Shown in pieces: positions 1-64,000 of a DNA stretch of 64,000 bases. The position numbers were made by a program, and so were the translations under genes. The notes under the pieces were generated by a model. The model made no database searches and was not told the origin of the DNA. It worked only from the letters and a program-made list of their open reading frames with translations. Position 1 is the stretch's first letter, and every line of letters starts with the position of its first letter. Origin of the DNA: Candidatus Peregrinibacteria bacterium (GTDB lineage Bacteria; Patescibacteriota; Gracilibacteria; UBA1369; PNNO01); contig JAFGJT010000012.1 in assembly GCA_016928915.1 (NCBI GenBank), positions 1 through 64,000 of the forward strand. Direction: 5' to 3'.

Positions 1-67
1 ATACAAACCAGCACGGCTGATTGACTTAAATATTAATTTTCGTTATAATATAAAGAAAAATTAAGAC

Positions 68-553
68 ATGATCGTGGGTGATTCAGATAATAAAATCAGG
101 GTTGAGAAAGAGTTTGAAAAGGAACGGCAAGAGGCTGAACATAAAGAACATGAAGCCGAAATTTTGGTTGGAACCGAAACGCGTGAAGCCATTAAGGAAG
201 CTGTAATTCCTTCGGGCGAGGTAAGCGAAAAAGAAAAAAAGGCGCAGGAAGGCTATGCGGGACCCGCTGTTTCCGGAACGGCCGCTCAAGGTGCTGCAAT
301 TAAAATATCAACGCTGCCTTCGTTGAAAGTTATGAAAAAAGAAGTTGAAAGAAGTCTTAAAAAAGAAATGAAAGAGTTAAGAAAAAAAATCCGCCACATC
401 ATGGATAAAGGAGGCCCGGTTGAAGCTTATCAGTTAAACGGCTTAATAGCATATTTAAGAAGACTGCAGGAAATATTAGCTTCTCTGGCACATGCAACCG
501 GTGAATTCATAAAGGATCTGTGGCTGAAATACGTTAAAAAGGAAATCGTTTAA
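68..553 (+). CDS. hypothetical charged/coiled-coil protein
   Basis: 161-aa ORF, Glu/Lys rich; no recognised family. Confidence 0.5.
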   Translation: MIVGDSDNKIRVEKEFEKERQEAEHKEHEAEILVGTETREAIKEAVIPSGEVSEKEKKAQEGYAGPAVSGTAAQGAAIKISTLPSLKVMKKEVERSLKKEMKELRKKIRHIMDKGGPVEAYQLNGLIAYLRRLQEILASLAHATGEFIKDLWLKYVKKEIV

Positions 554-1557
554 GATATTTGAAGCATTCTTTTAATAGCGAGATTTGCCAACCTGGCAGT
601 ATTTTTTTCAACTTTAATGCGATTGATAATTTTATTTTGCAGCAAAGACTCCATGACATAAGCAACATGCTGCGGGGATGTGCGGTCCATCATCGAGCAC
701 ATACAAACCGGGGAGGAAAGAAGCTGTATATGTTTGTCGGGATTTTTTCTTGCAATACGCGCTACCAGGTGCACTTCGGTTGCTATTGCCCACTTTGTGC
801 CTTTTTTGGCTTTCTGAACTGTATCTATTATGTATTCGGTTGACCCCATAAAGTCCGCTTTCGCGGCAACTTGAGGCGGCACTTCAGGATGCACCAGTAT
901 ATTTACTTCAGGATCGGCCTGTTTGATTTTTTCAACTTGTTCGGTTTTAAAAAGCATATGAACAGGACAATATCCATCCCATAAAAATAATTTCTTTTTA
1001 ATTTCCGATTTACTTAATCCAAGTTTATTTGCCGTGTTTATGCCCAGATTTTTATCAGGAAGAAAGAAGACCTTTTTATTGTTTTTAAAAAGATGATGCA
1101 AAATTTTATCCGCATTTGAAGATGTACATATATAGCCATTGTTTTTGCCGCAAAAAGCTTTAACCTGAGCTTTACTGTTAATATAAGTTACAGGGATAAA
1201 ATCTTTATTATCTATTTGCATCCATGTTTTTTCCACCTGTTCAATTTCTGCCATGTCAGCCATGGGACATCCGGCGTTTATATCGGGCAGTATTACGACT
1301 TTTTTACCTTTATTTATAATATCGGCAGTTTCCGCCATAAAATGAACGCCGCAAAAAATTATATATTTTGATTTAGTGGCTGCGGCGATTTTTGACAGTT
1401 TAAGAGAATCTCCCACTGCATCAGCGATTTCAACTATTTCATCACGCTGATAATGATGCGCCAAAATAAAAACTTTTTTGCCCAGTTTCTTCTTGGCATC
1501 AAGAATTTTGTTTATACTGGCCTCGTGGGTAACTGCTTTATACTTATTTGGAAGCAT
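550..1557 (-). CDS. nadA: quinolinate synthase NadA
   Basis: NadA-type motifs (VFILAHHYQRDEIVEIADAVGDSL, FCGVHFMAETADI, DINAGCPMADM, VCMCSMMDRTSP); start taken at MLPNKYK rather than the ORF extension to 1653. Confidence 0.93.
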   Translation of the reverse strand: MLPNKYKAVTHEASINKILDAKKKLGKKVFILAHHYQRDEIVEIADAVGDSLKLSKIAAATKSKYIIFCGVHFMAETADIINKGKKVVILPDINAGCPMADMAEIEQVEKTWMQIDNKDFIPVTYINSKAQVKAFCGKNNGYICTSSNADKILHHLFKNNKKVFFLPDKNLGINTANKLGLSKSEIKKKLFLWDGYCPVHMLFKTEQVEKIKQADPEVNILVHPEVPPQVAAKADFMGSTEYIIDTVQKAKKGTKWAIATEVHLVARIARKNPDKHIQLLSSPVCMCSMMDRTSPQHVAYVMESLLQNKIINRIKVEKNTARLANLAIKRMLQIS

Positions 1558-1632
1558 GATATAAAATAAATAGTATTTTTTATTGCATCCGGTTTTGCTG
1601 GTCGGAAGCAGCCTTGTAAGCGGGCCTATAAA

Positions 1633-2619
1633 ATGGATGAAAAGCGCGCTCAAATTATAGACAATTTCTTTAATGCAAGAAAGCGATTAAATATCGCTGA
1701 TGCTGTTTATAAACAATGGGTGTTTAAATTTACCTTTCTGGAGCTTGAAAAAGATCTTGCTGAAAACGGAGATATTACAACAAACTCCCTTAAAATTAAA
1801 AAAAAGAATTTTAAAGCCCGCATTTACGCAAACCAGCCGGGCATAATGGCGGGCGGCGAGGAAATCGAATATTTTATAGACAAAAGCGATCCTGCCTTCA
1901 GGCCGCGCCTCGGGCATCTTAAAGTACTAAACAAAGTAAACGACGGAGATCCGTTTATGAAAGATGACATGCTTTTTGAATATGAAGGCGATATACATGA
2001 TATTTTAAAATCCGAACGCGTAATACTTAATTTTCTTCAGCATCTATGCGGTATCGCCGCCCGCACAAGAAAACTAAACGAAAAAGTTAAAACCATAAAT
2101 AAAGATATATTATTATGCCCAACGCGAAAAACAACCTGGGGATGGCTTGATAAAAAAGCGGTTATTATGGGCGGTGGCGGCACGCACCGCTTAACGCTTG
2201 CAGATGCCGTTCTTATTAAAGACAATCATCTCGCCTTATTTGATTATGATATAAAAAAACTTTTTTCAAATTTTACTTTGCCCGTTACTGAGTATGCTTT
2301 TGTTGAGATAGAACTTCAGGATTCCGAAAAGCTTTCTGAAAGCGCGTTTTACTTAAACAGGCTGCAGAGTTTAAAAAAACTGCCAATACCAATGGTAATC
2401 ATGCTTGATAATATACAGCCCGAAAAAATCAAAAAATTCATTGAAGAAATGCACGAAAAAAAATTAGATAATTTTTTTCTGTTTGAGGCCTCCGGAGGCA
2501 TTAACGAAGACAATATTATTGATTATACCAAATCCGGGGTTGATGTTATTTCAATGGGATCAATAACCCAAAAAATTCAGCCAATTGATTTATCGCTCGA
2601 AATAGGCAAAATAAATTAA
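1633..2619 (+). CDS. nadC: nicotinate-nucleotide pyrophosphorylase (NadC-like, divergent)
   Basis: Contains TRKTTWGWLDKKAVIMGGGGTHRLTLADAVLIKDNHL, cognate to the NadC TRKTTPGxR...GGGxxHR...LIKDNH motif; next to nadA. Confidence 0.85.
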   Translation: MDEKRAQIIDNFFNARKRLNIADAVYKQWVFKFTFLELEKDLAENGDITTNSLKIKKKNFKARIYANQPGIMAGGEEIEYFIDKSDPAFRPRLGHLKVLNKVNDGDPFMKDDMLFEYEGDIHDILKSERVILNFLQHLCGIAARTRKLNEKVKTINKDILLCPTRKTTWGWLDKKAVIMGGGGTHRLTLADAVLIKDNHLALFDYDIKKLFSNFTLPVTEYAFVEIELQDSEKLSESAFYLNRLQSLKKLPIPMVIMLDNIQPEKIKKFIEEMHEKKLDNFFLFEASGGINEDNIIDYTKSGVDVISMGSITQKIQPIDLSLEIGKIN

Positions 2620-2930
2620 TTTCCCATAAGATGAAGATGAACGTGAAAAATAATCTGGCCGGCTTCTTTTCCAACATTAAAAACGAGCTGGTAATGTTCG
2701 CTGGAGTTTTTTACAGCAAGTTCCTTGGCGATTTTAATTAGATGACCCATTAGTAGTTCATCATCATCACTGATATCTGAAACTCTGGGAATGTGTTTTT
2801 TTGGAACAATCAAAATATGAACCCTTTTTCTCGGATTTATATCGTTAAAAGCAACACAAAATTCATCCTCATACACAATTTCGGATTTGATTTCACGGTT
2901 GATGATTTTACAAAAAATGCAATCCTCCAT
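2616..2930 (-). CDS. HIT family protein
   Basis: CIFCKIINREI start and HVHLHLMG histidine triad. Confidence 0.92.
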   Translation of the reverse strand: MEDCIFCKIINREIKSEIVYEDEFCVAFNDINPRKRVHILIVPKKHIPRVSDISDDDELLMGHLIKIAKELAVKNSSEHYQLVFNVGKEAGQIIFHVHLHLMGN

Positions 2931-2936
2931 TGTTTT

Positions 2937-4070
2937 TTATATTTTTTTGTCCAAAGAATACATTGCGCGGCCGACCCTTACAAAATGAGTATTTTTTTGA
3001 AGGTTTAAAGAAATTGTGCCTTTTTTAACCTGTCTTTGCTTTAGAACTCCCTGAATAATATCACTTTTACTCATTGGACTCTTTTTTGCCAGCAAATCCT
3101 CTATAACATCGGCAACAGTCCCCTTTTTATATCCCCATTCTTTTAATGCATAAAGACCGCGACCGACAAGAACAAACTGATCGTAACGAATAAGCTCATT
3201 ATGCACGGCCTGCACCGTAACTACTTTTTTATCAAAACCCGATTCCGCGATTTTGTTTGCTATTTCAATAAAATGCAGAGGGTTTTGGGCTTTTTTTAGT
3301 ACGATATATGCTTTATCCCTTATACTGCGCGGATTAATATGCCTCCAACTCATAAGTCCGAAACCCGCACCAACCTTTTTAATTCTTTTGTCGACTTCAA
3401 GACACGATACTAAAGTCTGTTTTTCATAATTCATTCCTTTTGACGCAAGTTCGTTTTTTAATTCTTCTCCGAGTTTGTCTGCGTCGGTTACATCACCCTT
3501 CTTGTTCATAAGCGCAATGCCTGCATCTATAATCACCTGAACATTTTTTTCTAAAATTGTATTTATTCTCCAGAACGGATAAAAAAGATTGCTCTTTTCC
3601 GAAAGTTCAAGTTCCGGGGTTATATTAAGAGCAAGCCTTATTATACTCGCATCAATGTTGTCCTGGCTTCCTATAACATTAAGTATTTCGCTGATTAATG
3701 TTTTTTCAGTTGAAACTCCTCCCCTGTCCTGAATAAATCCCCTTGCAAGAATTGATATTTCATTAAGCTTTGTGCTGGTTACTGTTCTTTTTAATTTGCC
3801 AAGCGCTATCTTTTCAATCTGTCTTATGCGCTCCCTGGTTACCGAAAACTCCTGTCCGATTTTTTCAAGAGTCATTCTGGGTTTGTTGTTAAGGCTAAAC
3901 CTCTTTACAACAACTTCTTTTTCTTTTGAGCTTAATACCATGAATATATCATCCAGAATTTCAGCAAGATTTAATTTTTTTATATTTATGCTTCGTGAGC
4001 TGCCTTGTTGGGTCGAAGTTTTCATATTAGTTAATTTATATATAGATTTAGTTTTAGGTGGCTTCAACAT
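2937..4070 (-). CDS. sigma-70 region 4-like HTH fused to HARE-HTH-like domains
   Basis: MTLEKIGQEFSVTRERIRQIEKIALGKLKR is a sigma r4 motif; downstream repeats resemble HARE-HTH/RpoE-delta modules. Start may be 4022. Confidence 0.72.
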   Translation of the reverse strand: MLKPPKTKSIYKLTNMKTSTQQGSSRSINIKKLNLAEILDDIFMVLSSKEKEVVVKRFSLNNKPRMTLEKIGQEFSVTRERIRQIEKIALGKLKRTVTSTKLNEISILARGFIQDRGGVSTEKTLISEILNVIGSQDNIDASIIRLALNITPELELSEKSNLFYPFWRINTILEKNVQVIIDAGIALMNKKGDVTDADKLGEELKNELASKGMNYEKQTLVSCLEVDKRIKKVGAGFGLMSWRHINPRSIRDKAYIVLKKAQNPLHFIEIANKIAESGFDKKVVTVQAVHNELIRYDQFVLVGRGLYALKEWGYKKGTVADVIEDLLAKKSPMSKSDIIQGVLKQRQVKKGTISLNLQKNTHFVRVGRAMYSLDKKI

Positions 4071-4257
4071 ATTCGTTCTTTATTCGTATGTCAAGCAAGA
4101 AAATTGATTAAGATGCAAAATTGTTTTCGTACGTTATAAAGGAAAGAATAGTAATTGATAATCATCTTTTTGTCAACTATATTTCAATATATTTAAAAAG
4201 ATTTATAAAAGTTGACGCTTGTTATCAATTTTGATACTTTAAAACCACTGAATTTTA

Positions 4258-4342
4258 GCCGGGATGGTGGAATTGGTAGACACGTCAGCCTTAGGAGCTG
4301 GTGGGGAAACCCGTGGAGGTTCGAGTCCTCTTCCCGGTACCA
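4258..4342 (+). tRNA. tRNA-Leu (anticodon UAG), CCA encoded
   Basis: Acceptor GCCGGGA/TCCCGGT, loop CTTAGGA, T-arm GGTTCGAGTCC, variable arm, terminal CCA. Confidence 0.95.
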
Positions 4343-4354
4343 AAGCCTTTTTAT

Positions 4355-7300
4355 ATGCCTGAATTTATACATCTTCATGTTCACAGCCATTATTCTCTGC
4401 TTGATGGGCTGGGTAAGCCTGCTGATATTGTTGCCAAGGCGAAGCAGCAAGGGGCGGGTGCCGTTGCAATAACGGACCATGGTGTTTTATATGGTGCGAT
4501 TGAATTTTATAGAGAAGCTGAAAAAGCCGGTATCAAGCCTATAATAGGTGTTGAAGCTTATATTTCTCCGACATCGCGTTTTGATAAAATTCCGGGACCC
4601 GAGAACAAGCCGTATCATATTGTTTTGCTCGCTAAAGATGCTGACGGTTATCGGAATCTGATGGAGCTTACAACTAAAGCCCATCTTGAAGGTTTTTACT
4701 ATAAACCGCGTATTGATTTTGGCTTGCTTAAAGCCCATTCAAAAGGTCTTGTCGCGTTAACGGCCTGTCTGGCCGGAGAAATTCCAAGATTAATTCTAAA
4801 TAATAATGAAGAAAAAATTGAGTCTTCTTTAAAAAATTATAAAGAAATTTTCGGTGAAGGAAATTTCTACCTTGAGATGCAGGACCATCCTGAAATTGAA
4901 AACCAGATGATCGTAAACCATAAAATCATCGAACTTTCAAAAAAATTCAATATCCCGCTTGTTGCTACAAATGATGCCCATTATGTTTCAATTAAAGACA
5001 AAGAAGTGCATGATGTTTTGTTGTGCATACAGACAGGCAAATCTGTTGGGGATGAAGACAGAATGCATTATGAAGGTGATTATTCCTTAAGGTCGCCTGA
5101 AGAGATGTGGGAGGCTTTTAAAGAAACACCTGAAGCATTAACAAATACTTTAAAAATCGCAGATCAATGCAATTTGAAAATCGAATTCAATCAAAATTTG
5201 CTTCCCTCTTTTTCAACTCCGCAAAACGAACCGGCAAAGCAATATTTAAAAACTTTATGCGAGGAGGGGTTACAGAAAAAGTATAAGGAAGAAGAAAGAG
5301 CAGAGGCTTTAAAGCGCCTGGAGTATGAGCTTGATGTCGTTGATAAAATGGGTTTTAACACTTATTTTTTAATTGTTCATGACTTTGTTAAATACGCTAA
5401 AGACAACGGAATTTTAGTTGGGCCGGGGCGCGGTTCAGCTGCCGGCTCAATTATTGCATATACCTTAAACATCACCGAACTTGATCCGTTAGCTTACGGG
5501 CTTCTTTTTGAAAGGTTTTTAAACCCCGCACGCGTTTCCATGCCTGATATTGATATTGATTTTGCGGATTCAAGACGTGACGAGGTTTTGGCTTATGTAA
5601 TACAAAAATACGGGCGCGAAAATGTTGCGCAGATTATTACATTCGGAACAATGACAGCAAAAGCGGTTGTGAGGGATACGGGCCGCGGGCTGGGATATCC
5701 TTATGATGAGGTGGACAGGATTGCCAAACTTGTACCGCCTACTGTATTGGGCAAACATAAACCGCTTTCTTATTCCGTTGAAAATGATCCGGATTTAAAT
5801 GCGGTTTATAATAGCGATGAAAGAGCGCAAAAGCTTTTGGATATCGCCTCGCGACTTGACGGCACGGTACGTCACGCTGGCACGCACGCCTGTGCCGTAG
5901 TAATTTCCGAACAGTCTTTGATAAATTACACCCCGCTGCAGCGCTCTCCTACTGATGAAAACGCAATTATCACACAGTATTCAATGAAACCAATCGAGCA
6001 GATAGGGCTTTTAAAAATGGACTTTTTAGGTTTGAAAAATCTTACAATACTTGAAACCGCAATAAAAATTGTTAAACGCACCAAAGGTCTTGATATAAAA
6101 CTTTCTGAAATCCCTCTTGATGATAAAAAAACTTTTGAACTTCTTCAACGCGGAGAAACGCTCGGCGTGTTCCAACTTGAATCCCCCGGCATGACAAGAT
6201 ATTTGCAGCAGCTTAAACCAACACATATTGAAGATATTATAGCTATGATTTCTCTTTACCGTCCCGGTCCGATGGAGTGGATTCCGAGTTATATAAAAGG
6301 CAAACGCGATCCGTCAAAAGTTAAATACCTGGATTCTTCATTTGTCGATATTTTAAATGAAACTTATGGTGTGGCAATTTACCAGGAGCAAATTCTGCAG
6401 ATTGCCCGGAAATTCGCGGGATTTACTCTTGGCGAGGCTGATATTTTACGAAAAGCCGTTGGAAAAAAAATACCAGCACTTCTTCATGAACAGATGATAA
6501 AATTCGTTGATGGTTCAGTGAAAATGGGGCATAAAAAAGAATTCGCACAGGAAGTGTTCGAAAAAGTTATTGAACCTTTTGCCGGTTATGGATTTAATAA
6601 AGCCCACGCAGCTTCTTACGCATTGATTTCATATAATACGGCATATATGAAAGCGTATTTTCCGACCGAGTTTATGACCGCTTTGATGAGCTGCGATTAC
6701 GGAAACACCGATAAAATTGTTGTTGAAATTTTCGAATGCAACAAGATGGGAATTGCCGTTCTTCCTCCTTCGGTTAACGAGTCTTTTGCAAATTTTACTT
6801 ATGTTGATGATAAGAAGATCCGGTTTGGTTTAGCGGCAATAAAAGGAATAGGATCGGACGCCGCTCAAGTAATAATCGATATAAGAGCCGACAAACCATT
6901 TAAAACTTTTGAAGAATTTGCAAGCCGTGTTCCCCAAAAAATTCTTAATAAAAAATTGATTGAAGCAATGGCTTATTCTGGCGGATTTGATGATCTCGGC
7001 GACCGAAAACAAATAGCCGAAAGCACTGATGAAATAAGTAATTTTGCAAAATTTCATCATCAAAATATAAAGGAAGATCAGACTGATATTTTTGGAATAC
7101 TTGAGGAAAGCGGTGAAAAGCACGAGGTTACAAAACTCAAATTAAAAAAAATCGAACCGGCAACAAATACTGAAAAATTAAAATGGGAAAAACAGTATTT
7201 GGGTTTATATGTTTCAGCTCATCCATTACAGGGGTTAACAAAATATTTTGCAAAAAAAGCACATTTAATTAGAGACCTAAAACCTAAAAACATAGGCAAG

Positions 7301-7900
7301 AAACTCATTATTGGAGGAATAATATCAATGTACAAAAAGATTTTCACTAAAAGCGGTGCTTACATGGCTTCTTTTAAAATTGAAGATCCAACCGGAAAAC
7401 TTGATGTGATTGTTTTTCCGAAAACATATCAAAAATTCGGGCATTTGTTTCAGGATGATGTAATTGTAGTAATGACCGGAGAACTTTCTGACCGCCGCGG
7501 AATTGTTCAGTTTGTTGTAGATGAGGCCAAAGTAATTGATATCGAAAGCATGATTGCAAACGCCAAAAGAGACAAACTTTATAATCCCGAAGAAATTATA
7601 ACCATTGTTACCCCAAATTTTTTGAAAACAGCCAAGAAAGATGAAGAAAACGAAATTCAAGATGAACTTACCCCGCACAACCCCGACGAACTTTCAGAAG
7701 AAGTGTTTATTATTAATATAAATGAACAAGCCGATGCCGGCAAACTGGCTAAAATAAAAGACCTATTATTGAACAATAAGGGCGAGACACCGTGTGAAAT
7801 CCATATCAAATCCGACAACAGAATTCAAAAAGTTAAACTGCCCTTTGGCATTCAGGCTGATCAGCCGCTAAAGGATTCTCTTTCGAAGCTTCTAGCATAG
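4355..7900 (+). CDS. dnaE: DNA polymerase III alpha subunit
   Basis: PHP motif [48 protein letters not shown] at 4355, because the ORF extension runs into the tRNA. Confidence 0.97.
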
Positions 7901-7903
7901 AAA

Positions 7904-8122
7904 TTAATTATCCCCAATTATCTCGTGTATCCTTTGTTTCCGCGGAACCACCGGGATTATCCCGGGAGGCAATAACGGCTGCTCGGACTGTTTGTCGGGT
8001 TTTATAATTTCAAGACAAGGATGAACATCGTCAGGTATTTCATAATCAGGTGAAATTTTCGGGCAGTTGTTTTTTTCGCTATCATTTTTTTCACCGTCCG
8101 ATCCGACAATAATAATACTCAT
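7904..8122 (-). CDS. small hypothetical protein
   Basis: 72-aa ORF, no recognised domain. Confidence 0.3.
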   Translation of the reverse strand: MSIIIVGSDGEKNDSEKNNCPKISPDYEIPDDVHPCLEIIKPDKQSEQPLLPPGIIPVVPRKQRIHEIIGDN

Positions 8123-8261
8123 AATAAAATATAATTATTAATTATAGGTAAGATTTTGACATTTAATATATCTTTTGTCAAGAGCCATTTTCTTTTGTTT
8201 GTGTTGCGGGAAAAGTTAAGGATAAGTAGAATGAAAAAGATTATTATTTAAAACAAAATTC

Positions 8262-10025
8262 ATGTTCCGGACACATACATGCAACGAGCTTAATAAATCC
8301 CACGACACAAAGGAAGTTGAACTTGCCGGATGGGTGCACAGACGCCGCGATCACGGCGGTTTGATTTTTATTGATCTTCGCGACGGATACGGTATTACAC
8401 AAATCACATTCCATCCTGATAATAAAGATGCTTATAAAATCGGAGATGAATGCCGCAGTGAATATGTAATTCAAATCAAAGGCACGGTAAAAAAAAGACC
8501 GGATGGCATGGAGAATAAAAACATTGTAACCGGAGAAATAGAAATATTGGTTGAACACGCCAGAATTTTAAATAAATCCGAAGTTCCGCCCTTTGAAATT
8601 GACCAGGACAAAGAGGTGTCTGAAGAGATCCGTTTGAAATACAGATATCTTGATTTGCGAAGGCAAAGGATGCACAAAAATATTATTAACAGGCATAAAA
8701 TTATCAAATTTATGCGCGATTATATGGATAAACAGGGTTTTGTTGAAGTTGAAACTCCCATTATGATCAAAGGCACTCCCGAGGGCAGCCGCGAATATAT
8801 CGTACCTTCACGTTTATACCCCGGGCATTTTTTTGTTTTGCCGCAATCTCCGCAGCAGTTGAAACAATTATTGATGATCGGTTCTTTTGATCGTTATTTT
8901 CAGGTAGCGCGTTGTTTTAGAGACGAAGATCAGCGCGGCGACAGACAGCCGGAATTTACCCAGCTGGATGTTGAAATGTCCTTTATACATGAAGAGGATA
9001 TTATGAATATTATTGAAGGAATGCTGATTGAACTTACAAAAAAAATATTGCCGGATAAAAAAATCGACTCAATGCCATTCAAGCGTTTAACATGGCATGA
9101 AGCAATGCATAATTACGGTTCTGACAAGCCGGATTTAAGATTTGAGCTCCCGATCTGTGATGTGACCGAAATTATGACAAACTGCGGTTTTAAGGTGTTT
9201 ACTGATACAATTACACGCGGCGGAGTAATTAAAGCATTAAAAGTGGAAGGCGGCGCAAAATTCACACGCAAAGATCTGGATGAACTTGAAGAAACTGCAA
9301 AAGTATACGGCGCAAAAGGTCTTGCAAACATGGCGTTTACAAGTGAAGGTGTTAAATCTTCGGTTTCCAAATTTTTTAATGAGGATGAAATTTACAAAAT
9401 TAAAAAGCATACGCAGGCAAAAGACGGCGACATTGTGTTTTTTACAGCCGATGATTTTAACACGGCCTGCACTTCTCTTGGTCAGGTCAGGCTTGCGTGC
9501 GGCAAAAAATTAGATTTAATCGATCAAAGTCTTTTTTCTTACTTATGGGTTACTCATTTTCCCATGTTTGAATGGAACGATGAGGAGCAGCACCTTTCAG
9601 CCGCACATCACCCTTTTACCCATCCTTTGGATGAGGATATCAATCTTTTAAAAACCGAACCAGAAAAAGTTCGCGCAAAAGCTTATGATATTATTTTAAA
9701 CGGATGTGAACTGGGAGGCGGAAGTATAAGAATCCATAACAGAATGCTTCAGTCACAAATTTTTGATAATTTGGGGATTTCAAAAGAAGACGCAAAACGC
9801 AGATTTGGTCATATGTTAACGGCTTTTGAGTATGGCGCTCCTCCCCACGGCGGGCTGGCGATAGGTATCGACAGGCTTATTATGCTCTTTCAGAATGAAC
9901 CGAACATCCGTGAAATCATTGCATTTCCCAAAGACCAAAAAGCCCGTGATTTGATGCTTAATGCTCCTTCCTTACTTCCTGCTGAAACACTTGCTGAAAT
10001 GCATATCAATATAAAAAAGCCATAG
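8262..10025 (+). CDS. aspS: aspartyl-tRNA synthetase
   Basis: VELAGWVHRRRDHGGLIFIDLRD; FRDEDQRGDRQPEFTQLDVEMSF; GLAIGIDRLIML. Confidence 0.97.
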   Translation: MFRTHTCNELNKSHDTKEVELAGWVHRRRDHGGLIFIDLRDGYGITQITFHPDNKDAYKIGDECRSEYVIQIKGTVKKRPDGMENKNIVTGEIEILVEHARILNKSEVPPFEIDQDKEVSEEIRLKYRYLDLRRQRMHKNIINRHKIIKFMRDYMDKQGFVEVETPIMIKGTPEGSREYIVPSRLYPGHFFVLPQSPQQLKQLLMIGSFDRYFQVARCFRDEDQRGDRQPEFTQLDVEMSFIHEEDIMNIIEGMLIELTKKILPDKKIDSMPFKRLTWHEAMHNYGSDKPDLRFELPICDVTEIMTNCGFKVFTDTITRGGVIKALKVEGGAKFTRKDLDELEETAKVYGAKGLANMAFTSEGVKSSVSKFFNEDEIYKIKKHTQAKDGDIVFFTADDFNTACTSLGQVRLACGKKLDLIDQSLFSYLWVTHFPMFEWNDEEQHLSAAHHPFTHPLDEDINLLKTEPEKVRAKAYDIILNGCELGGGSIRIHNRMLQSQIFDNLGISKEDAKRRFGHMLTAFEYGAPPHGGLAIGIDRLIMLFQNEPNIREIIAFPKDQKARDLMLNAPSLLPAETLAEMHINIKKP

Positions 10026-10079
10026 AAGCCTTTAAAAAAAGCCCAAATTCAAGTATAATATATAGATAAACAAAAACAC

Positions 10080-12542
10080 ATGGATTTTCTGTTAACAACA
10101 TTACTTGGATTAATATCGGCCGGGGCTTTAGTCTCGCTTGGTTTGTTTATTTACAGAAGGCTTGTTAACTATAAAAGATCGATTAATATGGTTTTTTTAA
10201 AGATCCTTGTGCCCTTAAAAGAATCAAAAGATGACCGTGAGCGCGAGCAGGAATCACATTCAAAAAGCAGTGATTTTAAGGAAGTAATAGGAATAATGTC
10301 GCAGTTTTATCAGTCTTTGCACAGTATTTATTCGTCCGATTTTTCAAATAAATTTAAAGGGCAAAATTTTTTATCCTTTGAATATGCTGTTTTAAACAGC
10401 GAAATCAATTTTTATATTGTGTGTCCGCGGGAACTTGTTAGCCTAATTGAGAAACAGCTTACAAGTTTTTATCCTGACTGCTTTGTTGAACAGGTTGAAG
10501 ATTACAATATTTTTCAGCCCCGTTCCAAGACGGGAGGAACATACATGAAATTGTCCAAGGATTATGTTATTCCTTTCAAGACTCATACACGCCTCAATTC
10601 AGATCCGATTAACGCGATTATAAATGTACTTTCAAAATTCAAGCCGGACGAAGGGGCCGCCATCCAGATAATGGTAAGACCAAAAAAGAACGGATGGCAG
10701 AAAAAAGGCAGAAAAATGGCTGAAGGTATCTTTAACAAAAAGAACAAAAGACCCGGTTCGCCTTTTAATCCAATCACCTGGATACGCGCGTTTTTTGATA
10801 TGATGGTTAATAATGAGAAAACCGACATTGAAAAGCCCGATACGGGCAGAACCACGCCCGCGCAGGAGGAGGAAGTTAAAGCAATTGAGGAAAAGAACAC
10901 GCAATCCGGTTATGAAGCAATTATCCGCGTTATTGTGTCATCAAATTCAAAACATGAGGTAAAAACACATTTAACAAATATTAAAAGCGCTTTTGCGCAG
11001 TATTCAACCCCTGACGGAAACAGTTTTAAAGATACCAAATGGCACTCTGACAGAGAACTTGTAAAAGACTTTATTTTTAGAGGTTTTAAAAGGTCCCTTG
11101 CATATTCTCTAAAGCAAAAGATGGCGATTTTTTCATGCGATGAACTTGCCAGCCTTTTTCATGTGCCGAATATTACGTACAATAAATCATCCGTTATTGC
11201 CTGGCAAAGGTTTAAAATAGCACCCGCTCCTATTAATGTTCCCAACGAGGGTATACTGCTCGGTTATAACAAATATCGCGGCGAAACAAAAGAAATAAGA
11301 TTAAAAAACGAAGACAGATTCAGACATTTTTATGTTATCGGGCAAACCGGTACAGGTAAAAGTTCAATTCTGCAGGTTATGATAAGGCAGGATCTTGAAA
11401 ACGGAAACGGTCTTTGTATTGTTGATCCTCACGGCCAGCTTATTGAGGATATTATTCCTTTTATTCCGCGGAGCCGTGCGGATGACGTGATTTACTTTAA
11501 TCCCGCCGATCTTGAGCGACCCATCGGCATAAATGTTCTTGAAGCCGATACTCCCGAAGAAAAAGAACTTGTTGCAATGGATGCCATGAACATTATGATA
11601 AAACTTTTCGGCGAGGAGGTGTTTGGACCTAGAATCCAGGATTATTTTAGAAACGGATGTCTGACACTTCTTGAAGATCCCGAGGGAGGCGCTTTAACCG
11701 ATATGGTGCGTTTGTTTACCGATGATGAATATCAAAAACTAAAGGTGGAGCATGTTAAAAATCCTATTGTAAGATCATTCTGGGAGCATCAAATGGCCAA
11801 AACGGGCGCGCGTGAAAAACAGGAAATGATCCCCTATTTCGCCGCAAAATTCGGTCAGTTTGTTACCAACACAATGATGAGAAATATAATCGGACAGACA
11901 AAATCGAGTTTTGATTTTTCGGAAGCCATGAACAGCAAAAAAATTCTGCTTATGAATCTTTCAAAGGGCACAACCGGTGAAATCAATTCGAAACTTTTGG
12001 GCATGCTTATTGTTCAAAAGCTGCAGATGGCGGCTCTTCGCAGACAGCGCGAATCAAAAGGAGAAAGAAAAGATTTCTTTTTGTATGTTGATGAATTCCA
12101 GAACTATGTTACCGAAAGTATTGAAACTATTCTTTCCGAGGCAAGAAAGTACAGACTTGGTTTGATAATGGCGCACCAATATATTAAACAGCTTGAGGGT
12201 GAAGACGGCAAATCAAAGGTTAAAGATGCCGTGTTCGGAAATGTAGGAACAATGATGTGCTATAAAATAGGCGCTACCGATGCTGAATATATGGCAAAAG
12301 AAATGGCGCCTGTGTTTTCTGATCAGGATCTTATTAATCTTGATAAATTTAAGGCTGTAATCAAACTTTCCATAGATTCCCAGCCTTCACGTCCTTTCAG
12401 CATCACACCGGTCAACCCGTATCTTGAAAAAGGCGATACTGAAATTGCCGAAGCTATAAAACAGCTTTCGCGTTTAACATACGGACGCGAAAAATCATTT
12501 GTAGACCGCGAAATTTTAAGAAGGATCGGAGCTATTTTTTAA
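10080..12542 (+). CDS. VirD4/TraG-like ATPase (TM + Walker A/B)
   Basis: N-terminal TM, FYVIGQTGTGKSSILQ, DFFLYVDEFQNYVTE. Confidence 0.85.
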   Translation: MDFLLTTLLGLISAGALVSLGLFIYRRLVNYKRSINMVFLKILVPLKESKDDREREQESHSKSSDFKEVIGIMSQFYQSLHSIYSSDFSNKFKGQNFLSFEYAVLNSEINFYIVCPRELVSLIEKQLTSFYPDCFVEQVEDYNIFQPRSKTGGTYMKLSKDYVIPFKTHTRLNSDPINAIINVLSKFKPDEGAAIQIMVRPKKNGWQKKGRKMAEGIFNKKNKRPGSPFNPITWIRAFFDMMVNNEKTDIEKPDTGRTTPAQEEEVKAIEEKNTQSGYEAIIRVIVSSNSKHEVKTHLTNIKSAFAQYSTPDGNSFKDTKWHSDRELVKDFIFRGFKRSLAYSLKQKMAIFSCDELASLFHVPNITYNKSSVIAWQRFKIAPAPINVPNEGILLGYNKYRGETKEIRLKNEDRFRHFYVIGQTGTGKSSILQVMIRQDLENGNGLCIVDPHGQLIEDIIPFIPRSRADDVIYFNPADLERPIGINVLEADTPEEKELVAMDAMNIMIKLFGEEVFGPRIQDYFRNGCLTLLEDPEGGALTDMVRLFTDDEYQKLKVEHVKNPIVRSFWEHQMAKTGAREKQEMIPYFAAKFGQFVTNTMMRNIIGQTKSSFDFSEAMNSKKILLMNLSKGTTGEINSKLLGMLIVQKLQMAALRRQRESKGERKDFFLYVDEFQNYVTESIETILSEARKYRLGLIMAHQYIKQLEGEDGKSKVKDAVFGNVGTMMCYKIGATDAEYMAKEMAPVFSDQDLINLDKFKAVIKLSIDSQPSRPFSITPVNPYLEKGDTEIAEAIKQLSRLTYGREKSFVDREILRRIGAIF

Positions 12543-12665
12543 ACAGTCCCAACTAATTTATATAATCACACAAGATTAAGTGGCTTTTGTCTATTCGTCA
12601 TGCATGAAAAAAAGTTGGTTTTGTGGCATAATGTAAAGATAAAAAAATAAAAAACAAACATAAAA

Positions 12666-14354
12666 ATGGTTACAATAAACAACAATTTTTATCATTATTA
12701 CAAACAGGTTAAATTAATATTCCTTATTGCACTTGGAATCATTAGTTTTTTTGCATTGTTTAAAACCGCGTATTCATCCTATCAGCAGACGTTTACAATT
12801 TCCGCATATTATTCCCCTCTTCCGGGGCAAACGCGTTACGTTACCGGCAGCTACGAAGGCGACATAAGATTAAACGGAAATGGCGTACATAGCGCTGACG
12901 GAACACAGGTGTATCCGGGAATGATTGCTGCGCCGTCCTCATATGCGTTCGGCACCAAAATGAATATACCGGGAATTGGAATTGTAGCTGTTCACGACCG
13001 CGGAGGCGCAATTGTGCACGCAGGTCAGAGAGGCCATGCTTATGACAGGCTTGATGTTTGGATGGGATACGGCGATCAGGGGCTGTCACGCGCTTTAACC
13101 TGGGGAAAAAGAACGGTAAATGTTACAGTTTACGGAATTGACCCTAATATCAAAGAAAATGTTTATCTTGAGGGATTCAGCATAGCTGAAAAATTTGTAC
13201 AAAATATTATCGTCAAGCAAAAAGTTTTCACACAGGATCTGTGGTACGGTGTTTCAGGCGACAGAGTGGGAACACTGCAGGATTATTTAAGGGAGCTGGG
13301 TTACTATCAGGGCAAATCGGATAAATATTTCGGCGATGAAGTTTATAAAGCACTGCTCGCGTTCCAAATAGATCAGGGAATTGTTGACAGCGAACAGGAA
13401 TTCGGAGCTGGCTTTTTTGGCCCGCAGACAAGATCAAAAATAGAAGCTGTGTTTGAAAAAAGGAAAAAAGATATTCTCCCGGTAAGTAATCTTGGAAAGA
13501 ATGATGCGGGAGATGAAGTAAAAAAACTGCAGGAAGCTCTAAAAAAACTTGGATTCGATGTTGAAGTTACCGGAATTTATGATGAGCAGACTATTGAGGC
13601 GGTTTTTGAATTTCAAAAAGAAAATCAGATTATTGATCACGAAGAAGATCTTGGAGCAGGCTTTTTTGGCCCCAAAACATTTGCCAAACTCTCAGAAAAA
13701 CTTGCTTCATTTTACGAAGATACAATAAATGACTCTAACAGCACTCCGATTGTAAAAGTTTCGTATACGGCTTTTACTAAAGATTTAAATCCCGGTGACA
13801 GCGGGGATGAAGTAAAAATGCTTCAGCAGGAATTAACAAACATGAACCTGTTCAGAACATCAATAACCGGATATTACGGTGATGTAACAAAAAATGCTGT
13901 ATTTAAATATCAGCAGAAAAAAGGCATTGTTGAAAATACAAATTCTTCCGGATCCGGAGTGTTTGGACCTAAAACGCGTGATTCTTTAAATCAGATTATA
14001 GGCTACAGGGCAAACAACAAAGTTCTTATAGCGGCCAAAACCGAAACATTCAACCAAGCAAAACCTGTAATAATCGCAGAAAATACGGCTGACGCAACAA
14101 CAGATACACATTCATCAATATTTGCCTTTGATTTAAGCCTTGGAAGTACGGGGCAGCAGGTTGCGCTTTTACAAGAACAACTTAAAAAACTTGGATTCTA
14201 TAAAAGCGGCATAACAACTACTTATTTTGGTGAAATTACAAAAGAAGCCGTAATAGCTTTCCAAATAGCCAAGGGTGTAATTGCAGGGGAAAATGATGAA
14301 GGTGCAGGTATTGTAGGTCCGCAAACAAGAGAGATTTTAAATTCACTTATTTAA
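12666..14354 (+). CDS. secreted 3D-domain protein with four peptidoglycan-binding-like repeats
   Basis: ISAYYSPLPGQ...VHDRGGAI...DRLDVWMG (3D domain); repeated GDEVKxLQxxLxxLGF...G.FGPxT. Confidence 0.85.
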   Translation: MVTINNNFYHYYKQVKLIFLIALGIISFFALFKTAYSSYQQTFTISAYYSPLPGQTRYVTGSYEGDIRLNGNGVHSADGTQVYPGMIAAPSSYAFGTKMNIPGIGIVAVHDRGGAIVHAGQRGHAYDRLDVWMGYGDQGLSRALTWGKRTVNVTVYGIDPNIKENVYLEGFSIAEKFVQNIIVKQKVFTQDLWYGVSGDRVGTLQDYLRELGYYQGKSDKYFGDEVYKALLAFQIDQGIVDSEQEFGAGFFGPQTRSKIEAVFEKRKKDILPVSNLGKNDAGDEVKKLQEALKKLGFDVEVTGIYDEQTIEAVFEFQKENQIIDHEEDLGAGFFGPKTFAKLSEKLASFYEDTINDSNSTPIVKVSYTAFTKDLNPGDSGDEVKMLQQELTNMNLFRTSITGYYGDVTKNAVFKYQQKKGIVENTNSSGSGVFGPKTRDSLNQIIGYRANNKVLIAAKTETFNQAKPVIIAENTADATTDTHSSIFAFDLSLGSTGQQVALLQEQLKKLGFYKSGITTTYFGEITKEAVIAFQIAKGVIAGENDEGAGIVGPQTREILNSLI

Positions 14355-14960
14355 TTATTTGATATCCTCCGGCCGCATTTTGATTTTTTTAAAAATTTCA
14401 CGTTCCATTTGAAAATAGCACCTATGAATCATTTTTTGTTTCTCTAAATTTTCCTTTTTCGGATTATATCGTTTTTCCCCGTCAGAAAAGCGTTTTTTAA
14501 GGCTCACAATTTTACTGTGCAGAACCCGCTTATCAGCATATGTTGTGATTTTCTCCTCAAGTGTAACGGGTATAAACTGTTTTTCGCAGACAGCATCAAA
14601 CTTATGTTTTCTTACCATGAGCGCGATTTTATTTTCTCCTATTGATTTTAGATATGTATAAGCAGCTATTGCATGATCTACGTTTCCGTATTCCTTTTTC
14701 AGCCTGTTCCAAACGGCAATATCTTTTTTAGATGCATTTTTACAAAGACTTTTATATGCAGCCCCCCTGATATCTAAAATTTTAAACAGATCATGCAGTA
14801 ATGCCGCGCAAACAACCCGGTTTTTATTGATTTTAATATGTTTCTTTTTATATTCATCGCAAATTAAGCCGGCCGTATATGCAACTTGTTTTGTGTGGTC
14901 GACGATATGATCCGGAAGGCGCATTTTTTTAAGCAAAGCAATTGCTTTTTTAACAGTCAT
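14355..14960 (-). CDS. HD-domain hydrolase
   Basis: PDHIVDHTKQVAYTAG...AALLHDLFKI. Confidence 0.75.
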   Translation of the reverse strand: MTVKKAIALLKKMRLPDHIVDHTKQVAYTAGLICDEYKKKHIKINKNRVVCAALLHDLFKILDIRGAAYKSLCKNASKKDIAVWNRLKKEYGNVDHAIAAYTYLKSIGENKIALMVRKHKFDAVCEKQFIPVTLEEKITTYADKRVLHSKIVSLKKRFSDGEKRYNPKKENLEKQKMIHRCYFQMEREIFKKIKMRPEDIK

Positions 14961-15408
14961 CTTGCCTTATGGTTATTTTTCTTTTGTTTCTTCCGCATAC
15001 ATCAAGTTTAATTTCCGTGGATTTTTTTGGCAGAATATGTTCGATTTTTTCAGGCCATTCAATCAGCACAACATTATCCCCTTTTTCAATAATTTCAATT
15101 ATTTCATTAAGAACCGGCTCATCAGCATCCTCTAAACGATAAAAATCGAAATGATAAACATTAAAACCTTTACCTTTATATTCCCTGAGATATGTATATG
15201 TGGGACTTTTAACTGTATTCCCGTCTATACCCAGTGCTTCAGCCAAAAATCTGGCAAAAACGGTTTTGCCCGCGCCAAGCTCGCCTTTTAAACGCACAAT
15301 ACTGCCCCCCCGCATGTTTTTTTTGATTATTTCGGCAAATTGATATGCGGCTTTTTTGGTATCTTTTAAAGAAAAACTGATTATTTCTTTCATTGATTTA
15401 ACGGTCAT
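14950..15408 (-). CDS. tsaE: tRNA threonylcarbamoyladenosine biosynthesis ATPase TsaE
   Basis: LKGELGAGKTVFARFLAEALGI, SPTYTYLREY, YHFDFYRLEDADE. Confidence 0.93.
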   Translation of the reverse strand: MTVKSMKEIISFSLKDTKKAAYQFAEIIKKNMRGGSIVRLKGELGAGKTVFARFLAEALGIDGNTVKSPTYTYLREYKGKGFNVYHFDFYRLEDADEPVLNEIIEIIEKGDNVVLIEWPEKIEHILPKKSTEIKLDVCGRNKRKITIRQDDC

Positions 15409-15450
15409 TTTTTGGTATAATAATATATCTAAAACTAAATAAAAACAAAA

Positions 15451-17385
15451 ATGAAAAATAAGAAGAAAAACAATCTTTATTATACTTTAAAATTGTGCCT
15501 TGTCTGGAGCGCGATGCTGCTTTTTATGACGCTTGCCGTTTATCTTGTTCAGCAAAACGCGTACCACTTTCAGGCAAGCGTGATTCCAACCACACAGGCG
15601 CCGCCTTACGACGGTCTTTCGATGCCTATTTTAAAAGCTCCCAACTGGGTTGCGTTAACTTCCTCCGAAAGAAGCTTAACATACAGTCAGCTGCCCACAT
15701 CAAAAATAATGAATATTCCGGTGTACGATCCGATAAAATTAAAAACCCCAATGGACACATTAAAATGGGGAAATGCCGCGCATGAAGCGATAATCAACAT
15801 GAAAGTGACTTATTCGGTTCCGTATATGGGTAATTATACTCTTGATAATATTGAATACGCAGGAGGTCATCTTGCGGTTGATATTAAAATTCCTACGGGA
15901 ACCCCTGTTTTTGCCATAGGCAACGGAATTGTCACAAAAACCCAGGAGCTTTCAAGCGGCTTTGGAAATCATCTTGTTATAGAACATAAAAATTTTCCTT
16001 CTTATGAGAACGAAAATATTAAAACTACATATTACTCAAGTTACAGCCATTTAAGCCAGATACTCGTGACAGAGGGCAAAGTTGTTAAACGCGGCGAGCT
16101 TATAGGTTATTCAGGAGCTTCCGGGCTCGCAACGACACCTCATCTGCATTTCCAGATAGATAAATCCACAGCTCCATGGCATCCTTACTGGCATTTTACA
16201 ACTAAAGAAGCCTCTGATGCGGGTTTTAATTTTACTCAGGCTATCAATGCCGGATTTAATAAAGATGTTGCGCTTGCCAACACAATTAATCCAATAACAT
16301 ACATTCAAAAATACAACGGAGTGACTGTTGCGGCCGACACAACAACAACCAGCCAAACAACTTCAACTTCATCCTCAACATCAACAACTTCAACGACAAC
16401 AACAACAACATCATCATCATCTTCTTCTTCCACCGGCACAACTTCAACAGGTGCGAATACCAGTACTGCTTCCAGTTCTAATCTTCCTGCAACCGAAGGC
16501 TATGTTTATTTTGATATCCGGGGAGATAATTCATTTATACCGGGTGAAAAAATCGAAATTACCATTATTGCGCAGGATCGTAAGGGAAATTTAATTAAGG
16601 ATTATGTGCCTCCTTCTCCAGTAAGGTTTGATAAGATGCAGGGTGGTTTTGTATTCACAAACAACAAACTTTACGCTAAAGATTTTATTAACGGTGTTGC
16701 AACTATAACAATCACACCGCAAAACGAAAATCCAATACAGTTTATGGTGGCAACCGATACGGTTATGGTTGAAAGCCAGATTATGTATCCCGGAGTTTTT
16801 GTTGATATTTCAAAAGCCCATCCGAATTTTCAGGCAATTAGTTTTTTACAGCGAGAAGGTGTAATCGCGGGTTATTCCGACGGCTCATTCAGGCCCGATC
16901 AAAAAATTTCACGCGTTGAAGTATTAAAATTGATTTTGGAGGGAATAAAGGTCGATCTGGATAATGTAAGAAACCTGCCATATACTGATACCGATGTTTC
17001 AGCATGGTATGCAAAATACCTTGCAACAGCCGTTAATCTTGAAATCGTAGCGGGTTATCCCGATAAAACGTTCAGGCCCAATGAAACAGTAAACAAGGTT
17101 GAATTTTTAAAAATGCTTGTTGAGGCTATGAATGTGGATATCAATCCGGAAGTATCGGAATTTATTTATACGGATATTGATGAAAAAGCCTGGTATGCGC
17201 CTTATGTGCAATTTGCCATAGAAAAAAATATTTTTACAATCGAAGGAACAAAATTTAATCCAATACAACAAATGCAGCGAGCTGATGTTGCAGAAGCGAT
17301 TTACAGAATTCAACTTATCGCCAAAACGGGGGCTAAAGCTTTCACGGCTGATCTACATGAACAAGCTATTGCAGGTATTTATTAG
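15451..17385 (+). CDS. M23 peptidase with Ser/Thr-rich linker and SLH domains
   Basis: GGHLAVDIKIPTGTPVFAIGNG...PHLHFQID; S/T linker; SLH repeats (FLQREGVIAGYSDGSFRPDQKISRVE). Confidence 0.88.
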   Translation: MKNKKKNNLYYTLKLCLVWSAMLLFMTLAVYLVQQNAYHFQASVIPTTQAPPYDGLSMPILKAPNWVALTSSERSLTYSQLPTSKIMNIPVYDPIKLKTPMDTLKWGNAAHEAIINMKVTYSVPYMGNYTLDNIEYAGGHLAVDIKIPTGTPVFAIGNGIVTKTQELSSGFGNHLVIEHKNFPSYENENIKTTYYSSYSHLSQILVTEGKVVKRGELIGYSGASGLATTPHLHFQIDKSTAPWHPYWHFTTKEASDAGFNFTQAINAGFNKDVALANTINPITYIQKYNGVTVAADTTTTSQTTSTSSSTSTTSTTTTTTSSSSSSSTGTTSTGANTSTASSSNLPATEGYVYFDIRGDNSFIPGEKIEITIIAQDRKGNLIKDYVPPSPVRFDKMQGGFVFTNNKLYAKDFINGVATITITPQNENPIQFMVATDTVMVESQIMYPGVFVDISKAHPNFQAISFLQREGVIAGYSDGSFRPDQKISRVEVLKLILEGIKVDLDNVRNLPYTDTDVSAWYAKYLATAVNLEIVAGYPDKTFRPNETVNKVEFLKMLVEAMNVDINPEVSEFIYTDIDEKAWYAPYVQFAIEKNIFTIEGTKFNPIQQMQRADVAEAIYRIQLIAKTGAKAFTADLHEQAIAGIY

Positions 17386-17414
17386 GTGTAGTAAAGTTTG
17401 AAAGAATTTAATAT

Positions 17415-18203
17415 TTGATTGATATGCAGGAAACACCCAAAGAACAGCCAAATGAAGTTTCTGATATTTTTAAAAAGCAGGAACCTTCCGAACAAAAAGA
17501 ACAAACGCAAAAACCATTAAACGAAGAAAAGCCGGTTGCACCTGAAAAAGGCGGAAAGTTTTTAACTTTTGTTCTTGATCTTGCATTAAACCTTTTAATT
17601 GTTTTCGGTCTTGTTTATATAATTCAAACATTTATTGCATCTCCTTTTAAGGTTTTCGGACCTTCGATGTGCGATACTCTCAACAATCTTAACAATGAAT
17701 GCCAGCAGGGCTACGGTGAATATATAATTGTTAACAAACTTATTTATAAAGATTTCTTTGGATGGAGTTTAAGCCAGCCGGACCGCGGGGATATTATTGT
17801 TTTTCATCCTCCTCATACACAGGAACAATTTTACATAAAAAGAATCATCGGAATTCCCGGTGATACAATCAAATTAATCGATGGAAATGTTTTTTTGTTT
17901 AATGAAGATTACCCGACCGGATATGAACTGCCCGAGGAATATTTAAATGAAAACAATAAAGGAAAGACCAACCCATCAACAAACCGGGAAACTTCTTTTT
18001 CTGTACCTGACGACCAGTACTTTGTTTTAGGAGATAACCGCAACGAAAGCACCGATTCGAGAAGCTGCTTTAGGGATGCTTTTCAGGGTGGCTGCAGAGG
18101 CGAAGAGGCTTACTTTTTACCGCGTGCAAATATTGAAGGCAAAGCATGGGTGGTTTTATGGCCGCTAAATCATATCAGAGTTTTACCTCAGGCTGATTAC
18201 TGA
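17415..18203 (+). CDS. lepB: signal peptidase I
   Basis: FKVFGPSMCDTL, YIKRIIGIPGDTI, FVLGDNRNESTDSR. Confidence 0.93.
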   Translation: MIDMQETPKEQPNEVSDIFKKQEPSEQKEQTQKPLNEEKPVAPEKGGKFLTFVLDLALNLLIVFGLVYIIQTFIASPFKVFGPSMCDTLNNLNNECQQGYGEYIIVNKLIYKDFFGWSLSQPDRGDIIVFHPPHTQEQFYIKRIIGIPGDTIKLIDGNVFLFNEDYPTGYELPEEYLNENNKGKTNPSTNRETSFSVPDDQYFVLGDNRNESTDSRSCFRDAFQGGCRGEEAYFLPRANIEGKAWVVLWPLNHIRVLPQADY

Positions 18204-18239
18204 ACATAATAATTAAATTTACCTATCGACAATTTGTTG

Positions 18240-18268
18240 TTGACAAAATTGCTTTTTTGACGTAATCT
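18240..18268 (+). promoter_or_regulatory. sigma70-like promoter TTGACA-N17-TAATCT (leader of gene A)
   Basis: Hexamers read directly; also lies in inverted repeat TTGACAAAAT (18240-18249)/ATTTTGTCAA (18284-18293). Confidence 0.6.
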
Positions 18269-18400
18269 TTACGCCTTATTTTGATTTTGTCAAAAAGCAT
18301 GATTGTGTTCAAGTTAAAAATTGGATTTATTGTAAGGCCGTTTAGCTAATTGTGTTATACCTAAATGGTTTTTTGTTCTTTGAAAATCAGGATAAAAAAG

Positions 18401-18499
18401 CACAGAGAATGTTCTGCTCAGACTGCGACCTAAAGCCGGTCCGGGTTTTATATAATCTGCATCCCGAGTCTTTAGTCGCGGGCAGAACTATTCTCTGTG
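18401..18499 (+). ncRNA. ~99-nt structured RNA element (long hairpin) in gene A leader
   Basis: CACAGAGAAU-GUUCUGC...GCAGAAC-A-AUUCUCUGUG outer stem, inner GCGAC(C)UAAAG/CUUUAGUCGC and CGGG/CCCG helices. Confidence 0.6.
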
Positions 18500-18532
18500 T
18501 CTGTAAGTAATAATATTTGAAGGAAGATTATG

Positions 18533-18573
18533 CCTGCGGCTTAATAATTAATATTAACTCTGCCGCGGGTTTT
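18533..18573 (+). terminator. terminator/attenuator-like hairpin in gene A leader
   Basis: CCTGCGGC...GCCGCGGG followed by TTTT. Confidence 0.45.
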
Positions 18574-18610
18574 AAAAATAACTTTGATAGAGGCAAATCA
18601 GCGGCGGATC

Positions 18611-18689
18611 AGAGACCCCGTCGCTTAAGATTCCCAATCACGGAACAACCACAACATCCCCCTGTTGGTCTCTAAAAGGGGGAAGGAGG
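18611..18689 (+). promoter_or_regulatory. putative H-type pseudoknot overlapping SD of gene A
   Basis: AGAGACC(18611-17)/GGTCTCT(18667-73) interleaved with TCCCCCT(18657-63)/AGGGGGA(18677-83); SD AAGGAGG 18683-18689. Confidence 0.5.
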
Positions 18690-18696
18690 AATTGAG

Positions 18697-20100
18697 ATGA
18701 GTACGAGGAAGAAAAACGATGCAACGCAAGTGGGGATGGGGTCAGTAACCCCTACCCCGAAAACGCAACCGCAGGTTCGGGAATGCGCGAACTGCAAGGT
18801 GCCCGTGGCGCTGGAGGCAACGTACTGTCCTGCGTGCGCGTACTCCTTGGTGCCCGCGGCTTCGGCAGCGGCGGTCCCCGCGGCGCCGGACACGTCTCCG
18901 CCGCCGACCACACCTTCCTCAGAACCCGCGTCGGCTCCGCTGACGTCGGATTCATCGCCAGCGGTTTCTGGGGCAATCGATACCTCTACCCCAGTTCTGG
19001 CGATTCCCGCAGCACCAACGCCCACGGCGACTGCAGCGGCTCCGGCTCCCACGCCCACGCCTTCTGCGACCCCCGCGAACACCGCGCCTCCGACGGTCGT
19101 TGTTGTGCAGCCGCCTCCGGCGGCCGCACCTGCGCCGTCCCCCGCGGCTCCGGCCTCCACGCCTCCCCCGGTGGTCCCCCCGAACCCCACCCCCAAGGCC
19201 TCGTCGGGTTTGATGTGGCTGCTACTGCCGCTCATCGTGGTGGTCACGGGCGGCCTGATCTGGGCCGGGATTTACTTTCACGGCCGGAAGCCGCCAGCCC
19301 CCTCTTCGGGGGCAAGCGCCTCGACAGCGGCGCCTTATCTGCCTCCCGGCAGCATGAACGCGCCTTCCGCGCCGACAGCGACTGTGACTCCGGTGAAGCC
19401 CACGGTCACGCCTTCCACCACCGCACCAGCAGTGACGCCCCCGGTCACGCCGCCGACGGCAGCGCCGGCCTCAACGCCACCGGCGAGCATGGCTGCTCCG
19501 GTGACGGCAGCCCCGCTGGCCGCGACTTGGCAGCAGAGCAGCATCGGCCGCCTCTGCTCGGCCCAGGCAGCTATATCACTTCGTCGGACCATATTCTGTG
19601 TCCATGATAAGGACATGGAATGGTTTGACGCATGTCACGACCCGCCTCTACCGGTCGGCACCCCTACCTACCCGGGCGACAAGGTAGGCGTGGATGTGGC
19701 AGATCCTTGCCTCTTGAAGGTAGGTTCAATCTGCCTAACCTCCACGGCACTTCGCTGCCAAGTTGGGTACCGGGCACCACCGGCTCCCGAGCCCCCTGCA
19801 CCCCTCGCGGTGCAGCCACCGGCTCAGCCTCCCTGCCCCCCTCCTCCGGCCGCCGCTCCCCGGAGCACAAGCGGCCGAAAAGCCGCCCCCGCCCCCCGCC
19901 ACCGGACTTTCAACGGTCGGCTCGCCCGCCTCGAGGGCAGAGTCGACAAAATCGAAGGCACCGTGACCGATCACGGCCGACGGATTTCATCCGGTGAAAA
20001 CTGGATGAAACATTGGGAGGCGGATCTGATCCGCCTCAAACAGCAGAATCAGGCGGAGGGGCGCTCCGGCGTCCACATCCCCCGCGGATCCGGCCGCTAA
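18697..20100 (+). CDS. island gene A: zinc-ribbon, Pro/Ala/Thr-rich, single-TM protein
   Basis: CANCKVPVALEATYCPAC; TM LMWLLLPLIVVVTGGLIWAGIYF; C-terminal coiled coil; strong SD; abrupt GC rise. Confidence 0.75.
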   Translation: MSTRKKNDATQVGMGSVTPTPKTQPQVRECANCKVPVALEATYCPACAYSLVPAASAAAVPAAPDTSPPPTTPSSEPASAPLTSDSSPAVSGAIDTSTPVLAIPAAPTPTATAAAPAPTPTPSATPANTAPPTVVVVQPPPAAAPAPSPAAPASTPPPVVPPNPTPKASSGLMWLLLPLIVVVTGGLIWAGIYFHGRKPPAPSSGASASTAAPYLPPGSMNAPSAPTATVTPVKPTVTPSTTAPAVTPPVTPPTAAPASTPPASMAAPVTAAPLAATWQQSSIGRLCSAQAAISLRRTIFCVHDKDMEWFDACHDPPLPVGTPTYPGDKVGVDVADPCLLKVGSICLTSTALRCQVGYRAPPAPEPPAPLAVQPPAQPPCPPPPAAAPRSTSGRKAAPAPRHRTFNGRLARLEGRVDKIEGTVTDHGRRISSGENWMKHWEADLIRLKQQNQAEGRSGVHIPRGSGR

Positions 20101-20196
20101 CCCCCCCCTATCCCTACCTTCCTTCCTGCTCGGGGTTTTGTTCATTCAATTGAGCATTCCCCTTGAGCACCTCTTACAGACACACCGAAAAATTCT

Positions 20197-20233
20197 AAAG
20201 GCGGAGCGAAGTAATACTTCCTCCGCCTTTTTC
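20197..20233 (+). terminator. rho-independent terminator after gene A
   Basis: AAAGGCGGAG-c-GAAG TAATA CTTC CTCCGCCTTT then TT. Confidence 0.8.
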
Positions 20234-20318
20234 CCATATTTTATTTTGCCGCGCACATCTTTTTTTATGCGCAAAAAAACAACCGTTAATGTAATCGACC
20301 GATTATATTTATCCCCAT

Positions 20319-20696
20319 TTATATTTCTTCTCTTGCCGCGAAATATAGTTCAACCAGCGAAACGCATAAAATCAGCAAAAAGCCAGACCACCAGTTAAGT
20401 ACTCCCAAAATTAAGAAAAAAATGCATCCGAGGGCGATTATGGTTAGTTCAATCCCCTGCCTAAATGCTATATGCAAATGAGATGAAAATATTTCATTCT
20501 TATTTAGCCATAATCTAAAATAGAATCCTATTATGGTAAAAGTACAGCTTAAAGCGAAAAACAAACTTAAAAAGAAAAGCCCCAAAGCAAGTTCCGTTGA
20601 TTCAAAAGGATCAAGTTTGTTTAAAACAATGAACCAGGCAACCCAGCTTACTATTCCCGAAATCCCCACAAATAATAAATATCTGTTATGCGTCAA
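20319..20696 (-). CDS. hypothetical membrane protein
   Basis: 125 aa, several hydrophobic spans. Confidence 0.55.
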   Translation of the reverse strand: MTHNRYLLFVGISGIVSWVAWFIVLNKLDPFESTELALGLFFLSLFFALSCTFTIIGFYFRLWLNKNEIFSSHLHIAFRQGIELTIIALGCIFFLILGVLNWWSGFLLILCVSLVELYFAAREEI

Positions 20697-21643
20697 ACTT
20701 TTTCAGGGTTATGATGGCTTTTTTTTAAGAAAATCGCGGCAAGCACAATTACAAGACCGACCGCTCCCATATATACAGCGTAAACTGTTATTTTTTGCGT
20801 TAATACTCCGAAAACCAAAGAATAAATATTAACTATCTGCTGTTCCTGGCCCGAGGCTATCATTGAAGGAAGATAATTTAAAAGCTGCGCGAAAACCAGA
20901 CCAAAAACTCCGCCCGAAATCAATGCAGCCCCCGAAAAACCCATAACTGTTGTATAGGGCTTGTAAATAATCAGCATTATTAACAGCAGCACTATAAGCA
21001 AAATAAGAGGAAGTATCATTTCGATATACTTAATTATGCTCAGCATATCGGTTAATTTTGCATCGTAGGCGTTTTCACCGGTATCCAGATCCAGTGTAAA
21101 TTCACCGGGAATAACATCGGTGAGATTTCTTTCAATTTCTCTTTTTACCTGCAACTCGAGTTCCATTCGCTGAACCGAGGCGGGAACGCATTCCGGCATC
21201 TGTGCATCCAAAATAACGGCATCTTCGTCTGTACAGTCGGGAATGCCTGCAACTATTTTTATTGCAATCTGACCGGACATTTTTGTAATATTTTCTTTTA
21301 TTGGCAGAAGCGAAATTTTTATGGCATCGGTTTTTCGTTTTTCCCCCAAAGCTTTTAACTGTGAAATAAAATCCTTTGAAATATCTCTTAAATTATCTTT
21401 TGTAAAACTTTCCTCTAAAAATTCCTGAATTTCCTGTTTGTTATAATATTTTGACACCTTCTCATCCTTTGCAATTTCTTCGCTTATATAATCCGATGTG
21501 TAATTGTAAACTTCATCCAGCATCTGCCCCTCATAAAAGCCGGGGTCAAGATAAGTTGTTGAAACCGCTCTTACAAAAAGAGTCGGCAGAGTTAAAAGCG
21601 CGAATATTAAAATCAATAGAATTGCGGTTGATTTACGTATCAT
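20693..21643 (-). CDS. hypothetical membrane protein
   Basis: N-terminal and C-terminal TM spans, 316 aa. Confidence 0.6.
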   Translation of the reverse strand: MIRKSTAILLILIFALLTLPTLFVRAVSTTYLDPGFYEGQMLDEVYNYTSDYISEEIAKDEKVSKYYNKQEIQEFLEESFTKDNLRDISKDFISQLKALGEKRKTDAIKISLLPIKENITKMSGQIAIKIVAGIPDCTDEDAVILDAQMPECVPASVQRMELELQVKREIERNLTDVIPGEFTLDLDTGENAYDAKLTDMLSIIKYIEMILPLILLIVLLLIMLIIYKPYTTVMGFSGAALISGGVFGLVFAQLLNYLPSMIASGQEQQIVNIYSLVFGVLTQKITVYAVYMGAVGLVIVLAAIFLKKSHHNPEKV

Positions 21644-21697
21644 AACTGAAAAAATTAACTTTTAAATTTTTGCCTGATAAGATTACCAAAACAAAAT

Positions 21698-22708
21698 TTA
21701 AAGGTCAATTGATCTTAATGACCGATGCCTTCTGTCAGCACCGTTTAGCGGGATTATTTTCCATCTAATGTCTTTTTCAAGACGACCGGGAATTGTAAAA
21801 CCCGCTGCTTTTTTGTGTCCGCCGCCGCCGAATTTTCCCGCGATTTCTTCAAGATCAACATCTTCATTTCGTGTTCTAAACGAACCTTTTACATTGCCGG
21901 CATCATCTTCGTGCAGAAGAACGGTAAATTTTGTACCCGGAACGCAGTTTATAAAATCAACTGCGCCCGAAAGCTCGTCAATCTGCGCCTCGCATTCATC
22001 AAAATCCTGTTTTGTAATCACAGAAAGCGCAACGCCCTCGCTGTTTACTTTTAAATTTTCAAGCACTCTTCCCCATAATTTTAGTGTTGAAACAGGTGTT
22101 GTTTTAAATAAATTTCTTGAAACATCAACAACCCTTCCTCCGCAGGCTGTCATTTCTCCCGCGATTTTTAATGTTTCAGGTGATGTATTCTGATGCATAA
22201 AACTTCCGGTGTCATTATAAAGTCCGGTAAGAATGGCCGTGGCAATCTGCGGTGTAAAATTATATCCAGCGTATTTAAAAAATCTGTATAAAATAACGGT
22301 TGTTGAAGCCGCATGATGATCAACGATATTGACCGTGCCGAAATTATCGTTTGAAGCGTGATGATCAATGTTTATTACAGGTACTTCACCTTTAAAAATA
22401 TCAGGATAAATTTTATGATAATCCGTCATATACGAAGCCCCGGCATCGCAAACTATCAACAAATCATATTCGTGATAATTAAATTCTTTTATATATTCTT
22501 TTATATCGGTCATATAAGTATACCTGTCGGGAATGTCATCTATACAGGCTTTTTGGACTTCTTTTGATTCTTTCGACAAAGCAAGATGCAGAGCAATGCA
22601 TGTTCCAAGGGTGTCACCGTCCGGTTTTCTATGCGCGATAAGCAGGATTCTTTCAGCTTTATCAATAAGTCTTTTTGCGCGCTGAAATTCGACTTCCATA
22701 TATTCCAA
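21698..22708 (-). CDS. DHH/DHHA1 phosphoesterase (NrnA-like)
   Basis: ILLIAHRKPDGDTLGT, NIDHHASND, GGGGHKKAAGF. Confidence 0.9.
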   Translation of the reverse strand: MEYMEVEFQRAKRLIDKAERILLIAHRKPDGDTLGTCIALHLALSKESKEVQKACIDDIPDRYTYMTDIKEYIKEFNYHEYDLLIVCDAGASYMTDYHKIYPDIFKGEVPVINIDHHASNDNFGTVNIVDHHAASTTVILYRFFKYAGYNFTPQIATAILTGLYNDTGSFMHQNTSPETLKIAGEMTACGGRVVDVSRNLFKTTPVSTLKLWGRVLENLKVNSEGVALSVITKQDFDECEAQIDELSGAVDFINCVPGTKFTVLLHEDDAGNVKGSFRTRNEDVDLEEIAGKFGGGGHKKAAGFTIPGRLEKDIRWKIIPLNGADRRHRSLRSIDL

Positions 22709-22748
22709 TAATTATTTTAAGTCGAAATATTAATACAGATTGAAAGTT

Positions 22749-24065
22749 TTAGCAAGAGTAAGTTTTAATAAGGGTATCAGCGAGAATCGGCTCGGGAACG
22801 TTCTTTTTCCGTTTAATAAATATCTTTTCAAGGATTGTTAATCTGGAAGTAAACGGTTTGGGCCAAGCCCGCAGTTCAACTGTAATGTTTTCAGGCTGTT
22901 CATAAACTTCAACATAACTTAATAAATAAAAGGGATAAAATATCGGGGGAAACCTGAAATATGCGGGTACACGTTTTGTAAGCTGTTTCCAGCTGCCGGT
23001 ATCCGCTAAAAACATATTATCTTCTTTATGTAAAACCGCGCAGTGCGTATGGCCCGTGATATATAGGTCGGCTTTTGTATTAAAAGGGTTTAAACCGTTT
23101 ATTACATCTCGAGCCTTTTCTTTATAGGATCTTTGTTTTGAAAGCAAAATATCGCTTAAACTCTGGACTCCGTATCCTCTTAACCTTTTATTAAAGTCTT
23201 TACGCAGCAAAGAAGCAAAAAGCAGCAAAATCACAACAACCATGTCAAAATAAAGAATAAAAATAATTCCTTTCATTATTAGATTGGTGTCAAGAAAATT
23301 TATTACAGGCATCAGGAATCTTGGCTGATAGAAATCGGTCACAATATCAAAAATAAAGTATGGTATGGCAAGACTGAAAAGTATCAACATCGGAACAAGT
23401 ATTGATTTAAGAATCGGTCCTATCTCATTATAAAAATATTTGCTTAAAAGCCAGTAAGGTATAAGGTCAGTGTCAACATTGTCAACTTCATGCATCCAGT
23501 GGGGCTTTTTTTTCTTTGTACCGAGCCTCATAAGCCTATAAACGAACTGTGTTGTAACATGATATGAAAGTGAACTTTCGGTCGGCAGATAAAAATCGGT
23601 AAACGACGAAGCAGGTTCCACCTGATTGCCGTGTTCGCCGATAATTATGAACTTTTTGTTTTTTTTGGACAATTCGCGCTTAAAAAACTGATTGGGATCA
23701 ACATTTATATTGTACTTTTTAAGGTCATCCTGAAGTTTTTTGTTGTACACAAGTTCATGGTCATGGTTTCCGGGAATAACAGTTATTTTATTTTTATTGC
23801 CGAATTCTTTTAATTTATCAAAAAGATTTTGATGCATTGCAATAATATAGTTTATTTTTTCATCTTTTTGGTCATAACATTTCCAAAGGTCAAAAAAATC
23901 ACCGTTTATTATTAATTCAAGGTCAAATTGGAAACTTGTATTAAGAAGATGGTCGACAAAAGCTCCAAATTCGGCGCCGCACTGAAAATCTTCAATATCC
24001 GGTTCTCCTCCTATATGGAGGTCGCTTATTAATATAAGCTTTTTTGGCATATAAACAATTAACAA
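22749..24065 (-). CDS. calcineurin-like metallophosphoesterase with internal TM insertion
   Basis: LISDLHIGG, INGDFFDLW, IPGNHDHE, ITGHTHCAV; two hydrophobic spans between the third and fourth motifs. Confidence 0.8.
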   Translation of the reverse strand: MLIVYMPKKLILISDLHIGGEPDIEDFQCGAEFGAFVDHLLNTSFQFDLELIINGDFFDLWKCYDQKDEKINYIIAMHQNLFDKLKEFGNKNKITVIPGNHDHELVYNKKLQDDLKKYNINVDPNQFFKRELSKKNKKFIIIGEHGNQVEPASSFTDFYLPTESSLSYHVTTQFVYRLMRLGTKKKKPHWMHEVDNVDTDLIPYWLLSKYFYNEIGPILKSILVPMLILFSLAIPYFIFDIVTDFYQPRFLMPVINFLDTNLIMKGIIFILYFDMVVVILLLFASLLRKDFNKRLRGYGVQSLSDILLSKQRSYKEKARDVINGLNPFNTKADLYITGHTHCAVLHKEDNMFLADTGSWKQLTKRVPAYFRFPPIFYPFYLLSYVEVYEQPENITVELRAWPKPFTSRLTILEKIFIKRKKNVPEPILADTLIKTYSC

Positions 24066-24077
24066 TTTTTATCATAT

Positions 24078-24185
24078 CGCGGCCCTTTAAAATGCTTACG
24101 GCCGCTTGTACCCCGAAGACGGGATTTGTTTATTCATATCCGCCCCTTTAAAGCCAGGGGGCGGATGTACCCCGCCAAGGCGGGG
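24078..24185. repeat. tandem pair of double-hairpin elements
   Basis: GCGGCC ctttaaaatgctta GGCCGC ttgtac CCCG aaga CGGG, then CCGCCCC tttaaagccag GGGGCGG atgta CCCCGCC aa GGCGGGG. Confidence 0.65.
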
Positions 24186-24189
24186 TATA

Positions 24190-24266
24190 TGGTACGCCCG
24201 GCAGGATTCGAACCTGCGACCTTCACCTTAGAAGGGTGTTGCTCTATCCAGCTGAGCTACGGGCGC
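24190..24266 (-). tRNA. tRNA-Arg (anticodon UCU)
   Basis: Reverse complement GCGCCCGTAGCTCAGCTGGATAGAGCAACACCCTTCTAAGGTGAAGGTCGCAGGTTCGAATCCTGCCGGGCGTACCA. Confidence 0.95.
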
Positions 24267-24309
24267 ATATTATTACATTTGACAATTGACAAAAAAAACT
24301 GCAAAAAGT

Positions 24310-25011
24310 TTATACTACAATTCCAAAAAGGACAATAAAAAATGCGATACTGTTATTAAGTATATGGAATACGATTCCGGGCCAGACAGAACGTGTTTTG
24401 ATAAATAAAACATTTAAAACAACCGACAATATTAATAATGGCATAATTGACTGAAATTCGAAATGAACGGAAGCGAAAATTAGAGCGGTTAACGCGATAC
24501 CCCACGCAGGCCCCAAAATTTTTGCCAAAGTCTGAAGCACGAATCCTCTAAAAAAGATTTCTTCGGTTAAAGGCGCAATAACAAGCGCTATGAGAAATGC
24601 AATTGCAATGCCCAGAGTATCTCTTCCGAAAATTTCAAAAATTGATTTTTGTGGTTCAAAGCCAAGAGAACCGATTCCGAGACTGTAAAAAGTCATAATC
24701 AAAAGAACTCCCGTTCCTATATAAACCACATAAGAAAAAAGCACCCATAGCACTGTTTTTTTTAGACCTATTGATTTAAATCCAAAATCTTTTAATTTCG
24801 CACCTTTTTTGTAAACCGCAAAATAATATAAAGGCAGAATCATACCGGCAACCTGCAGTATATATATAATAAATTTATACAGAACATGCGCATCATAAGG
24901 CAGATCACAAAATTTTATTATAATGTAAAGAAAAAATTCTATTGTAAAAACACTTACAAAAACATTAAACACATCAGATAATGTCCATTTGAATTTTTCT
25001 TGTTCTAACAT
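24310..25011 (-). CDS. CPBP-family intramembrane metalloprotease
   Basis: APLTEEIFFRGFVLQTL and multiple TM spans. Confidence 0.88.
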   Translation of the reverse strand: MLEQEKFKWTLSDVFNVFVSVFTIEFFLYIIIKFCDLPYDAHVLYKFIIYILQVAGMILPLYYFAVYKKGAKLKDFGFKSIGLKKTVLWVLFSYVVYIGTGVLLIMTFYSLGIGSLGFEPQKSIFEIFGRDTLGIAIAFLIALVIAPLTEEIFFRGFVLQTLAKILGPAWGIALTALIFASVHFEFQSIMPLLILSVVLNVLFIKTRSVWPGIVFHILNNSIAFFIVLFGIVV

Positions 25012-25131
25012 TGTTATTTTTGTTTATTTGAATTATATTTAGGTTGTAAAAGGCATATCGCTCCGCTTACTTGACTTTTTAGGAATTTTTAGTATAGTAA
25101 TGCCTATATTATTTATCAACAATAATTATAC

Positions 25132-25671
25132 ATGAAACTTCAAAAAGACGAAGAAATTGTTAAAATCATTCATCATCATCCATTTCCTTTTATAGTTCAA
25201 ATGTTTAAAACAGTCGGAGCGAGTCTTCCGTTTTTCTTTCTTATTTATCTTGTGTCGAATTCTATACCTTATTTTTACCTGGTTGTTGCCAATGTAACAG
25301 TTATTGCAATCTTTACAATCGTTATAATTTATCTGGCGCTTATTTACTGGCTTGATAAACTTGTAATCACAAATCAAAGGGTGGTTCATATCGACTGGGA
25401 GCTTTTAACAATAAAAAAAGAATATTCAGGGCTGCTTCATGATATTCAGGAGGTGAGTTCGCAGGAGCACGGCATTCTGTCAATATTATATCTTTTTGAC
25501 TACGGAACAATTAAAATAGAAACAGCATCATCAAAAACAACTATTTTGTTTACCGAAGCTCCGGATCCCGATGGAGCAAAAGCGTTTTTAATGGGACATA
25601 TCCAGAACTGCAGACCCGAAAGTTACCAAAACGCATCAGACTCCGCAGCCTCTCTTGCAAACGAAGCGTAA
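25132..25671 (+). CDS. membrane protein with bacterial PH-like domain
   Basis: Two TM spans then DKLVITNQRVVHIDW. Confidence 0.65.
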   Translation: MKLQKDEEIVKIIHHHPFPFIVQMFKTVGASLPFFFLIYLVSNSIPYFYLVVANVTVIAIFTIVIIYLALIYWLDKLVITNQRVVHIDWELLTIKKEYSGLLHDIQEVSSQEHGILSILYLFDYGTIKIETASSKTTILFTEAPDPDGAKAFLMGHIQNCRPESYQNASDSAASLANEA

Positions 25672-25687
25672 TAATAAATAAACATTT

Positions 25688-26728
25688 ATGATTGAGGAAG
25701 GAATTGTTAATAATAAAAGGGTTATCGACCCTTCGGAGAAATCACCAGTTAAAAGAACACAAGAAATTTCTTTAAGGCCTCGCACTTTAAATGATTATAT
25801 CGGGCAGAACGAAATCAAAAAAAATCTTTTAATCGCCATTGCAGCCGCAAAAAAGAGAAAAGAGCCTCTTGAACATATTCTGGTGCACGGACCGGCAGGC
25901 CTTGGAAAAACCACACTGTCTCACATTATAAGCAATGAAATGGGCGTTAATATAAAAATGACTTCCGGACCCGCACTCGAAAAGCAGGGTGATCTGGCTT
26001 CAATTTTAACCAATTTAAAAGAATTCGACGTTTTGTTTATCGATGAAATCCACAGGTTAAGACCCGCGATTGAGGAGGTTTTATATACAGCAATGGAAGA
26101 TTTTGGAATTGATATAATTATCGGGCAGGGTCCTTCGGCAAGGTCTGTAAGACTATCAATCCCCCGCTTTACCCTGATTGGAGCAACAACAAAAATGAGT
26201 ATGCTTTCTTCGCCGCTCCGGGATCGTTTCGGTAATGTATTCAAACTGAATTTTTATTCTGACGAAGATATTCTGGCTATTGTTAAGCGCACCTCAAGAA
26301 TACTGAATTTTGAAATTGATGAAGATGCCGCCGCAAAAATCGCCAAATCATCCAGACAGACCCCTCGCATAGCAAACAGACTTCTTAAACGCATACGCGA
26401 TTTTGCCGAAGTTAATAATCAAAAAAAAATTACATTAAACAATGCGAAAGAAGGTCTTGCGTCATTGGGTATTGATGAACTTGGCCTTGATCAGCAGGAC
26501 AGGGATCTTTTAAAAATTTTAATTGAGAAATTCAACGGCGGCCCCGTGGGTATAAGTGCAATAGCCGCGGCAGCCAGCGAAGAGCAGGCAACTATAGAAG
26601 AAGTATATGAACCTTTTTTAATAAAACTGGGTTTTGTTGAAAGGACGCAAAGGGGCAGGACAGCAAGGAAACCGGCATACCAACATCTGGGACTTGAATA
26701 TAATCCTGTTGATTTTTCCATAAAGTGA
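25688..26728 (+). CDS. ruvB: Holliday junction helicase RuvB
   Basis: [43 protein letters not shown]. Confidence 0.97.
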
Positions 26729-26774
26729 TATAATTTTGGCTGATTAAATTTTTAAATCATTAATTTATTTTGAC

Positions 26775-28400
26775 ATGAAAAAAATTTCAGCTCTTATTAT
26801 CGGAGGTTTATTAATCAGCGCGTTGTTTTTTGTTGCAGGCTGCTCAGGCGGAGAAGATGCAGCTGAAACGCAAACCCAGCAAACCGTGCAGGAAAAACAT
26901 ATCGGAATATTAAAATCACTGGGAGGGATGTCCATAGGCGAAGGAACACATTTTCTTGAAACGGAGCTAAGCGGCACAATACGACTAAAAAGCCAAAATA
27001 TTAATCTTGATTCGGAAAAATATTTAAATAAAAAAGTTGAAGTAAGAGGAGTTATAACAAAAGCCACTGACGGCAAGGATTTGATGGATGTAAAAAGCAT
27101 TGATCTGGCTGAAGAAATTATTAAAGAAAAACCGTCCACGCCCGGAACCGCCAGCGAATATCAAAATGCAAACTTGGGTTTTAAACTTACCTATCTTGAT
27201 AACTGGACAACAAAAGAAGAAACAAACACAGTTACGTTTTCAGCTCCAAAACCTGCATCCCAAGAGGAGCAGCCTGCAGCACTTGAAACCGATATGGTTG
27301 TTGTTACAAGGTATTCAAATCCATCAAGAGATACAGTTGAAAAATTTTTAAATTTGCCTACAGACCCGCTTTTAATAGTTAATTCTGGTTATATACAAAC
27401 CAAAGTCGGTCCCGACCAGCTTGAAGGTCTAAAAAAGCAAAGCGCTGACCAGAATGAAATTGATGTGTATCTTTCAAGAAATGAATATATTTATAAAATT
27501 TCTTTTAAAGGTTCCGCATCAATTGATCTTATAAACAACAGGAATACATATTTCAGCATAATTGCGACTTTTCAGTTTATAGGTTTTGCTCCGGCCGATG
27601 CCCCGGTCGATGCCCCGGCTGCCGCAACATTACCGGAACAGAAAACTGAACCCCCTGTTGTTAATGATTCTCCCTCGATCACCCAAACTGCTTCTGACAC
27701 ACCGATCGTTACAACAGATTCCTCATACGGAGTTGTTTCTCAGTACATAGCACAAAGCATAAACAATATTGCTCCCGAAGCCGCATCTTCGGGTTCATGG
27801 AGCGCTTATTCATTTGAATTCGCCAAACCAAATTATGTTTATGTGGTTTATGGCAGCGGAACAGAAAAAAGGCGTGTTCTTTTAACATATAATCAACAGG
27901 CCACCCAACTTGAAACCTCGGTTGTCGGTTATTTCAAACCCGGAGAAACCACTTCCTGGACCAGGGTAAGCGGAGAGAATCCGGTTGAAAGCGCTGAAAA
28001 AACCGTTATTACCCTGAGCAGTTCCGGCACACAGCAGGAAGCTGTTGTTAAAGAAGGTTACAGATATTTTGAAAGCTCCCTGTATAAATTTCAGGCCCAG
28101 TATCCATCAAGCTGGTATTATTCTGGCTCCGGCGGATTAGGCGATACTCTTCATCATTATGGCTTTTCCAACCAGCCCGTTGAAGACGGTAATGAACTTG
28201 TTAGTATTGATATAGTTACAGGAAGCGTTCCTTCCGGCTCCACACTGTCTCTCGGTTCGAACCAAGGTGTTAAGGTTGTTACAGACGGGCAAACCGCTGT
28301 TTATATACAAGCTGAAAACGGAAAAATTTATAAAATCCACGGTCCAACTGCCAATGATGCCTATATAATGGACATTGCGGCAAGCATACAACTCAAATAA
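26775..28400 (+). CDS. putative lipoprotein, hypothetical
   Basis: Lipobox FVAGCSGG; PsbP-like YENANLGFKLTYLDNW pattern. Confidence 0.65.
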   Translation: MKKISALIIGGLLISALFFVAGCSGGEDAAETQTQQTVQEKHIGILKSLGGMSIGEGTHFLETELSGTIRLKSQNINLDSEKYLNKKVEVRGVITKATDGKDLMDVKSIDLAEEIIKEKPSTPGTASEYQNANLGFKLTYLDNWTTKEETNTVTFSAPKPASQEEQPAALETDMVVVTRYSNPSRDTVEKFLNLPTDPLLIVNSGYIQTKVGPDQLEGLKKQSADQNEIDVYLSRNEYIYKISFKGSASIDLINNRNTYFSIIATFQFIGFAPADAPVDAPAAATLPEQKTEPPVVNDSPSITQTASDTPIVTTDSSYGVVSQYIAQSINNIAPEAASSGSWSAYSFEFAKPNYVYVVYGSGTEKRRVLLTYNQQATQLETSVVGYFKPGETTSWTRVSGENPVESAEKTVITLSSSGTQQEAVVKEGYRYFESSLYKFQAQYPSSWYYSGSGGLGDTLHHYGFSNQPVEDGNELVSIDIVTGSVPSGSTLSLGSNQGVKVVTDGQTAVYIQAENGKIYKIHGPTANDAYIMDIAASIQLK

Positions 28401-28424
28401 TAATTTACAATTGACAATCATTCG

Positions 28425-28451
28425 TTAGCACTCTAAAATACAGAGTGCTAA
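28425..28451 (+). promoter_or_regulatory. CIRCE element (HrcA operator)
   Basis: TTAGCACTC-N9-GAGTGCTAA, perfect consensus, upstream of clpC-like gene. Confidence 0.97.
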
Positions 28452-28569
28452 TTTGATCAAATATTTTATACACAACATTTCATTCGGCGAGTAAAGCGAA
28501 AATGAAAAGTATAAATTAATATTTTGGCTAAATTATGCTAATATTTAAAGAAATAACAAATAAATATAT

Positions 28570-31149
28570 ATGAACACACAGGATAAATTTTCAAAATTCA
28601 CAAAAGAGGCTAAACAGGCCTTGATCATAGCTCAGGAAAAAGCAAAAAACGCCAGCCTGGATTACGTTGGCACCGAACACATATTGCTCGGCATATTAAC
28701 ACAGTCAAGTTCATTGGGAGCGAATATTCTTTTTAGCTTCGGAGTTTCTGAAGATAATGTGAACATGGTTTTAAAAACCGTAGGAAGACTTTCAACGCAA
28801 AAGCATGAGCTAAAACCCAATAAACAAACCGGTCTTTCGGGCTTTGCAAAACAGGTAATTGAAGAAGCTTTAAAAACAGGCGAAAAATACAATCATTCAT
28901 ACATCGGAACCGAGCATCTTTTATATGCTCTGGTTTCTCAGGAAAATACGGCTGCAACCGTAATTTTGGAAAACATGAAAATCAATCCCTCCGATTTAAA
29001 AGACCAGATTGTTCAGACATTTGAAAAAGGTCAGCAGCAGGTTAAGATGCCTGGTGTAAACCCGCAGCAGATGCATACCATGAACCCGATTGAATTCTTT
29101 TTGTCGGGGCTGCAGGGTGTTCTTGTGGGAAATCTTGAAAAAGAACAATATAAAGACGCATACAAACATAAAAAGGAGGAAAAAAAGACCAAAACGCCGG
29201 CTCTTGATTATTTTACGCAGGATCTGATTCAGGAAGCTCATGAGGGCAAACTTGAACCTGTGATCGGCAGGCAAAAAGAAATTGAAAGAGTTGTCAGTAT
29301 TTTATGCAGAAAAACAAAGAATAATCCTGTTGTTATAGGCGAGCCCGGTGTTGGTAAAACTGCCATTGTTGAGGGGCTTGCTCAGGCCATAGCAAATGAA
29401 AAAGTGCCTGAAGCGCTTCTTAATAAAAAAATCCTGTCACTTTCCATGACTTCCGTTATTGCCGGAACAAAATACCGCGGTGAATTCGAGGAGCGTGTAA
29501 AACAAATTCTGGATGAATTGAAAACCGTTAAAAATGCAATTTTGTTTATTGATGAACTTCATACTGTTGTTGGCGCAGGATCGGCCGAAGGCAGTCTTGA
29601 TGCGGCTAATATTTTAAAACCCGCCTTATCAAGAGGTTCAGTGCAGATAATAGGAGCAACCACCACTAATGAATACAGAAAACAGATTGAAAACGATGCC
29701 GCATTGGAAAGGCGTTTTCAGCCGGTAATAGTTGACGAGCCCTCTATAGATGAAACACGCGCAATGGTAGAAGGTCTGCGAAAATCTTTTGAAGAACACC
29801 ATAATCTTCAGATTACCGATGATGCCACCGAAGCAGCCATTGTAATGTCAAAAAGATATATTAACGACAGGTTCCTGCCTGACAAAGCAATTGACCTGCT
29901 TGACGAAGCGGCCTCTTTGAAACGTGTAAATATTAAGGGGGATCCGGATTCCACAAAAAAATTCCAGAAAGAACTAAATAAAATTATCAAGCAAAAAGAA
30001 GAAGCTGTATCAAAACAGAATTATGAACTTGCGGCTGAGCTTAGGAACACTGAACTTGATCTTTTAAAAAAGATCGAAGAAGCAAGAACTGTTAAACTTC
30101 CACGAGAAAAAAGGCAAAAGGTTTCGGAAGACGATATTGCCAAAGTGGTTTCGAATATGACGGGTGTTCCCGTTACAAGACTTGTAAAAAGCGATATGGA
30201 CAGGCTCATGAATCTTGAAAAACGGCTTAAGAAAAGAATAATCGGACAGGATGAAGCTGTTGAAACGGTTTGCAAAGCAATAAGAAGGTCGCGAGCTGGA
30301 TTTGCAGATGTTAACAGACCAATCGGTTCATTTATATTTATGGGTCCAACCGGAGTTGGTAAAACCGAACTCGTGAGAGCTCTTGCCGATGAAGTTTATA
30401 ACGACAAAAACGCTCTTGTTAAAATCGACATGAGTGAGTTTATGGAAAAACATACAACCTCAAGGTTAATAGGAACCACCGCAGGTTATGTGGGGTATGA
30501 TGATGGCGGCCAGCTTACGGAAACAATCCGCAGAAAACCATATTCAATCGTTCTTTTTGATGAAATTGAAAAAGCCCATCCGGAGGTGTTTAATTTACTG
30601 CTTCAGATTTTGGAGGATGGAGTATTAACTGATTCAAAAGGCAGAAAAGTAGATTTTAAAAATACCATTGTTATTCTTACTTCAAATATCGGAGCTGATA
30701 AATTGACCAAAAAGGCGGCTCCCATAGGCTTTGATTTAAAGGAAAACGAGCTGAAGGCCGCGGAAAAAGATTATCAGCGAACCAAAACCGAAATTTTAAA
30801 TGAACTTAAAGAAAACTTTAAACCGGAATTTTTAAACAGAATTGATAAAGTTATAGTATTCAGGGCTCTTACAAATGACAATATTAAGGAAATTGTAAAA
30901 CTTCATATCGAAATGCTTGAAAAACGTCTTGAATCGAAAAAACTCAAACTGCATCTCTCCCCGACCGCACTTGAATTTTTAGCTAAAGAAAGCTACGATC
31001 CGCATTACGGCGCAAGACCCGTAAGACGCAAAATTCAAGATTTAATCGAGGATCCTCTTACGCAAAAGTTTCTTGAGGGAGATTTTAAGGATGGAGATTC
31101 AATCAAAATCAACAAGAAGAAAACTGGTATTGACCTTGAACTTGCATAA
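28570..31149 (+). CDS. clpC: ClpC/ClpB-type AAA+ chaperone ATPase
   Basis: N-domain repeats, [40 protein letters not shown]. Confidence 0.93.
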
Positions 31150-31301
31150 TTGGGCCAATAATTTAATATTGTCAAAAATAATTATTGCTTGTATTATAGT
31201 CACGCTCTTTTTGCTTAATACTTATTTAAACGGTACAAGGGCCGTTGCAAGCTGAAAAGAGCCATTAGTAAATATTAAAAGGCCCTTCTACCAACAGTTT
31301 T

Positions 31302-32453
31302 ATGGCTACAGAAGTAAAATCCAAATTCACTAAAATTTTTGGTGAACCGAATCCTTTAATGGAAAGCCTGATCGAGCAGTCTCCGGAGCTTTCATTCCCT
31401 CAGCCCGGCACGCTTACCGACGGACTTGTCACAGACATTCAAAAAAACAAGATTCTTGTTGATCTTGGCGGAATTTCAACCGGTGTTATTTCAGGCAAAG
31501 AAGCACATGACTCAATGGGCACAATGAAAGAAATGAAAGTGGGTGATAAAATTTCAGCCTATATTATTGAAAGTGAGAATTCCGACGGGCTTGTTGTTTT
31601 ATCTTTACGAAAAGCAAGCCAGGAAAAAAGCTGGAGACATTTTACCGAGGCATATGAAACAGGCGAAGTTATTAAAGTTGTTGCCAATGAAGCAAACAAA
31701 GGCGGTTTGTTGTTGGAAGTTGACGGTATAAAGGGATTTATTCCGGTTTCACAGCTTGCGCCAATGCATTATCCTCGTGTTAACGGGGCCGATTCGGCAC
31801 AGATTTTACAAAGATTACAGCAGTTGATAGGTATTACCTTTGATGTAAAAGTTATAAATGTTGACAATGAAAACGGCAAACTTATCCTTTCAGAAAAAGC
31901 CGCTATGGAGGAACAAAGACAGGGAGCCCTCGGCAAATTAAAAGTCGGTCAGAAATTAAAGGGCATTATAAGCGGTATTGTAAAATTCGGTATATTTGTT
32001 GCCTTTGACGGACTTGAAGGACTTGTTCATATTTCCGAAATCGCATGGGGCCACGTAAAAGATCCTTCCGAGTACGGTAAAATCGGAGATGAAATTGAGG
32101 TTTTGGTAATAGGAATTGAAGGGGAAAAAATCTCATTGAGCATGAAAAGGCTTGTGCCTGACCCATGGCTTGAAGCTGCGAAAACATTTAAAGTCGGAAA
32201 GGTTGTGGAAGGAGAGGTTAATAAAATCACACCTTTTGGCGCGTTTATTAAACTGGGAGAAGATATCAACGGCTTAATACACTCATCTGAAATCGGCGGT
32301 GAAGAAGGTAAAGAACCGGCATTTAAAGCCGGCGACAAATTGAAAGCAAAAATCATTTCAGTTGATCCGGAAGAGCACCGAATAGGGTTAAGCATTAAAG
32401 CTTTAACTGAAAAAGCCGAGAAAACAGAGAACGCCGAAAAGAAAGAAGATTAA
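31302..32453 (+). CDS. rpsA: S1 RNA-binding domain protein (ribosomal S1-like)
   Basis: Four S1-like repeats (GLVTDIQKNKILVDLGG; GFVAFDGLEGLVHISEI-type). Confidence 0.88.
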   Translation: MATEVKSKFTKIFGEPNPLMESLIEQSPELSFPQPGTLTDGLVTDIQKNKILVDLGGISTGVISGKEAHDSMGTMKEMKVGDKISAYIIESENSDGLVVLSLRKASQEKSWRHFTEAYETGEVIKVVANEANKGGLLLEVDGIKGFIPVSQLAPMHYPRVNGADSAQILQRLQQLIGITFDVKVINVDNENGKLILSEKAAMEEQRQGALGKLKVGQKLKGIISGIVKFGIFVAFDGLEGLVHISEIAWGHVKDPSEYGKIGDEIEVLVIGIEGEKISLSMKRLVPDPWLEAAKTFKVGKVVEGEVNKITPFGAFIKLGEDINGLIHSSEIGGEEGKEPAFKAGDKLKAKIISVDPEEHRIGLSIKALTEKAEKTENAEKKED

Positions 32454-34261
32454 GAATGCAGAGCCTCAGCCAAAAGACCCGCATGTTTGGAATGTTTGAT
32501 GCTTGTTTCAATAACCTCTACATTTGGATAATTTTCTGATGTAAACACCACTCTTCCATCTTTATTATGCGGTTTTAATTTTAGCTCGGCAATTACCGAA
32601 CGAGAAATTGCTTCAGTATTTGTTTTTGGGATATAGGTAACTTTTAACGGCATTCCCTGTTTAGCAAGTTTGATTGCATCACTAAGGGACCAGTATGCTG
32701 CATCAAGAACGGCAAAAGACGTTTTTGCGTTGATTTCCAGTTGTCCTCTTTGAATAAGACCGGCTATACCCGTAAGAGCTTTCCCCCCCATGCTGTGCCC
32801 GGCAAATATGTATTTTGCATTATTAAGAAGTTCGGGCGGGTTTGGATTATCCGGATCAACATTGCGCATCAACTGCTCCCTTACTTGTCTGAACACCTGG
32901 TTTGTTGCACCGGAATTATAAAATGTATTATACCAATGTTTTGATTTTGCACCTTCGTCTGTGCTGCCGCCGCCTATTTCCTGCCTTGACTGACCAATCC
33001 ATACAAAAACGACATTTTTACCTTTGTTCCATTCATTTTTTAACATGGAAAAAAAATTCTTATTTGGGCTTAAAAAATCTTCTCTTGCCGCTGCCGCAAT
33101 TACATCGGCAGGCGGTGATTTGCCCGGGTTTTGTTTGTTCCATTCTTCAAAAGCAGTATAACTTCCCCTTCCCGGAAAATAAGTAATTATTGTTGGAGGA
33201 CCTTTAAATGTTTTTCTGCCTTTATACATAAGAATACTGCCATACAGCCTGCCCGGCAGATTTTTAAATGTGATCTGGTCGCACATATTTTGAAGCTCTT
33301 CCGGTGACTGCGTGAGGCTGGGCGCCGAAGACGGTGTTGAAACCGGAGCTAAAACCGGTGCTGAAGATGGTGCTGAAACCGGTGCTGAAGACCTTTGCGG
33401 AGGCGCAACATATTGCTCTCCGGAATAATCGCTACCACGCCCTGATCGCACACCGCGCGCAGCTGTACCTGCGTATTCTTCACTTTTTGTTTTTTTTGCA
33501 GCGATCCGTGCTTTTTGTTTTGCTTCTTCGGGTTTTGCCGTGCTAACAATCTGCACTTTGTCTCCGGGGCTTAAATACACAGGCTTATTATCTTGCGCGT
33601 TAATATACTGCCTTTTGCTTTCGGCTCCGTACCTGATGCATACAATTTTTTCAGTTTGATTTGTTTGTAAATTTTTTCTTGTAATTAATAAAATGTGCGC
33701 AACCGGGGGAAGGACTTCGGCATATGAAACGGTAATATCCTTTGTTTTTTCTTCGTCCACGTCAAATTCATTTGGATTCGCAGGGTTGTGTTTTTTAAAC
33801 AATAAACTTGCATTTTTTGCAATAGAATCGTTTTCTTTTGGCGCACCCCTTTTGTTTAACGGAATGTTTTTAAAATTTGCCAGTTTTTTCTTGGCATCAT
33901 CGGGAGATAATTGAGTTTTTGATAATTTTTCATTAAAAGATTTAACATCTTCAGTAATTTTTTTTATTTGTTCATTCATTTTTCCGGCAATCCACAAAGC
34001 AAGATCGGCTATTTTTTCTTTTGTTGCTTTTATTGTGAAATTAACAGTTTTGTTTGCGGGATCAACTTTTTTTTCAATTTCCCGGCCGTATAATTTAAAA
34101 CTTGTGATTTTTGGAACTGCAATAGAAGCTGCCAGTTTGGTAACTTCTTTTTTTGTTTCTTGTTTTGTTTCAGTCTGCTTTGGTTTTTCAACCGGTGCTT
34201 GTTTAAGCGGCTTAGAACCTTCAGGCACAGGAGCAGGACTTGGTACTGGTTTAGAATTCAT
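32450..34261 (-). CDS. hypothetical protein with C-terminal alpha/beta-hydrolase-like GHSMGG motif
   Basis: KYIFAGHSMGGKALTGIAGLI; Pro/Ser/Ala linker. Confidence 0.6.
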   Translation of the reverse strand: MNSKPVPSPAPVPEGSKPLKQAPVEKPKQTETKQETKKEVTKLAASIAVPKITSFKLYGREIEKKVDPANKTVNFTIKATKEKIADLALWIAGKMNEQIKKITEDVKSFNEKLSKTQLSPDDAKKKLANFKNIPLNKRGAPKENDSIAKNASLLFKKHNPANPNEFDVDEEKTKDITVSYAEVLPPVAHILLITRKNLQTNQTEKIVCIRYGAESKRQYINAQDNKPVYLSPGDKVQIVSTAKPEEAKQKARIAAKKTKSEEYAGTAARGVRSGRGSDYSGEQYVAPPQRSSAPVSAPSSAPVLAPVSTPSSAPSLTQSPEELQNMCDQITFKNLPGRLYGSILMYKGRKTFKGPPTIITYFPGRGSYTAFEEWNKQNPGKSPPADVIAAAAREDFLSPNKNFFSMLKNEWNKGKNVVFVWIGQSRQEIGGGSTDEGAKSKHWYNTFYNSGATNQVFRQVREQLMRNVDPDNPNPPELLNNAKYIFAGHSMGGKALTGIAGLIQRGQLEINAKTSFAVLDAAYWSLSDAIKLAKQGMPLKVTYIPKTNTEAISRSVIAELKLKPHNKDGRVVFTSENYPNVEVIETSIKHSKHAGLLAEALHS

Positions 34262-34333
34262 AAAAAAACTTTAAAATCTATATATTATAGCAAAAAAACG
34301 CTTATTAATCCAGTATTTACGGATCAAACCGGA

Positions 34334-37300
34334 TTACTCTGCAATCAGATCCTGCGCAAACTCAAGAATGCCTTTAAAGCTTCGGGGATATTTACTCACT
34401 TCGGGCAAATCCAGATTAACTATTCTTTTGTATACCGCTTTAATAAGTTTTATTAAATCCTCCGTTTCCTGGAATGTGATTTCATGGCTTAAAAACTTGT
34501 TGTCCTGCTCTTTTGCATCCAAAAAAAGCAGGCCGCCCGAACTCACTCTGTAATTTTTAAAATCACGCGAATTTTCTATAAGCAATTTGTAAAAAGCAAT
34601 CTGGTGGGCATATTTCCACGCCTTTATTTTTTCATTATCGCTTTTTCCTCTCCAGTCATCAAGAGGCTTGCCTGTTTTGTAATCAAAAACTTCGATCTCT
34701 TTTGTTGTTAAATCCCGTTTTATTCGGTCGATTTTTCCCGTTAACATTGCTCCATCAAGATTCACCCCCTGATATCTAAAATCCACTTCAATTTCATCGC
34801 CGGCATTAAAATTGCCGGTGTTTTCGTTATAAAAAATTCCAAGCTGTTTATTTCCTTTATCAAGCATGTTTATATAATCCTTTCTGCTTAATCTCTGCGC
34901 TGTTAAAGCGTGAGCATAATATTCTTTTAAACGGCTTTCTGACGGCAATGTTTTTGTTTGCTTAAATTCTTTATAAAAAAGTTCCAGAGCTTTATGCATA
35001 GCAATTCCGTATGAATTTGAAACTGACGGCGCCTCGGGAAATCTTAAAATATTTCTTTTAAAAAAACTTGCGGGTCCGGCATTTACAATATCCAAAAAAT
35101 TATGAAGGTGGGTTACGCTAAGTTTGTATTCTTTAAGCATTGACCTGATGAGTTCTTTTTCGTCCTTGGAATTAATATTGATATGCGCAGAAATATTCTC
35201 AAGCACTCTTGCATCTTCAACATCCTCATGTTTTGACTTCTGATGATTAAACCCAAACATACCATCAAAAAATCTTAACGGCATTGTTTCACGACCGTTA
35301 TCTTTATACATATGATTAGTAATGAAAATATTTTGTTTTGCTCTTGATAAAGCCACATAAAGTAGTCTTAAAAGGTCGTCCTCATTCTCTTTTTCATTTT
35401 CAAAAGGAAGATTTTGTGGAAGTCCGATTTTTTTTGCTTTGAATGTTCTGCCCCAAATTTCATCCTGCGCATGAAGTATGTAAACATTTTCAAATTCCAG
35501 CCCTTTTGCGGAATGCGCCGTAATAAGCCGTACAAGGTTTTCTTCTTTATCCAGAACAGTGGTGTCGTTTAACCCGATTTTATGTTTTTTGTGCAGATCT
35601 ACAAATTCCACCGCATCATTTAATGTAATTGTGCTTGTGCCTTTGTAAGAGCGAAGTGCTTTCATAAAAGCGCGCAGTCCATATAAAAATTCAAAATATT
35701 CCAGAGGATTTTGTTTTAGCTTTTCCTCACTGAAATAATAATTTTTAAAAGGGCTAAAATATTGATTTACAGGTTTATTCCCGACAATAAAATCCAGGAT
35801 CTGTTCCGCGGAATAATCTGAAGCCCCTGCACCGAGGGTTATTAAAAAATTGGCGATATTACTGATTTTTTCATTGTCCGATTCAAGCATTACTTCAAGC
35901 CACGGTTTACGTTTTTCGTAGGCGCGGGCTGAAATTTTCCATATATCAATTCTTTCAATACCCCAGAATAAAAAACTTAATATTTCCGGCAAGATATCGT
36001 CAGCCTGCTGTTTGTTGTTTTTGATAAGACTGTTTAAAAACTCTAAAATTTTTATTATCTGCCGGATGTGTATCTGCTCAAATATATTCTTTTTTCTTTC
36101 ATAGCATAAAGGTATTTTATAACGGCCGAATACATTTGCCGCGTTTTCAAGAATACTGTGTCTGCGGCTTATTACAGCAATTTCTCCGGGCCGGCAACCG
36201 TTCTTTATTTTATTGTTAATATCTTCTGCGACCCAGGCAAGCTCATGGATATCCTTATCAAAAATTTTTGCTGTAATCTGTCCGTTTTGCAGTTCGGTTT
36301 TTGCTGCTATCAAATCTTTCTTCACATTACCGAGAAGATTTTCAAGACGATCTTTTCCTTTGCGAATTATTTTTGAAACCAAATCAAGAATGCTCTGGGT
36401 GGATCGGTAATTTTTATGAAGAACAATAACCTCAGGATTTCTAAATGTTTTATGAAAAGTTAAAATATTCTGCACCTTTGCTCCCTGAAATTTATAAATA
36501 GATTGATCGTCGTCCCCTACCGCCAGAATATTCGGACGGCCCTCATGAACCGGTGAATCAAGAAGCATATTTAAAATACGCATCTGAACACCGCTTGTAT
36601 CCTGAAACTCGTCAACAAGCATGTACAGATATTTTTCCTGAACATTTGATTTAAGATCGGGATTTTCGTGAAACGCTTTTACAACATCCAAAAGCATATC
36701 ATCAAAATCATACAGCCCTTTTTTGGCGAGCAGATTCTGATAATCGCTGTAAAATTTCGCAAGCGCCCTGTGTTTATCAATATTTTCAAAATCCTTAAAA
36801 ATTCTTTCTTTCTTTTTGTTATATTTTGTATTTTCTTCTTTCCAAAGGGTAAAAGGCTTTGTTCCGTCAACATTTAAAGCTTCGTCATAGGCGGCGCCAA
36901 GTGTGTTTAAAATATGTTCTTTTAAAGAAATAATATGATCAGGACGATTTACAGCTTTAAATTCAACATTTTTAATATTATCAATCAACCTTTCTATAAG
37001 CGGTAAATCCTTTTTTGAACCGATTTTATGGGTGTTGAAATATTCAGTTAAAATGCCGCTGGCTTTAAAAATAAAATCAGCGTTTTCTTCAACAATCCGA
37101 GAAAACTCATCGGGAGAAACGCCTCCTTTTTTAAGCTCGCTAATTTTATCAATCACATCATTTAAATAAGTATAACCGTGCTCCGGATGATAAGAACTTA
37201 ACGGATTATCATGCGGAAGTGCTGAAAAAATCTCCTCCATAACCTGCATTTTGCCAAGATCGTCGGCCGGACTAAAAAGCGCGCCTTTATAAAAATATTC

Positions 37301-37624
37301 GGGATAACGATTTATAATTTCTTTGCCAAAACTGTGGAACGTATGGATTGAAACTTCATAGGCTGTGCCGCCGATCATTTCAACTAGCCTTTTTCGCATG
37401 TTAACGGCGGCGGAATCCGTGAATGTCAAGCATAAAATTGAAGAAGCGGGTGTGTCGGTTTTTTGCAAAATATTTGCTACCCGCAGTGCAAGAAGCTGGG
37501 TTTTACCCGAACCCGGACCCGCAACAACAAGCACAGGCCCGTCAAGCGTATCCACGGCCAATTTTTGATCTTCATTAAGCCTGCTGTAGTTTTCATTAAA
37601 AGTATTTTTTTTTCTTTCGTTCAT
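34334..37624 (-). CDS. UvrD/PcrA-family superfamily 1 helicase with PD-(D/E)XK-like C-terminus
   Basis: LNEDQKLAVDTLDGPVLVVAGPGSGKTQLL, VDEFQDTSG, AVGDDDQSIYKFQGA, YVALSRAKQ; C-terminal EVFDYKTGK. Start at MNERKK. Confidence 0.93.
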   Translation of the reverse strand: MNERKKNTFNENYSRLNEDQKLAVDTLDGPVLVVAGPGSGKTQLLALRVANILQKTDTPASSILCLTFTDSAAVNMRKRLVEMIGGTAYEVSIHTFHSFGKEIINRYPEYFYKGALFSPADDLGKMQVMEEIFSALPHDNPLSSYHPEHGYTYLNDVIDKISELKKGGVSPDEFSRIVEENADFIFKASGILTEYFNTHKIGSKKDLPLIERLIDNIKNVEFKAVNRPDHIISLKEHILNTLGAAYDEALNVDGTKPFTLWKEENTKYNKKKERIFKDFENIDKHRALAKFYSDYQNLLAKKGLYDFDDMLLDVVKAFHENPDLKSNVQEKYLYMLVDEFQDTSGVQMRILNMLLDSPVHEGRPNILAVGDDDQSIYKFQGAKVQNILTFHKTFRNPEVIVLHKNYRSTQSILDLVSKIIRKGKDRLENLLGNVKKDLIAAKTELQNGQITAKIFDKDIHELAWVAEDINNKIKNGCRPGEIAVISRRHSILENAANVFGRYKIPLCYERKKNIFEQIHIRQIIKILEFLNSLIKNNKQQADDILPEILSFLFWGIERIDIWKISARAYEKRKPWLEVMLESDNEKISNIANFLITLGAGASDYSAEQILDFIVGNKPVNQYFSPFKNYYFSEEKLKQNPLEYFEFLYGLRAFMKALRSYKGTSTITLNDAVEFVDLHKKHKIGLNDTTVLDKEENLVRLITAHSAKGLEFENVYILHAQDEIWGRTFKAKKIGLPQNLPFENEKENEDDLLRLLYVALSRAKQNIFITNHMYKDNGRETMPLRFFDGMFGFNHQKSKHEDVEDARVLENISAHININSKDEKELIRSMLKEYKLSVTHLHNFLDIVNAGPASFFKRNILRFPEAPSVSNSYGIAMHKALELFYKEFKQTKTLPSESRLKEYYAHALTAQRLSRKDYINMLDKGNKQLGIFYNENTGNFNAGDEIEVDFRYQGVNLDGAMLTGKIDRIKRDLTTKEIEVFDYKTGKPLDDWRGKSDNEKIKAWKYAHQIAFYKLLIENSRDFKNYRVSSGGLLFLDAKEQDNKFLSHEITFQETEDLIKLIKAVYKRIVNLDLPEVSKYPRSFKGILEFAQDLIAE

Positions 37625-37679
37625 ATGTGCCTTAAAAAGGAATTTAGCTAAATCAAAATAGCACTTTTTCAGGCATGTC

Positions 37680-37769
37680 AAAAGGGGAGAAGGGGGCTTT
37701 AAGGTGCAGGGCCTTTATTAGTAATAATAGACCACAAGCATCTCCCTTAAAGTCCCATCCTCCCCTTTT
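37680..37769. repeat. 25-bp imperfect inverted repeat with 40-nt loop (ncRNA or MITE-like hairpin)
   Basis: AAAAGGGGAGAAGGGGGCTTTAAGG / CCTTAAAGTCCCATCCTCCCCTTTT, 21 of 25 matched. Confidence 0.6.
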
Positions 37770-37908
37770 ATGAAGAGAATTTTCCCCTTTCAAGTTAACT
37801 CTCTGTGAATATTATAACATAAAAAGTTTGCAGAATCAACTCGCGAAAGAAGAAATTTTAACGTAATATATAAATCTAATTTTAAATAATAATTAAAGAA
37901 ATTATTTT

Positions 37909-38991
37909 ATGGAAATTATTTATATTGTTTTAATCGTCGGATTGTTTTTTTTAAGCGGTTTTTTGGGATTTACATATATTAACAAATCGAATAAACGATC
38001 GGACATAAGCGAGCGCATGGACATGCTTTCAAAAAGTATGACTGATAATTTGAATAATGTTACAAAACTGGTTCTTCAACAATTAAATGCGGTTAATACG
38101 CGGGTTGACGAACGATTAAAAGAAAATATTGAAGTGCTGCAGAGGCAGCACAGATCAGTTGGAGAAAGGCTTGATACCGCGGCAAAAATTGTTAACACCG
38201 TAAACACAAGACTTGCCAAAATTGAGGAAGGCAATAAGAAAATTTATGATGTTGGAAAAGACATTTCAAGTCTTCAGGAACTTTTAAAGGCACCTAAACT
38301 GCGCGGCGCTTTGGGCGAACTTTTTCTGGATGATCTGTTGACCCAGATTCTTCCCAAGAACAACTTTGATCTGCAGTATGCGTTTAAAAGCGGCGAAAAA
38401 GTTGACGCTGTTGTGTTTTTAAGAGACAGCCTGATTATTCCGGTTGATGCAAAATTCCCTCTGGAAAATTTTAAAAAAATGCTTGAAGAAAATGATGACA
38501 CAAAAACCGCGGGTCTGCGCAAAATGTTTGTGAATGATGTAAAAAAGAGAATTGACGAGATCGCATCCAAATATATTTTGCCGGATGAAGGCACACTGGA
38601 TTTTGCACTAATGTATGTACCGGCTGAAAATATTTATTATGAAATCATAGTAAAAGATTCAAAAAGTGATTTTAATCTAAGCTCTTATGCTTTCTCAAAA
38701 AAAGTAATTCCGGTTTCTCCGAACACTTTCTATATTTATCTTCATACAATTCTGCTTGGCTTAAAAGGTTTTCAAATAGAGAAAAAAGCCGGAGAAATTT
38801 TATCATCTCTTTCGAGTCTGCGGACTGATTTTGAAAAATTCGGTGAAGAATATGAGCTGGTAGGCAAACATCTTGGTCATGCAAGGAACAGCTATGAAAA
38901 TTCAGAAAAGAAACTCGAACGATTTACAGATAAATTATCCCATGTAGAAGCCCTGTCTTCGGCCGACGAAGAGGTAAAATTAATTTCATAA
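37909..38991 (+). CDS. rmuC: DNA recombination protein RmuC
   Basis: TM + coiled coil + LRGALGELFLDDLLTQILPK...VDAKFPLENFKKM. Confidence 0.92.
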   Translation: MEIIYIVLIVGLFFLSGFLGFTYINKSNKRSDISERMDMLSKSMTDNLNNVTKLVLQQLNAVNTRVDERLKENIEVLQRQHRSVGERLDTAAKIVNTVNTRLAKIEEGNKKIYDVGKDISSLQELLKAPKLRGALGELFLDDLLTQILPKNNFDLQYAFKSGEKVDAVVFLRDSLIIPVDAKFPLENFKKMLEENDDTKTAGLRKMFVNDVKKRIDEIASKYILPDEGTLDFALMYVPAENIYYEIIVKDSKSDFNLSSYAFSKKVIPVSPNTFYIYLHTILLGLKGFQIEKKAGEILSSLSSLRTDFEKFGEEYELVGKHLGHARNSYENSEKKLERFTDKLSHVEALSSADEEVKLIS

Positions 38992-39080
38992 TTATTTAAA
39001 AAATCGAATTTAGGCTTATTTGCCTTTACTTTTTAGCTAAATTTCCTTAAACTTTCACTGCTAAATTTTGAACTTTTCTT

Positions 39081-41183
39081 ATGTCGAAAAAAATATCAGA
39101 TCTTGCGGAAAAACTTGGTTTGGACACCAAAGAACTCAAAAATAAAATTAAAGAGCTCGGTTTTGACATAAAACCCACAGCAAGAACCATTGAAGATGAT
39201 GTTGCCGAACTTGTTATAGATGAATTAAATCCAAACAAAGAAGCCGAATCAAAAGATACCGTAAAAATTTATGAGGAAATTTTTGATAAAGAACTTGATA
39301 AAGAAATCATCAAGCAGCAGCGAAAGCAAACGGCGGGAAAAGATTCGAACAAGGACAAAGAAAAAGATAAAGAAGAAACTGAAGCAAAACGAAAAAAACA
39401 ACAGCAGGAAATTTTAAAAAAAGGTTATATCGAAATCCCGTCCGTTATTTCGGTAAAAGAGTTTTCAGAAAAAATCGCTCAGAATCCGGCAAAAGTTATT
39501 GGAGAACTTATGAAAAACGGTATTCTTGCAAATATTAACCAGCAGATTGATTTTGATACTGCCGCAATTATCGCCGAAGATCTTCATATTAAAATTAAAA
39601 AGAAACGTGAAGAAGCCGCGATTGAAGATTTATTTGCTGGAGATCTGGTGACGTTGTTAAAAGAAGATGACCCGAAAGATCTTTCAATAAGGCCTCCGAT
39701 AATCAGCATTATGGGGCATGTTGATCACGGCAAAACAAAACTTTTAGATTATATACGAAAAACAAATGTTATCGCGTCGGAAGCGGGCGGCATTACACAG
39801 CACATAGGCGCTTATCAGGTTGAAAACAACGGCAAAAAAATCACATTTTTGGATACTCCCGGGCATGAGGCCTTTACGGCAATGCGCGCCCGTGGCGCAA
39901 AAGCCACAGATATAGCCATTCTTGTTGTTGCGGCCGATGAGGGTGTAAAGCCGCAGACTCTTGAAGCAATGCATCATGCGCAGGATGCGGGTATTCCTAT
40001 TATTGTGGCTATAACAAAAATCGACAAAGAAAACGCAAATGTGGATAAAGTTAAAGCCGAACTTGCCGAACACGGCCTTCAGCCCGAAGAATGGGGAGGC
40101 AAAACGATTATGGTTCCCCTTTCATCTATTACCGGGCAGGGCATAAATACGCTTCTTGATATGATTTTGCTTGTTTCTGAAATGGAAAATTTAAAAGCAA
40201 ATCCCAACCGCGAAGCTGTTGCAACCGTTATCGAAGCTCATCTTGATAAAAACCTCGGACCGATTGCAACCGTACTTGTTAATACAGGAACTTTAAAAAT
40301 AATGGATAATGTTGTGGTGGGAGCGGCTCACGGAAGAATTAAAGTTATGAAAGATTATGCCGGCAAAAATATTAAACAAGCGGGCCCGTCAACGCCGGTT
40401 TTAATAGCCGGACTTTCGATCGCTCCCCAAAGCGGTGATATTATGCAGGTTGTAAAGGATGAAAGAACCGCAAGACTCAGATCAATTCAAATAGCTACAT
40501 TAAAAGAGAACGCGGCTAAAGAAGGATTATTGAGCAAAGATATTTTTGCGCAGATCGCGAGTGGAAAACTAAAAACATTAAAAATCGTATTAAAGGCTGA
40601 CACAAAAGGTTCCCTTGAAGCAATAACCAGTTCTCTTTCAAAAGTGCGCGACGAGGAAGTTGCAATAAAAATTATTCACTCCGCTGTGGGCAACATTAAT
40701 GAGAGCGACGTAATGATGGCTGCGGCAAGCGGCGGTCTTGTGATTGGATTTCAGGTTGATATGCCCGGTCAGGCTGAAAAAGTGGCTGAACGCGAACATG
40801 TTCAGGTTCTAAAATATGATATTATTTACAAACTCATCGAGGACCTTACAAAAATCCTTGCGGGGCTTCTGGAGCCCGAAATTGTTGAGGTTATTCTCGG
40901 AACGGCCGAAGTAAGAAAAATTTTCTTTAAACGAAAAAACGAACTTGTTATCGGATGCAAAATTATCAAGGGGAAAATGGTTAATAAGGTTAAGGCCAGA
41001 TTAAAACGCGGCACGCAGATTCTTGGTGAAATAGTTATAGGCTCGCTTAAAAAAGTTGATGAAAATGTTGATGAAATTAAGGAAGGAAACGAATGCGGAA
41101 TGAAACTTAACACAAATCTGGAAATACAGGAGGGCGACGAAATTGAGGCATACAAACTGGAAAAGAAAATAAGAACACTTTAA
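39081..41183 (+). CDS. infB: translation initiation factor IF-2
   Basis: [40 protein letters not shown]. Confidence 0.97.
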
Positions 41184-41186
41184 TCT

Positions 41187-41585
41187 ATGAAGCCGTTTGA
41201 ATTTTTTAAGCTCGCAAATTTTACGGACGAAAAAGGATCTCTCGTTCCTCTTGAATTAAAAAACTATATTAACTGGACCCCCAAGCGCGTTTATTACGCC
41301 TTTAACAACAAGGATTTTCGCGGAGGCCACTGTCACAAAATTGAGAAAGAGCTTTTTATATGCCCCAGAGGCAGTTTTAAAATTCGTCTGCATGACGGCA
41401 AAAACTGGACCGAACAGGTTTTAAAAGGGCCCGATTCCGCCGTCAGGGTAGATAACCTGGTCTGGCATGAATTCACAGATTTTTCCAAAGATGCTATCCT
41501 GCTTGCGGTATCATCGACGAATTACAATAAAGACGATTATATCCGCGATTTTGACCAATATTTAAAATCAGTTAACGAACATTAG
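41187..41585 (+). CDS. FdtA/QdtA-like sugar 3,4-ketoisomerase (WxcM-like cupin)
   Basis: FRGGHCHKIEKELFICPRGSFKI cupin motif; upstream of rfbB. Confidence 0.8.
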   Translation: MKPFEFFKLANFTDEKGSLVPLELKNYINWTPKRVYYAFNNKDFRGGHCHKIEKELFICPRGSFKIRLHDGKNWTEQVLKGPDSAVRVDNLVWHEFTDFSKDAILLAVSSTNYNKDDYIRDFDQYLKSVNEH

Positions 41586-41587
41586 AA

Positions 41588-42625
41588 ATGAAAAAGATAC
41601 TAATAACAGGCGGCGCCGGTTTTATAGGGTCAAACTTCACCCACTATTATATTAACAAGCACCCCGAGGATCAGGTAATGGTGCTGGACCGGCTTACATA
41701 TGCCGGAAATCTTGATAATTTAAAGGATCTTGAGAGCAATGAAAAGTACTGGTTCATAGAGGCTGATATTGCCGATGTTAAAATGATAAACAATCTTTTT
41801 GAAAGGGAGAAATTTGACACGGTTGTTAATTTTGCCGCGGAAACACATGTGGACAGAAGCATCGAAACTCCGAGCATCTTTGTTATGACCAATGTTGTTG
41901 GAACGCAAGTACTGCTTGAAGCATGCAGAAATCACGGTGTTTCGCGGTATCACCAGATTTCGACCGATGAGGTTTACGGCGATCTCGGAACTGATTCAAA
42001 AGATTTTTTTACTGAAACAACACCTATTAATCCGAACTGTCCTTATGCGGCCAGCAAAGCCGCGGCTGATCTGTTGGTGCTTGCTTATCACGAAACGTTC
42101 AAACTGCCCGTAACCATTTCGCGCTGTTCAAATAACTACGGTCCATACCAGTTCCCCGAAAAACTTATTCCCTACTTCTTCAGGTTGATTTCAGAAAACA
42201 AGCCTGTTCCTGTTTACGGTGACGGTAAAAATGTGCGCGACTGGCTTTATGTTATAGACCACTGCAGAGCAATAGATTTAATATTGGAAAAAGGTAAAAT
42301 CGGTGAAGTTTATAACATTGGCGGACATAATGAAAAAACGAATCTGGAAATAACCAAAACACTGCTTAATTTCCTAAATAAAAACGAAGATTTAATTACT
42401 TTTGTTGATGACAGGCTCGCGCACGACAGGCGCTATGCCATTGATGCGTCAAAAATTGAAAAAGAGCTTGGATGGAAACCTTCTGTCACCTTTGAAGAAG
42501 GTATAGCTAAAACTTTTGAATGGTACAAAAATCATAAAGAATGGATGGAAAAACTTATTGAAAAATCCGAGGAGCGCAAACATAAAGAAATCAGCAAAAC
42601 ACCGCTTAAATCATCACGCAATTAA
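41588..42625 (+). CDS. rfbB: dTDP-glucose 4,6-dehydratase
   Basis: KILITGGAGFIGSNFTHYYINKHP, STDEVYGDL, YAASKAAADLLV. Confidence 0.95.
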   Translation: MKKILITGGAGFIGSNFTHYYINKHPEDQVMVLDRLTYAGNLDNLKDLESNEKYWFIEADIADVKMINNLFEREKFDTVVNFAAETHVDRSIETPSIFVMTNVVGTQVLLEACRNHGVSRYHQISTDEVYGDLGTDSKDFFTETTPINPNCPYAASKAAADLLVLAYHETFKLPVTISRCSNNYGPYQFPEKLIPYFFRLISENKPVPVYGDGKNVRDWLYVIDHCRAIDLILEKGKIGEVYNIGGHNEKTNLEITKTLLNFLNKNEDLITFVDDRLAHDRRYAIDASKIEKELGWKPSVTFEEGIAKTFEWYKNHKEWMEKLIEKSEERKHKEISKTPLKSSRN

Positions 42626-42641
42626 TTCACATAAATAAAAT

Positions 42642-44351
42642 ATGCTTTATTCAAAATTATTCGGACGCACAAAACACGAAACTCCCGCTGACGCAAACAG
42701 CAAAAACGCTGAACTTCTTGCAAAAGGCGGATTTGTAGATAAACTTGCCGCGGGGATATATTCGTTTCTTCCTCTGGGTATGCGCGTTCTTACCAAAATA
42801 AACCGGATTATACGCGAAGAAATGAACTCGGTCGGCGGACAGGAAATTTTAATGCCAGCCCTGCATCCTGTTGATATATGGGAACAGACGGGTCGCAACA
42901 AATCAATGGATGAAATTTTATACAGGACTAAAGGCGGTGAAAAAGACTTTGTTTTCGGGCCGAGTCATGAGGAAACCGTAACTCCTCTTGTTAAAAAATT
43001 TCTTCAGTCTTATAAGGATTTTCCTTTGGCGGTATATCAGCTGCAGACAAAATTCCGCAATGAACCGCGTGCAAAATCGGGGCTGCTTCGGGGCCGCGAA
43101 TTCGGAATGAAAGATATGTATTCTTTCCACGCAAGCGAAAAAGATTTGGACGAATATTATTTGAAAGTGATGGAAGCTTATTTGAATGTTTATACGCGCT
43201 GCGGAATGGAGGCATATGTGATTGAGGCTTCCGGCGGGGCTTTTTCAGACAAATACTCTCATGAATTTTCAATAAAAACAGCAGCGGGCGAAGACACGAT
43301 GATTTTCTGCGAAAAATGCAAATTCGCGCAAAATCTTGAAGTTGCCGAAGGAAAATATGACAATCCTTCATCGGATGAAGAAGAACAACCTTTAAAAGAT
43401 GTAAAAGTTAAACGCGGAAAAACCATTGAAGACAACGCAAAAGCGCATAATTGCGAGGAGTGGCGCATTTTAAAATCCGTTGTGTATATGATTGAAGACA
43501 CCGGCCCGGTTGGCATTTTAATAAGGGGCGATTTTCAGATAAACGAAGAAAAACTTGTAAGATATTTCAAAAAAAACCTGCGTCCGGCAACCCCCGATGA
43601 ATTAAAAAAGTACGGACTTGTTGAGGGTTTTATCTCCCCTGTTTTGGCTGACAAAAACCCCAATGAAAAAATTCCGTTCATTGCGGACCAATCCATAAAA
43701 AAAATGAAGAATTTCGTTACGGGAGCAAATAAAAAAGATCTGGACTGGGCGAATTTAAATATCGGCCGTGATTTTGAAATTAAAGATTTTGCCGATTTCG
43801 TAGCGGTAAACAGTACGTTCAAATGTCCAAAATGCGGGAATCAGTTGTCAGAGGTTAAGGTTGTTGAAGCGGGAAATATTTTTAAACTGGGCACAAAATT
43901 CAGCGATTCTTTTGACCTTAAATTTACGGATAAAGACGGCGCTGCAAAACCTGTTGTAATGGGCTGTTATGGAATCGGAAATACTCGTCTGATTGGCGCA
44001 ATTGTTGAAGCTTCGCACGATGAAAAGGGCATTATATGGCCCAAATCCGTTGCGCCTTACCATGTGCATCTGGTTCATCTGGGCAATGATGACGAAGTTA
44101 AAGCAATGGGTGAAAAACTGTACGAAATCCTTATGAAAGAAAAAATTGAAGTTTTGTATGATGACAGAGATTGCGGTGCCGGTGAAAAACTGAATGACGC
44201 TGATTTGATCGGACTGCCGCTAAGAATCGTTGTGAGCAGGCGTACCATTGAAAAACAGGGCGTTGAATGGAAAGAAAGGGCAAAAAAGGATGCTGAAAGC
44301 GTAAGTTTTGACGCACTTGTTGCACGTATTAAAGATTTTCTCATTTCATAA
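42642..44351 (+). CDS. proS: prolyl-tRNA synthetase
   Basis: GGFVDKLAAGIYSFLPLGMRVLTKI, GPSHEETVTPLV, GCYGIGNTRLIGAIVE. Confidence 0.96.
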   Translation: MLYSKLFGRTKHETPADANSKNAELLAKGGFVDKLAAGIYSFLPLGMRVLTKINRIIREEMNSVGGQEILMPALHPVDIWEQTGRNKSMDEILYRTKGGEKDFVFGPSHEETVTPLVKKFLQSYKDFPLAVYQLQTKFRNEPRAKSGLLRGREFGMKDMYSFHASEKDLDEYYLKVMEAYLNVYTRCGMEAYVIEASGGAFSDKYSHEFSIKTAAGEDTMIFCEKCKFAQNLEVAEGKYDNPSSDEEEQPLKDVKVKRGKTIEDNAKAHNCEEWRILKSVVYMIEDTGPVGILIRGDFQINEEKLVRYFKKNLRPATPDELKKYGLVEGFISPVLADKNPNEKIPFIADQSIKKMKNFVTGANKKDLDWANLNIGRDFEIKDFADFVAVNSTFKCPKCGNQLSEVKVVEAGNIFKLGTKFSDSFDLKFTDKDGAAKPVVMGCYGIGNTRLIGAIVEASHDEKGIIWPKSVAPYHVHLVHLGNDDEVKAMGEKLYEILMKEKIEVLYDDRDCGAGEKLNDADLIGLPLRIVVSRRTIEKQGVEWKERAKKDAESVSFDALVARIKDFLIS

Positions 44352-44354
44352 CAT

Positions 44355-45203
44355 ATGCGAGTACTTTTGCTTGGCAAAAAAGGCTTACTCGGGCAGGAAA
44401 TCGTGCAGGTTTTTAATGACTCAAAACACGAATTTTTTGCGCTGGGCCATGATGAAATTGATATTACCGATCATCAAAAAACAAACGAAACAATCAAAGA
44501 TATAAAGCCCCAAATTGTTATTAACGCCGCCGCTTTCACATATGTTGACGAGTGCGAGGTTAAAAAAAATTTTGTGATGCAGGTTAACGGATATGCAAAT
44601 GAAAATCTTGCACGAATGTGCCAAAATCTTAACGCACATCTTGTTTTTTTAAGCACGGATTATGTTTTTAACGGTCAAAAACAAGAAGGATATAAAGAAG
44701 ATGACGATCCCTCCCCTGTTAATGTTTACGGTGAATCAAAACTGCTGGGCGAAAAATTAATCCAACAAAATACGGACAAATTTTATATTATAAGAACTTC
44801 GTGGCTTTTTGGAATGCACGGAAGAAATTTTGTAAAAACCATGCTTGAAACCGCAAAAAACCAAAATGAAATCAAGGTTGTTGATGACCAGTTCGGAAAA
44901 CCCACTTATTCGGTGGATCTGGCAAAATCAATTTTTGAATTTTTAAACAATGGGTATGTAAAAAGTCTGCCGAAATCCGGCATATATCATCTGGTAAATG
45001 AAAATACTACATCCTGGTATGAATTCGCAAAAAAAATTTTCCGGGTAAAAGGGCTGAACAACAAGATTATTCCGGTTTCTTCTGATGAAATGAAAAGACC
45101 GGCAAAAAGACCCATGCATTCCGTTCTTTTAAACACAAAACTACCGCTCATGCGAAATCACGAAGAAGCATTGCGGGATTATTTATTGACAATTGACATT
45201 TAA
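44355..45203 (+). CDS. rfbD: dTDP-4-dehydrorhamnose reductase-like
   Basis: VLLLGKKGLLGQEIVQ, INAAAFTYVDECE, LSTDYVFNG, YGESKLLGE. Confidence 0.9.
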   Translation: MRVLLLGKKGLLGQEIVQVFNDSKHEFFALGHDEIDITDHQKTNETIKDIKPQIVINAAAFTYVDECEVKKNFVMQVNGYANENLARMCQNLNAHLVFLSTDYVFNGQKQEGYKEDDDPSPVNVYGESKLLGEKLIQQNTDKFYIIRTSWLFGMHGRNFVKTMLETAKNQNEIKVVDDQFGKPTYSVDLAKSIFEFLNNGYVKSLPKSGIYHLVNENTTSWYEFAKKIFRVKGLNNKIIPVSSDEMKRPAKRPMHSVLLNTKLPLMRNHEEALRDYLLTIDI

Positions 45204-45257
45204 CAATTGACAATTGACACGCTGAGATGAATAAATTTATAACAATTGACATTTAAC
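45183..45257 (+). repeat. intergenic (ACA)ATTGACA/ATTTAAC direct repeats
   Basis: ACAATTGACATTTAAC twice plus extra ACAATTGACA units; related copies at 24278-24292 and 28407-28418. Confidence 0.7.
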
Positions 45258-45266
45258 CCCAGATAA

Positions 45267-46079
45267 TTGAAAGGAATTATACTCGCGGGAGGCGAAGGCA
45301 ACCGCTTAAAACCGCTTACCGAATACACAAACAAACATCTTTTGCATATATATAACCAGCCAATGGTTTATTATCCCCTTAACACGCTTACCAACGCGGG
45401 AATAAGAGAGATTTTAATTGTGACCGGTCCAAAACACGCCGGAACTTTTCTGCAGCTCTTGGGCGACGGAAGAAGATTTAAATGCAACCTGCAATTCAGG
45501 GTGCAGGAAAAAGCCGAAGGAATTGCTCATGCTCTCTCGCTTTCAAAAAAGTTTGTGGGTAATGATTCATGCGCCGTGATTTTGGGTGATAATATTTTCG
45601 AAGATGATCTTACAAAGGAAATTAAGGCGTTTACCGGTTCCGGGGCGCATATATTTTTAAAAGAAACCGAAAGCCCTCAAAGGTTTGGCGTTGCCGAACT
45701 TAAAGGAAAAAATGTTGTAAAAATTGAAGAGAAGCCAAAAAATCCAAAATCTAATTATGCTGTTACAGGTTTGTATTTGTTTGACCCTAATGTTTTTGAA
45801 ATCATTAACGGTCTGCGGCCGTCCAACCGCGGTGAATATGAAATTACCGATGTTAACAACGAATATATAAAACGCGGCCAATTAACAGCTACTCTGCTTA
45901 AAAAAAGATGGACCGATTCCGGAACTTTTGAAAGTCTTTACAGGGCAAACCATATAGCGCGTGAAATTCATTTAAGAAAAAATTACGGCGCCCGCGCTCA
46001 CTCAAAAATCTCGGATACAAAAAAAGACCCGGCGCTAGAGTTTATGACAAAAACACAACTCCAAAATCTTGAAACATGA
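45267..46079 (+). CDS. rfbA: glucose-1-phosphate thymidylyltransferase (TTG start)
   Basis: KGIILAGGEGNRLKPLTEYTNKHLLHIYNQPM. Confidence 0.93.
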   Translation: MKGIILAGGEGNRLKPLTEYTNKHLLHIYNQPMVYYPLNTLTNAGIREILIVTGPKHAGTFLQLLGDGRRFKCNLQFRVQEKAEGIAHALSLSKKFVGNDSCAVILGDNIFEDDLTKEIKAFTGSGAHIFLKETESPQRFGVAELKGKNVVKIEEKPKNPKSNYAVTGLYLFDPNVFEIINGLRPSNRGEYEITDVNNEYIKRGQLTATLLKKRWTDSGTFESLYRANHIAREIHLRKNYGARAHSKISDTKKDPALEFMTKTQLQNLET

Positions 46080-46984
46080 AAAAAATACTGGTTTCGGGCT
46101 CAATTGCGTTTGATTATATAATGAATTTTAGCGGCATTTTTAAAGACGCGATTCTAAAAAAAAATCTGGGGGATTTAAATGTTTCATTCACGGGAATGAA
46201 CAAGAAAAAATTTTACGGCGGGTGCGGTCCGAATATTGTCTATAATATTGGATTATTCAGGTCGCTATATAAAGTGGAGCCGTATCTTTTCGGGGTTGCG
46301 GGTGCGGATTTTAAAGAATACGGTGTGCGGTTAAAAGAACATGGAATAAATGTTGATTTGATTGGGATTGATCGGGACGGATTTACCGCGTGCGCATACA
46401 TTCTCACCGATAAAAAAGAAAATCAAATAACGATTTTTTCACCGGGTGCAATGCAAAATACAAAAGCTGAAAAAGAATTAACCGATGATGTTTTGGGGGG
46501 ATTTAAATTTGCGATTTTATCGCCCGATATAACGGAAAGAACTTACAGATTGGGGAAAAAGCTTGTAAGCGCCCGTGTTCCGTGGTTTTTTGATCCGGGC
46601 CAGATGACGCCGGCATTCAAAATAAATGAACTAAAATTTTTAATAAACAATGCATATGGATTTATCGCGAACAGTTATGAAATAAAATTATTATGCGAAA
46701 GAGTTGGGGTAAGTAAGGAAATATTAAGGAAAAAATTTAAGATTTTCATTGAAACGCTCGGAGCCTCAGGAGTTGAATTAACAGTAAACGGAACAAATAC
46801 GAAAAAAATTCCCGCATACAAACCTGCGAAAATTGTTGATCCCACAGGTTGCGGAGACGCGTTCAGAGGAGGATTTTTAGCGGCATTATGCTCAGGATTA
46901 TCAGTTGAAAATGCATGCAAAGTTGGCGCAAAAATTGCAGCGCGAAAAATAGAAACCGAAGGAACGCAGAATCATAAATTATAG
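46076..46984 (+). CDS. PfkB-family carbohydrate kinase
   Basis: SGSIAFDYIM, FYGGCGPNIVYNIG, DPTGCGDAFRGGFLAAL. Confidence 0.9.
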   Translation: MKKILVSGSIAFDYIMNFSGIFKDAILKKNLGDLNVSFTGMNKKKFYGGCGPNIVYNIGLFRSLYKVEPYLFGVAGADFKEYGVRLKEHGINVDLIGIDRDGFTACAYILTDKKENQITIFSPGAMQNTKAEKELTDDVLGGFKFAILSPDITERTYRLGKKLVSARVPWFFDPGQMTPAFKINELKFLINNAYGFIANSYEIKLLCERVGVSKEILRKKFKIFIETLGASGVELTVNGTNTKKIPAYKPAKIVDPTGCGDAFRGGFLAALCSGLSVENACKVGAKIAARKIETEGTQNHKL

Positions 46985-47047
46985 GCCGGAAAATTTGGAA
47001 AAAGAAAACCCGCTTGTTTTTTAATGAAGTTTGAGGAGGGGGAAATG

Positions 47048-47128
47048 GCCGGCACGGTCTGCTGTTATTTATCACGTGGTGGGACTTGAGGTCTTTTACG
47101 TGGGCAAATTTAGCAGAACCGTGCCGGC
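47048..47128. repeat. long GC hairpin at 3' end of island B
   Basis: GCCGGCACGGTCTGCT (47048-47063) / AGCAGAACCGTGCCGGC (47112-47128), one bulge. Confidence 0.75.
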
Positions 47129-47165
47129 ACGAGGAGGGAAGAAGGAGGGCGAGGTGGGAAAAACG

Positions 47166-47801
47166 CTACCGGGCGTAGACCAGCCTAAACTGGACCGCAC
47201 CCGGGTAGTTCCAGTCGTCGTACCCATTGCTGGATACGAGCTGGAAAAGATTGTTCGGGATCGCCCCCTCTGTGGGACAACCGCTCGGAGCCAGCTCGGG
47301 TCTGTTCACCTGCGGGGAGCAGGCAAACAAAGACAAGATCCACTGGAAGTCGCGTGATTCCGACCAGGAGGCGGGAAAGAGGTCCGGGGTCCAGGTCGCA
47401 CTATTTGCATAGTACGACTGGAGCAGCTGGATGAAAACCTGAAGGTTCCCGGAAGGAACCGTCCATATCTCCATGGGCGCCTCCGCGTCAACTGCGAGCC
47501 GATCTTCGCCCGAGACAATCATCACGGCCGGACGGACGAGGGTCAGCGTGTGGGCCACGTTCACTTGACTCGGCAGGAAATTGTCCTGTGCCGAGTACTC
47601 CGAAGTCATCACAGCGATGTGGCCCGTGGAGGCCACGGTCAAGCGCGTTGACCGAGTGGAGGTGTTGTTGTTGGTGTTGGTGGTGTTGTAGTTCGTGTTG
47701 TCGCAGTTGTAGTAGCAGTCATCGTGGTCGTTACAACCGCCGATCGTCGCGATCATGAAACAAACCCAAACCCCGATCCAAATTTCGCTCATCTTTTTCA
47801 T
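47166..47801 (-). CDS. island gene B: putative lipoprotein, hypothetical
   Basis: MKKMSEIWIGVWVCFMIATIGGC lipobox; SD AGGAG before ATG 47801; Asn/Thr-rich linker. Confidence 0.7.
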   Translation of the reverse strand: MKKMSEIWIGVWVCFMIATIGGCNDHDDCYYNCDNTNYNTTNTNNNTSTRSTRLTVASTGHIAVMTSEYSAQDNFLPSQVNVAHTLTLVRPAVMIVSGEDRLAVDAEAPMEIWTVPSGNLQVFIQLLQSYYANSATWTPDLFPASWSESRDFQWILSLFACSPQVNRPELAPSGCPTEGAIPNNLFQLVSSNGYDDWNYPGAVQFRLVYAR

Positions 47802-48061
47802 GTCTGTTCTCCTTTTCTTCCGGGCTTTCGCCCTTTGTTTGAGTTGATTTTCGTTCCTCAATCGATGGGTTGTGCAAACTTAAAATCAAATATTTTGCTG
47901 TAAGCCCTCTTACTATGTGAACATGTTGCAGTAGACTAAAATATTAAATTTTTATGCTCGCAGAACCCATCGAAATCATTAATACAAGCGGGTTTTCAAA
48001 GGTCGATTTCAAAGGCATTTAATTTCTTAAAACCTTTGAAAATGCATAAGCATGAGTTGTA

Positions 48062-48089
48062 ATTTTAATACAAATCACAAAAAAGTCAA
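48062..48089 (-). promoter_or_regulatory. sigma70-like promoter TTGACT-N16-TAAAAT for gene B
   Basis: Read on minus strand. Confidence 0.45.
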
Positions 48090-48173
48090 TAAGATTAAAA
48101 TACAACTAAATAAATAACCAAAAAATATAACTTTACTTGGAAATTTTAATTACGAAAAAAAAATTATATATGG

Positions 48174-48203
48174 AAAAGGCCGGTAAGGAACTACCGGCCT
48201 TTT
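48174..48203 (-). terminator. strong (bidirectional) rho-independent terminator of the D-C operon
   Basis: AAAAGGCCGGTA ggaac-type loop TACCGGCCTTTT, perfect 12-bp stem. Confidence 0.88.
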
Positions 48204-48271
48204 TTGGTTGGACCTCTCCTCTCACTTCTTTCGAAGGAGAAGAGAGGTTGAATTACGGAGGGAAATTCATA

Positions 48272-48841
48272 TTAATAACAAGTAACGTTATCCGGTTGGC
48301 AAATGCGGTCGCCATTTGTATCCACCCACTGGGTACATTTACCATTGTAACATGTACCCAATGGAGCCCCAGTCAGACAGGGAGTACCAGCATTTGAACC
48401 TGCATTGCACGGGTTGGTCCACAGGGAGCACCGAGCGAACCCTTGGCAGTCTGCATCAACGCAGTCACGGTAGGTATCCCCATCGTTGTCAACGCCATCG
48501 TTGCAGATTTCTGAACCGGCACAGGCGGGATTGCCGAAGCAGTTGGAGTCGGCGCAGTCTGTCTGGCCGTCCCCATCGTTGTCAAGGCCGTCTGTGCAAT
48601 TCGTCTCCGTTCGGGAACCTCCCGAGCACAGACAGCCGTTTCCGCATGACTGGCTTGCGCAGTTGGGGTCCGCGCAGTCGATCAGCCCGTCTCCGTCGTC
48701 ATCGAGACCGTTTGTACAGATCTCGACTCCTGGGAGAGTACAGGCGGGATCTGCTGTGCAGTCCGGATCCGCGCAGTCGGTGAGACCGTCTCCGTCGTTG
48801 TCTGCCCCGTCGCTACAGTTTCCGGCGGCGGGGCCTTCTAA
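48272..48841 (-). CDS. MopE-like Cys/Asp-rich metal-binding repeats in the -1 frame of gene C (probable C-terminal extension by frameshift)
   Basis: Four NCxDGxDNDGDGxxDCxDxDC-type units; no SD/ATG of its own; joins gene C at A_AAC_CCT TAG. Confidence 0.7.
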   Translation of the reverse strand, partial: LEGPAAGNCSDGADNDGDGLTDCADPDCTADPACTLPGVEICTNGLDDDGDGLIDCADPNCASQSCGNGCLCSGGSRTETNCTDGLDNDGDGQTDCADSNCFGNPACAGSEICNDGVDNDGDTYRDCVDADCQGFARCSLWTNPCNAGSNAGTPCLTGAPLGTCYNGKCTQWVDTNGDRICQPDNVTCY

Positions 48842-51800
48842 GGGTTTTGCACCTCCAGTCTGCAGCTCGCGCTGCACCCGTCGCCGGATACCGTGTTGTG
48901 GTCGTCGCACTGCTCGCCGGGATCCAGAATCCCGTTGCCGCACTCCTCTCTCCAGCAGAAGCCGGAGCAGCCGTCACCCGGCGCGTTGTTACCGTCATCG
49001 CACTGCTCGCCTGGGTCTACGACACCATTGCCGCACCTTTCGATACGGCAGGTGGCGCTGCATCCGTCGCCGGGCAGGGTGTTGCCGTCGTCGCACTCCT
49101 CCCCCGGATCCAGCACATTGTTTCCGCACTCCTCGAGGAGGCAGGTCGGGCCGCATCCGTCGCCCGGGAACACGTTCCCGTCGTCGCACTGCTCGCCTTG
49201 ATCCACCACGCCGTTTCCGCAGGTTGAAACCTCGAAACGACAGGTGGGAGAGCATCCGTCGCCAGCCACTGTGTTCCCGTCGTCGCACTGCTCACCGAGA
49301 TCGCGGATACCGTTGCCGCAGACCTCAAACGTACAGATCGGACTACAGCCGTCGCCCGGAAGAGCGTTGTGATCATCGCACTGCTCGCCGGGATCCAGGA
49401 TCCCGTTGCCACAGCGCTCAATCACGCAATCCGCCGAGCATCCGTCGCCGTTGTCGAGGTTGCCGTCATCGCACTCCTCTCCGACATCGGTGTAACCGTT
49501 GCCGCACACTTCGATGCGGCAGAACTGGGAACAGCCGTCCCCATTTACCTGGTTGCCGTCGTCACATTCCTCGCCCATCTCCATCACGCCGTTGCCGCAG
49601 CGCTCAATGAGACAGGTAGAAGAGCAACCATCACCATTGACGGTGTTGCCGTCGTCGCACTCCTCGCCTGGATCGCGGATTGCGTTGCCGCAAACCTCAA
49701 GCCGGCATGAAGCGCTGCAGCCGTCGCCGGGGGTGTGGTTGCCGTCGTCGCACTCCTCACCGGAGTCAACGAACCCGTTGCCGCACTGCTCCACCATGCA
49801 AGTGGAGCTGCAGCCGTCGCCGGAAACCGTGTTGCCGTCGTCGCACTGCTCGCCGAGGTCGATGATGCCGTTGCCGCACTCCTCATTTCTGCAAGTTGAG
49901 GAGCATCCGTCGCCTCCAGTGTGATTGCCATCGTCGCACTGTTCACCAGGATCCACGGTCATATTGCCGCAGAATTCCAAACGACAGTTGGCAGCGCAAC
50001 CATCACCGGGCAGGGTATTGCCGTCGTCGCACTGCTCACCCTGATCCACGAGACCATTCCCGCAGACCTCGAGCTTACAGATGTTCGAACATCCGTCGCC
50101 GGCGAAGTTGTTCCCGTCGTCGCACTGCTCACCGGGATCAAGAACCCCGTTGCCGCAGAACTCCAGACGGCAGGCGGCAGAGCAACCGTCGCCAGCGACA
50201 TTGTTGCCGTCGTCGCACTGCTCCCCGAGATCAATGATCCCGTTGCCGCATACTTCGTTGCGGCAGACTGAAGAGCAGCCGTCTCCCGAGATCACGTTGC
50301 CGTCGTCACACTGCTCGTAGGGAGAGTTGACGACTCCGTCCCCGCAGGTCGAAACTTCAACGAGGCATTGATCGGAGCAGCCATCCCCGTTCAGGAGATT
50401 GCCGTCATCGCACTGCTCGCCGCTTTCCACGGTGCCGTTACCGCAGGTCTCGGTACGGCAGGTGGCGCTGCAGCCGTCGCCGGAAATCATGTTCCCGTCG
50501 TCGCACTGTTCGCCGGAGTCTACCACGCCGTTGCCGCACTTTTCAATGCGGCATGCCGCGGAGCAGCCGTCACCGGATACCGCGTTGCCGTCGTCACACT
50601 CTTCGCCCCAGTCTCTGATGCCGTTGCCGCACACCTCAAACTTACAAAGGGGCGAGCACCCGTCCCCGGGGGAAGAATTTCCGTCGTCGCACTGCTCCCC
50701 GGGATCCAGACGACCATTGCCGCAGCGCTCCTGCAGGCACTCACTTGAGCACCCGTCGCCGTCTTCAGTGTTCCCGTCGTCACACTCCTCTCCCGGGTCC
50801 ACGATGCGGTTGCCGCATTCCTCCAGACGACAGATGTTAGAGCACCCGTCGCCGGAGATTACGTTGCCGTCGTCGCACTGCTCAAACGAGGAATCCACGG
50901 CACCATTGCCGCAGGTGCCGGTCTCTATCTCACAGAGATCCGAACACCCATCGCCGTTTGCGGTGTTGCCGTCGTCGCACTGCTCGCCGAGATCCAGGAT
51001 CCCGTTGCCGCACTCCTCATCCCGACAATGAGCGGAGCAGCCGTCTCCCGGGATCGAGTTGCCGTCGTCGCATTGCTCACCGGGGTCAAGCACCCCGTTG
51101 CCGCACCTTTCAATACGGCAGTTGGCGCTGCATCCGTCACCTGCAAGAGCATTACCGTCATCGCACTCCTCCGAGAGGTCCACGATGCCGTTGCCGCAGG
51201 TTTCAGCGCCGCAGGTTGCGCTGCAGCCGTCGCCGTTTACGTGGTTGCCGTCGTCGCACTGTTCCCCCACGTCCACGACCCCGTTGCCGCACTGCTCCAC
51301 CATGCAAGTGGAGCTGCAGCCGTCGCCGGAAACTGTGTTTCCGTCGTCGCACTGCTCGCCCACGTCGGTGAGGCCATTGCCGCAGCGCTCAAAGCGGCAG
51401 ATGTTGCTGCATCCATCACCGCTTACGCGGTTGCCGTCGTCGCACTCCTCATTGAGGTCCACGACGCCGTTGCCGCAACTGTTTGTTTCAATGGTGCAGG
51501 TTGAGGAACACCCATCACCATTCGCGACGTTGTTGTCGTCGCACTGCTCGCCCGGGTCCACCACACCGTTGCCGCACCCCTCTAGCTTACACACTGGACT
51601 GCAGCCGTCACCGGCGATGTGGTTGCCGTCATCGCACTCCTCCCCCGGATCCACGATGCTGTTACCGCATCTTTCAATGCGGCAGGCGGAAGAGCATCCG
51701 TCACCATTGACGGTATTGCCGTCGTCGCACTGCTCCCCCTGGTCCAGGTAGCCGTTACCGCACTCTTCCAGACGGCACAGGTTGTTACACCCATCGCCTG

Positions 51801-53331
51801 AGAAGTTGTTGCCATCGTCGCACTGCTCATTGGGATCCAGGATCCCGTTGCCGCAGCGTTCCAGCTGGCAGGTGGCGGAGCACCCATCGCCTCCAGTCGT
51901 GTTGCCGTCGTCGCAGGTCTCGCCTTGGTCAACATTGCCGTTGCCGCAAAACTCAAACCTGCACACAGACGAACAGCCGTCTCCCGAAATCCGGTTGCCG
52001 TCGTCACACTGCTCATACATGGAATCCACGACTCCATTGCCGCAAGTGACGATCTCTACGGTGCAGGTGTCCGAGCAGCCGTCGCCGGAAACTGTGTTTC
52101 CGTCGTCGCATTCCTCGCCCAGCTCCACGGTGCCATTGCCGCACTCCTCAGTACGACAGATTGAGGAACACCCGTCGCCAGGCATCAAGTTGCCATCGTC
52201 ACACTGCTCACCCAAGTCCACGATACCGTTGCCGCAGTACTCAAGCATGCAGGTCGCCGAGCACCCGTCACCGGAAGCAGTATTGCCGTTGTCGCATTGC
52301 TCGCCCGGGTCCACGATGCCGTTGCCGCAGACTTCCAGCTTGCAGTTCGGGCTGCAGCCGTCGCCAGACGTATGATTGCCGTCATCGCACTGCTCGCCCG
52401 GATCCACGACACCATTGCCGCAGATCTCAAACGTGCAGGTTGCACTGCATCCGTCACCGCCGACGGTGTTCCCGTCGTCGCACTGCTCGCCCACGTCCAC
52501 GCGGCCGTTCCCGCACCCCTCCGTGAGGCAGAGGTTGGAACAGCCATCACCGGAAACCAGGTTCCCGTCGTCGCACTGCTCGTAAGGCGCGTCGATGTTT
52601 CCATCGCCGCAAGTACTGATCTCCAGCTGGCAGGTTGGGCTGCAGCCGTCGCCGGCGTTTGAATTGCCGTCGTCGCACTCCTCGTTGGGATCGCGGACGC
52701 CGTTGCCGCATACTTCCAAGCGGCAGAAAGGCGTACACCCGTCTACTGCCTGGTTGTTGCCGTCATCGCACTGCTCGCCGGGGTCCAAGACCCCGTTGCC
52801 GCAGTACTCCAGCTGGCAGGTTGGGCTGCAGCCGTCGCCGGCGTTTGAATTGCCGTCGTCGCACTGCTCACCGGGATCTGCGATTGAATTTCCGCAGATT
52901 TCATTCCGGCAGATTGGTGAGCACCCGTCGCCGGGTATTGTGTTCCCGTCGTCGCACTGCTCGCCCACATCCACCACCCCGTTGCCACACCTTTCAATGC
53001 GGCACATTCCGGAGCACCCGTCACCGTTGGTTACGTTCCCATCGTCGCACTCCTCCCCCACCTCCTTGACCCCGTTGCCGCACACAGCGGGCAAGGGGCA
53101 GTCAGTAGGACAGTTGGACGCGGTCTCGCCGGGGTCGCAAATGCCGTTGCCGCAGAAACCGCCGCCATCGGGCCCGGGGCCGGACGCGTCGGTGGTTCCA
53201 CCACCATCCCAACACCCCGGGTCGTTGGGGTTCAGGCACCTGGGATTAAATCTATCCGGGTCGGAGTTGCACCCCGACCCGATGACGATCGCGCTGACCG
53301 CAAGGGCCAGCAAGAAATTCACGCGTTTCAT
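48838..53331 (-). CDS. island gene C: giant lipoprotein with 45 DUF4215/Myxococcus Cys-rich-type repeats
   Basis: Lipobox VIGSGC; 45 counted copies of [30 protein letters not shown]; SD AAGGAGG. Confidence 0.93.
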
Positions 53332-53345
53332 GGAAATCCTCCTTC

Positions 53346-53380
53346 CCCCGCCCGGCCTCTTTTCAAGGCAATGGGCGGGG
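53346..53380 (-). promoter_or_regulatory. intergenic hairpin immediately upstream of gene C SD
   Basis: CCCCGCCC/GGGCGGGG (8 bp) with inner GCCTT/GAGGC helix. Confidence 0.7.
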
Positions 53381-53390
53381 TGTTGTTGAG

Positions 53391-54521
53391 TTAGAACCTG
53401 GCCTTGAGCCCAAAAACCAGGGCATGTGTCCAGACGTTGGTCTCCTTATGTTCGTATGGAATACCTCCGGGGTTCTGAACCATGCGGTTCAGGCTAACCG
53501 AAAGGAGGTACGAAAAGTCGAGCCCGATCGGCGAGCTGGGATGGAACCAGAACGTGCCGCCGAGGCGGACGAACCAAATTCCTCCCGCATCGGTGCCGCC
53601 CTCAATCTGCCGTACCCACCCCTCGTCCGTCTGAAACGGGATGGAATCCGGCATAATCAGAACGCGGCCGCCGAAGCCGGTTTGGAGGTACAGGCTGGCC
53701 CAGTTCCACAAATCAACACGCGGCTCAATGTAGGCCGCCGCGTCGATCTGGAGGGCGCTCTCGTCCTCGTTGACGATCTGGCTCTCCGGGCCGCGAAACT
53801 CCAACTGGTAGGCCACTAGATTGGCCTGAATCCCCAGCCCCAGTCTGAAGAACCGTCCCGGCCTCCAGAGGTCACCCGTCAGGGAGATCAAAACTCCCCC
53901 ACCGGGCTTGCCTGCAGTCTCGGGAGCCCAAAGACCCCCAATACCAAGGCTCAACTTGCCCCAGGTCTTGTAACCCGAGGACTTGGCCGCCTTCCGGGCT
54001 TCGTCCGCGGATTTCTCCGCGTTACCGGCCCTTCGTGCAGCCTCTTCGGCCTTCTCACGAGCCCGGGCCGCATCCTCGTCCACGTCTTCCACGGTCCTTC
54101 CGAGGACCATGTTGACGCGGAAAGTCGCATTGATCGTAGGAAGCGTGATATCCGCCTCCACACGATCGCCCGCAACCGCACCTACACGCCGCAACAAGAT
54201 CCTCCAACCATTGTAGTGGTCGGAAAGCTTGTCACCCTCCTTCTCCATGGTGACGGTCATTCCACTCACGCTCGGGATGTCCGGCCTCCCGCACTCGGCG
54301 GAAAGCCAGAGGTCCGTGACGCGGTGCCTCGAGGTCACGGTGAAGTGCACCTTGCCGTCCACGGGCGCGGTGCCTGTGATACGGCCGTGGGTTCCGTCCC
54401 ACACCATGCACTTGCCGATGATCGACCTCCTGTTGCTGTTCCCCTGCGCCCGGGCGTTGCCACCCAGGCCAATGACCACGATGGCGCAAAGCGCGCCGAG
54501 AAACAACTTCATCCGTTCCAT
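53391..54521 (-). CDS. island gene D: secreted OMP-barrel-like protein
   Basis: Signal MERMKLFLGALCAIVVIGLGGNARA|Q; Ala-rich coiled coil; beta-rich C-terminus ending ALVFGLKARF; possible longer start at 54629. Confidence 0.72.
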   Translation of the reverse strand: MERMKLFLGALCAIVVIGLGGNARAQGNSNRRSIIGKCMVWDGTHGRITGTAPVDGKVHFTVTSRHRVTDLWLSAECGRPDIPSVSGMTVTMEKEGDKLSDHYNGWRILLRRVGAVAGDRVEADITLPTINATFRVNMVLGRTVEDVDEDAARAREKAEEAARRAGNAEKSADEARKAAKSSGYKTWGKLSLGIGGLWAPETAGKPGGGVLISLTGDLWRPGRFFRLGLGIQANLVAYQLEFRGPESQIVNEDESALQIDAAAYIEPRVDLWNWASLYLQTGFGGRVLIMPDSIPFQTDEGWVRQIEGGTDAGGIWFVRLGGTFWFHPSSPIGLDFSYLLSVSLNRMVQNPGGIPYEHKETNVWTHALVFGLKARF

Positions 54522-54535
54522 TTTCTCATCTCCTT

Positions 54536-54570
54536 GCCCCAGCGGGGCTTGTTTTGCCCCCGCAAGGGGC
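54536..54570 (-). promoter_or_regulatory. two tandem GCCCC/GGGGC hairpins upstream of gene D SD
   Basis: GCCCCttgcgGGGGC and GCCCCgctGGGGC, then AAGGAG. Confidence 0.65.
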
Positions 54571-54810
54571 GCTACGTTGTGGTTGAACGAACTTTTGCCT
54601 CTTTCGCATCTAAACTGCCTTTTTTTCATTTTCTCCTTTCTTCGGCAATTATCCAATGCTACTTAAGGCCTTTCAAATCACAAAACTTGTGTTTTTTATA
54701 TTTAACCGGGACTAAAAATCCCGGATTTTTTTCTTATTTTCCCTCCGTAATTTCAAATAACTCAATCTGCTTTGCCAATGACCTCCTAAACTTGTATTGC
54801 ATATATAACA

Positions 54811-54842
54811 CTAAAGTTATCGGGATTACCCGACAACCTTAG
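54811..54842 (-). promoter_or_regulatory. 14-bp leader hairpin of gene D
   Basis: CUAAGGUUGUCGGG UAAU CCCGAUAACUUUAG, two G-U wobbles only valid in minus-strand RNA. Confidence 0.7.
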
Positions 54843-54903
54843 CTTTCTCGTTTTTCTGCAATCACAAGCCATAAGCGAGATCATAACAAAACAATTGGCG
54901 AAA

Positions 54904-54932
54904 ATATTAACAGATTTCACAGTTCCTGTCAA
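54904..54932 (-). promoter_or_regulatory. sigma70-like promoter TTGACA-N17-TAATAT for D-C operon
   Basis: Read on minus strand; followed by TTTTCGCC as in gene A leader (TTTACGCC). Confidence 0.6.
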
Positions 54933-54986
54933 GCAAGAAAAGCCCATAAAATCTGCAAATAATGAAAGCTATTTATACCGCTTGCA

Positions 54987-56147
54987 TTACAAAAAAAACT
55001 TATTCCACTTTTGGGCTAAAATGTATGATTTTTCCTTGAGTTTTAAATTCAGGGAGCAATATTCCTGAATTATCTGATCAACAAGGGGAAATATTTCATT
55101 TTTATCGAATGATTTAATTATATAATTTTCTAAACCAGCCATTTTTAAAAAATTTTGGATTTTTTCAGAGTATGAAATTGCAATAAACGGACATCCCGCG
55201 AGAATTGAAAAAAGGATTGAGTGAAGTCTCATGCCAAAAGTGAATTTTGCATGTGAAATTATATCTAAAATTTCATAGATATTTTCATTATATTTTAACA
55301 TTTTGATTTTCCCCTCTAACCCTTTTTGTGCAATAAATTTATTCAAAACTGACCAGTCATTATCCTTGATAAGCTGAAATGGAATAAAGACTGGTAACAA
55401 TTGGTATTTTATACGAATTTCATCAACAGTCTGTATAAATTTTGTATACAATTTTTCTTGATTTTCAATCCAGGGACGAATTGAACAAATAAAGTATCCG
55501 CAACAACCCAATTGTTCTACTTTTTTATTCAACCTGTCGTATCCTGATTTTTGAATGAATTTTCTATCAAAATTTAATTTGAAAACCGGATCACAGGTAA
55601 CAATTATTTCTTTGTTGATTTTTAATTTTTCTAATAAATTTTTTGATTCCTCGTCCCTTAAATTAATATAAAAAGCTTTTGAAAATACTCTTTTTACTAT
55701 CCATCTGCCGATTTTTGTTTTTATAGGACCTACACTCTGCCCCAGCATATACACCGGTTTTTTGTATTTATATGCAAAATAAGCCTGCAAACCCCATAAT
55801 AATACTGCAAACAGCCTCTCGTCCGTAAACAAACCGCCGCCACCCAGAATAAATTTGTCACATGTTTTGATTTGCTTTAAAGTATGCCATAATTCGCCCT
55901 TAAATATACCGCGTAAAAACGATCTTATTCCCAGCGGAACAAGATAAAATGTCTTAACCTTGGCTTGGGGAATAAATTTATTATAAAATTCCCGGGATCT
56001 TGCTTTATCATAACTTAAAACAACTATTTCAGCCTCCGGGTACTTTTTATACAGCGATTCTATAATGGAAAGACCTATGGCTTCATCCCCTAGGTTTGTC
56101 GACCCATAGTGACCGCAGAGTACGAATTTTTGTTTATCGTGAGCCAT
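54987..56147 (-). CDS. polysaccharide pyruvyl transferase family (CsaB-like)
   Basis: LCGHYGSTNLGDEAIGLSII, FILGGGGLFTDER, FGMRLHSILFSI. Confidence 0.88.
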   Translation of the reverse strand: MAHDKQKFVLCGHYGSTNLGDEAIGLSIIESLYKKYPEAEIVVLSYDKARSREFYNKFIPQAKVKTFYLVPLGIRSFLRGIFKGELWHTLKQIKTCDKFILGGGGLFTDERLFAVLLWGLQAYFAYKYKKPVYMLGQSVGPIKTKIGRWIVKRVFSKAFYINLRDEESKNLLEKLKINKEIIVTCDPVFKLNFDRKFIQKSGYDRLNKKVEQLGCCGYFICSIRPWIENQEKLYTKFIQTVDEIRIKYQLLPVFIPFQLIKDNDWSVLNKFIAQKGLEGKIKMLKYNENIYEILDIISHAKFTFGMRLHSILFSILAGCPFIAISYSEKIQNFLKMAGLENYIIKSFDKNEIFPLVDQIIQEYCSLNLKLKEKSYILAQKWNKFFL

Positions 56148-56745
56148 TTATTAATTCTTTTATAGGCCTGAAACTTTGTCTATGCAATGGACACAAACCA
56201 TATTTCTTAAGTCTGTCCATATGCAGGACAGTTCCGTATCCTTTATGCATTTTAAACCCGAATTCAGGATACATTAAATCATAGCTTTGCATCAATGTAT
56301 CTCTAACAACTTTTGCAACAATCGATGCGGCGGCAATACATCTTACCCTGGAATCTCCGAACTTAATTGTTTTATAGGGAATAAAAAAATTGTGCTTTCC
56401 TATGCCGTCAATCAATAAATAATCCGGCAAAATCCGTAAATTATCAACCGCACGTTTAAATGCAAGTTTGTTGGCATATGCAAGCCCTTTTTCGTCAATT
56501 TCAGTATTTGATGCCATCCCTATCCCGCAGATCCCCTTTTTAATAATTTCGGGAAAAACACCCTCTCTCTGAACGGATGTTAATTGTTTTGAATCGTTTA
56601 ATGCGGGAATTCTTGTGTTTAAAGGCAAAATAACCGCAGCCGCAACAACCGGACCGGCCCACGGCCCCCTTCCTGCTTCATCAAGCCCGGCAACATTTAA
56701 AAAGCCCTCCTTTTTGAGTTTGATTTCTAAAGGATGGGCTTTCAT
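56134..56745 (-). CDS. rnhB: ribonuclease HII
   Basis: VAGLDEAGRGPWAGPVVAAAVIL. Confidence 0.95.
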   Translation of the reverse strand: MKAHPLEIKLKKEGFLNVAGLDEAGRGPWAGPVVAAAVILPLNTRIPALNDSKQLTSVQREGVFPEIIKKGICGIGMASNTEIDEKGLAYANKLAFKRAVDNLRILPDYLLIDGIGKHNFFIPYKTIKFGDSRVRCIAAASIVAKVVRDTLMQSYDLMYPEFGFKMHKGYGTVLHMDRLKKYGLCPLHRQSFRPIKELINGSR

Positions 56746-56754
56746 AAGTATAAA

Positions 56755-57282
56755 TTACGCTTTTGCCTCATTGGCCGGAGCTTCGGCTGCAGGAGCGGCG
56801 GTCTCAGGTGCAGGTGCGGTTGTTTCTTCAGCAGCTGCAGGAACGGAAGCAGCTGTCTCGGCCGGGGCAACTTCCGGGGCAACAGGAGCTTCTTCCATCA
56901 CAGGTTCCTGTACTGCTGCTTCTTTTTCTTCTGTTAAATGTTTTTCGCGCAGTCTAGCTGATTTACCTGATCTCTTTCTCATAAAATAAAGTTTTGATCT
57001 TCGAACGCTTGATTCTTTTTTTACCTGAATTTTGGCGATATTAGGTGAATAAAGCGGAAAAACCTTTTCAACGCCGATGCCCTCAACAACCTTGCGCACT
57101 GTAAAAGTTTTACTTGGGCCGTTTCCTGCTCCAATGGCGATAACAAGCCCCTCAAACACCTGTATTCTTTCCTTTTCGCCTTCTTTAATTTTCTGGTGAA
57201 CCCTTATAGTTACTCCGGGCTTTAAATCAGGCATTTTTTTTATAAATTTTTTTCCGACATTTTGTATAAGCTGCATATTCAT
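56755..57282 (-). CDS. rplS: 50S ribosomal protein L19 with Ala/Pro/Glu-rich C-terminal tail
   Basis: PDLKPGVTIRVHQKIKEGEKERIQVFEGLVIA; VEKVFPLYSPNIAKIQV. Confidence 0.93.
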   Translation of the reverse strand: MNMQLIQNVGKKFIKKMPDLKPGVTIRVHQKIKEGEKERIQVFEGLVIAIGAGNGPSKTFTVRKVVEGIGVEKVFPLYSPNIAKIQVKKESSVRRSKLYFMRKRSGKSARLREKHLTEEKEAAVQEPVMEEAPVAPEVAPAETAASVPAAAEETTAPAPETAAPAAEAPANEAKA

Positions 57283-57344
57283 AATATATTTTTTTAAACA
57301 AGTTTAAATAAGCGAAAGGATTATACAAACTCATCCGCGTAAAA

Positions 57345-57917
57345 TCAAGTAAAATGCTTTTCGAGCTTGTTAACCGCGATTATGTTGTCAGGATCGGTTA
57401 AAATCGAGCCTATAAACTGATCTTTGCACTTAATCCTGTATAAAAAGTCGTCTTTTGTGAGGATGCTAAAGCGAACAGGTCTTTCACTGGCTATTTCGGC
57501 GTTAAGAAATTCCTGAAGTTTAACTTTGTCTATATTGCCGACAACCAGCAAATCAACCGGGGAATCTTTATCAACGAATATGCCAAGAAGAGCCATAAAA
57601 TCAATATCTCCAAGTTTTTCGATGTTTTTTACAAGATCGTCTCTGCCGCTCATTGCTTTAACTATGATATTTTTAAGTTCGTTAAACACCACAAAAGATT
57701 TGTTTACTATATAGTACTTCTTTCGGTTTTTTGTTTTACTTTTTAAAAGTCCGAGTTTCTTTAAATTATCAAGTTCCCTTCTGACGGAATTAATCTGTTC
57801 ATCTAGTTTACGTGTAAGTTCCCTGATGAAATATTCTTCATCAGGATTTAAAAGGAATATAGTTAATAATTTTATACGGGTGTTCGAAGTGAACAGCCTT
57901 TTAAGCAGATTTTCCAT
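57345..57917 (-). CDS. winged-helix transcriptional regulator
   Basis: NTRIKLLTIFLLNPDEEYFIRELTRKLDEQINSVRRELDNLKKLGLL. Confidence 0.75.
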   Translation of the reverse strand: MENLLKRLFTSNTRIKLLTIFLLNPDEEYFIRELTRKLDEQINSVRRELDNLKKLGLLKSKTKNRKKYYIVNKSFVVFNELKNIIVKAMSGRDDLVKNIEKLGDIDFMALLGIFVDKDSPVDLLVVGNIDKVKLQEFLNAEIASERPVRFSILTKDDFLYRIKCKDQFIGSILTDPDNIIAVNKLEKHFT

Positions 57918-57938
57918 ACCTAATTTGAAACCCTAGAA

Positions 57939-57959
57939 TTGTATACATTATTTATACAA
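57939..57959. promoter_or_regulatory. palindrome TTGTATA-N7-TATACAA upstream of wHTH gene
   Basis: Perfect 7-bp arms, about 22 nt upstream of the start codon. Confidence 0.5.
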
Positions 57960-58344
57960 AATCCACAGATATGTACAAGTTTTTTTATCAAAAAGAAATA
58001 GCTTGATTTTATAAATATTGTATAATTAAATATATTTACTTGGAATATTTCACCAACCATGTTTTATGTTTAATTTAAAACAAATTCCCTCTTTGCCGCA
58101 CAATTTTTTTATACATTAAATTATGTTTCAAAAACGTGTTTAGTCAACCCACTCTGTTAATTCACGCCTGAATAAAAAAATTATTCATATATAGTAATTG
58201 AACAAAATATTCTAAAAATATGAATATACTAATAAATATGGATATATATGTCCTTATTAAGTTAGTGTACACAAAATTTAACTAAATATTCATTCCCGAT
58301 TAAATGAATAATCAATAAATAATAAGAAGTGATTAAACACTCAC

Positions 58345-58596
58345 CTATGAAAAATCACTCTCATCTTCCTCCTTGGACATTAAACTCATAAACAGACCGG
58401 TTAACATAACTCCGGTAAATATTCCAAGAAGAGCGATTACGAAAATTAGAATTGTTGGAGGAGTGGATGCGTCAACACCAAAAAAGAAGTATGTAATAAA
58501 ATTACACTGCGCCCCGATATTCTGAAAAGCAACTATTAAAATAATAACAACAAGTACTATTGAACCCGTTAAAAAGAAGTTTTTTAGGTTTTTCAT
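58345..58596 (-). CDS. LapA-like small membrane protein
   Basis: 83 aa with two TM spans and charged C-terminus. Confidence 0.55.
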   Translation of the reverse strand: MKNLKNFFLTGSIVLVVIILIVAFQNIGAQCNFITYFFFGVDASTPPTILIFVIALLGIFTGVMLTGLFMSLMSKEEDESDFS

Positions 58597-58643
58597 ATTA
58601 TGTATTTATTGCAAAACTCTATATATTATAGCACGATATATGT

Positions 58644-59891
58644 TTATTTTTCAATAAAACGTTCATATAATTTTGAAAGACGAATTGAATTTGCCGCTTT
58701 AGCGCGAATCCCATGATCTTCTTTTGACTTGCCGTCCATACCGAGTTTGTTAATTTCTTCATTAATTTCCTCTTCTTTAGCTTCAATTTTTTCTTTTTCC
58801 ATAATTTCATTAAGCCCGAACCTTAAAGTTAATCTTTTTTCGGCTTCTTTGCGAAGTTCCTTTCTGATCTCTTCTTCAGTCTTTTTCATGTGAGCAAGAT
58901 AATCTTCAAACTTTAGCCCGTGGTGCGACATGTCATGCTTCATTTCGTGCAGAATATATTCAACCTCCTCATCAACAAGAATGTCCGAAAAATCAACCTT
59001 AATAAGTGACAAAAATTTTTCAAACAGCTCGTTTTCCTGCCTTTTTTTCTCCTGCATTTGCCTGTACTGGGAAAGATCCTTTGAAACGGTATCCCTAAAA
59101 TCAGCGACTTTTTTGCCCTCTCCGAGATATTTGCTTACAAATTCATCATCAATATCGGGATATGATGGACGCAAAATTTTATTTACCTTAACATTAAATT
59201 TAACCTTTTTATTCTGAAAATTCGTTTTATGATAGTCTTTTGGGAAAGTAAGCGTGAACTCTTTAATTTCACCCGGTTTTAAACCTATAAGATTGTCCTC
59301 AAAACCCGGAACCATCATCTGCTCGCCGATAATCAGTGGATGATTAAGGCTTTTTGTACCCTCAAGCGAAGCCCCGCCCTCATCAAATCCTTCAAAATCA
59401 ATCTCAACCTTATCTCCTTTTTCAGAGAGATTTTCCGTGGATTTCCATGCAACCATTTCTTTCTGAAAGTTTTTAACAGCATCATCAATGTCTTTTTCCT
59501 CAACTTTTACTTGTTTTGGCTTAATTTTAACCTTTTCATAGCCCGCAATCTTAATTTCGGGATATAGGGCAAGAACCGCCTTAAATTTTAAAGGTTCAAG
59601 AGAAACAACTTCAACCTTCGGACGCGCCACAACCTGCAAATTTTCTTTTTTTATCGCATCCGTAAGAACGCGCGGAATCGCCGAATCAAGGGCGTGATTC
59701 ATAACAAGCTCTTTGCCCACATGCTGCAGCAAAACATCGTAGGGCACTTTGCCGGGCCTAAAACCCGGAATCTTAACCTCTTTTGAAATCTCCTCAGCGG
59801 CTTGCTCAAGATCTTTTTTAAAATCGTTCTCAGTCAGTGTCGCGTTAATTTCCGCTTCGGATTTGGGTAGTTTTTTTATATCGAGTTCCAT
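58644..59891 (-). CDS. tig: trigger factor
   Basis: EVKIPGFRPGKVPYDVLLQHVG; GDKVEIDFEGFDEG. Confidence 0.93.
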   Translation of the reverse strand: MELDIKKLPKSEAEINATLTENDFKKDLEQAAEEISKEVKIPGFRPGKVPYDVLLQHVGKELVMNHALDSAIPRVLTDAIKKENLQVVARPKVEVVSLEPLKFKAVLALYPEIKIAGYEKVKIKPKQVKVEEKDIDDAVKNFQKEMVAWKSTENLSEKGDKVEIDFEGFDEGGASLEGTKSLNHPLIIGEQMMVPGFEDNLIGLKPGEIKEFTLTFPKDYHKTNFQNKKVKFNVKVNKILRPSYPDIDDEFVSKYLGEGKKVADFRDTVSKDLSQYRQMQEKKRQENELFEKFLSLIKVDFSDILVDEEVEYILHEMKHDMSHHGLKFEDYLAHMKKTEEEIRKELRKEAEKRLTLRFGLNEIMEKEKIEAKEEEINEEINKLGMDGKSKEDHGIRAKAANSIRLSKLYERFIEK

Positions 59892-60004
59892 AAAAATTTG
59901 ATTAATTTTGCCTGAAGATACTACATGCTATGGAAAAGTGTGTCAAAAGTTTGCAAAAACCGCTATTTTTTGATAAAATATATAGATTTATATTGAAAAA
60001 ATAA

Positions 60005-62974
60005 ATGCACAAAAACAAAACAAAAACAAAAAGTATATTTTTTGAGCATAGACTTGTCTGTTACAAGCGCAAAGAAGACGAGCTTTACGAGGAAGGAACT
60101 CCGGTTGAAAAGGGAAACCTTGAACCGGAAAGTATTTTAAAGGGATTTCATGAAAGATATAATCCATGGAACCTGAATGCGGCTATCAATAATCCGGATG
60201 AGGTTATTTTTGGCGTAAGAGACAGAATGATGGATCCTCTTGGAGGAATTAACCAGCTTTCCGGTGATAATATTTTAAATACCCGCGTCAGTTACAAACT
60301 TGAACATATAGCCACAATGGCGCCTCAGGCATATAAACAGATAATTGACGAGGAAGTACGAAGGCGGGGCGGTCCCGGACCCGATTATACATGGAGCAAC
60401 GCACGAAAAAAAATTGAAAGGCAAGTAGCTGCAGACTTTTTTACTTATGATATCTTCGCAGGTCAGAACTATATGACTCTGCGCACTAATCTGCAGGCGC
60501 AGATTCAGGGCCTTGGATTTATAGGGAACCGCGGGTTCACAGATTCCCGCCGCAACAGAATAAATCTGGCAAATCCATTTGCAACAAATGAATTTGATGT
60601 AGCCACAGGTGCTCCGGGCATGCCCGCTCAGGAAACAGTGGTTATAAAATGGCATCAGGAAGACTTTATAACAATAAAAAACAAACTTGAACGCGCCGGT
60701 TTATGGTCGGATTTTTCAAGCCAGCCCAATGCCCGCCGTTTTATACATCTAAAATTCAGGCACTCACTTTTGGAGCGCACTGTCGCGGAAGAAGCCGCAA
60801 AACTAAGTAATGACAAATATAATCCCCAAAGACTTATAACATGGCTTGAAAACGATTTAACCAGGCAGGCGTTAAGAGAAGATACAATATTTGAAAAGTG
60901 GGTTAAAAATAAATTGTATGATAATACAACCACTCCTCCAACCGTGCTTTTCAGCAGTGTTGAAGATCTTAAAAGAAGAAATCCAAATCTCTATAGAGAG
61001 TTAATAATTGAACAAAATAAAGCACGTGTGAGAACAAGGCCTAACTCCTTATACAACCATCTTACTACAATCCTTCTGCCAAAATCGCTTGAAAACGTTC
61101 AAAAATCCAAGGAAACAAAGACACTGCTTGCTTATTTATTTCATAAATCAAATGATCCGGATGATGCGAGTGATGTTTATAAATATATGGGATCTCTCGC
61201 AGGCTCAAAAGTTGATACAACAAAAGATGAAGAAACTCTAAATTCTCTTACGGATCCAATTAATTTGTTTAATGAATTTCAGGAAAATTTTATTAATGAT
61301 TTCGGAGAATTATCCGACCTTAAAAAAGAATTTGATGATATTCATACGGAAATAACCGGAATAGGTGCAAAAAGCGCTGGGGAACAAGCAAAACTTGTTG
61401 AAAAGGTAAAAGAATTAAATGCAAGGGAAAGAGAAATCAAAAAGTCAATGAATACAATACAAAACAAATTAATAAAAAATATTAAATCTTTAAAAACACT
61501 TATAACTGAAAATTTAACGGCAAATGGAATTTTTGGAATGGATATTGATCTGAAGCATTCTGATTGGAACTTCCTTGATTTTACGTTTCTATCTAATCCG
61601 AGATTTGATGACAGACCATCAGATTATAATGATAAAAAAACCTATATTGATGACTTTACAAGGCTGTGTTTTAATAATCCGGATATTATTAAAAACATTA
61701 ATAATCTTTCAAATTCCCTAAATACAAACAAAAAAAACATTGAAGACCGTTTAAAAGATGCAAAAGAAAAAAATGAAAAGGCCGAAGCCGCTGAAAAGAT
61801 GGATTCCCGCGGGCTTTTGTATCTTCTTGTGAAAAGGGATCTTGAACGAAAAGGGCTTACGGCTGAAACCGGTCTGCATGAAAAGGCTCATTTAACAACA
61901 AATCTTTTGATTGCCGACTGCCGCAATGCCGAAATTTACGGTAATGTTAACCAGCATATTGCGAGCGGTCTTGAAAAAAGTTTTGGAAAGCGTCTTAAAG
62001 AAGCTTTTCAGTCCGGATTTTTCTTTTCGCCAACTTTATCGGGACAGGATGCCATTGCACATATAATTGATCTTCATCCTGAACTTGCGATGTTTAAGGA
62101 TATTAATCTTTTTTCCACCCGAAAAGACCTTATTCAGATGATGCACCGCTACGGCATGGCAAATCCGGCAAAAATACGTGAATTTATTGCGATGATTGGT
62201 GAATGCATAAGAGGAATTGAACTTCCCGGAGAAGGCGCAAAAGAAGCGCTTAAAACGAAAATTAAGGTTTTTGATCAGGATGTTCCTCATCTTGAACGTT
62301 TAATCAATATGCTGACTCTTCTTGAAACACAGCTTCGCACTGAAAATTTTCTTCAGGGCGTAAGAGAGGCTGAAGCCGGAGAACCGGCTCTGGACAGACA
62401 AAAACTGATATTGAACATGCTTAAAGATCAGACCGAAGGTGAAAACGCGCTTGATGAAAGGCTTGCGAATTCTCTTCAGGGTCATGATGCCCGCTTTAAA
62501 CGCTTATTTATGAAGAAAGATCTTAAAGCGGAATATAATATGGCAATGGATCAGCTTGGGGCGCTTCCCGCGGATTTACGTGAACAGGAATTAATTCAGC
62601 GCGGTCTTGCTCCAAGAGTGGCAACTCGAGGGGTTGTTTCTCTGCGCGCTGAAAGAGGGCTTAAAAAAGCCGGTATCGCAATACTAAAATATAACCCGAT
62701 AAGTCTTGTTGGGTGGGGAATGGGATGGCTGGGAGAAAAAGGCGGAAGATGGGCATGGAATTATATGAAAGGGAAATGGAATGTTATAAAACCCGAAATG
62801 CAGGCCGGACGCGCGGTATGGAAAGCCAAAACCGAAGGCGCCATAATGCGGGTGCCTTTATATGCGGCGGCAATTCCGGTTGGAATCACGGCATGGGGGC
62901 TTTCCGCTCCTTCAAGATTCTTAAAATGGCTGCTGCCAAAAAGCGCAACTCAGGGCGCGGCTGCTGCAAAATAA
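60005..62974 (+). CDS. large hypothetical coiled-coil protein
   Basis: 989-aa ORF in a co-directional hypothetical cluster. Confidence 0.65.
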   Translation: MHKNKTKTKSIFFEHRLVCYKRKEDELYEEGTPVEKGNLEPESILKGFHERYNPWNLNAAINNPDEVIFGVRDRMMDPLGGINQLSGDNILNTRVSYKLEHIATMAPQAYKQIIDEEVRRRGGPGPDYTWSNARKKIERQVAADFFTYDIFAGQNYMTLRTNLQAQIQGLGFIGNRGFTDSRRNRINLANPFATNEFDVATGAPGMPAQETVVIKWHQEDFITIKNKLERAGLWSDFSSQPNARRFIHLKFRHSLLERTVAEEAAKLSNDKYNPQRLITWLENDLTRQALREDTIFEKWVKNKLYDNTTTPPTVLFSSVEDLKRRNPNLYRELIIEQNKARVRTRPNSLYNHLTTILLPKSLENVQKSKETKTLLAYLFHKSNDPDDASDVYKYMGSLAGSKVDTTKDEETLNSLTDPINLFNEFQENFINDFGELSDLKKEFDDIHTEITGIGAKSAGEQAKLVEKVKELNAREREIKKSMNTIQNKLIKNIKSLKTLITENLTANGIFGMDIDLKHSDWNFLDFTFLSNPRFDDRPSDYNDKKTYIDDFTRLCFNNPDIIKNINNLSNSLNTNKKNIEDRLKDAKEKNEKAEAAEKMDSRGLLYLLVKRDLERKGLTAETGLHEKAHLTTNLLIADCRNAEIYGNVNQHIASGLEKSFGKRLKEAFQSGFFFSPTLSGQDAIAHIIDLHPELAMFKDINLFSTRKDLIQMMHRYGMANPAKIREFIAMIGECIRGIELPGEGAKEALKTKIKVFDQDVPHLERLINMLTLLETQLRTENFLQGVREAEAGEPALDRQKLILNMLKDQTEGENALDERLANSLQGHDARFKRLFMKKDLKAEYNMAMDQLGALPADLREQELIQRGLAPRVATRGVVSLRAERGLKKAGIAILKYNPISLVGWGMGWLGEKGGRWAWNYMKGKWNVIKPEMQAGRAVWKAKTEGAIMRVPLYAAAIPVGITAWGLSAPSRFLKWLLPKSATQGAAAAK

Positions 62975-63003
62975 TCACAAAAAAATAATTAAAATAAAAA
63001 AAT

Positions 63004-63366
63004 ATGTTTGATTCAAAAAACTTTTCTTACAGAACATTTTTAGACCATGTTATGCAAAGAATGCATCTTGAAAACACCGAAGAACCCATTAAAACAAAAA
63101 TTGAAAAAGAAATAGCGCGCATTCTGGGAAATCGAATTATTACTACTGTTATGAACACAATGACAGAGGACAATTTAACAGAATTCGATATTTTAAGGAC
63201 AAAAAATCCCGATCTTGCGGATCTTGAGCTGCTTTTTATGTATGTTGAAAATATACCGGCGCTTTCTGAATCCATGATTAAAAGCATTAACGACCTTGCG
63301 GATGAATTGACATATGATGCGGCAAGGCTTGATAAGGTTCTTGAAGAAAAAAATACCAATAAATAA
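63004..63366 (+). CDS. hypothetical protein
   Basis: 120-aa ORF following 60005-62974. Confidence 0.55.
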   Translation: MFDSKNFSYRTFLDHVMQRMHLENTEEPIKTKIEKEIARILGNRIITTVMNTMTEDNLTEFDILRTKNPDLADLELLFMYVENIPALSESMIKSINDLADELTYDAARLDKVLEEKNTNK

Positions 63367-63373
63367 TATTTTA

Positions 63374-64000
63374 ATGGCAAATGAGGAGTTTAACCAGGAA
63401 TGGAACAAACAAGCCCGGACAGCTGAAAAAATGCAAAGATGGGATGCTGATTTAATGGGTCCGCCGCCGGATGAGTTCAGAAATGTTCCCGCAAAATCCG
63501 AACAAGATAAATTTATAGATAATCTTGGAGGTTTTCTGGATACGGCTGCAAAACAAGGATATAGGCAGTCCGATTTTAGAGATGATGTTGATAAAAGAGC
63601 AAGAAAACGCGGCGAAAAAGCCGTAGAATATGATCTTGTTCAGTTTTATAAAGAAATTGAAGAATCCATAAAATCAAATGAAACAAAATGGACCAGACGA
63701 GCGTGGAACTGGCTTTTTGGACGTTTTAGAAAAGAAAATAAATACCAAAAAAAAATGGAGGAATATTTTAGGCTTCAGCAGCAGCTTGATGAAATTAATG
63801 CTGAAATCCATATTATGAGGCAGGATCTTGCGGCTCTTGAGGTAAAACTTACCGAAGCGGAAAAAAATCCGGCTGAAGACAGAAGAATAAGAGAAAGAAT
63901 ATCAAGACAGCAGGAGGCAATAAGAAATAATCTTGCAAAAAAAACCGGGCTTTTAAGTGTACAGTCGCGGGACCAGTTAATAACAAACAGTCTGTGGGCC
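63374..64000 (+). CDS. hypothetical coiled-coil protein, truncated by window end
   Basis: Open frame from ATG 63374 (MANEEFNQEWNKQARTAEKMQRW...) with no stop to 64000; not in supplied ORF track. Confidence 0.6.
   Translation, partial: MANEEFNQEWNKQARTAEKMQRWDADLMGPPPDEFRNVPAKSEQDKFIDNLGGFLDTAAKQGYRQSDFRDDVDKRARKRGEKAVEYDLVQFYKEIEESIKSNETKWTRRAWNWLFGRFRKENKYQKKMEEYFRLQQQLDEINAEIHIMRQDLAALEVKLTEAEKNPAEDRRIRERISRQQEAIRNNLAKKTGLLSVQSRDQLITNSLWA

Follow-up and report, generated by a model that had tools for sequence, protein, structure and literature searches.

What is the compact RNA fold that abuts the Shine-Dalgarno (SD) sequence of gene A, a switch that hides the ribosome-binding site or a fixed part of a structured leader? 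The gene lies in the window, a stretch of 64,000 nucleotides (positions 1 to 64,000 of contig JAFGJT010000012.1, assembly GCA_016928915.1) from a Candidatus Peregrinibacteria bacterium, to which all coordinates refer unless a contig is named. A sequence-only reading had described the fold as an H-type pseudoknot overlapping the SD, with the topology of SD-sequestering translational riboswitches, and the strands from which it was built (AGAGACC, TCCCCCT, GGTCTCT, AGGGGGA and AAGGAGG) are all in place. The features of the leader, from 5' to 3', are as follows.

18240..18268, + strand: putative promoter TTGACA-17-TAATCT with a weak -10, read from the sequence
18374..18390, + strand: boxA-like motif TGTTCTTTGAAAATCAG, matrix score 22.0
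18401..18499, + strand: long imperfect hairpin 3' of boxA, folding z -7.42
18530..18544, + strand: mini-ORF ATG CCT GCG GCT TAA with AAGGAAG upstream, read from the sequence
18600..18625, + strand: hairpin H1, 8 bp (one G-U) with the 10-nt loop AUCAGAGACC, pair probabilities 0.81-1.00
18611..18617, + strand: 5' strand of the kiss, AGAGACC, 7 bp, partner 18667-18673 (GGUCUCU)
18629..18634, + strand: GAUUCC, able to form a weak alternative helix with 18688-18693 (GGAAUU), in which the final GG of the SD would be paired
18657..18683, + strand: hairpin H2, 7 bp with the 13-nt loop GUUGGUCUCUAAA, abutting the SD, pair probabilities 0.94-1.00
18657-18663, + strand: TCCCCCT, 5' strand of H2
18677-18683, + strand: AGGGGGA, 3' strand of H2
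18683..18689, + strand: SD, AAGGAGG, of which only A18683 lies within H2; 7 nt before the ATG at 18697
18697..20100, + strand: gene A, an open reading frame (ORF) of 467 aa, GC3 0.70

Hairpin H1 had been overlooked in the sequence-only reading and was found on re-examining the leader; its arms are AGCGGCGG (18600-18607) and CCGUCGCU (18618-18625). As AGAGACC sits in the 10-nt loop that they close, the element is a loop-loop kiss, and the interleaved fold beside the SD, which stands as a supported hypothesis, fits the term intramolecular kissing loop better than that of H-type pseudoknot: two stable hairpins, separated by a linker of 31 nt, whose loops share a 7-bp Watson-Crick match. Both hairpins are highly probable even when pseudoknots are left out of the ensemble, with most pairs exceeding 0.97 and the weakest, an end pair, reaching 0.81, and the loop-loop duplex amounts to -10.7 kcal/mol, topological penalty excluded. 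Nested folding is unable to score the kiss itself, and the whole segment folds no better than its shuffles (z -1.03 and -1.28).

How unusual such an arrangement is depends on how it is described. For these scans, the genome was assembled stretch by stretch, giving 1,127,696 bases in 20 contigs at 38.2% GC. H-type pseudoknots with two 7-bp stems and connectors of at most 4 nt occur in 222 overlapping 300-nt tiles genome-wide, both strands included, and in 23 of 30,000 shuffles of the gene A leader; since they are not rare, a description of this kind is weak evidence. Kissing pairs were defined more strictly, as two GC-rich hairpins of at least 6 bp with loops of 7-16 nt, at most 60 nt apart and sharing a 7-nt loop complement with at least three G/C; under these thresholds, chosen post hoc with the case already known, the gene A leader holds the only pair in the whole genome, and 12 one-strand genome shuffles hold none. 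Dinucleotide-shuffled leaders gave no kissing pair in 30,000 at 7 nt and two in 30,000 at 6 nt. The window's only other kissing-like pair, seen under looser rules at 24079-24166 (- strand), lies just 3' of a tRNA gene and consists of two hairpins rich in GC, whose loops are complementary over 7 AU-rich nt (CTTTAAA).

The product of gene A has N-terminal CxxC pairs, a composition rich in proline and alanine, one transmembrane segment and a coiled-coil-like C-terminal end; by its sequence it looks like a structural membrane protein, neither metabolic nor transport. It has no match in Pfam and no known RNA-binding domain. Protein searches returned no homologue among 59 relatives, genome contigs, phages and plasmids, and low-complexity matches only among 384 genomes of the phylum; searches with the leader DNA gave chance matches only in relatives, no phage match and no second copy in the same genome. 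The locus can be followed by its order, which is kept in six family relatives (G001-G006, the genome of the window being G000): a signal peptidase gene, an interval of 1-2.4 kb and a convergent gene. In G001, G002, G003, G005 and G006, the interval contains a GC-rich ORF (GC3 0.52-0.84) encoding a membrane anchor or signal peptide, then a middle part that is helical or of low complexity, and a C terminus resembling a coiled coil; G004 lacks both the gene A counterpart and the leader. Pairwise, gene A and a counterpart align RLARLEGRVDKIE with RVSRLEGRVDRHE at E 0.003 in a single comparison, a very weak similarity, so that homology of gene A to its positional counterparts is no more than likely. 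A foreign origin of gene A, as a GC-rich insert, was considered and set aside, since five family genomes have a GC-rich ORF behind this same leader at the locus.

What these leaders share begins far upstream of the kiss. The sequence TGYTCTTTRAMA precedes every same-locus ORF and is followed by a hairpin of 70-100 nt, which places a boxA at the same gene in all six gene-bearing family genomes. A matrix built from the relatives' gene leaders only ranks the gene A boxA first (22.0) among all positions of the genome and the genome's own 16S rRNA-leader boxA (C13:177274, TGTTCTTTAACATTTAG) second (21.0); the boxA of the gene A leader matches the rRNA boxA of the organism. The converse matrix, made from two rRNA boxA sites only, did not put the gene A boxA among its best positions, and a boxA pattern search at the rRNA loci of G003 and G004 found none. 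Elsewhere in the genome, a boxA-like GGCTCTTTGAAATTTTG stands directly 5' of an apparent tmRNA gene (C6:1239, - strand).

In each of the six genomes, the long hairpin 3' of boxA folds far better than its shuffles (z -5.5 to -7.6). In its base helix, for which six sequences form a small set, four of nine pairs are changed on both sides with 96% of cells paired, and slid controls show no two-sided changes. When 90 genomes of the order were searched with R1, a covariance model of the hairpin, each of the six gene-bearing members gave a single strong site, and nothing else was found except a weak antisense match to the same G003 hairpin. NusB is present in G000, G003 and G005 (PF01029 match); the Rho RNA-binding domain (PF07497, the sole Rho domain searched) was not found in the same three genomes, which makes classic anti-Rho antitermination unlikely there. 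Upstream, the relatives have TTGACA at the equivalent relative place (TTGACA-17-TACAAT or similar); the promoter at 18240..18268 is rated putative because a consensus scan made no call in this genome. Downstream, the mini-ORF overlaps a hairpin (18533-18540/18562-18569) followed by TTTT and is found only in this genome's longer leader; no intrinsic terminator was called in the leader of gene A.

The second recurrent element is a hairpin at the SD itself. Four of six orthologous leaders have a hairpin of at least 4 bp ending at most 3 nt from the SD, namely H2 in G000, CCCCU/AGGGG in G001, GGCCC/GGGCC in G003 and CCCU/AGGG in G005, against a background of 6% (5/81) for SD-led genes of normal GC (P=2e-4). 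The leaders of G002 and G006 have none as near as 4 nt to the SD; in G006, a hairpin lies further off, about 17 nt upstream. The loops of the relatives' SD-proximal hairpins count only 3-6 nt, so a 7-bp kiss is impossible there; no counterpart of H1 was seen in the five leaders. Covariation in homologous leaders had been proposed as a check on the fold: the kiss occurs in none of the five relatives that share the locus and is represented by one sequence only. Judged by these comparisons, the conserved biology of the leader is boxA with the long hairpin, together with the SD-abutting hairpin in four of six.

SD-touching hairpins are also concentrated in a few genes of unusual composition. In G000 and G003 alike, few genes reach a GC3 of 0.65-0.84 against a genome median of 0.35. 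In the genome of the window, five of six such GC3-outlier genes have an SD-touching hairpin, compared with 4 of 83 other SD-led genes (p=1.7e-5); the same filter applied to the complete relative G003 gives a weaker result (2/6 versus 4/89, p=0.045). The G003 outliers include apparent orthologues of four of these genes (gene A, a lipoprotein, an outer-membrane-like protein and an M23 peptidase), assigned by sequence inspection and, for the M23 pair, also by search. As several high-GC3 genes are apparently the same in both genomes, the bias seems to have been kept over time and not to be a recent import. A GC-rich island (about 62% GC) at 47166-54656 of the window (- strand) encodes a lipoprotein, a protein of 1497 aa in which DUF4215 is repeated 44 times, and another of 376-421 aa with an alanine zipper and, by eye, the look of an outer-membrane beta-barrel; apparent orthologues of the lipoprotein and of the 376-421-aa protein are likewise GC-rich outliers in G003. 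The M23 peptidase gene (G000 C1:46326-47369; orthologues L219-L226) has an SD-side hairpin in most family members. Its start overlaps the upstream frame by about 50-100 nt and the hairpin lies inside that frame, as does its apparent strong covariation; the M23 hairpin is for this reason not counted as independent evidence. This gene start is, by its sequence, a candidate for translational coupling.

Taken with the kiss, these elements lead us to favour, tentatively and with confidence just short of an even balance, a structured, non-coding leader that does not switch, at the 5' end of a fast-evolving gene: an rRNA-type boxA and a long hairpin upstream, H2 presenting or insulating the SD, and the kiss as a static clamp. 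BoxA would recruit NusB and S10, so that RNA polymerase would continue through the GC-rich transcription unit as it does through rRNA, and the long hairpin, by parallel with rRNA, may protect or process the 5' end. H2 would leave the SD exposed and insulated from the C-rich coding region, and might stack end to end on the duplex of SD and anti-SD. In synthetic leaders, an upstream hairpin with enough single-stranded distal sequence need not lower initiation, and with zero spacer between hairpin and SD, coaxial stacking with the mRNA-rRNA duplex is predicted (PMC3936740); a surface area of about 32 nt was computed for H2, which follows a 31-nt linker and has zero spacer. In this genome, H2 would have acquired a 13-nt loop that pairs with the loop of H1, most simply as a static tertiary clamp on H2, and the proposed function of the leader would need no ligand sensing. 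Weighing against this reading are the two orthologous leaders that have no hairpin close to the SD, the negative outcomes of the rRNA-derived matrix and of the pattern search at the G003 and G004 rRNA loci, the Rho RNA-binding domain not being found in three family genomes, and a minimum-energy fold in which the final GG of the SD is paired.

The loop match between H1 and H2 is real and unusual, yet it is found only in this genome; the kiss is most likely a lineage-specific stabiliser or a coincidence. Its coincidental origin is the strongest rival, unlikely in our judgement and still to be taken seriously: H2 would be functional, and H1 with its 7-nt complementarity would have drifted, inert, in a longer lineage-specific leader. 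Such an origin agrees with the lack of H1 and kiss in all five relatives, with a segment that folds no better than shuffles (z -1.28) and with the frequency of generic 7+7 pseudoknots in the genome; it is harder to reconcile with a position exactly at an SD and with the lack of a comparable pair elsewhere in the genome, in the 12 genome shuffles and in the 30,000 leader shuffles.

Two further readings give the kiss an active role. The kissing hairpins could form a repressor site, on which the gene product, a ribosomal protein or an RNA-binding protein would block or trap the 30S subunit. The rRNA-like signals upstream and the compact tertiary fold immediately before the SD would fit such a site, but the kiss is not conserved along with gene A, whose product lacks a known RNA-binding domain, and we consider this improbable. 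Equally improbable to us is a composite view in which the family employs the rRNA-style boxA and the long hairpin as a module dedicated to expressing a single hypervariable GC-rich surface-type protein, the conserved SD hairpin marks a few GC-rich genes, and in this lineage the SD hairpin has become a regulated kissing-loop switch at the ribosome-binding site.

A metabolite or metal riboswitch that sequesters the SD, as the sequence-only reading had suggested, is very unlikely, even though the topology resembles that of small pseudoknot and kissing-loop riboswitches. That the 3' strand of H2 runs into AAGGAGG holds for A18683 alone; AGGAGG (18684-18689) lies outside H1, H2 and the kiss, and the SD is thus not mostly paired inside a pseudoknot, which leaves the label of SD-sequestering riboswitch unsupported. 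No Rfam family matches this leader, and no conserved aptamer core emerges, H1 and the kiss being absent from the five relatives that carry the same gene; the structural look of the gene A product also argues against this reading. The helix GAUUCC/GGAAUU could be the sole route to SD sequestration seen: it belongs to the modelled minimum-energy fold, with unpaired values of 0.12 for G18688 and 0.26 for G18689, and is without comparative support. Least probable of all is a kiss between molecules, in which two leaders would dimerise or an antisense RNA would act as partner. Loops with a 7-nt complementarity could meet in trans as well as in cis, but the genome holds no second copy of the leader and loops 31 nt apart within one RNA favour pairing in cis.

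Should the favoured reading of a structured, non-switching leader be true, a lineage with a reduced genome would use rRNA-type antitermination signals, apparently without Rho, for a fast-evolving membrane protein, and SD-touching hairpins would be present in some genes as a positive trait kept by selection, not as repressors. The kiss itself also serves as a caution: a pseudoknot that looks flawless to the eye can belong to a single genome, with the conserved parts of the leader lying elsewhere.

Among known systems, the H-type pseudoknot translational riboswitches preQ1-I and SAM-II include the SD as part of the pseudoknot. The gene A leader resembles them by its interleaved stems beside the ribosome-binding site and differs from them by an SD that lies outside the pseudoknot. 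The guanidine-II riboswitch (mini-ykkC) places two kissing hairpins before the translation start (PMC9094411), and the gene A leader likewise has two GC-rich hairpins, a linker and a loop-loop kiss ahead of the start; guanidine-II is characterized by ACGR loops, a C-G kiss and an anti-SD in the linker, whereas the leader of gene A has loops of 10 and 13 nt joined by a 7-bp kiss, lacks the ACGR loops and has no Rfam match. H2 can also be compared with the hairpins of standby sites (PMC3936740), since in both cases a hairpin lies 5' of an exposed SD; unlike these, the gene A case is natural, has zero spacer and comes with a kissing partner. With regard to boxA, a literature text search combining boxA and Patescibacteria returned nothing on the subject, which is no proof of novelty. 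In gamma-proteobacteria, boxA is found before protein genes such as suhB and a ParE-like toxin gene of Citrobacter koseri; in the 5' UTR of Escherichia coli suhB, it lowers expression, translation being inhibited and Rho termination following (PMC5725501). The gene A leader shares with suhB-type leaders a boxA that is found outside rRNA, precedes a protein gene and has few targets per genome; unlike in suhB, this boxA stands about 320 nt upstream and is followed by a conserved long hairpin, in a genome where the Rho RNA-binding domain was not found. The closest likeness at home is the organism's own rRNA operon leader, in which a strand of a long stem likewise comes soon after the boxA core TGTTCTTTRAMA; there, the stem serves 16S processing, whereas before gene A it precedes a protein gene and closes locally as a hairpin.
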